Shown: piece after piece, positions 1 to 64,000 of the stretch | Position numbering within the stretch: position 1 is the stretch's first letter | How the letters are laid out: each line of letters starts with the position of its first letter | Assembly: GCF_965363235.1 (NCBI RefSeq) | Contig: NC_134850.1 | Coordinates: forward strand, 30,654,102 to 30,718,101 | Direction: 5' to 3' | Length of the DNA stretch: 64,000 bases | From: Mytilus galloprovincialis | Lineage: Eukaryota > Mollusca > Bivalvia > Mytilida > Mytilidae | The notes under the pieces: generated by a model | What the model was told of the DNA's origin: nothing | The model's database searches: none | What the model saw: the letters and a program-made list of their open reading frames with translations, nothing else | Program-made: the position numbers and the translations under genes

Positions 1-1797
1 GCATACAAATGACTTCTTTTAGAGAACCACTGAATGGAATAAAATCAAACATAGCATGAATTATCCTTATGGGGTGCTGACCAAAAGTTGTTACTTTGTA
101 GCCGATCCATCATCCAAGATGGCCGCCAGCGGGGGACTTAGTTTAACATAGGACCCTATGGGAAATGCATACAAATGACTTCTTCTAGAGAACCACTAAA
201 TGGAATGAAACCAAACATTGCATGAATGTTCCTTATGGAGTGCTGACCAATTGTTGTTACTTTGTAGCCGATCCATTATCCAAGATGGCCGCCAGCGGGG
301 ACTTAGTTTAACATAGGACCCTATTGGAAATGCATACAAATGACTTCTTCTAGTGAACCACTGAATGGAATGAAACCAAACATGGCATGAATGTTCCTTA
401 TGTGGTGCTGACCAAGTGTTGTTACTTTGTAGCCGATCCATCATCAAAGATGGCCGCCAGCGGGGGACTTAGTTTAACATAGGACCCTATGGGAAATGCA
501 TACAAATGACTTCTTCTAGAGAACCACTAAATGGAATGAAACCAAACATTGCATGAATGTTCCTTATGGAGTGCTGACCAATTGTTGTTACTTTGTAGCC
601 GATCCATTATCCAAGATGGCCGCCAGCGGGGACTTAGTTTAACATAGGACCCTATTGGAAATGCATACAAATGACTTCTTCTAGTGAACCACTGAATGGA
701 ATGAAACCAAACATGGCATGAATGTTCCTTATGTGGTGCTGACCAAGTGTTGTTACTTTGTTGCTGATCCATCATCCAAGATGGCCCCCAGCAGGGGACT
801 TAGTTTAACATAGGACCCTATGGGAAATGCATACAAATGACTTCTTTTAGAGAACCACTGAATGGAATAAAACCAAACATAGCATGAATGTTCCTTATGG
901 GGTGCTGACCAAGTGTTGTTACTTTGTAGCTGATCCATCATCCAAGATGGCCGTCAGCGGGGGACTTAGTTTAACATAGGACCCTATGGGAAATGCATAC
1001 AAATGACTTCTTCTAGAGAACCACTAAATGGAATTGAACCAAACATAGCATGAATGTTCCTTATGGAGTGCTGACCAAGTGTTGTTTCTTTGTAGCCGAT
1101 CCATTATCCAAGATGGCCGCCAGCGGGGGACTTAGTTTAACATAGGACCCTCTTGGAAATGCATACAAATCACTTCTTCTAGTGAACCACTGAATGGAAT
1201 GAAACCAAACATGGCATGAATGTTCCTTATGTGGTGCTGACCAAGTGTTGTTACTTTGTAGCCGATCCATCATCCAAGATGGCTGCCAGCGTGGGACTTA
1301 GTTTAACATAGGACCCTATGGGAAATGCATACAAATGACTTCTTTTAGAGAACCACTGAATGGAATGAAATCAAACATGGCATGAATGTTCCTAATGTGG
1401 TGGTGACCAAGTGTTGTTACTTTGTAGCCGATCCATTATCCAAGATTGCCGCCAGCGGGGGACTTAGTTTAACATAGGACCCTATGGGAAATGCATACAA
1501 ATGACTTCTTTTAGAGAACCACTGAATGGTATAAAACCAAACATTGCATGAATGTTCCTTATGAGGTGCTGACCAAGTGTTGTTACTTTGTAGCCGATCC
1601 ATCATCCAAGATGGCCGCCAGCAGGGGAATTAGTTTAACATAGGACCCTATGGGAAATGCATACAAATGACTTCTTTTAGAGAACCACTGAATGGAATAA
1701 AACCAAACATGGCATGAATGTTCCTTATGAGGTGCTGACCAAGTGTTGTTACTTTGTAGCTGATCAGTCATCCAAGATGGTAGCCAGTGGGGGACTT
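1..1797. repeat. Satellite array, 166-bp monomer, about 11 copies
   Basis: Head-to-tail monomers start (at GCATACAAATGACTTCTT or a close variant) at 1, 167, 332, 498, 663, 829, 995, 1161, 1327, 1493 and 1659, a steady 165-166 bp. The array runs off the left edge and decays near 1797. Each monomer contains CCAAGATGGCCGCCAGCG or a variant. The stretch 167-440 recurs almost unchanged at 498-770, so part of the array evolves as a dimer of about 331 bp. The minus-strand reading frames of 60-80 codons here follow the repeat unit and are not genes. Confidence 0.95.
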
Positions 1798-1889
1798 TTG
1801 AATGAAATTAAACATGTTCCTTTCCTTATAAATGAGGTTGTGTTGTCACTTTTAGCCAAATTTTATATTTTTTTATATGATTTCAAAAA

Positions 1890-1945
1890 CCCAAGTAGAA
1901 TCAGGTGAGCGATACAGGCTCTTGAGAGCCTCTAGTTATTGGATG
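1890..1945 (+). repeat. Short dispersed repeat end with GGCTCTTGAGAGCC palindrome
   Basis: The sequence GTGAGCGATACAGGCTCTTG followed by AGAGCCTC contains a small palindrome. I recall it as a recurrent end of dispersed repeats in bivalve DNA, which is memory and not a search. The rest of 1798-2160 is AT-rich with no recognisable gene. Confidence 0.35.
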
Positions 1946-2164
1946 CAGCCAGTTATGACTGCAACTAATGAAAACCATATCTTGTTGATCTAATGCTTGG
2001 CTAGCAAAGATTAAATCATGTGATTTTAGCCACTTTTAGTTATTGAACAGCCTCCATCAAAGAACAGATGTGATCTCCATGTATACTGCGTTTTATTCAT
2101 GACTATATACTTTGAATGTTCTATTTCATGATAGTCGCTGTATTATATTCAATAATATTCTTTT

Positions 2165-2245
2165 ACATAAATGCCGCTTTTTATACGACTGCAAAAATTG
2201 AAAAAAATTTTGGTCGTATATTGGTATGACGTTGGCATCGTCATC
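2165..2245 (+). repeat. Fragment of dispersed family C (left end)
   Basis: TTTATACGACTGCAAAAATT followed by GGTCGTATATTGGTATGACG matches the left ends of the larger family C copies near 46065 and 48930 in this window. Only the tip is present. From 2246 to 2930 I see no gene; short phrases there such as the one around GGTGTCCATGACCTCATTTT look like old dispersed repeat. Confidence 0.6.
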
Positions 2246-2933
2246 CAAAACAGAAGGCTCTGACAAAATATAAAATGCAAAAAATCAATGGACTGACTTA
2301 TGACAAAACAATATTATTTTTTTAAAAGAATGAAAGACTGCAACCAACAACCACTGAATTACCGGCTGTTTACTTGGGACAGGCAAATATATAAAATGTG
2401 GCATATTTTGTTTTAGGGATGACTTATAGTCTCAAAGGATCTCTCTGTTGTCCTGGACCTGATTTTCATCATTGTACAGGTTACAGACTTTGACCTTGTT
2501 TCATGAATCTTAATTAGATCTGTAACAATAATGCAATAAGTATTAGGTCATCTATGCATGTTTGATTAGTAATGATTGTAAGGTGTCCATGACCTCATTT
2601 TCATAGTTCATTGATCTCATGGTAGTGTGTTAGCTTTAAGTGCTGGAGGTCTCCAACTTGATCAATCCATACTTTGAAATTGGTATTTTCTCAGATAAGC
2701 ATGCAGAAGTAAGGAATTGGAGCAAAGACCACCTGGTTGGAATAAAGTATCTGAGTAAGGGTTATAGGTCCCTTATTTTACTTATGTTAGGGCATCAGTC
2801 TTGTACAAAGCAGGGTTAATGCATTGTATTAATATTGCATTTAAATGTTCTTGTCCTGAATATGTATATTTTTTCTACTTGAGGATTTACATATGTAAAG
2901 TTTTCATTATTAATGAATTAATGTTAGTTTGTA

Positions 2934-2968
2934 CAAGGATTTGTATAGTAAGACTATAAATATCCTTG
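2934..2968. repeat. Small hairpin element, arms CAAGGATTTGTATAGT
   Basis: An imperfect inverted repeat: CAAGGATTTGTATAGT, a 3-base spacer, then ACTATAAATATCCTTG. Related hairpins occur at 14625-14676 and 46974-47008, so this is a dispersed foldback and not a chance palindrome. Confidence 0.6.
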
Positions 2969-3054
2969 TCTTGTAGACAATCTTTCATCTACTATTCCTG
3001 TCATATTTACATTTATAAAGGAATTGTATGCAACCTCCTTGCATTCACATTCGG

Positions 3055-3272
3055 GGGCTTCAGTGGCCAAATGGTCTTGAGTAGTTCTACTGTAATCTCT
3101 TACGTTGTGAGTTCGATACCCCCCCACCCCATTGCAGGTATACTGGACTCCAATCTTGATTGACTAGGATTGTCAGTTTTCTTGTTGGTGTAGGTGGTTT
3201 TCTCTGGGCACTATGGTTTCCTCCACGAAATATCCAAAAAAATGGTATTCAACCACAAATAATCAATCAATG
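3055..3272 (+). mobile_element. tRNA-derived SINE, near full length
   Basis: The 5' part has RNA polymerase III promoter boxes: TGGCCAAATGG fits the A box and GAGTTCGATACC the B box. The body GGTGGTTTTCTCTGGGCACT is the part conserved in the other copies here (12148, 21672, 55440, 60640), and the tail is AATC-rich (AATCAATCAATG). Head, conserved body and AATC-type tail match the layout of molluscan SINEs such as RUDI; the exact family is not settled. From 3273 to 3820 there is no recognisable gene. Confidence 0.75.
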
Positions 3273-3829
3273 CATTTACATTCAGCATGCCTGCCAACTT
3301 TTCAACATCTCTATGTGGGGTTTTTTAAGCACAAAAGAACCTAATGCATAACTTTACATGTCATTAGTAATCTTTTATTTATAGAGGATCTGGTTTTGAA
3401 TGAGTTTACATGTTTAAATGTATTTTTTTACTCCTCGGAATGTCTTTAAAGTATTTAGTCTGAATAATTGAGTATAAGGGTCTGGTCAATACCTGTTATG
3501 GGGATATTCCGATTTTAAAAGCAAGAAAGTTGGCAGGTCTTGAAGTTGGACTTGAAGTTTCAGAGGAGAAGATGGAATCATGATTTCTCATTTCAATAGG
3601 ATCTCATGTTTGCCACCTTTTCAAAATTAAATCAGGAACTTACACATGCACAGTAATTTATTACTGTTCAGCGTTGATAAGTCAGGTCACATGATATCTA
3701 CTGTGGACATCCAGGATCCAAGATTTGAGACTCATTAGAAGAGGACCATCTGTTAAGCTTGTTTAAAAATGTCAGTTGTTACAGAACACACAAAGATTTA
3801 AAAATTTTATAGACAATGGACAAAGATGA

Positions 3830-4585
3830 ATGCTTTAATAGTGATTCAATCAGCTGGCACGAGAACACAGTTATTTCGTAGTGCATTTCTTTTAGACAAT
3901 CAATTCAAATTAAAAAAATTTGTAAGGGTTCCACGGAACCCAGTGTCTCGACTCCTTTTGCTGTTAATCGCAGACTCAACAAAAATGAGGACAAACATCA
4001 ATAAAAATTTCCCTCTCGATACTGTCTTTTGATTGAAAGAAGCTTCCAAGTTTGGTAAAAAATCCAGGATAGTTAATGAATCTAATAAGTGTTTTATAAA
4101 CTTTAACTGCAGACTGTATGTAATGTTAACTGGAAGAAAAACTAAGTCCATTTATAAGTAAAATACGGAAAAAGTGATTTTTTTTTCTACAAAATTTACT
4201 TCGGAATAATATCTTATGATCAGAAACAAGCTTTTGTCTAAGTTTGGTAGAAATCCAGGATAGTTTAAGAACATTATAAAAATTTTAAAAACTTAAACCA
4301 CAGAGTGAATGTTTTGTTTCTGGCAAAAAAACTAAGTCCATTTATTAGTAAAATACGGAAAAGTGGAAATTTATTTTTACAAAATTTTCTTCTTGATACT
4401 ATCTTATGATCATAAACAAGCTTCTGTCCAAGTTTGGTAGAAATTCAGTATAGTTTAAGAAAGTTATTAAAATTTCAAAAACTTTAACCACAGAGTAAAT
4501 ATTTGTGGACGACGCCGACGGAATGTAGGATCGCTTAGTCTTGCTTTTTCGACTTAAGTCGAAGGCTCGACAAAAATCGTACCTG
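3830..4585 (+). repeat. Dispersed element with about 191-bp internal tandem repeats
   Basis: The phrase AAGTTTGGTA...ATCCAGGATAG recurs at 4046, 4238 and 4428, and AACTAAGTCCATTTAT at about 4140 and 4331, giving a period near 191 bp. The right end reads GAATGTAGGATCGCTTAGTC followed by a short inverted repeat around TCGACTTAAGTCGA. A second copy of the element lies at 13857-14510. Frames of 68-83 codons here differ between copies and are not conserved. Confidence 0.8.
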
Positions 4586-4669
4586 CTCTTTCTCAAAAAG
4601 ATTTTTACAATGTAGTGTACTACCAGTGAGACAAATAATATCAAAATTAAAGAACCTTAGTGAGCACGC

Positions 4670-5357
4670 TCACATACCCCACGTTCCAACATTGTCATTG
4701 GAGAAATTAAATAAGTATAAGAAAAAATACTGAATAATAATTTCCTGTCAATATACACATCTACATAGTATGTCCTTATTATCTACAAAATTTCATGAAA
4801 TTCTGTTGTGTGTTTTCAGAGGAGTTGAGATGACAAACTGTTGCAGAAGTACATTGAAGCAAATAAGTTCAAAGGGGCATAACTCCTAGAAAAAAAATTG
4901 AATCGTAATTTCCTGTTGATATGCACATCTACCTAGTATGTCCTTATTATCTACAAAGTTTCATGAAATTCTGTTCTGTGGTTTCAGAGGAGTTGCGATG
5001 ACAAACTGTTGCAGTAGTACATTGAAGCAAATAAGTTCAAAGGGGCGTAACTTCTAGAAATAAAATTGAATCATAATTTCCTGTCGATATGCACAACTAC
5101 ATAATATGTCCTTTTCATATAAAAAGATTACGTGAAATTCTGTTGTGTTGTTTGAGAGGAGTTGCGATGACAAACTGTTGCAGTAGTACATTAAAGTAAA
5201 TAAGTTCAAAGGGGCGTAACTCCTAGAAAAAAAATTGAATCGCAATTTCCCGTCGATATGCACAACTACATAGTATGTCCTTATTATCTGAAAAGGTTTC
5301 GTGAAATTCTGTTGTGTGGTTTTAGAGGAGTTGCGATGACAAGAAACAGGACTGACG

Positions 5358-5392
<35 letters not shown>

Positions 5393-5410
5393 ATCATTGA
5401 GCGGATATAA
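4670..5410 (+). repeat. Tandem repeat, about 169-bp unit, four copies
   Basis: AAGTTCAAAGGGGC recurs at 4864, 5032 and 5202, and GAGGAGTTGCGATGACAA marks the same position of each unit. The array ends in GACTGACGGACGGACGGG and a phrase ATACCCTCCGCAACATCATT, a tail type I know from bivalve dispersed repeats. The 107-codon minus-strand frame inside is repeat-derived. From 5411 to 6100 I see no gene. Confidence 0.8.
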
Positions 5411-6103
5411 TTATAGAAACTTCTACTAGCTCTAACTCAAAATATTGACAATTCTGTGTTGAGGGGGTGTAAAATTCAGTTTTACAGCTTCAGACGTGAT
5501 AAAATTTGAACTTTTTGAACTGGACCAAATCACTACATAACATAAAGATTCAGCACCCAAATTGTTTTACCATGTAAATACATCCCCCTACTTAATATTT
5601 CAGGCATTTAATATCAAGAAATAAATTGGGAAAGTGTATAAAATAAAACATGCAAGTTATACACTGTTTACACTAGGGACTATATTCGTAGACAACGAAA
5701 ACCAAAGGACGATAACTGTGTCCTTGGACCAGCTCACATGATACAAATGGGCCAGTTGAATATTTGTCTCAATGACAACTATACCACGTCTTTTTTATAC
5801 AGGTCAGCTTATGAACATAAGAAGTTTCTATGAATTATGCTTTTCTTTTTCTTTGTACACTTTGCTTTTTCGGCTTGAGAAAGGTTTGCATTAATATTGC
5901 TTTGAAAGACAGAAATGTTATGTTTGAGATTGGAAACTGCAAAGCCCCAACAAAAAGCTGTAGAACGTTATTTCTTATGAATAAGCAATAGTTTTAAATT
6001 TCATCCAAAATACAAAAACCATTAAAAGGAAATAAGCCTAACCCATACGTGTGATGTCAGAAAATTCATTATTTCAATACTGATCAGGTAAAAATCAATT
6101 ATT

Positions 6104-6280
6104 ATATATAGATATAAGAAGATTTAGGATGAGTGCCAATGAGACAACTCTACATCCTAGTCACAATTTGTAACAGTAAACCATAAATGGACAAAGTACG
6201 GTCTTAAACACGGAGCCTTGACTCAAACAGAACAGTAAGCCATAAAGGGCCCCAAAAATGACATTCAAAATATTGCCTTG
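6104..6280 (+). repeat. Dispersed repeat family A, partial copy
   Basis: Contains GAGTGCCAATGAGACAACTC, then the phrases TACGGTCTTAAACACGGAGC and AAAGGGCCCC typical of this family. It lies just downstream of the ZMYND12 stop codon. Confidence 0.8.
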
Positions 6281-6438
6281 TTATGGCTACTGTTGCACTT
6301 TCAATAAATAATAATAAATAACTTACATAATTATTTAATAACATAAGTATACAGTAATTTCCTTAAATAATCTTCAATTTACAGAAATCATTTAAGAATT
6401 AGTCAATATCACAGTTATATACAAATAATCACAGTATT

Positions 6439-9400
6439 TCAAATGACTCTCTGTGTCTGTGATTCTAAATTCTTCATAAATTCAACAATAGTACGAGACA
6501 GGGAGTCATCAGGGTGTCCTTCGCTGGCAACTACAGCTTTTCTTCCAAATTCTTTAGCCTGAAAATACAAAATTAACGAAATATAAATTCAACTATTATT
6601 TAAGGTACCAAACACTGACTAAAATTAATTTGGCTCGTTTAATTTTCATTAAACTTTGACAAAATATTTACTTTGACCCTTTGCCAAAAATGTAAAAAAT
6701 TGAACAACACTGACTCTTCTCGGAAAAATTTCATTGAGTATATAACAGCTTGACAAACACTGATTTTGTTCATTGAGAAGCTTTATATTTCCTTAACAAT
6801 ACAATGTGATTAAAAGTGTAAAACGTCACATCTGGTCGCATACAAAAATAGGTCGAAAAAAATATTCCATTGAATTTGACAGTTGTAGGTATTCAATCCT
6901 ACATTTTATTGCAGTAAAACATTTCTGGGTCATAAAAATATATCTTGGGTATTTCAAAGCACCATTATGTTTTTATTTGGGGTTTCTATAGAATATTTTA
7001 GAAACTTGAGGTTACATGGTTAAACTAAAGCTTGTACACAGGTTAAATAAGGAAGGAAATCTGATTGCTTAACTTCCAGTAATGGTTATTTTCTTATATG
7101 CAATGCAGTGTTATGCGAGATTTATTTTCTATACATGTAATACTGGACAGGATAAAACTCATGCCAAGTATTTCTTTATTTGAAGCAAAGATAAATTCTT
7201 CACAATTTTTAGAAAAGTGCAAATTTAACAGACTAATAGGGGGAAATCAATGGTGGTATTACACCTAAATCATTTAACTGATGTTATAGAATTATCTCAC
7301 CGTAGTGTTAGTTAACACCATAATATTACAATTTTTTTTTCAAACTATAGAGACTGAAATATGTGACAAAAGAGATCTTACAATTTTGCCATGCTGTTGT
7401 GATCATTTGACAATATAAGTATATACTAATGAAAGATGATCTCTTTTAGTGAAAGCTTGCAATGACATAAAAGTGACTTGTACAGGATTTAAAGACATCA
7501 CAGACTTTTTACTACCTTGAAAAATTTAATGGGTGTCATTAACATAACCTTTTAATTAAGAATTTTATTTAGACTTTTAGAAAGTACTACATCATAGCAA
7601 ACTGATATATTTGTGCATCTGCTATAGAATCATGAGAGAACATACCTTAGAAATATCCATCAATATAAAGTAAAGCATGGCTAAAGCATGACAAATAGTG
7701 GCCAGATCTTGAGGCTGTCTGCTTTGCTGGTGTTCCTGCATATCATAGATGGCATTTAAAACTTGTATTGCTTCAGCCTCTTGTGCCTCATCTATTGAAT
7801 ACAAAAAGAAATATTCGATTGAGTAATTAAATGACATATTGGTACATTGTAATATTGAAAAGTAAAATAAAACTAAATCTTAGATTAGTATTCATGTACA
7901 GTAAAACCTGTGTAAACCTGCCGGCTATGGGACTATAAAAAAGGGCCGGTTTGGACAGTGAGCCGGTTTATTCAGGTTTCCGTTTTGACCGGAAGTTAAT
8001 GACTTGTGACGTCCGACATTTTGCATGTAAAAGTTTTCTCTGTTTGTAAATTATATCTGATTTAAATTAAAGTACTTTCACTTCGTTTTTCATTGTTTGC
8101 ATTTGCATCATAATGCTTGAGTAGTTTGGATTGTAGGACGAAAGTTTCGATTTACTCCCATGATCAATAATTTGAAATGTTGGAATGGCCGATTAAAAAG
8201 CCAGAATATTTTCAAACGTAATTTCATCACTTTCGAAACGTTGTCGTACACTGTACAATATCCATTGATTGTTGTCATCCGGGTGTTTTTCATTATCAAG
8301 GTCATTTGTTTAGGGGTTCACAACAGGGAACCCAGGATTTCGAAATTACGATGTGAATTTCTTACTCCGCGATTTTAATTTGTTTATCCAAGTTAAAACG
8401 TAAGTTCAATCCAAGATATATTTGGTGTGTCTTTTCGTTTAATTGACACGTTTATAATATTTTGATAAATAATACAGCTCACTACTGTACGATTGTAGGT
8501 TCACAGTTTGACATATGACTAATTGATTATCACGAAAAGCCATATTGTATAAAAAATATGTTTTGATTGCATATCGATCAATGAAATTAATTAGACAAAC
8601 CGGTTTTGACAGGTAATAATTAATGTAATTAAGAGTATTGGGACTTCATAATTAGACCGGAATTCGGAATACACAGGGACCGGTTTACAAAGGGTATTTT
8701 AACAAAGATTTTGAATGGAAAAATATGGGACTTTCATTTTCGACCGGAATGGACAGGAAACCGGTTTATTCAGGGTCCGGTTTAATCAGGTTTGACTGTA
8801 ATATATTTGTAAGTATCCTGAATTTGCAGGTAAACATGTAACTAAAACTCAAAGACTAGTCTGTATTTTCATATTTGCAAATGTGTTCCTACTACATTGT
8901 ACTAACAAACCTCACATTTCTTTGCTTTTCTTTGAAAATGTATTTTGCATGTGCTTTTGAAAGCAAATATCTCCCAACGGAAGAATATTCTGGAATTATG
9001 TGACTTCACATATATTTATACAATTGATACTTAGATGTGAGACTAAACAAATTGTGTATGACCAGTGTTCCAGCTAGGCCGTTTTCAGAGGGCGCTGCGC
9101 CCGCCCTTTTCCGAGTGGCGCCCTGTGCCCTTTTTACAGTTTCCAGGGCGCCCTGCCTTTTTTGAAGATCGATTGCATATTAATTTGCGTATTGATATGA
9201 TACGCTAATTACTAAATTTTACCTGGGGAAAAGATTATGACTTTGTTTACCACCCCAAGCTAATCAATGGTTACAACTGGTGTCATAATCTGTTGTTATA
9301 GGTAATCCGTTTATCGGATGGGTCATTAATGATCATCAACATTAATTCGTTCAAATAGAATCGGTCAGTCGGCAATTATCTTTGAAGAAATGTGCATACA

Positions 9401-12400
9401 ACAACTTGGGCACAATTTGCGATGTTGTTACCGTAGTTTCATGGAAGAAACGTAATGACAGAAAGTTGGAAAACCATTATAAACTCGTTGAAGACATTGT
9501 TTTACTTGTTTTCTGTAAAATAAACAGAAAATTCAGACGTATTTGTCATTGACTGCCTTCATTTTTGATACGAAAATAACAAAATCGGCTGCCATATTGT
9601 GATCATATTTACATCATATTTACGTACTGTTTATAATCCTCCAAAGAAGGAGCACACCCGAATAAAGAAAGATAACTCAGTCTGATTTTTTTCCTAGCAT
9701 TGAGTAACCCATTTACATATTCTAAAATGTGTCTCCATACTTCTTGCTTAAGAATATATATGTTTAGGTATTTATTTTGAGTTATGGGAAAAGTTAAAGA
9801 GGGTCTTAGTAGCAGTGTTTGTAGGGTGCCTTGGTCATCTTTTTCTGTATTCTTTATTTTTGATACTATTTTTCACTGTTGCTTTATATCCTAAAATTGT
9901 GAATTTACTGAGCACAGCTGTTTTGTGCTGTATTGCCATCAAGCACAGCAGGGGTAGAAAGGTGAAACTGGTAAAATGTGGTAGACCATAGAAACAGTAT
10001 GAAACAGATCTCCTTTCAAAACATACTGCATATAAAGTTCAACTGTGCCAAGCAATGATAAAAAACTTGTGTGACAAGCTGCTTGACAAATTTTTCAGCC
10101 TTAAAAGTAGAAAGATAGAGTTCTATATGGGCTAAAGATGTTGTTCTTGTATAACCTGTGATTCAACGAATAAACACAAATGTTTGATTAACATCTTTTA
10201 TTAAAATATGCCCTTTTCATATTATCATATCGCGCGTTTAATGCCCTTTTTCAGGATTGGCACCCTGCCCTTTTGAAAACCTAGCTGGAACACTGATGAC
10301 CCTTATGTTATCTGCAAATTTCACCCTAAGAGACCATTTAGCTTTCCACAATTTAATGATGACCTACAATTATCTTATTCTAGCTTATTTCCAATACAGT
10401 TGTGTGGTATCAAAATTATCTCCCTTTGTCCAATACCATTTTAGACTGGCCGCAGACATAAAACATGTAAGATATTGATTAATTTGTAAAAAAAAGAAGT
10501 TACAGACACTAATATTCAATCATTTATCATATATAGTATAGGAACCTTCAAGTCTTAAATATTCATTAGTAATACCAAAAGTCTATAAATAAACATGTAC
10601 CTAGAGTATCTTCCTTTTCGTCGCTGGATTCTATAATCAATGGACCAATTCCTTGTGGAGTATCAGGAGTTTTGGTTCTTATTTTCACAATTTTTTGTAA
10701 ATGATTATACCATATATTTGAAACCTAAAAGTAAACAAAAACATTGTTCATATTTCTTTTTTAAAGTACAAAAAATAATAATATTCATGGGTTCTATCCC
10801 ATATCACCATTAGATTTTTTAAATTTTCTTTAACTTTTTTTGTTTAAACAGTTTACTAAATCAAGAAATATTTTTTTGTAAATGATTATACCATATATTT
10901 GATACCTAAAGTGAAACAAAAACATACATCTCTGTAATTTCTATATAAAGTAAAATACAAAAATAATATTCATGGGTTATCTCCCATATCGACTATTAGA
11001 TTATTTTTTTTATAACTTTTTTTGTTTAAACAGATTACTAAATCAAGAGTTATTTTATTTCTGATTACTTATTTTTTTAGTGTGTAAGCTTTACAAGAAG
11101 ATTTAAGAGACTTAAGCTTGCTATACATAAATGAAATAAGAAAATCGAGTCCATGTTTATTTATATTAAATCTCCAAAATCACTCAAGTTAAAAAAAAAT
11201 ATTTGCACTGGAACTCAGAGCATATATATATTTTTGTGTTGCAGAAAGTTTGCCTTATTTAACTTTACCTGTCGATATAAGGAATCAGCAATCTCCATTC
11301 TTCCTTGTCGGAAAAATACATTGGCCATGTGAAAATAACCCCCAGATGTCCTAATATCATTTGTACCAAAATTTTCTGAGGCATGATAAATCTGTCAAAA
11401 AAACGAGGTAACTATATAATAAAACAATTCATAAGTGCAATTTAGACAAACCATGATAAAAATAAAATATCATATTTTGAAACATTTATAGAAATTTACA
11501 TAACGTCATAAGAATAAAATTTCATATTTGAATGATGCAAACTGCAAGAAAATTTCAAATTCATGCATTTTCCTGTACAAATCTGTTCAGTGGACTTACA
11601 TGAATAACATTCTTTTAAGAATCCAGTTCTTAGCAAGGAAGAAGAAGAAGAAATCCTATGTCACAAATTGTCAATGCTGGTGTTATTACGTCACAGTAAG
11701 GATAGATATTTAAAAAATTAAATGTGCTTTGCAAAGATTCAAAACACATCATTTAGACATTGTCAGTAAATAAAAGAAAAAGAGAAAATCCACAATAAAT
11801 GTTACATTAAATATGAATTACCTCTCTTTACAAAATATTAGTCATGGTTCACTAATTGAGTTTTAAAAAAATAAGATAAAAGATAGATTTGACTTACGTC
11901 ATCTGCTAACTGTCGTAAGGAATCGTCATACTCTCCTTTGGCTGCATATAACAGTCCTAGATTCCTGTATAGTTTAGATTTGATAGCATTTGAACACGAT
12001 GGGGTCTTTAAAACAGTCCACTGAGCTTGGGCCAAATATTCTTCTGCTTGTGATAAACGTCCTAATCCTGCAAAAATATATGATAGGTAAATTATCTCCC
12101 TTGAACACAATGCAAACAATTTATAGATTAATACCAAAACAAAATGACAACGAACAAGATTGATTGACTGATGTTTAACACCACTTTCAGTACAATTGGG
12201 CTATTTTGTTTCATGGCAATCAGTTTTCATTGGTGAAGGAAATCAGAGTTCCCTGAGAGAACTCATTAGCCTAAAGCTACCACAGTAATACAATTTGAGG
12301 AGGAATGATTTTTTTTTCAAAACTAAAAATCATTATTCAATTTGACAATACTTTTTCAAATATTTCCAAAATATGCTTGATTTTGGGACATAATGGCTTA

Positions 12401-15400
12401 AGCTAACATAGACCACAGTTAATTTGGTTAATCTACCCAATTTCTTTGGATTTTAATGTAGGCAACAAACTCTTTAAATTGAATTTTTTAGTTAACAACT
12501 TACCTATACTAGCTTCTCCTAGGATTAGATAAGATGGCACAAGCTCTATGCTATCTAGACCATGGACATCAATAGCAAATCTTAGGGACTGCATTGCTGC
12601 TGGTACCGCCTGTTCATGACGACCTTCAAAAAGTAACTTCTGTCCCGTTGTGCGTGTAAGGTCAATCATTGTTGTCTGAAAAATGTATAATATTTTTTTC
12701 TCTGTATTTTCAAAAATATACAAAAAAAATGATTGTGTGATGGTTTAAAACAATATGTTATCCATCCAAAATTCATAAAAAATCTGAGAAAAAGAGAAAT
12801 TTGGCATCTTATTTATACAAATTGTACCATATCATCAATTATAACACAATGTTAATGATTTATAATGAAATCATTCAAAATCTGTAATTTTTTACCATGG
12901 TGAGTCCAATAGTAAGATGAAGATATTTTATTCAAAATATTTCAATCTTGATGAATCTTTGGAAAAAAATGGTGAGTTCGGACAGATTTTTACGAGTCCA
13001 TAACTTGCCTTAGTGACTCATGGACTCGCCTAAGTGAGAACCCTGACAGATACATGTAACTTTAGTATCATATTAAAGCACTATAGCATCACATTACCCA
13101 TTAAGTTTTGGAGATCACTGAAAATATTTATATATATATCTTCAATATAACATACAAATACGTTATCAGTGGAACTGTGATATTCAAAGAATTGATATTT
13201 TATTACCTCCTACTATCTAGGGGAAAATTAGATCACCAAGGTGCCAAGGTGGTTTTAAGGCCAAATAAAATAGTATGAGTGGTTCCAGTTACATCTGAAA
13301 ATAAGTTAGGGTAGGTAAGTAGGGATTTTTTTTTTATTTTATGGTGTTTTTTTAACATTGAGTCTATGGGAGCAACATTCTGACTTTAACAGTGCTTGAT
13401 GTAAAAATGACAATAAAATCTTTAGGGTAGGCTATTTTAAAGACAAAAAAGTAGGGACTGTAGGGTAACTGGAACCACACATATATTTTAATTTGGCCTA
13501 ATATGGACATTTGATTAAGATCCTAATTACAAATAAAATCATTAAACCTCACCTTTTTCATTAAAATATGTCTTTCTCTTTTCTGTCGTTCTTCCTGTGA
13601 GGGTAAAAAGGGGGCACCTTGTCGTAAAGCTATCAAACTTTGACATATTTTTTCATGAATTCCTACCCAATCAGCTTTCTGATGTTCCACACTACTGCAA
13701 AAATAATTTAAATTGTAAGATTTATTACTAATTACTGAATGTATTCTGTTTGTCATGTCTTTCCACATGTGATCCCAGTACTTTTTTTTGTTTTTATACA
13801 TTTACAGTTAATTGTGTTTGTACTATAATTATGCATACCCAATAGACTTGATAACTAACTCCATTTATAAGTAAAATACAGATACACAGGTACAAAATAT
13901 TAACAAAATTTCCTTCTAAATACTAGCTTTTGATCATAAACAAGCTTCTGTCTAAGTTTGGTACAAATTAAAAATAGTATAAGAAATTTATTAATTTTTT
14001 TTAAAAATCTAACCACAGAGTGAATGTGTTGTTTCCTGGCAGAAAATCTAAGTCCATTTAAAAGTAAAATACGGAAAAAATGGATTAATTTTTTTTACAA
14101 AATTTACTTCTGTATACTATCTTTTGATCATAAACAAGCTTCTGTCCAAGTTTGGTACAAACCCAGGGTAGTTTAAGAAAGTTATTAAAATTCTAAAAAC
14201 TTTAACCACAGAGTGAATGTTATGTTTCTCTGCAGAAAAACTAAGTCCATTTATAAGTAAAATACGGAAAAAATGGAATTTTATTTGTTCAAATTTAACT
14301 TCTGGATACTATCTTATGATCATAAACAAGCTTCTGTCCATCTTTGGTAGTAATCCAGTATAGTTTAAGAAAGTTATTTAAATTTCAAAAACTTTAACCA
14401 CAGAGTGAATATTTGTGGACGCTGCCAACAATGACACCGACGACTACAGAATGTAGGATCGCTTAGTCTCGCTTTTTCGACAAAAGTCAAAGGCTCCACA
14501 ATAAATGCATCTGTTTTGGTAATGCATAATAATCCAAACTTAGAAAAAGGCCTAGGTCATAAATAAATTTTATATATTTCATACATGTACATTTCAAATA
14601 TGAAATCTTATTTTACTTTATACTAAGGATTCGTATAGTACTACAAAAAGTACATCATCATGTATACAAATCCTTGATTAAACAAATAATATAATTTGAT
14701 ATGAAATCTAAATGTAAATTATTAAAATATTAATAAACACAATGTCAATATTTGAATTAATGTCTCTTCTAATAAAACTTTATCTAAATATGCATCACAT
14801 AAGTTTTTAAATGACACAATTTCTAATCACCAACCTTTGCTATTATTCATAAAATTCATCAATATTTCAAAGTTCATGTCATATACATTTTACATCCAAT
14901 ATAAAATTATTCCTTGTAAATATTTCTTTAATTAGGGCCTGATCGACTTTAAGTGTGGGATGAATCCACTTGTGTTACATGTAGAACGACTTGAACAGAT
15001 CAACTTAGGCCTATAAATACACCTACAATGTAATCGATATTTGTCCAACATAACTGGACATCACAAAAGTCCCCTTAAAATTTTGATGTTATAATAGAAA
15101 TATCTGACGCCACAATGCAAAAGGGGTTGTTGTATAACCTCAAAAGTTCAAACCGGACAAATTCTCAGGTCAGTGTGACAAATTTTCAAAATATTGATTA
15201 GGTGTATCAACAATACAACATGAAAGCTACTTACAAACAAATAAATATGCCATGTTTTTTTTCATATATATACAAATATCGAACTGTTTAAATTTCTGCC
15301 ACAAAATTCTTAAATACTGTTGCCAATAAAATACAAACCCCATGGTGTTTATACTTTTCGCGACTGCATATATAACTTTGTAATTTTACTAAAACATATG

Positions 15401-17073
15401 TTTCAATTACTCTGTTCTTACCAATAATACGTTACTCGACACTTTGTACACTTCAAACCGGACAAATTCTCAGGTCAGTGTGACAAATTTCAAAATATTG
15501 ATTAGGTGTATCAACAATACAACATGAAAGCTACTTACAAGTTACATACAAACACAGGGATCTCCATGGATGAAAATTGAACCATGGAGGAACTTTCACC
15601 ATTACAAACCGTGTCTACGCTGTACAGTGTAGCGCAATCGGAAGTATTTTATCCCTCCATACAAGGAATGATGAACATGCTAATTCATTGCTTATTTAAA
15701 TTATATTTATTTTAATTTTCATTATAGAATTAGAAGTATCAATATTTTCATTTATTGCCGTTTTTAACCATTCAAATGCCAAGTCTTCATGGTCCCCCCT
15801 TAGTCGAGAATGACCAAAAGCTGTCTTGAAGGTCCCCATGTAGATTTCTTGTATTTTTGGTAATTGTTATGGGGGTTAAAAATCATATGATGTGGAGCTT
15901 ATTTGTCATGGACACTGTCAAATTCAGAACCCATTACCGGTATGGCTGATTTGCAGCAACAACAAAACAATTCGTACGGGTTATGTTAAAGGTTAAAGAG
16001 ATTTGTAAAGCAAACGTTGACAAATGAAAAGGTTTTTAATGACTTTATCTGGCAAATTGATGCTGTGCAACATGCATCTTTCTAGTCTGAATAGAAACCG
16101 GAAACGCGGATGTATCAATTTGATTGTAATATACGAAATGAATTCGGAATTACGATACGATATTTTTTTTACAGGAAATATTTAAGTTTTTACTTTTAAA
16201 CTTTTAAAGTAATTCTAAATTATCGTTACAGCAGTACTCGAGTTATTTGCGATGAAATAATATTTACTGTTTTGCGTCTTGTACTTCTTAAGAAAAGGGG
16301 GATGCTGATTGATTGCGTAAGTCAAAATAAAGCACGTGTTCGACTTGTTAAACTGTTTTCTTTGTAACTGGATTATTAATTTATTTATTTAACCTAAATT
16401 ATCATAATCATTTGCTGAAACTTAGTTGATTAAATCGACAAATGGACCGTCTATCCTCAGATAGTATTCTCCTGTCTGGTTTGTTGATCTACCTGTATAC
16501 AAGCTCAGGTACAAGTGATTAGCGATCTTAATCCGGATATCCCTCAGGCGTTAGAACTGTATTGATTATAACATAAAAAGCCCAAGGGTTATGCAATTAC
16601 ATGCATTTGATTATAATTGATAAAAAAATGGCGTCGGGCTACAAAAAACGATGAAGTTTTGAACGATGGCGGAAGACAATTTAACAATGGTGCAAGACAA
16701 TTTAACGATGGCGCAAGTCATTTGACGATGGCGCAAGACATTTGAACGATGGCGGGGCGCCATCGTAAAACAGGCCATGGAGATCCCTGCAAACATACTA
16801 TGTTTTTTTTATATATATACAAATATCGAACTTATTAAATTTCTGCCACAAAATGCTTTAATACTGTTGCCAATAAAATACAAACCCCATGGTGTATATA
16901 CTTTTCGCGACTGCATATATAACTTTGTAATTTTACTAAAACATGTTTCAATTACTCTGTTCTTACCAATAATACGTTACTCGACACTTTGTACACTGAA
17001 TAAATGCTGGTTTCTGACATAGTTCACAATTTAAATTTGTCCCTTTCGGGTTTGCAAGAGGATTCAACGTCAT
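6439..17073 (-). CDS. ZMYND12: ZMYND12, MYND zinc-finger axonemal protein (8 exons)
   Basis: The coding exons on the minus strand are 16967-17073, 13553-13694, 12504-12675, 11898-12067, 11269-11391, 10601-10724, 7646-7791 and 6439-6558. All junctions are GT-AG and phases agree, giving 367 residues; human ZMYND12 is about 365. Exon 1 plus exon 2 encode a complete MYND finger: C16, C19, C27, C30, C36, H40, H49, C53, with the usual x2, x7, x2, x5, x3, x8, x3 spacing. The helical remainder (from about 84) fits TPR-like repeats, for example LYRNLGLLYAAKGEYDDSL and GGYFHMANVFFRQGRMEIAD. The ATG is chosen because it opens exon 1 shortly before the finger. Known biology: ZMYND12 is an axonemal protein linked to TTC29 and inner dynein arms of the sperm flagellum. 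A possible ATTAAA poly(A) signal on the minus strand is at 6334-6339. Introns carry several transposons and two partial exon duplications. Confidence 0.93.
7899..8798. mobile_element. pogo/Tigger-like non-autonomous transposon, 900 bp
   Basis: The left end CAGTAAAACCTGTGTAAACC and the right end, read inverted, CAGTCAAACCTGATTAAACC form terminal inverted repeats, and TA flanks both sides (7897-7898, 8799-8800). CAGT termini with a TA duplication are typical of the pogo/Tigger branch of Tc1-mariner. Several subterminal copies of ACCGGTTT occur near both ends. No transposase is visible. It sits in ZMYND12 intron 6. Confidence 0.8.
9063..10295. mobile_element. hAT-like non-autonomous transposon, 1.23 kb
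   Basis: Terminal inverted repeats: CAGTGTTCCAGCTAGG at 9063 and CCTAGCTGGAACACTG ending at 10295. Just inside, GCGCCCTGTGCCC and its inverted relative near 10260 add imperfect subterminal repeats. The flanks share ATGAC, shorter than the usual 8-bp hAT duplication, so superfamily rests mainly on the CAGTG tips. No transposase frame. It lies in ZMYND12 intron 6 next to the pogo-like element. Confidence 0.7.
10690..11050. repeat. Tandem duplication containing the start of ZMYND12 exon 6
   Basis: The block from about 10693 to 10870 is repeated with divergence at about 10871-11050; both contain AAATGATTATACCATATATT and TATTCATGGGTT. The upstream copy (in the gene's direction) therefore carries a second version of the intron 5 acceptor and roughly the first 35 bases of exon 6 at about 10872-10907. 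It is not needed for the reading frame and is probably inert. Confidence 0.8.
12148..12290 (-). mobile_element. SINE, 3' portion, reverse orientation
   Basis: GATTGATTGACTGATGTTTA is the reverse complement of an AATC-type SINE tail, followed by the reverse of the conserved body (GGCAATCAGTTTTCATTGGT, then AGAGTTCCCTGAGAGAACTC). It matches the copies at 21672 and 3055. It lies in ZMYND12 intron 3. Confidence 0.7.
13857..14510 (+). repeat. Second copy of the 191-bp-period dispersed element
   Basis: Same internal units as 3830-4585: CTAAGTCCATTTA...AAAATACGG at about 14048 and 14240, AAGCTTCTGTCCAAGTTTGG between them, and the same right end GAATGTAGGATCGCTTAGTC. Located in ZMYND12 intron 1. Confidence 0.8.
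14625..14676. repeat. Small hairpin element, second member
   Basis: AAGGATTCGTATAGTA, a loop of about 20 bases, then TGTATACAAATCCTTG. Same arm sequence as 2934-2968 and 46974-47008. Confidence 0.55.
15149..15555. repeat. Local duplication including part of ZMYND12 exon 1
   Basis: Block A (CTCAGGTCAGTGTGACAAAT to AACATGAAAGCTACTTACAA) occurs at about 15149-15240 and again at 15451-15541. Block B (15241-15450) is repeated at about 16795-16995, where it includes the last 30 or so bases of ZMYND12 exon 1 and its splice donor. At 15420-15450 the copy preserves donor and partial exon (AATACGTTACTCGACACTTT) but has lost the start codon and first two cysteines. Confidence 0.8.
15556..16789. mobile_element. 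hAT-like non-autonomous transposon inside the duplication
   Basis: Perfect 15-bp terminal inverted repeats: CAGGGATCTCCATGG at 15556 and CCATGGAGATCCCTG ending at 16789. CAAACA abuts both ends, which is shorter than a standard 8-bp hAT duplication. The right subterminal region (about 16660-16760) holds five degenerate 20-bp repeats of the type ACGATGGCGCAAGACATTTG. No transposase frame. It separates the two copies of block B in ZMYND12 intron 1. Confidence 0.75.
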
Positions 17074-17608
17074 TTTTACATTTGTACGAGATCACATTTC
17101 ATTCAGTCGTCCATCTTTATTGATATGCTGTTGCTACGAAAGCCGTCAATCATTGATTGCGCTGATTTAATATTGTTGCATGTAAAGGGAGAGAACTTTT
17201 GTTAAGTTACTGTTGCTAGCAACTACTAGTGCTTGTATAGTCGTCACGTTAAAAGCCGTCCCCTTTAATAAACCTAAGCAACACACTCGCCATTTTACCA
17301 TCAAGTAAATTTACTCAATTCTTACTTGATTGGTAATAATTAAATATGGATAGCTTACTGTGAAATACAATAATAAACACTAGTTTTGTAGAAACATTAT
17401 CCCTTAAACCATTCACATTATCATTTATGTGTGTGTTTTATGCTCGTCCTAGGTAGTTTCGCCCTAAATATAAAAAAAATGATTTGAACAAGAATAAGAT
17501 TTATAGATTTTTTTTCTGTCTATTTCTTCAGTTAATTGTATATAAAAAATAAAAATCGAACCGGCAACTGGCAAACTTGACAAAAACCCGTGACAATATT
17601 TATCTTAC

Positions 17609-17753
17609 AGTGGCGGATCCAGGGGAGGGTTCCGGGGGTTGGAGCCCCCCTTTTTTTGGACGATCAATGCATTTGAATGGGGACATATAGTTGGACCCCC
17701 CCCCAATTGCCCTGGGTTGGGACCCCCTTTTTAAAATGGCTGGATCCGCCCCT
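17609..17753. mobile_element. G/C-run MITE (family D)
   Basis: CAGTGGCGGATCCAGGGG at the left and TGGCTGGATCCGCCCC at the right are inverted repeats. Between them, runs of C and the phrase CAATGCATTTGAATGGGGAC are shared with copies at 31338, 59966 and 61078. From 17754 to 18275 there is no gene; a short ACTT microsatellite is at about 18088-18110. Confidence 0.7.
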
Positions 17754-18277
17754 TTCCTTTAAAAAAAAAGGGGGGGGTGTTAAACTAAGTTTTAAAAAAG
17801 ACCATTTTGTCATAAGCGAACCATTTAGCTTAATATACGGCCGGGTTTAGCAATGTTAAACATTTTCAAAAAAGAAACAGTGTTTTAAAAAACTTTTTAA
17901 AACATAAATTATATTTAGTTTACTTATTATATTCAATACTATGTTAGCCTATACTTATATTCGTTTGTATGCTTATGAGTACTTGTTTTTGTTAGATGGA
18001 ACTTTGTTTATTGTGATAATTGTACATATGATTTTGTCAGTTGTAAGAGCTTATGAGATATGTTACTTATACATGCGTCCCGTTACCAACTTACTTACTT
18101 ACTTACTTGTTCTCTGTTGAAGGTTGTATTATCGAATTCGCATGGGTATCACCTCCTCCAAAATATCTAAATATATGATATACTTATATAACATGAATCT
18201 GGGTTATCGTATGTTTGTAAATATTGTTTGTCTTGGTAATAATCCAATATCTTAGAGTTTTTTGCACCAATAACAGA

Positions 18278-18560
18278 ATTTGAATTTGAATTTGAATTTG
18301 AATTTGAATTTGAATTTGAATTCGAATTTGAGTTTGAACTTGAGTTTGAGTTTGAATTTGAAATTCGATTTTGAATTTGAATTTGAAATTCGATTTTGAA
18401 TTTGAATGTGAATTCAAATATGAATTTGAATATTAGAATTTGAATTTGAATTTGAATTTGTATTTGAATTTGAATTTGAATTTAGATTTGAATTTGTATT
18501 TGAAATTGAAATTGAATTTGAGTTTGAACTTTGATTTGAATTGGCAATTGCATTTGAAGT
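18278..18560. repeat. TTTGAA hexanucleotide array, degenerate
   Basis: About 45 units of GAATTT with single-base variants (GAATTC, GAACTT, GTATTT). The hexamer keeps several frames open on both strands, producing Asn-Leu and Asn-Ser strings that should not be read as proteins. Confidence 0.95.
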
Positions 18561-18779
18561 TGAGTTTAACCCTAATGTTGTTAGAACCTTTGTCATTTGA
18601 TATGTGTAAGGTTGTCTCTGTTCTTTCTTATTTCTTCAATTAATTAATAAAAACAATCAGTGCAATTTTAAAGCTTTCTGAAAACTTTCAAAATCACACA
18701 ATCATTCACTTTATTGTTTAATGTGTACAAATCATGATTATACTATATAGTAATATTTCGATTAAAAATGTATCATCGT

Positions 18780-19720
18780 GACTACATCTGAAATTATCTC
18801 AATCGAAACTTGATTTTACAACCCTGTATACCACCATTCCCAATGAGAAATTGAAAATTCGTCTGAAAGAAATAATCCACAATGCTTTTCGACATAAAAA
18901 TGGTTACATACGCTACAAATCTATTACTTTGGGACACATGTACCATACGGCATATTTTGTTAACAGTGAACACACAGGTAAAACATGCTACACAGAGGAT
19001 CAAGTGATCAGTATACTGGTGTTTCTCATTGTCAAAATATTTGTTATTTTTGGAGGTAGACTTTTTCATTAAATTGTCGGCATTCCTATAGGAACGAATT
19101 ATGCGTCTCTCCTTGTCGACCTCTTTTTATTTTCATATAAGTCGGAGTTCCTTCGGACACTTGTCAAAGACAAGAAAATCAAAAAAGCCAGGTCATTTTT
19201 AAAATTTCACATTCAGATGTATTCTTTCCAATAACAATCCAAACTTTCCACTAATATATCTCGTAGAACTAGAAATTAAAGAAACAACAGACACGGCTTC
19301 CTCCGTCTCATTGTTAGACGTATACCTCGAATTTGATATATACACGGTCATCTCAGTACCAGAATATATGGCAAAAGAATGATTTTAATTTTGAAATTAT
19401 CAAGTTCTCCCATCTAAGTAACAATATACATATGGGATATACTTTTCCCAACTTATTCGAGATTCAAGACTGCTTGCAGCTGCTACTCAGACTTTGTAGC
19501 ACGTCACCCGTGTCTGAGCAGAAAGTCGATGAACCAGGGGGTATGTCTAAGAACGTCTCATCCTTTTTTCTAAAACTCTCCATCGGAAGATACCATGACC
19601 TTGTTGATAAATATTCCGTATCAACTTTACTGGCAAATAATACACGATGGTCTTGAAGTATAGATTCTTGATACTGACGTTTTTTGTCTTAATATCGCGT
19701 TAAAGTATTCTTTTATCTAT
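18780..19720 (+). mobile_element. Penelope-like reverse transcriptase fossil
   Basis: Translated segments match the reverse transcriptase common in molluscan Penelope-like retroelements: TTLYTTIPNEKLKIRL near the start, VGIPIGTN soon after, DFNFEIIKFSHLSSNI-type text near 19380 (here with LSNN), and a terminal GRYHDLVDKYSVS. The copy is a fragment, broken in several places, and both ends are ill defined. Family assignment is from remembered motifs. Confidence 0.75.
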
Positions 19721-19832
19721 CATTTTGAATATTACTTTTACTCTTTATTGTATTTTTCTGATATCTATTTGACGTGGCTCGGTACTTGTATATCCCGATG
19801 CGCGGGTGTGTTCCAGCTCTTGTTACTTTCTA

Positions 19833-20185
19833 CTATATATCGATATAGGAATATGTGGTGTGAGTGCCAATGAGACAACTTTCCATCCAAATAACAATTT
19901 ATAAAAGTAAACCATTATAGGTCAATGTACGGCCTTCAACACGGAGCCTCGGCTCACACCGAACAACAAGCTATAAAGGGCCCTAAAATTACTAGTGTAA
20001 AACCATTCAAACAGGAAAACCAACGGTCTAGTCTAAATAAAAAACGAGAAACGAGAAACACGTATAAATTACATAAACAAACGACAACTTCTGACTATGT
20101 ACATATCAGTGCTGCTAACTCTTACACACATGCGTTAAAAAGATTTTCACGCTCCAGTTCAGAAACTGTTAAATTTTCGTCCTGA
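19833..20185 (+). repeat. Dispersed repeat family A
   Basis: Long copy with TGTGAGTGCCAATGAGACAA, TACGGCCTTCAACACGGAGC, TATAAAGGGCCC and ACATAAACAAACGACAACTT in family order. The 86-codon plus-strand frame inside is repeat-derived. Confidence 0.85.
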
Positions 20186-20274
20186 AACATTTCGCTAAAG
20201 GACGATTAAACATTGTTACTTCTTTTCACATTTCTTTTTCAAACAATACATATTACCGGGTTTGTAATTATATA

Positions 20275-20460
20275 AGTAACACGACGGGTGCCACATGTCA
20301 GTGAAGCGGAATCTGCTCACCCCTCCGGAGCACCTGAGTCAGTCACTCCCGTTTTGGTGGGATTCGTTTTGTTTGGCCTTAATACCTTTTTATGTAGTGT
20401 TTTGAAGACTTGTTATTCGTTTTTTTAACACGATTTGTTAGTCTCTCATCGTTTTATGAG
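20275..20460 (+). repeat. Dispersed repeat family B
   Basis: GGGTGCCACATGTCAGTGAA, then TCCGGAGCACCTGAGTCAG and TTGGTGGGATTCG. Related sequence occurs at 34720-34880 on the same strand and at 39480-39730 inverted. From 20461 to 21670 nothing gene-like is visible apart from poly(T) stretches. Confidence 0.7.
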
Positions 20461-21671
20461 TTTTGATTTTCTTTTTGGTAACTTCCGCCTCCTGTTGAAA
20501 GTCAAAGTGTGATAACCGTATATCATATTTGTGTTGAATAATCACAAAGCAAGAATGATTTCTATAAACGCCATTAAAAAAAGTTTGAAAAGACGATTTC
20601 TGAGGTTATGACCAATCAAGAACTACGTATGCCAGACATAAGTGTATAAATCTGGCAATTTTATTTTAGATGGAATGGAATCTGTGCGAGTATAAAGGAT
20701 CTACAATTTAACTTTTATGAGGGGGGATAGGATGGAAAATGTTGTCCATTGTTGTAATCTATGTCCTGCACTTACATTTTTTACTCTGTTCGGTGCCTTT
20801 TTTTAATAGTTTATCGTGACTTTTTTTACATAAATTGCCAAGTTGCTCATCCTGTCACCTCCTTTTTTTTTTAATAAAATCTCCTGTCCTGCATTTTTTT
20901 CAAATTTCAAACCCAACTAAAAATCAAATGGTAGCTCCTATAATGCATTCAATGAAGAAGAAAAAAATAGAGACGTGGAAAACAAATCTTTTGATGGTTT
21001 TATTTACAAAAATAACCTGGCGCACATTTATAACAGTTAAAAAACAGTCCATATGATGCCAGAATGAGGAATACATAATAGTATTTTTTCACAGATTAAG
21101 AACTTTTTTTACTTCTCACCCCCATTTAAAATAGTTTGTCCCTAGTTACAATAGATCATACCCTGTAAGGGTAAATTCATTTAAAAAATATATCCTGCAA
21201 ACACTAGATTCAGGGCAGGGTCATTTCTTTATAGTTGAACATTTTTGTCAATTTGTCCCTATTCTTTATATTTCAGCACTCCATTATTGTCATTCGGCAA
21301 TACTCGGTAGAATCCGCTACTCTCCTTGGTACGGAATCGACCGAGTTGAGACGAACTCCATTATTGTATATGCCTAGTTTTCTCCACTAGGGTGCCAAGC
21401 ATTTTTATTTGGATCAAAGTTCCACAAATTAGATGCGACAGTTTCGTCCTATTTTGTGATGTCAAGGCCATTTATAGCTTATTTACTCATTCTATAGAAG
21501 ACTGTACTGTGAAATATAGTAGGGTAGCAGCTTATATCTCTGATAGATAGCTATCTCATTGGCAATAATACAACATCTAATTTTTATGCAACAAAAAATA
21601 ATGATATTCTTTGGTTTAACTATATGTGATTATTTTTCTCTTTCAAGTAATTGTTATTGCTATAGTTTCCT

Positions 21672-21764
21672 ATCGAAAGTCGGTGGTTTTCTCAGGGCAC
21701 TCCGGCTTCTTCCAACCAAAAAACTGGCCGCCACGAATAAGCCTAAAAGTGGCGTTAACACTCC

Positions 21765-21821
<57 letters not shown>

Positions 21822-21822
21822 G
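21672..21822 (+). mobile_element. SINE 3' body with long AATC tail
   Basis: GGTGGTTTTCTCAGGGCACT, then GGCCGCCACGAATAAGCC, AAGTGGCGTTAACACTCCAC and about twelve AATC units. The cleanest copy of the conserved SINE body in the window. The 81- and 88-codon frames ending in Ser-Ile-Asn-Gln repeats are artefacts of the tail. Confidence 0.8.
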
Positions 21823-21947
21823 TAATTGGAGGTCAAACAAAATCATAATGAGCACAAAATGGAATTTATAATTATTTACAACCGGTATAATTCGAACTTC
21901 TAATCCTTGCACATCTTATACAATAAATTTCCAGTACAAACGAACAA

Positions 21948-21970
21948 TACATATATATATATATATATAG
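21948..21970. repeat. (AT)n microsatellite
   Basis: About eleven AT dinucleotides. The rest of 21823-22600 shows no recognisable gene. Confidence 0.9.
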
Positions 21971-22608
21971 ACACAATCTTTATAAAAAATGTTTTTGAGA
22001 CTTGTGATTTTTAAATATATAAAACTCTATGATGATTTTCTAGATGAGAAAATGAAGTGTATGATAAATGACGAACTAGATCACAGCTAAGATTATCATC
22101 ACCACATAGATGACAGGTACCTCCATTTATACTTGTTTAGTACACAAATCAATCCCTAATGCAGTCTTATATCTCAAGAGACATTCAATGTTTGCATGGT
22201 GGAAATAATTCAGTATGCAACGCAATGACTTAGCTTAACTCCCAAATTCGAAGACTTTAGAGGACAGTTGTGAAGATTCATTTAGTTGAATATAGTTGAT
22301 AAAGACGGCACTATGCTTTTATCAATCCATGGTCTTGCATTTTCATAATGGCATTCCATTTTAAACTCACATTGCAAATGAACCTGTTACTTGAGTCATA
22401 GTAAGGTGGTTAGTCGCACTGATGTTCTTCTTGAGTTGTTGCTGGATTGAACGTCCATCACTATAGATAACTCGACTAGATAAATTAAAGTCAGAAGGTT
22501 GCTTAATCAATTTGCACACCTTTCTATAGAAAAAAGGCAGAGTTTACTATTATCATTTAACTGAATTTTGGCTTGAATATGCAGAAATAAGTTTCTTATT
22601 GACACCAA

Positions 22609-22614
22609 TTTATT
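22609..22614 (-). promoter_or_regulatory. Possible poly(A) signal of the GTPase gene
   Basis: AATAAA on the minus strand about 70 bases after the stop codon at 22684-22686. Position is suitable; AATAAA is common in AT-rich DNA, so this is only plausible. Confidence 0.45.
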
Positions 22615-22683
22615 CCAATAAATTAGACATCTCTGAAAGTTGAATTGATATGAAATCTGTCATGATCGATTTTTTTCGTGACG

Positions 22684-25600
22684 TCACACATCGTCGATCT
22701 TTTCGTCGTCGCCATCATGATTATCATCGTCTTTGTGAATACCAACTGCCTGAGTTGGCCTAATGAAAAAACAAGCAAGAGCACTATACGATCGTTCACA
22801 TGTTTCAGGATGATTTTGCGGCGGTAAAAAATGCGTTACTTCAGTTTGTATTTTATTAATTTCAGCAGTTTGTTTTACTTGACTTGATCCTAGTTGTAGA
22901 GCTAGCCAATCGAATGCCTCTGTGATACCATCTCCGGTCAAGGCACTTATAGTGAATATATCTGGAACAAAAAAATAGATTATTGCTCTAGTAAATCATT
23001 TGAGTGAAAACATTAGTACAATAATAAATTAATATATATCCCTACCCCAAAAACATGTTTTTTTTTGTGTGCATGAGTTAGATATGTGGTGTATGTAGAC
23101 TCTTTTCATTTTAATATCCTCTCTCCTATCTTCAAGCCCGGGCTTTTTTTTTCATCTACCATCTTTTATGAAGTATTCCATAACCCTTCTCCCCTTTAAC
23201 AATCACATATCTCATTACTCCATTACCAAATGTACTTTTAAGCCCCAATCCCACTAGACCACGATCGCACCACGCTCACCGCGATCTAAAATAAATTTAT
23301 ATCGTGGTGAGGTCGCGGTATGAACGGCATGAAAATGTTAATTTTTGTTGCTTTCACGATGCTACTACGTCCTAATTACGCTTCTACAACGATCCCGCTA
23401 CGATTAAACCACGTTCTCACCGCGCTTATTCTGCGACCTCACAACGCTTATAAAGATCTTTCTACGCTCTTCACGCTCTCACTACGACCATACCACGAGT
23501 TATCCGATTGCAACACGATCGTACTGCGATTATAGCACGTTCTTACCACGATTATACTACGTTCATACCGCGATCTTACTACGTTATCAGCAATACCGTC
23601 AATATCGTGTTTCATATCAATATATATAGTTCCATTCCTTCTATTTCTGATTAAAACGGAGATTTCTCGGAAACAATACAGTCATGCCATCAAAATCTAC
23701 TAGAACACGTGGGCGTGGTGGTATGTTTGTGAGATCTCCCCCTTCCCCCCTATACCTCTAGCCAATGAAGAAAAGTAAACGCATAACAATACGCACATTA
23801 AACTTCAGTTCAAGAGAAGTCCGAGTCTGATGTCAGAAGATGTGGTTAAAGAAAATATTAAACAAAATGACAATAATACATAAATAACAACAGACTACTA
23901 GCAGTTAACTGACATGCCAGCTCCAATTAAACTGATACTATACACATAAGTAGTATAATACTTGTCATCAAGAGATGACCAATCAAACCTAAATTACAAC
24001 CTATTGCTGGTCCATAAAGCTCAAATGACGATATTTTAGTGAACGATAGCAGAGATGACACAGATGTGTCAATATATATAGGAAGATGTGGTATGAGTGC
24101 CAATGAGACAACTCGATCTCCATCAACGTAAAAATCTATAAAAGTAAACCATTATAGGCCAAGGTACGTCCTTTATTACGGAGCCTTGGCTCACACCGAA
24201 CAGAACGCTATAAAGGGCCCAAAAAATACTAATGTTAAACCATTTAAACGAGAAAAACCAACGGTCTAATCTATATAAAAACGAGAAGCATGGTTGAGCC
24301 GTTAGAGCAAATGGATAAATACATTCAGACAAACAAAATCTAGGGAGTTTTTTTTATACATTTTATGTGAAAATTACAATAGAAATGATGGTCGTAGTGT
24401 GAACGTAGTAAGTTCGTGAGAAGAGCGTGATAAGGACGGCAAGGGCGTGCTAGAATCGTACTATGGTCGTGAACAGCGTGGTAAAGTCGTAGTGGAAGCG
24501 TAGTTGGGTCGCAGTGAGAACGTGATGGTCGTAGTGAGGTCGTCATAACGTCGCTGTGAGATCGTAGCGCAATCTCTCCGAATAGAATCACGCTTTCGCT
24601 ACGTTCTCGCTACGATTGTACAGCGACCTTTGCGATCTTACTACGATCTTAGTGCGCTCTCACTACGCTTCTACTACGACCTGATTTCGCCACGACCACA
24701 CCACGATTGTTTTGAACATGTTCAAAGTTGTCCACGCTCTTCACGATCTTGAAGACCTCACCACGACCGTGGTACGACCTTACTGCGACCTACACGATCG
24801 TACCACGATCATCAATATTTGCATTTTTTTCCACAGATCGTAGTGCGATCGTGGCCTAGTGGGACTAGGGTATTAAATCAGCCGTGTCTTAACGGGTGCT
24901 ATATATACATTGATCCCAATTCAACATCATAATTTACATCTTAGTAAAGGTTCCCGATTCAACTAAACAACATAATTTTCATATTAGTAAAAACCTCCTA
25001 TTCAACTAAACAACATTACTTTCATCTTGATAGATGAATTGTGTTAGACAATTTGTATTTCCATTTTACATACGTCGGTGATTTTTAATTTCATTAAAAT
25101 ATAAAAAAGCGTAATACTTTATCTGCAGTCTGTACTTTGAGTTTGCTTTTAGCAATTATGAGTATATTTCATAAACATCTAAGATTGTTCTAGTTGTATC
25201 TGTGATATTTTTATTTTCCCTTATTACCGATATTTTCCTTTTTCTGATCTCATTTAATTGTATATGAAAGCATATTGTTACTCGGCTGATCGATAGTAAA
25301 ACATGGGGGAGGGTAGAGTCTTTGATATTTTTTTTACCACGCAACACATTGATGCGTTTTTCCATGTCATAAACCCTCGAGCTTTGGCCTATTCATTTGT
25401 TCGGACAACGTATAAATCCCAGTCCCCCTTTTAATCATATATACTTACTCCATCTTCGCTTTAAATTATTTAAAGCCAAAGAATCAGATATCTCTTGAAG
25501 ACTCATTCCATCTTCAATGTCTGATTTATTTGCAAGGAATAAGAACACTGCATCTTTGAGATCTTCAGATTTTAATGCTGGTTTTATGACGTCATATGTG

Positions 25601-28600
25601 ACCTCCTCCAGCCGTTCTCTGTCACCACGGTCTATCATGATAACGACCGCATTACTGCCCTTGTAGTAATGTTGACACAATGGGCGCTACAAAAAAAGAA
25701 GAAAATAGAATAAGAAAAAATACTTAGCAAATGTCCAGAGATATACCCAACAAAATAAAAAATAAAATACCACGAAAGGTACTTGCAATAACATTAACGA
25801 TGCCAATTTTACAGCGCGAGATACGCATTTCGACAATTAATGTTTTATCAGTGAAGTTCGAGGCCAAAATATTTAAAAATCCAAAACCCAATACTAGCAC
25901 AAAATGGCTGTAACAAAATATACAAATAACATACCATTTTACCGCCAAATCCAAGGTCCCACGCATTGAGAGATAAGTCTTTATATTGAAACGATTCAAC
26001 GTTGAAACCTGAAATAAAGAAATACATATATGTAACATGTATGAGATGTAGTCTTCTGATTTGTTATAGTTTGTTCTTATGTTATTCTATACCACGACTG
26101 TCCCAGGTGAGGAGAAGTTTGGGATCTCGCTAACATGTTTAACCCCGCCACATTATGTATGTATGTGTCTGTCCCAAGTTAGATGCCTGTAATTCAGTGG
26201 TTGTCGTTTGTTGAGGTGTTACATATTTGTTTTTCGTTAATTTTTTTGTACGTAAATTAGGCCCTTAGTTTTCTCGTTTGAATTGTTTTACATTTTTCAT
26301 TTCGGGGCCTTTATTAGCTGACTATGCGGTATGGGCTTTGCAAGCTTATTGTTAAAGGCCGTATGGTGAACTATAGTTGTTAATTTCTGTGTCATTTTGA
26401 CATTCTGGAGAGTTGTCTCATTGGCAACCATACCAAAACCACGACGATATGAGACGACTTTATATTCTTTAGACAACTGAGATTATTAAAAAACATGTGT
26501 TATCTAAGCATTGAAGTAATAAATGATTACTTTATCTTTTCTCTTGTTTTTAAAAGAACCATTATTATATTTGATAAAACAAGAATATAGTGTCATTATT
26601 TAAAATAATGCACTTACCACTTTCAAAAGATGTTTTATAGTTATGAAATCTTAATTGCGTCAATCTCTTTTTCTGTCATCAAATTGATACCTTATCAATG
26701 CTATTGTATCGCAATAGGACTTGCTTTACTGAACTATCTTGTCTTTTCTGGTTTAATTGCCAAAACCTGATTTTTTGGCTGATAGATGATAACACTTACA
26801 TCGCGATAAATTGATTTATAAAGTATTCTTAAAAGCATTATAATTCTGTACATTCATAGTATTTTCTAAGCACACGTGAGTGGGATGAATAGTATATGAC
26901 AACATAAAACTAATATTACGTGGTAATAGCCACTTTTCATTTTTTACAAATTGTTGTTTACGTGGTAATAGCCACTTCTTATTATTGTAATTGTTGTTTT
27001 GTATAGTTGCATTGTTTACATCAATGCACTATTACATGTTGGCATCTGAGATGTCTATGTAATTACCTACAGTCATGTTATATAAAATATACATCAATAT
27101 CAAATAAGCATAGCAATTATAAATAACTTTTAGCATATTTTTCATCAACGAACCGGAAGCCGAGTAGATATGACACTCACCAATTGTTGGCGTAGCCTTT
27201 ATTGGTTCTCCCAACTTTAGCCTGTATAACAATGTTGTTTTGCCAACTGATTCCAGACCTTGAAAAAAAAAATAAACGTGATTAATAAATCGACCTGGCT
27301 CGATGTACTATTTCAATTTTTGTTTTTTAGGGATTTTTGGCTTTTTTTCTGTACCACTGAAAAACCTCAAATTTGCCATTTCTGAGACGACCATTGAGGA
27401 CTCAACCTTTTCTTTATCGTTTGCATTTGATGTTAATAACTAATTTTATTATCAGCCTTCGTGTTGCGTTTTTTAGAAGACCGTGAAATGAATAGAATTC
27501 ACTCAGTGGTTTTGGACATTTGTTATTGATACTTGAACTGTATCATAAACTTGAATAGTAACTTGATGCTTACCCTGACAAGATAGAAGCATTTTGTTGT
27601 TAAAATTCTTATAGTTGGCAACTGCAATGAATTAATATAAATTTAGAAGGTATCGTTATCTGTTTTCCCTCATCGTAATAAATTTTAGACAAGATAAATA
27701 CATGTTTGATCTTATGTGCAATTTTATCATTTAATAATGAAAAAACTAACGCACGTGTCATTAGAAACACGTGGAAGATCAATTTCTTCTGCTATATCAA
27801 CAATCCATCTGACGTGTGAATGATGCAAGCTTAGGTTGTCAAGGTAGTTTGTTATGGAGATGCATCATCACGGCATGATAATGAGTGGATGATTGGAGGT
27901 AGTTTTTTTAAAGTGTGATGTATATTTGTTTTGTTATTACTATTTAGAAGTCAAGTTCGGGGTTTAAATGGGGGATCATGAAAACTAAAAAAAATATAAT
28001 ATTATGGCAATGTTTCAGATGTTTAGATAGTTAATTAATCTTGCAAAAGTTCAGATGATCTTGATTCGGCTAGTGAATATCGACTCGTGCTGTCGTTTAG
28101 TATTAAAATATGAAAAACACTGTAATATTTTACTTCTAAATCAGATTTTTATCATATGAGACCATTTAGAAAAAATAAGAAAGGTTATAATTTGGTCAGA
28201 ATAAAAGTATACAAGTTATAATTTGTATGTTATAAAAAATAGATATATATTAAATCTAAGAGAGTGTATATGAAAAAAAAAAAAACACACTACACTTATT
28301 GTAATTCATATGCCGAATCCGTGATAATAAGAAAACATATGTACTGTTACACCACTGTCCCAGGTATGGGGGAGGGTTTGGATCCCGCTTAAATGTTTAA
28401 ACCCGCCACATTCTGTATGTATGTCCCTGTCCCAAATCAGGAGCTTGTAATTCAGTGGTTGTCGTTTGTTGATGTGTTACATATTTGTTTTTTGTGTTAC
28501 ACATTTGTTTTTCGTTCATTTTTGTACATACATTAGGCCGTTAGTTTTCTTTTTTGAATTGTGTTACATTGGTCATTTCGGGGCCTTTTATAGCTGACTT

Positions 28601-31600
28601 TGCGGTATGGGTTTGCTCATTGTTGAAGGCCGTACGGTGACCTATAGAGTTGTCAATTCCTGTGTCATTTTGTCTCTTGTGGAGAGTTGTCTCATAGGCA
28701 ACCATACCACATCTTCTTTTTTATAATAAAAATTTCGTGTGTCTTTCATTGATATTAACAGAAATTAGTGTTTTTATTCACAGATATTGATGATTCGTAG
28801 CTATGCCAACACCTGTTTTCCTATTTATATTGACGTAGATATGTTTTACACTGTAAATAATGTACATATAACTAGTTTCATAGACGAATTTTCTGTAACG
28901 AACTTATGTTTTAATGTTATAAAGTCTCTTATAATTCTGTATGAAATAGCTCTATATTTCAAACCCATTTTACGCACTCAACTTGAAGTTATGTTTTTAT
29001 ATTATTGAGACACGAGACTTTGAATAAAATATCGTGACAACTGCATTTCCATAGTTTAATGCGATAATAACGGCCCAAAAATGTGGATACAGAGCTTTTC
29101 TCATATGTGGAAAAATAGGCAAGACTTGAAATAGTACATGCATGTATATATATAAAAAAGAAGATGTGGTATGATTGCCAATGAGACAAACTCTCCACAA
29201 GAGACCAAAATGACACCGAAATTAACAACTATGGGTCACCGTACGGCCTTCAACAATGAGCAAAGTCCATACCGCATAGTCAGCTATAAAAGGCCCCGAA
29301 ATGACAATGTAAAACAATTAAAACGAGAAAACTAGCTGGAAGTACATTTTTGTAAGACCAGACATGACAATTATAAGACATGCCATAGTACTGTTGCAGT
29401 ATACTCCCACTTCCTGAAAAAACAAGTAATTTTTATTTCCTTTTTCCCTCTGCGTATTTTGAAGGTGCTTTGTTTTGAAAAAGTCAATTGTATTTCCCCT
29501 TTCCTTGTAAGTATATATAAAAGATGTTTTATTTTTAACAATATCAATATAAACCCTCAAAATATCCCGTTTGTATAATTGTTGATTTCCTGATATTAAT
29601 GATAAACGTTTTTTCGATTTAAGTCCAATAGAGTAAAACATCCGTTGGAATTTCTTCCTCTTATTTATTTTTCTTACGGTTTTCGTATGCATGTACATGA
29701 CAATAAATATAGGTCTTGAAATAAGACCTGAGACATTATCTATATACATGTAAATACTGTATACATATTTGAAAGACTAGAGAAATAATCAAGTTCTAAA
29801 ATAACCATGAACAAACGAATGCTCGAATGAGTGAAATGTATGGGTGTAACTTAAGATAAATTGATAAACTAGCAAATGCATAAATAATTATTTTTCTTTC
29901 AAAACACCAGTTGATTATTTTAGTTACAAGATAACCAAATAACGGAAAATATGAATGAATGCTGCCAATCAAGGGCCATATATTCTTATTCTTTAAAAAA
30001 AGATCCTAAAAACAAACGATTTTTTACATGTAATAATAAATGAAAGACGAGGACAATCGTTTTATCTTATTTCCCCGAAGATTACACATACATATATTGT
30101 CAAAGCTCAGTCTACGACAATTCTACGTTTTCATCAATATCAAATATCAGCTGAAATTCATTATCAATCAAAACAGATTGCTTCAAACAGATAGTACAAC
30201 CATGTAAATTTGTGCGTAACGGAATTCTATTGTGCCTATATGATTTGTCATGAACAATTAATTAACGGAATTCTACTTTGTACACGTTTTGTATTTTTAA
30301 TTATGACACAGAAGCTGGGTGCAGAGTGGGAAAAAAAGAAATTAATTTCAATCGATTTTCCTGATCTAAATAAACTCGAGTATAATACCTGTCGATGACT
30401 CATTGCTGTGTGTCATAGACCTTTCAATGCCAAAGTATGATCACAGAGATTTCAATGATTATTCTAAACAGCGTATATATTTTTTAAACAACAATGAAAC
30501 ATACGCCTTCCTGTTCAAAGTCTTCTGTTCTCATTTAAGCACATATAAGCTAAAACCGGTATATTTTAAAACAAAATTTGTATAAGGTTTAAAACAAAAA
30601 CAAAAATATATAAAATGGGGGAGGAGGAGGGAGGGCCTCCCCGATGGTCATTATAACGCGACATATATGATGAAAACATATGATTTAAACAAGCATCAGT
30701 CCAAACGTTGCCAGATAACTAGCCCCGACCTCTTTTTTTTATAATCCTGTGTCTGCACCTGTCCAGAGACACCGAATGAGAAATTTGTTAACATCTGAAA
30801 ACGTGCTTTCAATTTCAATATTGGAAAACTATTTTTTTAACAGATGTAAACATGTTTCTTGGAAGCAGAATCGTCCCGATATAACTGCTTAATAAGGCGT
30901 TCCAACCACCTGACCCCCTTTTCGATCAGCCACTGATTGTTGAAAACTGAACATAATCATGTTGACGTTTGGATGTCCTTTGGTTGTCAATGTCGTTCGG
31001 TTGCTGTCTCATAAACGTCTACCCCAAATCCGTGTTTATTCTTATGTTTATTAATGAAGTTAACATATTATCTACTGTGCATGAAACCACTCAATTTACT
31101 GTATATATATATAGCATGTACTTTGTGGTACTTCAAAATGCCATGCTATTTGATTGTCGTGCATAAATTAGAAAAGTAAATACATTGGTGCTCAATGTCC
31201 CTCCCCCTTTTTGATAATATTGATACAAGATGGTTCGGTAAGTAACTAATTAACTAAATTAGAGAGTGTAGCAAGTCACGAATTTGCTTTATTGTTTTCA
31301 AATAAATCTGTCACATATGTATCTAGATTCTGGCCAATTGCAGGGGCTAATCTAGACTTTTTAAAACACAAAGGGGGGGGGGGGGGCTACACAGAGAAAG
31401 GGGGATTTCAACTATATGTCCCCATTCAAATGCATTGATCGTCAATATAAAAGGGGGCTCCAACCCCTGGAATCTTCCATAGATAAGCCACTGAATTGAT
31501 CCACCATACGCTCTGAAAACTGGGGAATAAAAAAATCTGGATATATGGTCACACTTGAGGCATTCCTTATCACTTCTGGTAACTGATAAGGGGGAACCTG

Positions 31601-32967
31601 TACTGCCCAAAACTTCAGTTTTAAGTGTTCCTTGTTCGTTGGTTTAACAATATACCCGTGTGTTTTTTCTCAGTTTTGTATTCTGCTTTGATCTCTAGCT
31701 TTATATGCTCCCTTTACCAATTTTTGTCCGTCATCTTCAATCTTCTGCTATGTAGAATCATTGCATACACAGTAGAAAGTTTGTTACCTTGCGTTCGCAA
31801 ACTCCTCAAAACCCAACGATTCAATGAAACTTTCACACAATGTAAGTGCAAAAAGAATTGTACATTCCTTTTATTTTGTGGGTTTTCCACAAGGCAAAGT
31901 TTGAACATTACGACCGCCGTGTATAAACGTTTAAGGAGGACAGGAAGGATATGATTGTCAGGCTAATTGGGCGTGCCTATCAATCTCTTTTCTTTTAAAT
32001 TTAGCACCCCATTATTATATTTTCTTTATTGGTTTTGCCTATTATTCTCTAATCTTTATATTTAAGCACTTCATTATTGGATATTCTTTTTTTATTTTTT
32101 TGGGTCTATTTTTGTCATCTTTTATCCCTTCAAGTATTATTCTCTATTCCATTATCCCAGCTAAGACATGATATAGGCTGTACTTGAAGTGTTTCAAACG
32201 GGGTTCAGTTTCATGAAGATTAGCACTTACAAATATGTCTGCTCTTCATCTCAAAGTCACTACGAAAGCATAATGCAAAAAACTGACAACCAAACACATC
32301 CCTACAACTTCATGACGGCCCTTAAGTACCCATTTTATCGAAATCCTTTCAGTTGCTACACTGCCCCTAGCACCGACTCGAGTGGGGTTACTTGTTAGAT
32401 ATCACGACCACTGTACATTTTTGTATTTAATTAAGAACACAGATGCATGGTAAATTCAACAAATCTATATTGATCTATATGTATTTGTAAGTAAAAACAT
32501 ATCTATGTGACGTAAAACATTATTTGTTTTTCATGTGCAAGCATAAAAATACATGTATTTTCAATATGGAATATGCATTTGTGATGTATTTACATTATTA
32601 TAAGAGTGTAGATGAAATGCACACCTCGAGCAGTGCCAGACACTAAACGCCTGTCTGATGTTATTATTTTCAAACAGATGTCTACATACAAAAAAAAGCA
32701 GGGGTAAATTTAGAAGAACTAATAAAACAAATTCGTGAACCATTATTTTTTATGCGTTTTCTAGTTAATTATAATAAAAACCTGAAATTAGTATAACATA
32801 CAAAATGTTAATTAAAAAAATAATGATTATAAATTTGAATAGTACGTATAATATATAATTTTATTTAACTTACCTAATAAAAGTATTCTTATTTCCTTTG
32901 ATCTGTATTTAGAAATTTTATTCCATGCTTGTCCCATCACTTTTGTAAACAAACCATTTCTAACCAT
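22684..32967 (-). CDS. ARF-like small GTPase with altered switch II and acidic tail (5 exons)
   Basis: The coding exons are 32874-32967, 27181-27258, 25935-26008, 25449-25686 and 22684-22961, all GT-AG with consistent phases, giving 253 residues. G1 is GLESVGKTT at 32-40, the switch I threonine is T56 in PTIGFNVE (55-62), G4 is NKSD at 135-138, and G5 is SALTGDG at 167-173. The fold is therefore ARF/ARL. Switch II reads WDLGFGGKMRPL (74-85) where ARF1 has WDVGGQDKIRPL, so the catalytic glutamine position is Gly79. The second residue is Val, not Gly, so classical N-myristoylation is not expected. ARF proteins are about 180 residues; here 186-253 is an extra tail ending in Asp-rich IHKDDDNHDGDDEKIDDV. 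Membrane-traffic or ciliary roles typical of the family are possible but not shown. The exact ARL subfamily is not recognised. Confidence 0.88.
23684..23720 (+). other. Possible short first exon inside the TTAA element
   Basis: ATG opens MPSKSTRTRGRG followed by a donor-like G|GTATGT. The basic Arg-Gly text resembles the start of a nuclear or DNA-binding protein, but only 12 codons are present and no partner exon was found. Chance is a real alternative. Confidence 0.2.
24075..24330 (+). repeat. Dispersed repeat family A, nested in the TTAA element
   Basis: AGATGTGGTATGAGTGCCAA at the start, then TACGTCCTTTATTACGGAGC and TATAAAGGGCCC. It interrupts the centre of the TTAA element, so it is younger. 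Confidence 0.85.
26083..26450 (-). repeat. Dispersed repeat family A, reverse copy
   Basis: Reads ACCACGACTGTCCCAGGTGA through GTTGTCTCATTGGCAACCAT on the plus strand, the inverse of the family start. It lies in intron 2 of the GTPase gene. A nearby duplicate of ACGTGGTAATAGCCACTT occurs at about 26919 and 26959. Confidence 0.85.
28345..28720 (-). repeat. Dispersed repeat family A, reverse copy
   Basis: Same subfamily and orientation as 26083-26450, sharing AAACCCGCCACATTCTGTAT and GTTGTCTCATAGGCAACCAT. It contains a small internal duplication of ACATATTTGTTTTT. Intron 1 of the GTPase gene. Confidence 0.85.
29140..29340 (+). repeat. Dispersed repeat family A, 5' part
   Basis: AAGATGTGGTATGATTGCCA then CACCGTACGGCCTTCAACAA and AGGCCCCGAAATGAC. 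From 29341 to 31330 no supported feature is seen; the 143-codon minus-strand frame at 29318-29749 is discussed among the rejected items. Confidence 0.85.
31338..31495. mobile_element. G/C-run MITE (family D), degenerate
   Basis: A 14-base G run, then CCCCATTCAAATGCATTGAT and AAGGGGGCTCCAACCCCTGG, the reverse-oriented core of the family seen at 17609. Terminal repeats are worn. Intron 1 of the GTPase gene. From 31496 to 32870 no gene-like sequence stands out. Confidence 0.6.
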
Positions 32968-34154
32968 GGTTTAATAACATTGTGTCATAGTCTTGAATAC
33001 AATCAGCATCCTTCATCATAGTCTAAATATAACCTGAAGTTGGAGAGTTCCGAATAACGACACACTTAATCATAAGCGGAGGTGTTTTCTTAATTTTGAA
33101 AAATGTCAATTTCTTGACGATCTATTCATTCAAACTTAAAAACCTTAAACCATAATTGATTACGAAATGAACAACTTGAAATCGATTCTTGCATCTTAAC
33201 AGTCACGGTTAAAGAATAATAAACTGCTGCGATGTAGTAATATCTCTGCTATTCAGCAGGTTGGTTTTGAATCAATAACAAGGTGAAATATCGAATTTTA
33301 ATGTTAGATATTTCATTTGAAAATACATAGACAAAAATTGGTTTCAAGGCAGTGAAAGCGAAAGCGAAAAAGACGTTCAAATGGTTAACATTTTACAGTC
33401 TAACATAAATACAATCGAGTGGTCATTTGTCACTCGGTTGTTTGCGGCCCAAGAGTGTAAGACTTTATTTAGATGCAAATAAAAAATAAAATGTTTTTGA
33501 AAAATATCTAATTGAAATTTAACGGCAGAATTGAAATGACGCTTTCTATTATAGAAGATGTCTTAAAAAAATCGAAGCAGAACTAGTGAATAACATAAGA
33601 ACTTCGGACCTGCCATTTTTTTGCGTCCCCCCCCCCTTTTTTATCCAAAATCCGTTATTTTTTTATTTTCGATTATTTTCAATTATTTTCGAAGCTTACT
33701 ATATAATATATATCAGTGACCGCTTTGGATAATAACCTTGGAATTGTTAGTAACTGGCAAATACAAGTTAGTTGTAGTATATTTAAGTTCGTATAAAACA
33801 AACTGAAAACGCGAAAATAATTGAAATTAACGCAACGATAGGGAGACAATTATAACGTATAGTAGAGATCTTCCTGGTAAAACAAAAGGTAAAAATAACT
33901 GATCATATAAACATGAAATATTTCAAACGGGTTTTCGTTTGGTGTTAAGAAAGTTAGCGGAAATCTCTGAAAATTTTACAGACTCCATCACTAGCTGGTT
34001 GACTGTTATCTGGTTAACAACTCTGATTAAAATTCAGACCTATATCAACTCGTGTGCTTGTATGAGTATAATGAAAACAGAGACTGACATTTTATTTAGC
34101 TATTGGGAACACAGGCAGAATTTTTTTCCCTATATACAAATGTACCTCCATGGA

Positions 34155-34300
34155 TTTTTTATTTTTACATACTTGATTCGCATAAGATTTTTTATTCAGT
34201 TTACATACTTGATTCGCATAGGATTTTTTATTTATATACATACTTGATTCGCATAGGATTTTTTATTTTTACATACTTGATTCGCATAGGATTTTTTTAA
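34155..34300. repeat. Minisatellite, about 35-bp unit, four copies
   Basis: Units of TACATACTTGATTCGCATA followed by a T-rich spacer, at about 34168, 34202, 34238 and 34271. The Tyr-Leu-Ile-Arg frames across it are repeat artefacts. From 32968 to 34154 I see no feature beyond AT-rich sequence and a C run near 33630. Confidence 0.9.
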
Positions 34301-34719
34301 TATAAAAAAATCATCAGGGTTAAATTCCCACTGAAAACAAATATTTCATCAATGAAATTCCAGTCAGATATTCTCATGAATATCCTTTTCAAATTAGATA
34401 CAAATTTTTATTAAATCTGATACAGATTTGTCATTGGAGAACGTTTCAACTGAGACACTATACACATGCATCAACAAGCGTCATTATGGGGTAAAGGGGT
34501 TGGCGTCAAAGGCGTCATTATGGAGGAAAGGGTTCATATAACAGGTATATATACAGGGAGAAAATTATGAGACAAGTGCATGTGATTGGGAATAACTGTT
34601 TTACAGACGATGACTGATATGTTTCAATTAACGCAATCAAATCCCGTTCTTGTTTCGTTCTCGTTTCCTAGATATGACCTATCAAAGTAGATTTATCAGT
34701 GAGTTTTTTACTTACGTGA

Positions 34720-34880
34720 TGAGCAACAGGACGGTTGCCACAAGTAGAGCAGGATATGAAAACCCTTCCGAAGCATCTGAGATCACCTCGTTTTTTTTTT
34801 TGTGGGATTCGTGTTATTTAGTCTTTGTTTTTCTATGTTTTGTTTCATGTACAGTGTCCGATTGTATTTTTTTCGTTTTT
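34720..34880 (+). repeat. Dispersed repeat family B
   Basis: GTTGCCACAAGTAGAGCAGG, CCTTCCGAAGCATCTGAGAT and TGTGGGATTCGTGTTATTTA parallel the copy at 20275. It lies just left of the CAGGG-ended element. Confidence 0.65.
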
Positions 34881-35018
34881 CGTTTTCTTACCATGGTATT
34901 GTCAGTTTGTGTTTGGCTAATGCGTTTTTGGTATTCTTTTGGTATATATTTCAGGGCCATAACTAGGGTTAGAATTCAGGGGAGGCAGGGGTTTGGGGCC
35001 GGCGATTGAGCCCCCTTT

Positions 35019-37474
35019 CACTGTAAATCTAAGTGTTAATAAATAGAACACTGCTTGGACGCTTTTTTGTAACACTTTTTGAACGTGTAATGGTGTTCCA
35101 AATGTTTACACTAGTGTTCATCAATTGAATGTGTGGTGTTCAGTTTTTAATGCCTTTGTGTTTCATTTTTGAACACTTGATGTTAGAGACCTTAACATTA
35201 GTGTTCAAAGATTTAACGTGTCCGAATGTTCAAAATCTTAATACGTCGACGCGTTCAACAGCCATGTAACACTTTTTGAACACACAGAACATGTTCAAAA
35301 ACCAAAATGTTAAGATTCAGAACACCAGACGTTAACATTCAGAACAGTTGACATAGGTGTACAAAATAATGGTGTTCAAATGTGGAACATGTTCTATTTT
35401 CAAGCGTACGTAATTTTCTATAAGTACTAAACTTAATTAAATTGTTATAAAAACTATATTGAATCAGGCAAAATATAACAATAAAACATATTTTAACAAG
35501 TAAGTCTTTATATAATCAAATGAGCATATATGTAAGAAAAGTACACAAGAATACCGTATGATATCACAAGTAACAGTCAATGAAATCACGTACATAATGT
35601 TTTTAAACTGACTTAAATATATCACAAATAACGATTTACCCCTACATGACAGATAGTTGCTACATCATGTGTATCCTAACCAAAAAAGCATGTCAATGTG
35701 ATAAGTAGATAGTTTATGATATAGATATTTTTCACAATGAAAGTTTAAAGTTTGCAAAATCCAACAGTTCTTGTACGATCAAATGCAATGTACGCTCCAC
35801 TTTTCAGTGCATCTTCACATAAATCTATCAACTGGGTGGCATTTTATGTGTTGTTATCAACTTCCATTGTCAAAATCCTCTACAACAAGTAATGTCTATG
35901 AGTCTATGTATCCTGCAAAATAAAATTTAAAATTAATAGAAGAGAGTTTTTCATAAAGCATCAAATTATGCAATGGATTTTATGCTTTAATTTCGGTATA
36001 TACTAGAATACAAATTGGTATTCTATGGCAGTGAAGCGCAAGTTTTGACATTATAAATTACAAAAGTCTTGACCTAAGGTATACATATATAGAAATGATA
36101 CACCCACATAAGCTATTAATATATATATATATATATATGTTGTCATACCTTTTTGACATCTTTCTTTTTTCCAACACTTTATAGCATGAAGAAATGACCT
36201 TCGTGGGATTATTGGCTTCCGGTTCCTAGTTCAAACATTCAAGCCTGAAACATTTAAATCTAACGATTCCTGCAAATAAAAAAAAAAACGAATGCATTTT
36301 CTTAGTCAAAAATGGAGTTCAAAATGTTTACACTAGTGTTCATCAATTGAATGGGTGGTGTTCAGTTTTTAATGCCTTTGTGTTTCATTTTTGAACACTT
36401 GATGTTGGAGTTCTTAACACTTAGTGTTCATCAATTGAATGTGTAGTGTTCAGTTTTTAATGCCTTTGTGTTTTATTTTTGAACACTTGATGTTAGAGTT
36501 CTTAACACTTTGTGTTCAGCTTATATACGTGGATGTTAAAAAATCATGATTTATTCTGTATAACAGACGGACGATCACAGACTGGTTATTCATCAGTTTA
36601 GGAAATCATCAGAACAAAGCTGTCAGTTATTTACGTTTAATCTAAATCCTGTTCTTTAATTCGTCTTTTATGTTGAATAATGAAAATTTGGATATAACAG
36701 TTATGAATATTTGACAAATATATATCTGACATGAGAAAATAACAAGGAAGCCATCGAACTATACCTATGGAGATTATCCTAACGTGTTACTCACTTCTTT
36801 CGTGTTCATGTGGGATAGAAGTCCCTTCTCCAGTTCTCTTCCTTATGTGTATCCATTCTTCGTTTAACCGCCTAAATCACCAGCCGATATCTGTTTCCGG
36901 TATTTGGTACCCTGGTATAATTTTTTTAACGCGAGGTGTTCAAAATTTCGAGCGATTTGAACACTGATTGAACATGTAACGTTAATAAACTGAACGGATC
37001 ACGAAATAAGATAAACATCGACATATTTTTATTACGATATTATCATAACAGGCCTCATTGATATGCATAACTATGTCACTTATAAGTAAAACTAGTAATA
37101 ATAATAAAATAAGTTCTTAAACTATACATATATGCCATCTTGGAAGAGTTTAATATTTCATAATTACTACAATATTAGTCAAAAATTCACAAGATCATTA
37201 TCCTGCGTATACATTCATATTTTTTAATGAATTTCTTTGTAAATTTGCCAATTAGAAGGAAAGAAAATCGGACAAACAACTATCTTCTTTTTTAGATCAG
37301 AATTTGAACATCGGTGTTCACTGTGTCTGAACACACATGTTAATATTTTAAACACAAACGTTAGAACTTTGAACACGTCTCTAAGCATGAACATATGACG
37401 TTAAAATATTGAACATTCGGTGTACAAATTTTGAACGCGTCCGGACGCGTCAGGCGTCAGGTATATTTACAGTG
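35019..37474. mobile_element. CACTG-ended (CACTA/EnSpm-like) non-autonomous element, 2.46 kb
   Basis: Tips CACTGTAAAT and ATTTACAGTG are perfect inverted repeats, with TT next to both. Several hundred bases at each end are dense with TGTTCA and GAACAC motifs in both orientations, often spaced as AACACTTNNTGTTCA or TTTTTGAACAC (35050-35400, 36310-36540, 36930-37440). Dense subterminal repeats are characteristic of CACTA elements, whose transposase binds them. No transposase is recognised. The middle holds remnants of spliced exons on the minus strand. An (AT)n tract is at about 36118-36138. Confidence 0.65.
35745..36885 (-). pseudogene. Remnant of a three-exon gene inside the CACTG element
   Basis: Exon-like blocks on the minus strand: donor AGAA|GTGAGT at 36795 ending a frame with LNEEWIHIRKRTGEG; an AG-to-GT block 36149-36244 containing a frame with RKPIIPRRSFLHAIKCWKK; and an acceptor at 35912 leading to a frame ending CEDALKSGAYIAFDRTRTVG and a stop at 35745-35747. 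Block two has an in-frame stop, and the last block has stops and a frame change upstream of CEDAL, so it is not functional. It may be a captured host gene piece or the element's own decayed gene. I do not recognise the protein. Confidence 0.4.
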
Positions 37475-37987
37475 TTGATAGGGAGTAGGGGGCTACGCCC
37501 CCCGCCGATTTTTTTTTCTCTCAGTCATAGGCTAAAAATTACCCGTTTCCCTTCGATTTCCTTACTTTAAGAAACATCAGTATTGCTTGAACATGGAAGC
37601 AACTTTTATGCAAAAGCATGCAAGCTCAGATTGCTGTTCGGGGTGAGCCAAGGCTAGCTCCGTCTTGAAGGCTGTACTTTGACCTATAATTGTTAACGTT
37701 AAATACATTGTGACCGTGGATTTTTTTCTCAAATGATAAGGCTAAAATTACCCGTTTTCCATCGGTTTCCTTACTTTAAGAAAGATCAGTTTTGCTGGAT
37801 CCTTGGAGCAATTGTCATGCAAACAATTATTATCTGTATTTTCTGTATTTAAAGATATTTTTTTTAGAAACTGGTAAGTTCAAAAAACATATAAAGCAAG
37901 ATTATAAAACGCAAGATATTTTTTTTATCGAGGATCTTGAAAATTCAATATTGTTGAAAGCTGAACAGACATGTATATAACTACAAC

Positions 37988-38037
37988 CAGGGACTTTCTA
38001 TACTAGTCTAGTATAAACTTAGTATAGAAAGTCCCTG
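37988..38037. mobile_element. 50-bp perfect palindromic insertion
   Basis: CAGGGACTTTCTATACTA and its exact reverse complement TAGTATAGAAAGTCCCTG are separated by a 14-base loop. CTACAAC is directly repeated on both sides (37981-37987, 38038-38044). It looks like a minimal hAT-tipped insertion with a 7-bp target duplication. Confidence 0.7.
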
Positions 38038-38731
38038 CTACAACGAATGGAAGTCTTTACCTACTAAGGCATCGACCATAATGTTCTCGTACGATTGGGA
38101 AACTTAAAAAAACGATCCAACAGTTGATTCAGCTGGTAACGAATTTCCGATATCTTAAAAGATTCACAATACAAAAGGAACTTCCTCTGCTTAATAATTG
38201 AGCTCCCAAATAAATGTGAATAGTTAAGTTTTTATTCAAAATTATCGAAAGCAAAGTGTCATATGTGTTCTCATACGAATACTGACTCCCTCAATACTGA
38301 ATAACAGACGGACGGCCACACACAAAAAAAAAATAAATAAATAAAACAAATACTGAAACGGTTTACTTTCGATCAAAAATCCGAAAAATGACATACATAT
38401 CACGTATCATGATAACACTGTTAAAACTGTTAACTTGTGTTGTTTATAATATAAATTCAAGTTCTTCGTGTACATATTGTCAATATTTTATTTTTTTACT
38501 TTTTACCCCTGCCTCATAGGTAGTTACGGCCCTGTATTTCGCTCCTGTTTCGAAAACTATTATGGTTGTGTATCGTTACTGTGGATGGACAAGATAACAA
38601 ATCACGTTGATATAAATACGATTTATCTTAAAGTTCCAGTTTTGTATTTGTTTCCTCTCCTTTACAACAGACATGCATTCCTTCGTTTATAGAATAAGAC
38701 CAAACTTAATATGCTTGGACTATATAAATCC

Positions 38732-38917
38732 CAAATTGGCCGTTTCAGAATCTAAAGCATCATGGGTAATTTCATTGTTCGTACCCCAAAATGAAAATAA
38801 CGTCACGTCATTGGTTAAATTTCCATTGTTTATGGCATTTTTAACCAATCAGGACGTTTTGGTGTACACTTTTGAAAATATAACCCAGGATGCATTAAAT
38901 TCTGAAACGGCGAATTG
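38732..38917. mobile_element. Foldback MITE, about 186 bp
   Basis: CAAATTGGCCGTTTCAGAAT at the left pairs with ATTCTGAAACGGCGAATTG at the right, and homology continues inward (GCATCATGGGTAAT against the reverse of ATAACCCAGGATGC; both arms keep ATTGGTTAAA). The arms are about 85 bp. The 90-codon frame 38673-38945 runs through the hairpin and is not a gene. Confidence 0.7.
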
Positions 38918-39479
38918 TTTACTGAGTTATTTTTGGTTCATTTGAAAAAGTATTTTTTTACTGTTTTATTTCTTTTTTTAGGAAAGTACATGATGTCAGT
39001 GACCACCATAGCAATTGAAATAGATAACTACGTGTATGTGGATGTTTTCTTTCTACAAAGTACTAGTACTAAGTGTAAATTAACATTTAAATGATTTGCA
39101 TAATTTGATCTTGTTTATTCGACAAACTTATCAATGCTTTAATATATTTTTTTTTAATGTTTTACTACACAGAGTGACTAACAGTTTGAGTCAGTCAATG
39201 GTCAAGGTATAATAGCATATAAGGATACTTTGAGATTTATGGTGTTTAAGAAACAACAATCCAACGACACAGAAAAGAAGACATTATTTCAGACCTCAAT
39301 ATTACTTTTTCAACGATATGCAAATTAAATTCAAAGTCAAAGTCAAATAATGTATAATCATAGGGTCCTTCCAGGCATTTACCTTTTGATACGTTCATTC
39401 AAATTTTCATACAAACTCTTTTTCACTCCGCTCATTCTAATATTGTTTATTTGGTACCGCACAATAACACTTTTACTTC

Positions 39480-39730
39480 ATTGGTGCGGAATAGAGGTCT
39501 AGAGAGGGGCGAAAGACACCAGAGGGACAGTCAAACTCATTTAAACTGGCAACCAAATCTAAAAAGAAAAGGACAAACAGACAATAAAAGAACACAATAC
39601 ACAACATAAAAAAACAAAAACTGGGGGTGATCTCAGGTGCTGCGAAAGTGTAAGCAGAACCTGCTCCACATGTGGCACCCTTCGTGTTCCTCATGCTACT
39701 ACAAACCCGGTAAATAGTCTAGTTCGCTAG
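39480..39730 (-). repeat. Dispersed repeat family B, reverse copy
   Basis: GGGGGTGATCTCAGGTGCTG, AGCAGAACCTGCTCCACATG and TGGCACCCTTCGTGTTCC are the inverse of the copies at 20275 and 34720. The 73- and 123-codon minus frames nearby are repeat-derived. Confidence 0.75.
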
Positions 39731-40059
39731 GTATTCGTGAAAAGGGAAGGAGATTGTAGTAGACATAAGGAACATATCCGACATATTTATCTAGAGTTGG
39801 ATAAAGAGAGATAACTCTAATAGTTATAAAAGTTTTTTTCAGCAAAAATCAGTTATAAAATATGTTTTTTCACCAATTTTCTACTCAAACGACATTGCCT
39901 GTAGAACATCCTGTTGTTGTACTAACAGAGATACTGTTATATACGTTTGACCAAATCTAAAAAAAAAAAAAAAAGGAGGTTGAACAATCCAACCGTTATT
40001 CGTTGTACAATGTGTATAAAAAAAATGTGACTTTGTTCGCAATTAGAAGTATAAATAGC

Positions 40060-40190
40060 CTAGCCGGCTGAAGAACGCCTCCGGGTGCGTTTTTTTTCTC
40101 TCGCTGTATTGAACACCCATTGGTGACCTTCGGCTGTTTCGCTCTTTGGTCGGGTTGTTGTCTCTTTGACACATTCCCAATAACCATTCT
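40060..40190 (+). repeat. Dispersed repeat fragment (GAAGAACGCCTCCGGGTGCG)
   Basis: GAAGAACGCCTCCGGGTGCG, then CATTGGTGACCTTCGGCTGT and GGTCGGGTTGTTGTCTCTTT. I recall this phrase order from mussel repeats. No coding value. Confidence 0.5.
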
Positions 40191-40539
40191 CAATTTTGAT
40201 AAAAAGGAACAAGTTGGGAAAAAAATGATTATAAAATCAATCCATAGATACTTATTTTTCAAGTATGTCACTTGGTAATTCTCCAATTGACTATGCTTGT
40301 AAACTGCTCGATCACAAACTCTGCTTAATTTTAACTGAATTTTATATAATAAGGATCCATGAAGCATGGTTGGAGTGTTGTCTTATTTTTTAGCGTAAGA
40401 AGTAAAAAAACAGCCTTTTTTTGTTAGAGCTCATCCTGTTGAAAGGTTAAACTAATATGATATATGACATAATTCTGGTATATTGTATTGTGCAGATGAA
40501 ACGTCAGCCGCTGAAGCCGAGAAGAATGTGAATTCACAC

Positions 40540-40735
40540 TTCTGTACCATTTTCTCGTTTGAATTGTTTCAGGCTTTTTTTTTTTTTTTTTTATTTCGGA
40601 ACCTTTTATAGCTGACTATGCGGTTTGGGGTTTCTCTTTTTTAAGTTCGTACGGTAGTCTGTGAATGCTTATGGGCACTTTATTTGAACTCTGGTGGGCA
40701 TTTGTCTAATTGGCAATCATATGGCAAATTTCTTT
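40540..40735 (-). repeat. Dispersed repeat family A, reverse copy, degenerate
   Basis: TTATAGCTGACTATGCGGTT and TAATTGGCAATCATATGGCA on the plus strand are the inverse of family A. Confidence 0.7.
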
Positions 40736-40944
40736 ATTTTCATACAAGTCATACTAAATGATGTGGAACACTTTATGTAACTTGACATAATAAACACAAA
40801 TACCAAACTGAACATAATTGAACAATTAAGTTCTGCAAAGAGCAATTCGGTTTTTAAACGGGGACTACATTTCTTTTATTTTTCTAAAATAATTCAAGGA
40901 AATATATCTCTTCTTTCTGCTTTATCGTCCTGAAGATGCACGAA

Positions 40945-40985
40945 ATATTTGCCACTGGACGTTAAGCAATCAACAATCAATCATG
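40945..40985 (+). mobile_element. SINE tail fragment
   Basis: GCCACTGGACGTTAAGCAAT followed by CAACAATCAATCAT: the last bases of an AATC-tailed SINE. Confidence 0.6.
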
Positions 40986-41204
40986 GTAATCTCTCTGCTC
41001 TCATATTGTTTCCAGTTCGTTTTCCCTATGTTTTACGTCAATTTGACTTCTAACTGCTGTCTTTAAATTATAGAAGAACTTTTAAACAGCAAAATTTTCA
41101 AATTCAACAATTATACTAACTGTGGTTCAAACGGAAGTTGAACATAGAGACGCCCAACATTTTATGTAAAAGTGCAAAGCTCTCAGACCATCATACATTT
41201 TCAG

Positions 41205-41309
41205 GAAGCACAAAACGCAGAGCAACTCATGTGTTATGACAACAGCGACCCTGGAAACTATCATGAACCAGTGCTAAAATATGTATATACTACTTATTCA
41301 CGAGACTGA
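41205..41309 (+). CDS. Possible terminal exon of an unrecognised gene
   Basis: After a pyrimidine-containing acceptor (CATACATTTTCAG) a frame of 34 codons reads EAQNAEQLMCYDNSDPG and onward to a TGA at 41307-41309. The same frame stays open upstream to 41148. AATAAA occurs at 41366 and 41396, suitably placed for polyadenylation. The residue mix is less AT-driven than in most frames here. No upstream exon was found and the protein is not recognised, so it may be chance or a pseudogene piece. Confidence 0.22.
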   Translation, partial: EAQNAEQLMCYDNSDPGNYHEPVLKYVYTTYSRD

Positions 41310-41409
41310 TCTAACCTTTAGGTACTCAATTCTCAATCGAATTGGAATACTGTAAGACTATGATCAATAAAGATGGTATAACATGTAATGTTTACAATAA
41401 AATCTATAC

Positions 41410-44400
41410 AAGCCAGTAGCACCGTGTACTTTTATAAAAATATCTACGTTACTATAGAACGCAGGTTGATTTTTATCTGTGTCGTTTCTAAGGGAAATAA
41501 CTCTGAGACTTTTGTATGACCCTGAACTATCCTGTTAAAGTTAAGAGTTACTATAATTGGAGTTAGGTTGAAATTAAAACAATTCTCCTCATTACAAGGT
41601 TTTATCTTTTTTATTTCATGTCTTTCTGTATCAAGAAACATCAAGGACATTAATTAGAAGGTGCGGATCCAAGTTTTGAAAGGGGTAGGGGCTGGCAAAA
41701 TTTGGAGTGGTACATACAGAAAGTCTATGAATTTATTATACACTTTGTTCACATGGGATCTTCAGTCCCAGGCCCTACACCTGTCTATGTCATGGTATTA
41801 GATCCGATATTACGACTAACAATATAAGTTATTCCTAGAATATAGGCTAACCTTTGTCTTTTTGGTAACAAGGGAACTATCACTTGATCATGATATTTCA
41901 ATCCATTTGCACCCAGACTACTGATCTCAGCAAAGATATACATATATACTATATGTCTCTGGTCTCAGATATGCTTTAGACTTCAAGCGGATTATTACCG
42001 GCAGAAAAAAAATCATCAATTTAAACTCATATCGCTATTGTTAAAAACTATTTACAGAAAAATTAGACGTATATTTAAATACTTCTTTGTGTATCAGAGA
42101 TTTTTCATTTGATTACGTTTTTTTTTCTTAACTACAATTTTTTTAAGGTTTAAAAATTTTCACCCTTCAGTAACCTCATTGAATTTTTTTGGGACAGTCT
42201 AGGGGCGATAATCCGTTTCTTTGTAAAACAAAACGGTACTTTTTTATGCATTTCCGGCAGTTATGCCATGCAAGTGGAATGATTAAACAAGTGTAGGTAG
42301 GTTACATTGCACCTCATAATAAACATATGTCACGCAACATTGGCTTTTGCATTGTTTACAATAAATATCACATTTCTGACGCATATCAACAAAAAGGAAT
42401 GCGGTGGTCAAGATTAGACAATAAAAAAATAGTTGACCCGTTCAAGTATTGATTTTCTCAGGCTTTTTTTAGTACACATACAACGACCAGTATTTACATT
42501 TCATTGTTAACATGTTTACACAGGATGATAAAATTTATACGTGAGAATGAAAATGTGTGAGTGTTTTTTTTCTAATATTTTGCAACTTTTTTAACCACAG
42601 TGATAAAATGTGACTCAGTAACACAAGCACTTGCTGTGCAGTACAATGTAAAGTTTAACATATTATTCATCCAATGGACACCTCAAAAATTTGGAATGTA
42701 CATTCTTCACTAAAAACGACCTGCAAGTCCCTATAAGGGTTTTAATAATAACTGTCTTGTATATATATTTTTAATATTGGTGCATAGAAAAAAAGGGGGA
42801 ATACAGGTTTTCTAACCAGAAGAAAAATATGAAACTCTTTCAATTAAGACAATTTTCTTTTAAATTACTTGAAAAGAAAATTTTATAAAAAGGCTGAAAT
42901 TTATCTTGAATTTCATTTATACAGAAGATAAACATTTATTTTCAATTAATTTTTAACTTGGAAATGACTGTTTTTGTGACATTAATGATTTAATTTAGCA
43001 CTCTTGGTGATAATGAGTTGTATAACTGGTCTATTTGTACATTTTTTGTGAGGACCAATCAGAAATCAGCAAAAGACCAAAGAGCTAATCTATTAGTCAA
43101 GGACCAGTTACCTTTACTCTTCATAACTTGTTGCCTAATACACATATAAAAAATGCTGAAAACTTCTGCCCGTTTAGAGAAAAAAATAAGAAAGTCTTTA
43201 CATTGAAGGCTGAATGATAATATATGTTATGAATTCATACAGTCAATGGAAATAAAAAGCTGTATACAATTTTCTTGCAAATTCAAATCAGAAGTGGATA
43301 CTGAAAAAATCTACTGTTTTTTTATTTTAATTATTTCAATATTAAAAATTCTTGATATTTTAAAAGAAAAAGAAATGTCCATGTCTACATTTTTTCTGCT
43401 AGAATAGAATCCTTATTTTTTACATGCATTTAATTCCATTTAACATAGGGGTGAATGAAAATAATTAGATAAGTATAGAAAACCACAGAAAATTACTCAA
43501 AAGTACTCATAAAATTAAAATCCACTGAAAAATTACAAATTTTGCGAGATATTTTTATTTGAGTTATTTCCCTTTATTGATGATATTTACTGAGTTGAAA
43601 GCTTTGAATACTATATCTTGATATCTAGAAAACAATAAGTTAATAATATTTTTTTTATTCTGATTTTTATGAACATGATTGTAAATAAGACACTGGCTTG
43701 CCTTGATTTTATTTGAACAAATTTGAAAATAAAGAATAAAGAAAAAAAATATGATTGTGATTTAAAGATGAAAATGAATACAAAATGGAATATATTTGGA
43801 AATTATGCTGTTTGAGTCTGCACACATCTTCTAATTCTTTCTGCTACAATGTACAACTGTCCTGGCTTATCTTTAAAAAAATGCTGATTAAATATCATTT
43901 TTTCATTTTAAATAAGTATATAGGAAAATTGTGTATTTTTTTTTTCAAAGAATGACATTGATTAAAAATAAAAGAATTAATTCCAATAAATGAAAAAAAA
44001 AAAGAAACTAGAAATATTAAGTTTAAGCTATATATATTTTTGAAGACTGACAGCTGCAATTGAAATTTCCCACAATATTATTGAAATATACATTGTAGAT
44101 GTATTGTGCCACATTTATTTTTTTTTCATTGAATGATTGAAGAGTTATACATAGAATATTGTAAATTTGAATTTACTGTATGCTATAAAGAGTATGTACA
44201 TGTTCAATTCTACTAAGTTGGTCTTGCCAATTCAAATTGGGTGTTGTTAGATATACAATAAATCTATGAAATAGATATTAATTGAGTTCTCATTGTGGGG
44301 GGGATCTTATCCTAGATTGTTTTGTCAGATTCCTGTAATAACCTGTTTATCATTGAAGTAATAATGCAAGTAATTTCACGTGTCCAGCCCAACTTTGTTT

Positions 44401-44470
44401 CCCATTAATTATTTGACTTTCATGTGTCAGTCTTTCAAATAATCCAATGATATGTGTATCTGTTCATTGG
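41410..44470. other. AT-rich stretch without recognised features
   Basis: I found no frame with family motifs, no clear transposon ends and none of the dispersed families of this window over about 3 kb. Poly(T) and poly(A) runs are frequent. It could be unique intergenic DNA or a long intron or untranslated region. Confidence 0.5.
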
Positions 44471-44476
44471 TAGTTA

Positions 44477-44905
44477 TCTATACTATTAAACGAGAAGACC
44501 TCATTTTGTGTGTCGCTTCTCTTCTTTCCACAATAAATTAATCAACACGCCTCTGTGTCCTATAGGTACAGTACATAGTCGCATTTGTCATCCATTCATA
44601 TGATTATTCAGATTGAGTTATTTCGGGAGCAAAACGAGAAAAAACTAATCCGGATATTGTCCAGTCATTGGACGAAATTTTAAGTCAGATTAGACTCCCG
44701 GTTTGCGTTTTTTCTGTATACTCTGAACATACATATACTACGAATAAAGTGTATTTTAATTCTATCTGCTATCATTTTCAAGTTTACTATCCACGACGGT
44801 CACAGAGTTTTTAAATGGAGAGGGTCTGTATACTATATCAATTGACCACCATGGATCGAATAGTAAACTTAGAATTGAAAGTAAATACACTTTATTTATA
44901 TAGTA
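44477..44905 (+). mobile_element. Helitron-like 5' end with adjoining inverted repeat
   Basis: TCTATACTATTAAACGAGAA preceded by A matches the usual Helitron 5' terminus, inserted between A and T. About 260 bases in, AATAAAGTGTATTTTAATTC and GTTTACTATCC (44741-44795) face a reversed copy at about 44850-44900. A Helitron 3' end (hairpin plus CTRR) was not identified, so the right limit is arbitrary. Confidence 0.5.
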
Positions 44906-45009
44906 ATGAATGTTCATAATATACAGATAAGCGCTAAAATTATTCATGTGAACTTTTGATACCTTTTCTGAAATTCTCCAGTCATTAAATCTTTAACAAA
45001 ATTCATTGA

Positions 45010-45250
45010 CTACAAAAAAAAAGATGTGGTATGATTAACAAGAGACCAAAATAAAACAGACCTTAACAACTATACGTCACCGTACGGCCTTCAACAACGA
45101 TCAAAGCCCATACTCAGGCCCCGAAATGACGATGTAAATCAATTCAAACGAGAAAACTAGCGGCCTTATTTATGTACAAAAAATGAACGAAAACAAATAT
45201 GTAACACATAAACAAACGACAACCACTGAATTATAGGCTCCTTACTTAAA
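45010..45250 (+). repeat. Dispersed repeat family A
   Basis: AAGATGTGGTATGATTAACA, CACCGTACGGCCTTCAACAA and AACAAACGACAACCACTGAA in family order, with internal deletions. Confidence 0.8.
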
Positions 45251-45454
45251 TGTTCATAACATACTAAATGAATGTTCATATTGAAATTGATAGAAAACCA
45301 AAAATTAGGAATTTTGGAAATGAAGGAGGAGGGATAAAAAAACCTATGACTTATGATACTTTTGCTGAAATTCTCCAGTCATTCAATATTTTACAAAATT
45401 CTTCCAACAACACTTCACTACGCTCTGAATGCCTGCCATTTCGCTGGTGTGTTC

Positions 45455-45525
45455 TAGTAAGAATAGAATAGAATAGAATAAGAATATTTATTATTCCAAT
45501 CAAGGGCCCTTGATGGGCAGCATAA
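45455..45525. repeat. AATAG microsatellite plus short dispersed repeat
   Basis: Four GAATA units followed by TATTTATTATTCCAATCAAG and GGGCCCTTGATGGGCAGCA. A shorter relative (GCTGCCAATCAAGGGCC) is at about 29960. From 45526 to 46060 nothing else is recognised. Confidence 0.6.
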
Positions 45526-46611
45526 CATGTACACATAAAACAATACATCATGATTTGTAACAGAAAAACATTTTTATAAACTAAAATGAAACATTAAAAA
45601 AAAAGTTCATACAGATGTTACTATCTTCATAATATTTTTATCTTTGATACATGTACAATGAAATATGCAAATGAATCACAACCTTACACAAAGCAATATT
45701 ATGCAACCTAATCTGGGTAAAATAATGTTCTTTGGGTAATGAAGCTGTTGCTCACATCTTATAATTATTTTCCAAAAAAAATGTCATTTTAGTTCAAATA
45801 TGTCAATTTTAACATGTTTATGACAACACATGTACAATTGACATTTCTGCACTAAAGTTTTTGTCATATTTTTATTGATATCATCCTTTTCATCATACCC
45901 ATAAATTTAACACGCTTTTATAAGCATTGAAAAATATACTGTTTTTTTTTTTGCAATTACAGGGCCATATACATGCAGATGAAACACATGAAATATATCT
46001 CCTCCTTTAAAAGATTTTTTTAACAAATTTGTTCATGTTTGTCACATGTGGTTTTCAAATATATTTTATTTTTTATATGACCGCAAAATTTGAAAATTTT
46101 TTTGGTCGTATATTGGTATCACGTTGGCGTCATTGTCGTCCGAAGACATTTGGTTTTCGCACTCTAACTTTAGTAAAAGTAAATAGAAATCTATGAAATT
46201 TAAACACAAGGTTTATGATCATAAAAGGAAGGTTGGAATCGATTTTGGGTGTTTTGGTCCCAACCGTTTAGGAATTAGGGGCCAAAAAAGGCCCAAATAA
46301 GCATTTTTCTTGGTTTTCGCACAATAACTTTAGGCCACACCAATTTAATTTCTTGTTCTACGGATTTTTGGACTCCAAAAATTGGGGCGAGCGAGCGATT
46401 TGAAAATTTTAATAAAAAAATATTTATTTTGCAAATTTTTGAGGCGAAGCTTGAAAAGTAAAGGCGAGCGATTATATTTTTTTTTTGTAAACATAAAATA
46501 GTAGGTTTTGAAAATATTAAAACTTGATTTATCACTTGTGCTTTGGCATTTCTTTAATTTATGAAGTATTTTTCCCTGTTCACCAATAAATAATTGAATA
46601 ATTAGATTTGG

Positions 46612-47330
46612 TATATGTATGTGTGCCAATTAATGAGACAATTCTCCATCCAAGTCATAATCAGGTTGGGAACAACCCCTCAATTTTATAAATATCCTTT
46701 TTATGAGGGGTCAATATAAGTTGCAATATATTTTTTTGTAAATAAAACTTTTTAGTACAAAAGAGCTCATATTTTCCCAAAGAACTATATATCTATCTGG
46801 TATTAAATGGTCAAAACATGCCCAAGAATTTTGTAATATTCCTGGACTTAGGCCATGTTAACACATTTACTTTAATATTATTCAAAATAAGTGGACCACT
46901 CTTTAAGAATAGTAATGTTGTTTAAAATATGATGTATTTCTCCTCTTTTTATGTTAATTTTTTAAAGTTCTTCAAAGGATTTGTATAGTAACACTATGCA
47001 AATCCTTGGTATTTCTTTTTTACTTTTTTACAACAGTAAAATGACCCCATATGTGCTCTGTCTGAGGGATAATAACAAATACAGGTCATAGTATGTACAG
47101 CAGGGCTTTGACCCAGACCAAACAGCAAGCTATAAGGGACCCCAAAATTATAAGTGTACACAATTCGAACAGGAAAACCAACGATCTAATTTATATATTA
47201 TATACAAACGGGAAAATACCAAATAATATTTATGAACTTCAACCAACGATATCTAACTGCTGAACGACAGGCCCCTGAATCAATCAGGACAGGTGCATAA
47301 ACATGCAGGGGGTATGGATAGTTTTGTATC
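46612..47330 (+). repeat. Family A repeat in two pieces
   Basis: The start (GTGTGCCAATTAATGAGACA) is at about 46620-46675 and the later part (AAACAGCAAGCTATAAGGGA, AACAGGAAAACCAACGATCT) at about 47080-47330. About 400 bases of unrelated sequence separate them, including the hairpin at 46974. Confidence 0.65.
46974..47008. repeat. Small hairpin element, third member
   Basis: AAAGGATTTGTATAGT, three bases, ACTATGCAAATCCTTG. Same arms as 2934-2968. Confidence 0.6.
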
Positions 47331-48339
47331 GCCAGCATATTGCAGTTGAAGGCATTTCTTTCCGAAGTTCTTTGAAGTTTATTACTAACAACGAACATAT
47401 TTTGATAGGGAATGTAAGTAAGGGGGAAGGAAACCAATGTTTTGTTCTGTTCAGGTATTTTCTTCTGTTTTCTATTTATATCGGAGCACTCCCATTTGGG
47501 ATAAATGGGTTTCATGCTGAATCAAATATTATCACAGACATTGACACAGTGTACTTGGGTGCTTATATATTTAAAATCGTTATAAATACAGGTTAGATTG
47601 TGATTATAAAAACAAGTGCAAATATCTGTTTATAATATTTACAAAAAAACGGTGCGGGAAATGGACACGATTACATTTCCGGATGCGGGAAGCGGGAATA
47701 TAAAAAAAATAAAAAAATTCTACTTTGAAAAAAATAGGTGCGGGCGGGTCCGTCGAACAAGGAATTAAATTGGTGTGGCCTTAGTATAAGTAAACAGAAA
47801 TCTATGAAATTTTAACATAGGTCTATGACCACAAAAGGAAGGTTTGGATTGATTTTGGGAGTTTTAGTCCCAACCGTTTAGGAATTAGGGGCCAAAAAAA
47901 GGCCCAAATAAGCATTTTTCTTGGTTTTTGCACAATGACTTTAATATCAGTTAATAGAAATCTATGAAATTTTAACACAAGGTTTATGACCACAAAAGGA
48001 AGGTTTGGATTGATTTTTGGAGTTTTGGTCCCAACGAATTAGGGGCCAAAAGGGGCCAAAATCAAACTTTGTTTGATTTCATCAAAAAATGAATTATTGG
48101 GGTTCTTTGAAATGCCAAATCTAACCATTTATTCTGAATCTTAATTTTTGGTCCCGTTTTCAAATTGGTCTACATTAAGGTCCAAAGTGTCCAAAATTAA
48201 ACTTAGTTTGATTTTAACAAAAATTGAATTCTTGGGGTTCTTTGATATGCTGAATCTAAACATGTACTTAGATTTTTGATTATGGGCCCAGTTTTCAAGT
48301 TGGTCCAAATCGGGGTCCAAAATTATTATATTAAGTATT

Positions 48340-48612
48340 GTATAATAGCAAGAAATTTTCAATTGCACAGTATTGCGCAATAGCAAGAAATCTTCAATTG
48401 CACAGTATTGCCCAATAGCAAGAAATCTTCAATTGCACAGTATTGCACAATAGCAAGAAATCTTCAATTGCACAGTATTGTGCAATAGCAAGAAATCTTC
48501 AACTGCACAGTATTACGCAATAGCAAGAAATATCTAATTGCATAATATTATGCAATAGCAAGAAATTTTGCACAGTTTTGCTCAATAGCAAGAAATATTC
48601 AATTGCACATTA
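48340..48612. repeat. Minisatellite, about 33-bp unit, eight copies
   Basis: Units of CAATAGCAAGAAATCTTCAA followed by TTGCACAGTATTG. The array is part of family C, and a homologous array is at 50018-50258. Confidence 0.9.
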
Positions 48613-50017
48613 TTATCCCGTTTTCGAATTGGTCTACATTAAGGTCCAAAGGGTCAAAAGTTAAACTTTGTTTGATTTCAACAAAAATTCATATATGGGG
48701 TTCTTCAATGTGCTGAATCTAACCATGTATTTAGATTTTTAATATTTGGGCCCCGTTATCAAATTGGTCCACATTGAGCTCTAAAGGGTCTAAAATTGAA
48801 CATTATTTGATTTCATCAAAAATTGAATACTTGGGGTTCTATGATATGCTGAATCTAACCATGTATTTAGATTTTGGATATTGGACCATAATAGGTAAAT
48901 GTCCAATTTAAAATTATTAAGTTTTTATACGACCGCAAAAATTTTAATTTTTCGTCGTATATTGCTATCACGTTGGCGTCGTCGTCGTCGTCCGAATACT
49001 TTTAGTTTTCGCACTCTAACTTTAGTAAAAGTGAATAGAAATCTATGAAATTTTAACACAAGGTTTATGACCACAAAAGGAAGGTTGGGATTGATTTTGG
49101 GAGTTGAGGTCCGAACAGTTTAGGAATTAGGGGCCAAAAAGGGGCCCAAATAAGCATTTTTCTTGGTTTTTGCACCATAACTTTAGTATAAGTAAATAGA
49201 AATCTATGAAATTTTGACACAAGGTTTATGACCACAAAAGGAAGGTTGGGATTGATTTTGGGAGTTTTGGTTCCAACAGTTTAGGAATTAGGGGCCAAAA
49301 AAGGACCCAAATAAGCATTATTCTTGGTTTTCGCACAATAACTTTAGTATAAGTAAATAGAAATCAATGAAATTTAAACACAAGGTTTATGACCACAAAA
49401 GGAAGGTTGGGATTGATTTTGGGAGTTGAGGTCCGAACAGTTTAGGAATTAGGGGCCAAAAAGGGGCCCAAATAAGCATTTTTCTTGGTTTTTGCACCAT
49501 AACTTTAGTATAAGTAAATAGAAATCTATGAAATTTAAACACAAGGTTTATGACCATAAAATTTTTGGTCCAGTTTTCAAATTGGTCTACATTAAGGTCC
49601 AAAGGGTCCAAAATTAAACTTTGTTTGATTTTGACAAAAATTGAATCCTTGGGGTTCTTTGATATGCTGAATCTAAAAATGTACTTAGATTTTTGATTAG
49701 TGGCCCAGTTTTCAAGTTGATCCAAATCGGGGTCCAAAATTAAATTTTGTTTGATTTCATCAAAAATTGAATAATTGGGGTTTTTTGATATGCCGATTCT
49801 AACTGTGTATGTAGATTCTTAATTTTTGGTCTCGTTTTCAAATTGGTCAACATAAAGGTCCAAAGGGTCCAAAATTAAGCTTAGTTTGATTTTAACAAAA
49901 ATTGAATTCTTGGGGTTCTTTGATATGCTGAATCTAAACATGTACTTAGATTTTTGATTATGGGCCCAGTTTTCAAGTTGGTCCAAATCAGGATCCAAAA
50001 TTATTATATTAAGTATT

Positions 50018-50258
50018 GTGCAATAGCAAGAAATTTTCAATTGCACAGTATTCAGCAATAGCAAGAAATCTTCAATTACACAGTATTGTGCAATAGCAAG
50101 AAATGTTCAATTACACAGTGTTGAGCAATAGCAAGAAATCTTCAATTGCACAGTATTGTGCAATAGCAAGAAATCTTCAACTGCACAGTATTGCTCAATA
50201 GCAAGAAATATCTAATTGCATAATATTGTGCAATAGCAAGAAATTTTCAATTGATTGG
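50018..50258. repeat. Minisatellite, about 33-bp unit, seven copies
   Basis: Same unit as 48340-48612, with variants such as TTACACAGTGTTGAG. It ends at TTTTCAATTGATTGGAG. Confidence 0.9.
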
Positions 50259-50514
50259 AGTTATCTTTCTTTGTCCAGAATAGTAGTTGAATCAACTTAA
50301 ATCATTGTTTTATACAATATACAATGTATATTCACTTTTACTTCCAACTGATAAATTAAAACAATCTTTACCATTCAGTGATAACAAGCACTTTTTTTAC
50401 ATTTTAATATTTTATGATGTATTTAAATGAGTAGTTATTGCTATTTCTTAAATTTTTTTGAGAGGATTAATATTCAACAGCATAGTGAATTGCTCAAAGG
50501 CAAAACAAACATTT

Positions 50515-50875
50515 TAAGTTCATTAGACCACATTCATTCTGTGTCAGAAACCTATGCTGTGTCAACTATTTAATCACAGTCCAAATTTAGAGCTGAATCC
50601 AGCTTGAAAGTTGTGTCCATACTTGCCCCAAGCGTTCAGGGTTCAACCTCTGCGGTTGTATAAAGCTGCGCCCTGCAGAGCATCTGGTTAAGTTTAAGTT
50701 CTTAGACCACATTCATTCTCTGTCAGAAACCTTTGTTGTGTCAACTATTTAATCACAATCCAAATTCAGAGCTGTATCAAGCTTAAATGTTGTGTCCATA
50801 CTTGCCCCAACTGTTCAGGGTTCGACCTCTGCGGTTGTATAAAGCTGCGCCCTGTGGAGCATCTGGTTTCAATAA
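50515..50875 (+). repeat. Tandem pair, about 185-bp unit, at the right end of family C
   Basis: Both copies run from TTAGACCACATTCATTCT to GCTGCGCCCTG(C/T)(A/G)GAGCATCTGGTT. The duplicated part includes the element's right tip. Confidence 0.85.
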
Positions 50876-51097
50876 CAAATTTAACTGAACGAATGAAACT
50901 TTACAATGTTTCCTCTGTCATATTCAGACACATTAAAGAATAAGTGAGAGAGATTTTTGTTATCAATCATGGTTACCTAACTGTTGACATTTTTCTAAGC
51001 CTAAAGGTGATGCCTAACTAGATAGAGGCGGTGCTTCCTCTGCCTACCTATATGTACCCACCCTGCACAGTAGACTGTGACAAACTAATAAATCCTA

Positions 51098-51400
51098 GTC
51101 CAGGTTATGCGCCAAGCTAACATTGATTTGGTTCTGTCCAGGTTATGCACCAAGCTAACATTGATTTGGTTCTGTCCAAGTTATGCACCAAGCTAACATT
51201 GATTTGGTTCTGTCCAGGTTATGCACCAAGCTAACATTGATTTGGTTCTGTCCAAGTTATGCACCAAGCTAACATTGATTTGGTTCTGTCCAGGTTATGC
51301 ACCAAGCTAACATTGATTTGGTTCTGTCCAGGTTATGCACCAAGCTAACATTGATTTGGTTCTGTCCAGGTTATGCACCGAGCTAACATTGATTTGGTTC
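51098..51400. repeat. Minisatellite, 38-bp unit, eight copies
   Basis: GTCCAGGTTATGCACCAAGC plus TAACATTGATTTGGTTCT repeats eight times with almost no divergence. Copies three and five share GTCCAAG, hinting at a 76-bp dimer step. Confidence 0.95.
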
Positions 51401-51722
51401 TGGAAGCAATGGAAAGCACATATTTGTTGACAACTTATATCAGGGAAGCCAGACACAGCAATCATGAATTCTGGTGTTGTCCTATCGGGAGCAAAATATT
51501 TAGGTTCAGTATGTGGTTGAAATTATTTTAAACATCATAGCTTTATCAAATCTTCATTGCTAGCTTGACAGAGACAGTATCTAAAGCAAAATATTGGGTT
51601 CCATTTAAGTCTTATAACGCTTGTAACAAAATAAAAATAAACCAGTTGTGTTTATATTTATTCCTTGTTTTACGGGTAACTCATGTCTTTTCAGGATGAA
51701 GATACAATACAAATAATTGTCC

Positions 51723-51784
51723 ATGGCAGCCACGAAGAGTTTTCCATCAGAGTCCAGAAACTTTAAGCAGTCAGATGAATTAAG
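51723..51784 (+). CDS. First coding exon of an unrecognised plus-strand gene (partial)
   Basis: An acceptor (CATGTCTTTTCAG) at 51694 opens an exon whose ATG lies in a good context (TTGTCCATGGCA). It encodes MAATKSFPSESRNFKQSDEL and ends in phase 2 at AG|GTAATT. The 5' part 51695-51722 would be untranslated, so another 5' exon is expected upstream. No convincing following exon is seen to 64000, implying a long first coding intron or a false call. Residue use is not repeat-like. I do not recognise the protein. Confidence 0.5.
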
Positions 51785-51889
51785 GTAATTTAATTGAGAT
51801 TAATAGTTTAATAGTCCAACAGTAATTGACACTATACATAAAATATTTTGTAAACAATCACTGCAGATGTGGAGTAATTTATTTTGAAA

Positions 51890-52075
51890 CAAGGTGATTG
51901 CTAGTGAAACAGGGAGATTGAGGGTGATTGCTAGTGAAACAGGGAGATTGCTGGCTAAACAGGGTGATTGCTAGCTATATATAGTGAAACAGTGTGCTTG
52001 CTATTGAAACAGGGAGATTGCTGGCTAAACAGGGCGATTGCTAGTAAAACAGGGTGATTGCTAGTGAATTGAATT
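51890..52075. repeat. Minisatellite, about 21-bp unit
   Basis: Variants of GTGAAACAGGGAGATTGCTG, alternating with GCTAAACAGGGTGATTGCTA, about nine units. It begins about 105 bases after the start exon. Confidence 0.9.
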
Positions 52076-52229
52076 GTGGCGATGGCTGAGATCTACAACC
52101 TTGTCATATATATATTTAAAGCCTGTGAAATATAATAAAGAGATGTTTAAAATGGAAAACCTCAATCACCATCATTCACTGTGAAAATTCACTAATAAGA
52201 GTGATTTTTTATTGCAAGCAGTCACTATA

Positions 52230-52380
52230 AAATTCACTAACAATTTGGGGGGTTGTGGGTGTGGGGTGGGCTCCAGTCATGCTTCAGTGACTTCCTAAAT
52301 AATCAACTGTTTTTTTCCTACTGAAAAACCCTCTTTAATCCACCTCTGAGTTAACTGTCTAAACCTATATTGCCTATTGA
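52230..52380. mobile_element. G-rich MITE-like fragment
   Basis: GGGGGGTTGTGGGTGTGGGG, then CAGTGACTTCCTAAATAATC and a T-rich part, paralleling the element at 60372 (CAGTGATTCCCTATATAACC). Ends not resolved. Confidence 0.4.
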
Positions 52381-52559
52381 TTTTTTCACTGACATAGGAG
52401 CTCTAAGCGTAAGCCTAGCGGTTACCTGAAATTGATATATATATGTAATACCTACATTACAAACTTAAGGTGTTGAACACTTTTTAACACTGAGGATTAA
52501 TATTTGTCTACCTTTGATCTTAAAAGGAGAACTAAAGGCTTAAATGAAGCATTCTCAAT

Positions 52560-52895
52560 AAGAACCCCCCCCCCCCCCGCCCTTAAACCAAATTTTTTTT
52601 GGTCAAAAAGGGGGGGGATAGTTTTGACTTGATGTTTTGGCGTATCACAAGCTTAAACATCAAGACTGCATGACTACCATGAAATACTATTATTAGACTT
52701 GATGTTTAGGTGTATCATAAGCCTGAGATCAAGACTGCATGACTACTAGGAAGTACTATTTCAAGACTTGATATCTAGGTGTATCATAAGTCAAATGTCA
52801 AGATCACATGACTACAATGGAATACTATTCCAAAACTTGATATTTAGGTGTATCATAAGCCAAAGAACAAGACTTAATGATTACCATGTACTTCT
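52560..52895. repeat. G/C-run hairpin followed by 70-bp tandem repeat
   Basis: A C run (52566-52578) and a G run (52611-52618) bracket AAACCAAATT...TTTGGTC, able to pair. Then about four units of near 70 bp start with GACTTGATGTTTAGGTGTAT at 52626, 52696, 52765 and 52834. Confidence 0.8.
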
Positions 52896-52964
52896 TAAAT
52901 TATTAAAACACCCTTTACCCAATGATAAAGCCCAAATCTGGTTATATCATCAGGTCACATGTTT

Positions 52965-53045
52965 ACCGTATAATGTCAAAATGTTTACCGTAACATGTCA
53001 AAATGTTCACCGTAACATGTCAAAAAGTTTACTGTAACATGTACA
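52965..53045. repeat. Minisatellite, about 21-bp unit, four copies
   Basis: TTTACCGTAACATGTCAAAATG repeated with small changes. Confidence 0.9.
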
Positions 53046-53159
53046 TTAGCTAAATATAGATAACTGTAACTATGGAAAATCCCACTGGGATTTGTCACTG
53101 AAAGGATAATTGAACCTGTTAAGATATCAACCAGATACATATTCATCCACTGGATAATT

Positions 53160-53250
53160 CTTTGATCCGCCGGTTAATCTGAACCGCCGGTTAAATCTGA
53201 ACAGCCGGTTACCATACCTATATAAATAGGGTGCAAACATTAATCCACCA
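53160..53250 (+). promoter_or_regulatory. Possible promoter with CCGCCGGTTA repeats and TATA motif
   Basis: CCGCCGGTTAATCTGAA recurs three times with changes, followed by TATATAAATAGGG at about 53219-53231. It stands immediately before the hammerhead-like motif. Function is inferred from layout only. Confidence 0.35.
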
Positions 53251-53254
53251 CTCT

Positions 53255-53294
53255 GCCTCTGATGAAGTCCTTTTTGGACCGAAACCGGTCAGGC
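53255..53294 (+). ncRNA. Hammerhead-ribozyme-like motif (type I layout)
   Basis: The conserved core boxes are present and in order: CTGATGA at 53259-53265 and GAAA at 53281-53284. Stem II is GTCC/GGAC with a five-T loop, with one A-C mismatch at its base. Stem I is GCCT (53255-53258) with AGGC (53291-53294). Stem III is ACC/GGT without a loop, and a cleavage-type GTC ends at 53290. Such minimal stem III hammerheads are known in Penelope-like retroelements and in animal retrozymes, where they may act as dimers. The mismatch may weaken activity. Confidence 0.6.
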
Positions 53295-53875
53295 TATCAA
53301 ACATCACCAGGCGCTGTTAATTATGTGTATTGGTATATATACTATATTTTTAACTGTCTAAAACAACTTGAAGGATGGTTTGAGCACTATGTATTGGATA
53401 AATAAACTGTTTGACAATAATATGTCAACTTTTACAGAACAAACAACTACAGTGTTAAGGTTATGTAATTAAGTATTTGTCACTTACAATTTTTTGCTAT
53501 ATATTTAATTTGTTATAATAACATTTGAAGAAAAAATTGAAATAACCAAATGTTGAAGGCATTTATGGTTGGATATGAACAAATGATGTGTTTAAAGACA
53601 CAAAATTGTCTGAAGTGTATTTGTTTAGTAGGTTATGATCTTTTAATTTTTTTTGGGGTGATGCGAACATAAATAATATATACAAAATTTCAGCCAAATA
53701 TAATGTTAATGTTTTTATAAATAAAAAATGACAATTGATGACCACACATATAATTTTCGGTTCAATTTAAAAATTACAGTTAATAAGAAGTAAAAGACAA
53801 AAGTACTGTTGGTTATTTTTGTTGTTCAGTTGCTGTCTCATTGACCTAAAGATACCCATACCTCACATCTTGTTT

Positions 53876-54320
53876 TATTAACCGGATTTTTGTGTCAAAA
53901 ATGTCGGTTATTGATTTGGGGATGTACGGCGGGCAACCAAATGTTGTCCGTGCATTTACTCATGAAGCGTTCAACCAAACCTTTTAAAATTTTAATATGT
54001 TGTTACTGACAACAAAATGGAGGTCAAGTTCAATAATGACGATTTTGACTTTTACCGTTCAGGAGTTACGGTTCTTGAAAGTTTAAAAAATGTTGTGTCC
54101 GTGCATTTACTCATGAACCAGTCAACCAAATCTTGTCCTGCTAGAGGGTCATTTTCTATCTAGTTTATATGTTGTTATTGTTGACAACATGGAAGTCAAG
54201 TTTGATATTGATAATCATAAATTTTACCTATTAGGAGTTTTGGTCCTTGTAATATTGATAAATGCCAGAACACAAATAAATGTTAAAGAATCCGGTTTAC
54301 TGTCATTTTGACAGCTCTTG
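53876..54320 (+). repeat. Dispersed repeat with internal duplication
   Basis: AACCGGATTTTTGTGTCAAA and ATGTCGGTTATTGATTTGGG start a repeat whose unit TGTCCGTGCATTTACTCATG occurs at about 53947 and 54099. The right end CCGGTTTACTGTCATTTTGA faces the left end. A short family A scrap is at 53820-53875. From 54321 to 55160 no feature is recognised. Confidence 0.6.
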
Positions 54321-55164
54321 TTCATAATCATTTACAAATTAGTTGAATCTCCCCTTTTAGATTAATTCATTTCTTAAACATCTTAATACTCCAGTATGTG
54401 GGTCAATAATATAAGTCTTGTGAAAAATGTTTAAAACATTTTCAAATTTTCTATATGTGATAAAAGGAAGACAACTCTGTTGAATTTTTACCAAAGTTAA
54501 ATAAGTTAGCCTGCACTTCTAGATAACATCATCTATATAGCTAAGAAATACCTTTTAAAGTCATTGAAAGAAGGAATAAGTATAAAGAAAAAATATAAAA
54601 GAATATACATGTACGTAAGATAAAACGCTGCGATCAATCAGTTGAGGTCCAAAAATTACGCACGTCACAGCGGAACAGTGCATTTATATAATTAATAAGT
54701 ATTCATTGCTACATGTAACACATCCCAGATGGTAAAAAATAGCTAAACAAGTAATACAGCCAAAGCCTTCTGACCACTAAGAGACAGTTGTTTGATAGAT
54801 TGAAGATTGCTTAATGTCCCATCAAGGCAAAACAGGCTTTTTGCCAAGAGAAGGTAAATTTTATCTTGAGTTAAATTATTTATAGGAAAAACTGATCTTT
54901 GATTTTAGGTTTTGGTCATTTCAGACCATTTCAGCTACTGCAATAATTTTTTTCTGCTTGACCAATGAATATTTGAGGAATTTTATTAGTTGTTGCATTA
55001 GACTTAAAATATATATCTACTGCTAATTGACCAGTACTTTATTCCTGCCTTCTGGCAGAAAAAGGGATATCAGTTGGTTTTTTTTTATTAAATTTTATTA
55101 ATAGATATATTACATAGACTACATAGGGAAATTTTCTGTAGTTAAACAGTGCTTGCCAGGAATC

Positions 55165-55425
55165 TGATGTTCAGTAGTTGTCGTTTGTTGATGTGGTTCA
55201 TAAGTGTTTCTTGCTTCTAGCTTTTCATTTAGATTAGACCTTTGGTTTTCCCATTTGAATGGTTTTACACTAGTAATTTTTTGGGCCCTTTATAGCTTGC
55301 TGTTTGGTGTGAGCCAAGGCTCAGTTTTGAAGACCGTACTTTGACCTAGAATGGTTTACTTTTATATATTGTGACTTGAAGGAGAGTTGTCTCATTGGCA
55401 CTCATACCACATCTTCTTATATCTA
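55165..55425 (-). repeat. Dispersed repeat family A, reverse copy
   Basis: TTCAGTAGTTGTCGTTTGTT through GAGTTGTCTCATTGGCACTC on the plus strand. Confidence 0.85.
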
Positions 55426-55439
55426 TTGACCAAAAGTGC

Positions 55440-55590
55440 CTGGACTTCAGCTGGTATTTCCTACCAAAGGTCTCTGGTTCTTTCTGAATATTCCTACTTT
55501 CTCTACCAATAAAAACTGACCACCTCTGTGTACATGGTGTAGTTAAACAGTTCTGAAAGTGGCATTAAACATCACCTATCAATCAATCAT
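55440..55590 (+). mobile_element. SINE 3' portion, degenerate
   Basis: ACCAATAAAAACTGACCACC, AAAGTGGCATTAAACATCAC and ATCAATCAATCATT follow the SINE body and tail order. It sits between two family A copies of opposite orientation. Confidence 0.65.
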
Positions 55591-55904
55591 TGTTGGGGAC
55601 AATGTGATGACCTCTAGATGTCTATTTTGGTCAATTCGTCGGGTAGGATTACTGTACTGTTGATTGTAACCTACATTTTATTCATGGTATAATTATATTG
55701 ATTGGCATTGGTGACGAAGGAAGACAGCAACTTAATGTAATTTTGTAGTGACATACATGATAGAGGGTGGTAATGAGGGTACCTTCATGGCAAATAAAGG
55801 TACTAATTCTTGCCAAATGACATTAACAGTAATTTTAGGTGCATGACAATACAAAGGGCACTTTTTTAAGACGATAAAAAATTGACAGTTTTTGGTCAAG
55901 GTAT

Positions 55905-56225
55905 ATATAACAAAAGAAGATGTGGTATGATTGCCAATGAGACAACTCTCCTCAAGAGACCAAAATGACACAGCAATTAACAACTATAGGTCACCGTACG
56001 GCCTTCAACAATGAGCAAAGCCCATACCGCATAGTCAGCTATAAAAGACCCCGAAATGCTAATGTAAAACAATTCAAATGAGAAAACTAACAGCCTTATT
56101 TATGTACAAATAATTAATGAAAAACAAATATGTAACACGTAAACAAACGACAACCACTGCATTACAGGCTCCTGACTTAGGACAGGCACATACATGCATA
56201 ATGTGGCAGGGTTAAACATGTTAGT
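55905..56225 (+). repeat. Dispersed repeat family A
   Basis: AAGATGTGGTATGATTGCCA, CACCGTACGGCCTTCAACAA, AACAAACGACAACCACTGCA and GGACAGGCACATACATGCAT: one of the most complete copies. Confidence 0.85.
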
Positions 56226-56404
56226 CTTTTATGGAGTTTAAGTCCAATCAACTTGAAACTTAGTACACATGTTCCTTATGAAAGATCTTTCTAATTTTAA
56301 TGGCATATAAGTGTTTTGACCCCAATTTCACGGTCCACTTTACATAGAAAATTATAGTGTGTGTCGGGGATGTGTGTTCTATGGACACATTCTCATTATG
56401 CCCC

Positions 56405-56650
56405 TCTACTAAGTCAGGAGCCTGTTGTTCAGTGGTTGTTGGTTTTTTTCTCATTTCTCTTTTTTTATACAGATTAGACTGTTAGAATTGTTTTAAAAGT
56501 TCAACTTTCCATCCAAGTCACAATTTATAAAAGTAAACCATTATAGGTCAAAGGGAAGCCTTGGCAAGATATAAAATGACTAGTGTAAAACCATTCAAAA
56601 AGGAAAAACAAGGATCTAATCTATAAAGTAAACAACAAATGAAAAACACT
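56405..56650. repeat. Two abutting family A fragments in opposite orientation
   Basis: CTAAGTCAGGAGCCTGTTGT (about 56408) belongs to a reverse fragment to about 56495, then TCCATCCAAGTCACAATTTA begins a forward fragment to about 56650. From 56651 to 57365 no gene is seen. Confidence 0.65.
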
Positions 56651-57369
56651 TACATGAACATTGTTTTAATCAAATTATTGAATTTTTGTAATATTTCTGG
56701 TATATGAGTAAATTGTTTTCATGAACAATTGTAATTTATGAAAATTATGTATGTACCTTGTACATATCAGCCCGGTTATGGTATTCGTGACCTACATTTT
56801 ATGCATCATTGATTTTTGGTTCTACTTCACAAATGGGACAATAAGGCTTTGATTTATACATTACCTAATTGAAAATGGAAGGAATTTGTTTTTGCTGAGT
56901 TGTATGTCTGTTGACAACAGTTATTAAATTTAGGTTAAAGCATATGGTCTGCTGAGAGCAGTTTTGTTGAGGAAATTTCTGGAATTGTTTGCTTTTAACA
57001 AATATATTGCTTTAAGCTGAATCATCACATGTCATGTCCAATGGCAGCTGTTTACTGAGTTAGGCTTTCCATAACTGTGTAGTTTATTGAAAATCTTAGA
57101 GAGAAAAAAACAGGAATCTAGTTTCTCATTTTTGATTTATATAAAATAAAAAAAAATTCATTACTGTACATTAGTTATTAATAATTATTTTGTTAGAACC
57201 TGTATGTTTAATTGAATGTTATCTTTATCTTATGATACTATTAAATTTAATAAAATTTTCTCCAGTATTTTTCTAATTTTGAAACTATTTAATTTGATAA
57301 ATTTTGTCCAAGGTTTTTATTCGTTCACAAATCTGTTCCTTCACAAATCGGTCTCAATGATTCATTTAT

Positions 57370-57735
57370 CATGAAGCTTCGACGTTGATTGTCAGACTCA
57401 CAATTTGAAAGGTGGGTACACAATATTGCTTTTTTTTGCCGACCTATTAGTGTGTCTTAATCTAAATAAACGAAAGCATGTTGGAAAAAAATGTGACGTT
57501 GATAATGTCAGACTCACAAGTTTTGAAAGGTGGGTACACAATATTCCTTTTTTTTTTGCCGACCTATTAGTTTGTCTTAATCTTAATAAACGAAAGCATG
57601 TTGGAAAAAAATGTGACGTTGATAATGTCAGACTCACAAGTTTTGAAAGGTGGGTACACAATATTGTATTTTTTTCGTCGACCTATTAGTGTATATTAAT
57701 CTAAATAAATGAAAGCATGTTGGAAAAAAATGAGA
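57370..57735. repeat. Tandem repeat, about 125-bp unit, three copies
   Basis: TTTGAAAGGTGGGTACACAA at about 57402, 57524 and 57645, with AACGAAAGCATGTTGGAAAA closing each unit. The 87- and 94-codon frames on both strands are repeat artefacts. From 57736 to 58530 only poly(A) and poly(T) tracts stand out. Confidence 0.9.
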
Positions 57736-58534
57736 CAGTGAATTTTACCTGTCTGCTGCTAGACACAACAAAGATTTTTAGTATTAGGGATATTATATGC
57801 AGATATTAAAAATCTTTAGTCAGATATTAAAAATACAGTATCAAGTTAACTCCTTGACAACTGTTTATATCGCCATAGGAGGGGCACTTTCTCATAACAA
57901 TTTTACATTTTTGTGGTGATATAAAATGTTAAGTGAAAAAAAAAACTGATTCGGAAATTTTTGACGAAAAAAAAAAATTACATGGTAGACATCTATACTA
58001 CTAATGGCGTCCAAAGGAGACATGATTTTCATTGATATAAGATATTTATTTCTTAAAAAATGACAACCAGATAATTTAATGCAGTGACACTTTTATTTAC
58101 ATAATTATTATATTATCGAAATATTGTTTATGATAAAGTAATGCAGATTATGGAAAACAATACTTTACCAAAAAAAAAAAAAAAAATCAGTAATTTGCAT
58201 TGAGGTATACTGTAGGAAAGACAGGATTGACAAAGTATTATTTCTTTTATTGATTAAAGTGCATTTGTTATGGCGAATTTTAGGCAGCAACCATTTAACT
58301 TCAAAGGAGGGTTATAGTTTTTTGTCTGAGTCAGAAATTTTTCCAAGCTATCAATTAAATTGTTTTGTTCAAAATTTAACACTAAGGTATAGGGAAAATC
58401 TGGATTCAGATTTTTTTTTTTGTCATCTGCTTAACCACAATTTGTGTTCTTCATCAAAGTGGAGATCTGAATATTTTTTTAAGCTAACCTTACTTGTATG
58501 AATAAATTTTCAGTTCTCTTTTTTGTTAAAAAAG

Positions 58535-59215
58535 CCAAGCCTTTTGACATTATATTGATAATGGAGTTTGATAAAAAGGCACTGTGTTGAAGACTGTACT
58601 TTGACCTAATGATATTTTGGATGGAGAGTTGTCTCATTGGCACTCATATCACATCTTCTTATATCTATTTATATTTGGTAGTAAGGTTAGTAAGGTTAAA
58701 CATGCCTTTTATAGCAGGGACATTAATTTATTAGCAGCACCTTCAGATATTTTTCTACTTCTGATAAAGCTGCACTTTTTGACATTATATTAAAAAAAGA
58801 TTAAAAACTTATTTTTGATAAATGGAGTTTATATTTGGTAGGAGAGGTAATCATTGACATTTCCATTAGCAGAAACATTCAGTTGTTAGTGACACTATAG
58901 GTATTTCATGATTTCTGAAAAAATTAGCCTTTTAACATTTTATTAAAATCAAGGAATTTAGGAGGATTTTCTACAACAAAAAAGGGGTGTAGTGGTTAGA
59001 TAGTTCATACTGAAATATGAGTCAAAGTAAAATTTATAAAAATGAGAGCAAAGCTAACCCTCTTTAGTAAGGTTAGTTTTCATCATACATTTCTTATCAA
59101 TTTCCAGAATTCAAAATTATTCAGATTCAGATAATTCCTTGTAAAAAACAGATTTAAAACGTATTTTTGATAAATGGGGTTTATATTTGGTAGGCTGGTT
59201 AACAATGGAGTGTAG
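58535..59215. repeat. Degenerate tandem repeat with a family A insertion
   Basis: TTTTTGATAAATGG(A/G)GTTTATATTTGGTAG occurs at about 58812 and 59163, with a related start near 58558. CTTTTTGACATTATATT recurs at about 58541 and 58776. A family A fragment (GAGTTGTCTCATTGGCACTC) interrupts at 58590-58670. From 59216 to 59535 nothing is recognised. Confidence 0.55.
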
Positions 59216-59537
59216 ATAATCATACTAATAATATTATTCTGATCCAATGATTAATGCACACGTTACAACCCCTCAACATTTTTTCATGTCTGCACAATAA
59301 TATATGCACATTTGACAACATCTTTACATATTTAATATGATATTTAGTTATAAATTGTACAAGATCATACATGTATTTTGCTAAAGTATTAAATTACTGT
59401 TTTTCTTAACCTCATTTTTGGGTTTCTATATATTTGATAAATAATCTTGTTTTATAAATTTTTCTGGATATTCTGTCTTCAAAAACTATAAAGATTATAG
59501 TCAAGTAATTGAAAAAAAAACTTCAAGCACTATATGA

Positions 59538-59766
59538 TATATCAGTATCATCCATAACCAGTCTGCACCAAAATCGTTTCGGACTACTAGTCCAAAGACC
59601 AATATTCTGACATGTTTCTTATGGTTTAAACAATGTTTTACAAAAGAGGGGAGGGGTACATATCAGTATCATCCATAACCAGTCTACACTGAAATCGTTT
59701 CGGACTACTAGTCCAAAGACCAATATTCTGACATGTTTCTTATGGTTTAAACAACGTTTTACAAAA
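59538..59766. repeat. Tandem duplication, about 121-bp step
   Basis: ATATCAGTATCATCCATAAC through TCTTATGGTTTAAACAA(T/C)GTTTTACAAAA occurs twice with three or four differences. Confidence 0.9.
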
Positions 59767-59965
59767 ACTTACTAGTTCAAAATAATGTTTTTCTAGTCCG
59801 CGGCATCGAACCTAAGTGGATAATGGTGCAGAATGCATAACACTAAACTGTCTTCATTATTGACCAAATCTCAAACAAGTGTATGAATTGAATTATAGAA
59901 AAAAGTTGCTTAATTGTGGTCTGCAAAAATCCTAGACTGAAGTTTTGGTTACGAGGAATAAATGA

Positions 59966-60106
59966 CAGTGGCAGGTCCAGCCATTTTAAAAAGGGGGGGG
60001 AGTTCCCAACCCAGAGTAAAAGGGGGGGGGTTCCAACTATATGCTCCCATTCAAATGCATTGATCGCCCTGGAACCCCCCCCCCCCCCTTCCTAGATCCG
60101 CCACTG
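59966..60106. mobile_element. G/C-run MITE (family D), complete copy
   Basis: CAGTGGCAGGTCCAGCC at the left and TAGATCCGCCACTG at the right are inverted repeats, flanked by AATGA on both sides. The core has G runs, CTCCCATTCAAATGCATTGA and a C run. Confidence 0.75.
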
Positions 60107-60371
60107 AATGAACTACTGTGCATTCATTTATTTTCGTTGGTTTCAATTTTCATGGAACGAGGAAAACATGCATTTTCATGGATATTAAATTTCATGGTTT
60201 TGCCTATCACTGCATACAAAGCCTATAGCAAAGATCATTTGAATTTTTGGTTTATCCATTCCCATGATCATTACCAAAGCCATGATAATTGGTATCCAAC
60301 GAATAATAATAATGAATCTAAAGTATACTTTAAAACATTATAAAGTATACTAGTCTGTTTGAAATTGTTAG

Positions 60372-60530
60372 CAGTGGCGGATCTAGATATTTTCATAAGA
60401 GGGGGCCAACTGACTGCCTAAAAGGGGGGGGGGACGATTCCGTCACCCTTCAGTGATTCCCTATATAACCAACCAAAATTTTTCTGAAAAAGGGGGCCCC
60501 CCTAACTACGCCTCTGGTTAGTGGTATTCT
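60372..60530. mobile_element. G-rich MITE, related family
   Basis: CAGTGGCGGATCTAGATATT at the left; AAAGGGGGCCCCCCTAACTA and CGCCTCTGG at the right. The core differs from family D. Confidence 0.6.
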
Positions 60531-60639
60531 GTGGCCATTGGTGATGGCTGTGTAGTCTATTGACAGTGATGAATAGTCTTGTTCAGGTTGTGAGATCCAC
60601 TGTTTAGGCAAAGTGTGTTAGTCTTTAATCTTAATCGGC

Positions 60640-60730
60640 TAGATCAGTGGTTCTCTCCAGTTACTCCAGCTTCCTTCAAAAATAAATCTGGTCACTAAGT
60701 GTGTACTGGAAGGGGCTTTAAATACCAGCA
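60640..60730 (+). mobile_element. SINE body fragment
   Basis: AGTGGTTCTCTCCAGTTACTCCAG then TTCCTTCAAAAATAAATCTG and GGGGCTTTAAATACCAGCAA, a diverged copy of the conserved SINE body. Confidence 0.5.
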
Positions 60731-61077
60731 ATGTGAAGGGGCTCACCTAACTCATAACATCTTTTTAAATGGTCCATTGATTTACTTTAAACTTTTGTTA
60801 AGGTCAGTTTTCATTAACTTTGTGTTATAAGTCGACTTGACTTTATTTGGTCTGATGATTCCCTCGTTAAATATCATTTTCATGGTTTGGTGATTAAAGC
60901 TAAGTTTTTAGGATTAGTTCTATTGTCTACTTCTCAGTGGCATTAAGTCATAGCTATATAGATGAACTAGTTTATCTTATTAGGAACTTTTATAGTTTAC
61001 CGTATGGAGTTGGTTTACTTATTGTTGACCAGTCATAGTTGACATCATTTTCTTTAATAATTGTCTTATTGGCATTC

Positions 61078-61222
61078 AGTGGCAAATCCAGAGGGGTTCG
61101 TGCGATTGGAAACCCATTTTTTGGACAATACATGCATTTGAATGGGGCCATATAGTTGGAACCCCCCCCTTTATCCTGGGTTGGGAACTCCCCTTCTGAA
61201 AGGGCTGTATCTGCCCCTGGCA
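61078..61222. mobile_element. G/C-run MITE (family D), opposite orientation
   Basis: CAGTGGCAAATCCAGAGGGG at the left and GGGCTGTATCTGCCCCTGG at the right, with ACATGCATTTGAATGGGGCC in the core. Confidence 0.65.
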
Positions 61223-63330
61223 ATCAAGCTTCTTATTGTTTTTATAGGAGCCCTGTTAGAGGATACCAATGAATTTCCTAAATAGATAACCATCTTTGAA
61301 ATGGGATATTATATTGACATTAACATTATGTAAAGATGCTAAAATTAGCAGTATATCCAAATTGTTTTCATAAATCTTTAAAATTCTGTAAGATTTCAAT
61401 AAGGGATTCAGAAATGTGTAGGGATGATGATTGTTTGAGTTAATGGTCCAAATTTTATTTTCAATTTTAGCCAGGGAGTTAGGAAAAATGACCCTCTTAA
61501 TACTTGAAACAGTATCGCTCGCTTTAATATGAGTCATGACCATTAGAGAATTATTCAATAAAATTTCTGAAGGGGGCTACTAGTATGAAAAAGTAATTGA
61601 TATTTTGCAGTTTAATATAGGGAATAAAAAATATGTCCCTCAATTATTAAAAAAATGCACTTAGTAATGGGGTATATAATTCGGTTCTTGATCTAGATCA
61701 ATCAAATAGGTGTAAGGAGTACCACTAAAATATTTTGTAAAGTTATAGTTAGGAGCATTTTGAAAAGAGTAAAATTCTATCCTTTCCGCTTTGACAGAAA
61801 CACTGAGTTTTCAAATCCGTTGTAAAGGGAAGTCATTTTTTTCTCCATGTACATACTTGTCTGAGTTGGCCATATTATATACATAAACTAAACAAAAGAA
61901 TCACACATTTTTTTTTACCTTTAGTGTACATATAACAAAGACCACTTTTGTGTTTCAGCATTGTTAAGCATTTTATCTTTTTTTCTTTCTTATACATGTT
62001 ACTGTTATAAAAAATAATATAGCTTTTAAGACTAGATTTTGTTTAATTAAAGGTTGATTTTTTTTCGGTCAGTTAAATATTTTCTTTTGAATTTAAATGC
62101 CCATCTAAGAAATAAATTAGATTCTTAAAAGAAAAATCTTGTTTGTTCATAATTTATATGCCAAATCAGACATTAAAAAAATCTGTGATATTGAAAAATT
62201 TGTATTTCACTTTAAAGTATTATTTAAATTTATGAAGGTACGTTAAAATCTGACTCATTGCCTATTTACCTATACTGAATAAAATATGCACAAAAAAATT
62301 TATAAAGGTTATATTATTTTCTGTATATTAAACTTTTTATGTGCAAGTTTTAAACATTTTTAATGGATATTCGGAAACTTGCATCACTAAACAATGTCTG
62401 CACAATGCATTAGCATATAAATGCAGAAAAAAAATCATTATTGATGCAATTTTTCTAAACTAATGAAAAAGTCGGTGAAAGAAACATTTTCAAATTGACA
62501 TCAAGAATAAATTGGTTGTTTAAAATCAATAGAACTTTTGACTGCCTTCTGCACAATTTTTCTTCAATTAAGATGCATTATCCTTTGTGTGGCCTCTGCC
62601 TTTTTACAATTTTTCAATGTCTGCAGAAGATTTTTTATTCTCAATTTCATTGTATATTTGCATTCTTGTTGCACATCAAATAAAGAGGTACAAAAAGGGG
62701 GATAATCAATATTATAAAAAAGATTGGTTTATGTTTTAAGTTTAACTGCTGGGAGGGGGGCAGGTGGTAAATTAACTAGGTTGTTGTGCAGAAGTTCAAT
62801 CCTTTGTTTTCTTTGTGTTAAAAAAGTGCAGTGAAAATTTAAATGTTTTTTTAGAGTTTCGTTACAGAATAAATCTACATAAAAAGCTTGTATGTTCGTA
62901 TATGTTTAAAATCAAGCCGTAGGTTTTGTCAAATGATTTTCAAATGACATTCAGTTAAAATGAATAATGTTGAAAAAAGTATTTGAAAAAGGTTAAAATG
63001 TAAAAAATTGTCAAGTTGTTATGTAAAATGCAATAAGTCAATTTGACAACCCATTAATTTAAAGTCTACACCCAAGCAAAGATAGAATAAATCATCAGCT
63101 TTTTTTCTGTCGAATTCCTTTTGAAGAACTATTTTTATAAACTTAATTAAAGTAGGATTATTTTTATTCCTTTAATACATGTACTAGCGAAGTATTTAAA
63201 ATCTCGTAAAGCGAAGAAAAAAAAAACAATCAAAGAGAAAAGTCCCTACTAATCAGTCATGTGACATGCAAAACTTTCGAAAATTTGATTTGAATTAATT
63301 CAAAGCACCATTGACACTTTAAATCAGATG
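61223..63330. other. AT-rich stretch, no supported gene
   Basis: A 100-codon minus-strand frame at 61256-61558 is the only notable one and shows no family motif. The rest is AT-rich with poly(A) and poly(T) tracts. It could be intron of the plus-strand gene that starts at 51723. Confidence 0.4.
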
Positions 63331-63342
63331 TCTCTTTTTGTG

Positions 63343-63754
63343 GTGAGATTACTACAAGTTTTGTATGTTAGAGCTAATTTCCTTATGCATGTAGAGAGAT
63401 TACTACAAGTTTTGTATGTTAGAGCTAATTTCCTTATGCATGTAGAGAGATTACTACAAGTTTTGTATGTTAGAGCTAATTTCCTTATGCATGTAGAGAG
63501 ATTACTACAAGTTTTGTATGTTAGAGCTAATTTCCTTATGCATGTAGAGAGATTACTACAAGTTTTGTATGTTAGAGCTAATTTCCTTATGCATGTAGAG
63601 AGATTACTACAAGTTTTGTATGTTAGAGCTAATTTCCTTATGCATGTAGAGAGATTACTACAAGTTTTGTATGTTAGAGCTAATTTCCTTATGCATGTAG
63701 AGAGATTACTACAAGTTTTGTATGTTACAGCTAATTTCCTTATGCATGTAGAGT
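63343..63754. repeat. Minisatellite, 51-bp unit, eight copies
   Basis: GAGATTACTACAAGTTTTGT plus ATGTTAGAGCTAATTTCCTTATGCATGTA repeats eight times with essentially one change (GTTACAG in the last copy). Because 51 is a multiple of three, frames of 142 and 163 codons stay open on both strands. Confidence 0.97.
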
Positions 63755-64000
63755 AAGACTTTGTTTGATTTGCTAGCTTTGTTTGTATATTGTACAATTG
63801 TAATTTTGACAACATCCAATCAAATTTAAATATTATACAACAGGTTTACTATGCCTATATATATTGTTTAAAGATGTCAATCTTAATAATAAAGCTTGAG
63901 TTAACATTAATATAAACAAAGCACCCAATCCAACCAAAGTTTTACTCAACATTATTAGGCAATAAGCTCTAAGAACTTTGCAACAACAGTTTGTGGACTC

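What the first reader, a model, noticed from the sequence alone, without database searches (positions are those of the whole stretch)
23242..24872. Transposon arms built from a helically phased 11-bp CpG repeat
In the arms CG dinucleotides recur mostly every 11 bp for hundreds of bases (consensus near ACGATCTTACT; for example consecutive steps of 11 between about 23470 and 23580), inverted in part of the right arm. This is close to one turn of DNA, so all sites would face the same side. CpG is retained despite the tendency of methylated CpG to decay. Such an array could be a cooperative protein-binding or nucleosome-phasing surface. I do not know a described family with this design.
Basis: partly seen in the sequence, partly recalled or inferred. 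Interest (0 to 1): 0.75.

Follow-up and report, generated by a model that had tools for sequence, protein, structure and literature searches.

The report
Mussel transposon with helix-phased CpG arms
A common mussel jumping gene carries long arms in which CG pairs recur about once per turn of the DNA helix, and most of its closer relatives in the same genome keep that rhythm although the letters between the CGs have changed, which suggests that a protein binds along one face of the arms.

Summary
Window 23241-24872 is a non-autonomous PIF/Harbinger transposon in a Mytilus-type mussel genome, flanked by TTA (TWA target, not TTAA). CG autocorrelation at lag 11 is 49 against 6.1 expected (z 18.9). 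Correction: steps of 11 are mixed with steps of 9, and the arms' spectral period is 10.3-10.65 bp, closer to a helix turn than 11 is. A potentially autonomous partner was found (L047, 5.4 kb): same tips and arms, a DDE_Tnp_4 transposase and a MADF/Myb-like protein. Related families (54-77% transposase identity) and one at 39% have other unit sequences and step mixtures, yet peak at 10.25-10.55; one family (61%) is not significant, and 8 of 8 more distant loci show no significant array. Between the two closest families 27 of 60 CG are kept against 150 of 831 other dinucleotides. Best reading: one-faced arrays of binding-site cores for the element's own MADF protein and/or transposase, needed in cis. 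Binding is not shown. Subterminal binding arrays are known in other transposons; helical phasing kept across families is the new part.

The parts
23238..23240 (.). left target-site copy TTA
   Evidence: sequence; 35 copies compared
23241..24872 (+). non-autonomous PIF/Harbinger element, tips AGCCCCAATCCCACTAGACCACGATCGC and (right, reverse complement) TACCCTAGTCCCACTAGGCCACGATCGC
   Evidence: inverted ends (with flank) 42 nt, 81% complementary
23262..23607 (+). left arm: CG array, steps of 11 and 9 bp, spectral peak about 10.6
23684..23725 (+). remnant of the start of the MADF gene (MPSKSTRTRGRGG against MPPRSTRTRGRGG in L047)
   Evidence: read; alignment of element 1-483 to L047 302-802
24061..24310 (+). 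inserted dispersed repeat (SINE-like by recall) in the middle of the element
   Evidence: 11 further alignments in the window
24393..24575 (-). right arm, inner part: CG array in inverted-repeat orientation, spectral peak 10.5
24585..24820 (+). right arm, outer part: CG array in the opposite orientation, able to form a hairpin with the inner part; the stretch 24585-24740 alone is only weakly periodic (peak 11.2)
24836..24872 (-). right terminal inverted repeat
24873..24875 (.). right target-site copy TTA

Best explanation
Shown: the window holds an internally deleted, non-autonomous member of a PIF/Harbinger family in a Mytilus-type mussel genome. A potentially autonomous relative (L047) has the same tips and arms and encodes a DDE_Tnp_4 transposase and a MADF (Myb/SANT-like) protein, each gene starting just inside one arm. 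Shown: the arms are arrays of CG cores whose average pitch is close to one helix turn, and this pitch recurs in related families whose unit sequences differ. Inferred: the CG core is the contact point of the element-encoded MADF protein, perhaps with the transposase. Many copies bind along one face of each arm and form a nucleoprotein arm that marks both ends, brings them together and loads the catalytic transposase. The same arrays lie upstream of both genes and may also let the protein regulate its own promoters. Non-autonomous copies keep both arms because they must be recognised in trans.
For: Partner: PF13359 at E 1.3e-26 and PF10545 MADF at 8e-9, with both arms aligned. In this superfamily the Myb-like protein of Harbinger3_DR binds a subterminal 9-bp motif and both proteins are needed for transposition (passages of PMC9710019 and PMC2836001). 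Phase: 9 of 10 arm segments, from five of six families, beat all 500 shuffles. Step order in the focal arms keeps phase better than shuffled orders in 6 of 7 (partly overlapping) segments (fractions 0.000 to 0.044; the seventh 0.463). Spacing kept while bases drift: A against B arms at 58% identity keep 27 of 60 CG against 150 of 831 other dinucleotides (p 5e-6). Autonomous arms against the consensus of 35 copies keep 77 of 86 CG against 646 of 919 others (p 8e-5), while singletons do not avoid CG (69 CG, 321 non-CG, against divergence 5 and 72, p 0.016). None of 50 tip pairs on two contigs is shorter than 1.2 kb, as expected if the arms are needed in cis.
Against: No binding, methylation or nucleosome data. 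Family C is not significant (14 of 200; 38 of 500; 11 of 100 for its second copy). Long gaps inside arrays are hardly in phase (R 0.22, p about 0.04, no better at 10.5 than at 10 or 11). Mean step in uninterrupted runs varies from 10.2 to 11.0, within a search range of 8-13 that is itself centred on 10.5. Variants shared by two or more of the 35 copies do not avoid CG either (21 CG, 93 non-CG; against singletons p 0.89), so selection is not visible within the non-autonomous set. B against D arms show no significant CG excess, A against C is borderline, and 7 within-family pairs show none. Aligning two CG arrays favours matching CG to CG, so the excess is partly built in. Families A, B and C share the 11/9 pattern and are not independent. 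Short elements with D-type tips have weak or no phase in 6 of 7.
Confidence: 0.6

Rival explanations
1. The arms are nucleosome-positioning or intrinsically bent DNA: CG faces out and A/T-rich steps face in at each turn, so arms wrap histones or bend and bring the ends together without a dedicated binder.
For: WW dinucleotides lie 4.2-6.5 bp from CG in the nine arm segments of six families tested, with substantial power in A (left arms), D and H. Period 10.25-10.65 is near that of nucleosomal DNA (recalled).
Against: In 7 of 10 segments CG is the most periodic of 10 dinucleotide classes and CG is the best kept one between A and B, which points to a specific core rather than general A/T-G/C alternation. 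In B, C and E the WW signal at the CG period is weak. In H, CC/GG is more periodic than CG, which fits this rival better.
Confidence: 0.2
2. The arms are ordinary degenerate minisatellites spread by slippage and unequal exchange; the pitch near 10.5 is chance plus common descent.
For: Units of 11, 10/11 and 21 bp are plausible tandem lengths; TRF calls short 20-22 bp arrays in the arms; families A-C share the pattern; C is not significant and long gaps are hardly phased; variants within the non-autonomous set do not avoid CG.
Against: Different step mixtures (11/9, 10/11, 8/13) give nearly the same period; order of steps in A keeps phase in 6 of 7 segments; CG is conserved beyond the rest between the autonomous arms and the non-autonomous consensus.
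Confidence: 0.17
3. The arms serve mainly as promoter or enhancer arrays for host or element transcription factors, with transposition using only the tips.
For: TATA-like boxes lie between each arm and each start codon in L047 (700-707 before ATG 765; minus strand 5177-5170 before ATG 5129; read).
Against: Copies without the genes have kept the length needed for both arms: no tip pair under 1.2 kb among 50 (perfect tips only, and 50 of 100 listed left tips found no partner there). The 35 copies compared were chosen for having both tips, so they do not count here.
Confidence: 0.12

Closest known systems
PIF/Harbinger transposons (Harbinger3_DR, Ping/mPing)
   Same: DDE_Tnp_4 transposase plus MADF/Myb-like second protein, TWA target duplication, non-autonomous deletion derivatives; a Myb-like protein binding a subterminal 9-bp motif is described for Harbinger3_DR (PMC9710019 passages)
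   Different: about 350 and 480 bp arms with dozens of CG cores in helical phase; plant members are described with 14-25 bp inverted repeats (PMC2213677 passages)
MtPH-A6-4 PIF/Harbinger elements of Medicago with 60-bp subterminal tandem repeats
   Same: same superfamily, subterminal tandem repeats that can lie in both ends in opposite orientation (PMC2213677 passages)
   Different: 60-bp unit with a triplicated AAACNNCTTATT motif; no CG phasing in the passages read
CACTA (En/Spm, Tgm) subterminal repeats bound by TNPA
   Same: reiterated direct and inverted short motifs in the ends, recognised by an element-encoded DNA-binding protein, acting in cis, diverging between subfamilies (PMC2613891 passages)
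   Different: other superfamily and termini; no statement of helical phasing in the passages read
Galileo and Foldback elements
   Same: long internally repetitive inverted repeats; three binding sites for the transposase THAP domain located in Galileo (PMC3688188 passages)
   Different: Galileo is in the P superfamily; few sites located; no CG array in the passages read

Membership tests
PIF/Harbinger | DDE_Tnp_4-type transposase | tested here: met
   L047:4125-5129:- matches PF13359 at 1.3e-26 over the full model, in the partner with the same tips and arms
PIF/Harbinger | second gene with MADF/Myb-like domain | tested here: met
   L047:762-1364 matches PF10545 at 8e-9; start of this gene remains in the window element
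PIF/Harbinger | 3-bp TWA target-site duplication | tested here: met
   32 of 35 copies have TWA on both sides, 22 of 35 identical, 10 are TTA/TAA mixed (2 of 37 pairings dropped: one mispaired, one from another subfamily)
PIF/Harbinger | terminal inverted repeats | tested here: met
   42 nt including flank, 81% complementary
PIF/Harbinger | mobilised by both proteins | not testable with these tools
   needs a transposition assay
piggyBac or other TTAA elements | TTAA target duplication | tested here: not met
   flanks are TTA/TAA trinucleotides outside the tips
Foldback-like elements | long internally repetitive inverted arms | tested here: met
   arms with repeats and internal inversion; a structural class, not a superfamily
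CACTA | CACTA termini and Tnp2 transposase | tested here: not met
   tips AGCCCC/TACCC; transposase is DDE_Tnp_4

The most novel reading that the evidence does not exclude
In a whole clade of animal Harbingers the ends are selected for a geometric rule rather than a sequence: one CG per helix turn over 30 or more turns, on which an element-encoded MADF protein polymerises into a one-faced, possibly methylation-sensitive filament. Motif and protein co-evolve between families while the pitch is held fixed.
Probability: 0.28. Interest if true: 0.8.

Novelty: new variant of a known kind. Interest (0 to 1): 0.6.

Why it matters
Long repetitive arms of DNA transposons have mostly unknown function. 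Here several families in one genome offer a natural experiment in which the unit sequence changed and the helical spacing largely did not, so the role of spacing can be tested directly. If confirmed, it gives a rule for recognising transposon ends and a route to how the MADF/Myb-like partner proteins of Harbingers, some of which became host genes (PMC9710019 passages), read DNA.

Tried and rejected
TTAA/piggyBac assignment: rejected, flanks are TWA. CpG retention against methylation decay: not supported, C-to-T is not raised at CpG. A strict 11-bp period: rejected for the main focal arrays, where R at 11 is 0.20-0.26 against 0.71-0.79 at 10.5; over the full left arm the best period is 10.65 (R 0.64; 0.45 at 10.5, 0.07 at 11); the outer part of the right arm is the exception. 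Long gaps in phase: tested, hardly. CG avoidance among shared variants of the non-autonomous copies: tested, none. More distant transposases (loci L074 to L081, 31-42% identity): no significant array in about 2.2 kb upstream (8 of 8), but their ends were not located, so absence is not proved. For family H the array lies beside the transposase in two copies (88.9% identical over that stretch), but the element ends were not found.

Arm segment limits were set by eye or by CG density, so their shuffle counts are somewhat generous (in one search, 1 of 200 shuffles reached L047 and L064, 14 of 200 L067, 0 of 200 the other six). scan without hand-set limits; one search covers 12 loci only.

Literature: eight answered searches listed no paper whose title or shown start of abstract describes helically phased CG arrays in transposon ends; the library is partial and supplements were not open. 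A bivalve transposon survey (PMC10294476, passages) mentions none in the passages shown.

Full report
What is there. The window lies in a 1.385-Gb genome. Mussel adhesive-protein decapeptide repeats match one 770-residue open frame on contig C4 (22 matches; query recalled), so it is a Mytilus-type mussel. The element runs from 23241 to 24872 with TTA on both sides. A first search gave 94 matching pieces from 40 scored of 7254 candidates, a lower bound. Tip patterns with up to 3 mismatches occur 1388 (left) and 1568 (right) times genome-wide, against 0 for the pattern read backwards. I fetched 38 regions besides the window copy and paired tips in 37 cases; loci with only one recognisable end (L022, L027, L036) or without a matching pair (L045) gave none. 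After dropping one mispairing and one member of another subfamily, 35 copies remain: 32 have TWA on both sides and 22 have identical flanks. This is the PIF/Harbinger target, not TTAA.

The observation. CG autocorrelation at lag 11 is 49 against 6.1 (z 18.9) for the element, carried by the two arms and absent from the middle. Steps are mostly 11 and 9 and hardly ever 10, so lags 20, 31 and 42 are strong too. The main focal arrays peak at 10.5-10.55, with R 0.71 to 0.79 at 10.5 against 0.20 to 0.26 at 11; the outer part of the window's right arm alone peaks at 11.2 and is weak. Shuffling the order of the steps lowers the phase coherence in 6 of 7 partly overlapping segments. Elsewhere in the 64 kb none of 311 overlapping windows with at least 10 CG exceeds power 7.2; element windows reach 14.7.

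The partner. Among the perfect-tip pairs listed on contigs C1 and C2, one of 5.4 kb (L047) carries an intact 334-residue reading frame matching DDE_Tnp_4 and a MADF exon. Its arms align to the window element at 83-84%, and the window element still holds the first codons of the MADF gene at 23684. L047 has a TATA-like box between each arm and the gene beside it (read by eye). The window element is thus an internal-deletion derivative within this family, though not of this very copy. Of 50 tip pairs (from 100 listed left tips and 68 right tips on those contigs; two left tips share one right tip) 44 span 1.2-2.1 kb, none is shorter and six are longer, four of these over 12 kb and doubtful as pairs. 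The arms together are about 0.83 kb, so derivatives lose the genes and keep room for both arms.

Between families. The L047 transposase finds 120 matches in the genome (120 of 426 candidates scored). I took DNA upstream of the transposase from 20 of them and from three further family E copies. Family B (75-77% identity) has units such as ACGTCCTTACT; D (54-56%) has TACGTTTTACT with 10/11 steps in both arms; E (54%) has TCGTAAAACACT with 10/11 steps and ends in GGGGGTA next to TTA exactly where homology between E copies stops; H (39%) has a 21-bp unit with CG at 8/13. Peaks over all ten segments are 10.25-10.65, and 9 of 10 segments (five of six families) beat all 500 shuffles; the exception is family C (61%), 38 of 500. 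Mean steps in uninterrupted runs range from 10.2 to 11.0. A transposase tree groups A-E (support 85/94), with H in a sister group that also holds two lineages (I and J) in which no array was seen. Eight of eight more distant loci, I and J included, show no significant array; of the other four loci in that scan, three are significant at 0 of 100 and family C is not, 11 of 100.

Selection. A against B arms align at 58% identity and keep 27 of 60 CG but 150 of 831 other dinucleotides. A against D keeps 18 of 64 against 97 of 791 (p 0.001); B against D shows no significant excess (13 of 65 against 117 of 789) and A against C is borderline (12 of 75 against 81 of 920, p 0.059); seven within-family pairs at 95-100% identity show none. 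Autonomous arms against the consensus of the 35 copies keep 77 of 86 CG against 646 of 919 others. Among the 35 copies, singletons fall on CG and other columns about equally (left 0.500 and 0.524 per column, right 0.344 and 0.351), and so do shared variants (0.139 and 0.140; 0.115 and 0.111). So CG is conserved between the autonomous and non-autonomous lineages and between A and B, but no selection is visible within the non-autonomous set. C-to-T is not raised at CpG.

Mechanism. In Harbingers the Myb-like protein binds a subterminal motif and the transposase depends on it (PMC9710019 and PMC2836001, passages). The simplest reading is that each CG core is such a site and that sites are kept on one face of the helix so that many protein copies can assemble side by side. 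Every step after the sequence anatomy is inference. The half-turn offset of A/T steps leaves bending or nucleosome wrapping as the main rival.

Novelty. Arrays of subterminal binding motifs exist in CACTA elements and Galileo (PMC2613891, PMC3688188; passages), and tandem repeats occur in the ends of a Medicago Harbinger (PMC2213677, passages). Eight answered literature searches listed nothing, by title and shown abstract, on CG pitch conserved at the helix repeat across transposon families. I call it a new variant of a known kind.

Noticed in passing
35 element copies (L001, L009-L046): Target-site copies are often mixed: 10 of 35 have TTA on one side and TAA on the other (8 of them TAA left, TTA right), more than simple duplication predicts; the middle base may be carried over from the donor site or altered at repair.
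   Followed up: partly
window 24061-24310: A repeat inside the element has 11 further alignments in the window and is probably a widespread mussel SINE-like repeat (name not checked).
   Followed up: partly
window 24711-24726; L047 5542-5557 (one base different); also in L064: Palindrome TTTGAACATGTTCAAA interrupts the CG array and is kept between families A and B; a second candidate protein site.
   Followed up: partly
G000 C2:5333062-5380989 and C2:5432027-5479946: Two left-right tip pairs about 47.9 kb apart repeat about 99 kb further on, which suggests a recent segmental duplication.
   Followed up: no
L088-L094: Short elements (about 0.4-0.8 kb) with family D tips and degenerate arms in which steps of 5 bp are frequent; one of seven clearly phased (L093, 1 of 200 shuffles).
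   Followed up: partly
L032 and L034: Two copies share nearly the same flanks on different contigs, so they seem to sit at the same point of another repeat.
   Followed up: no
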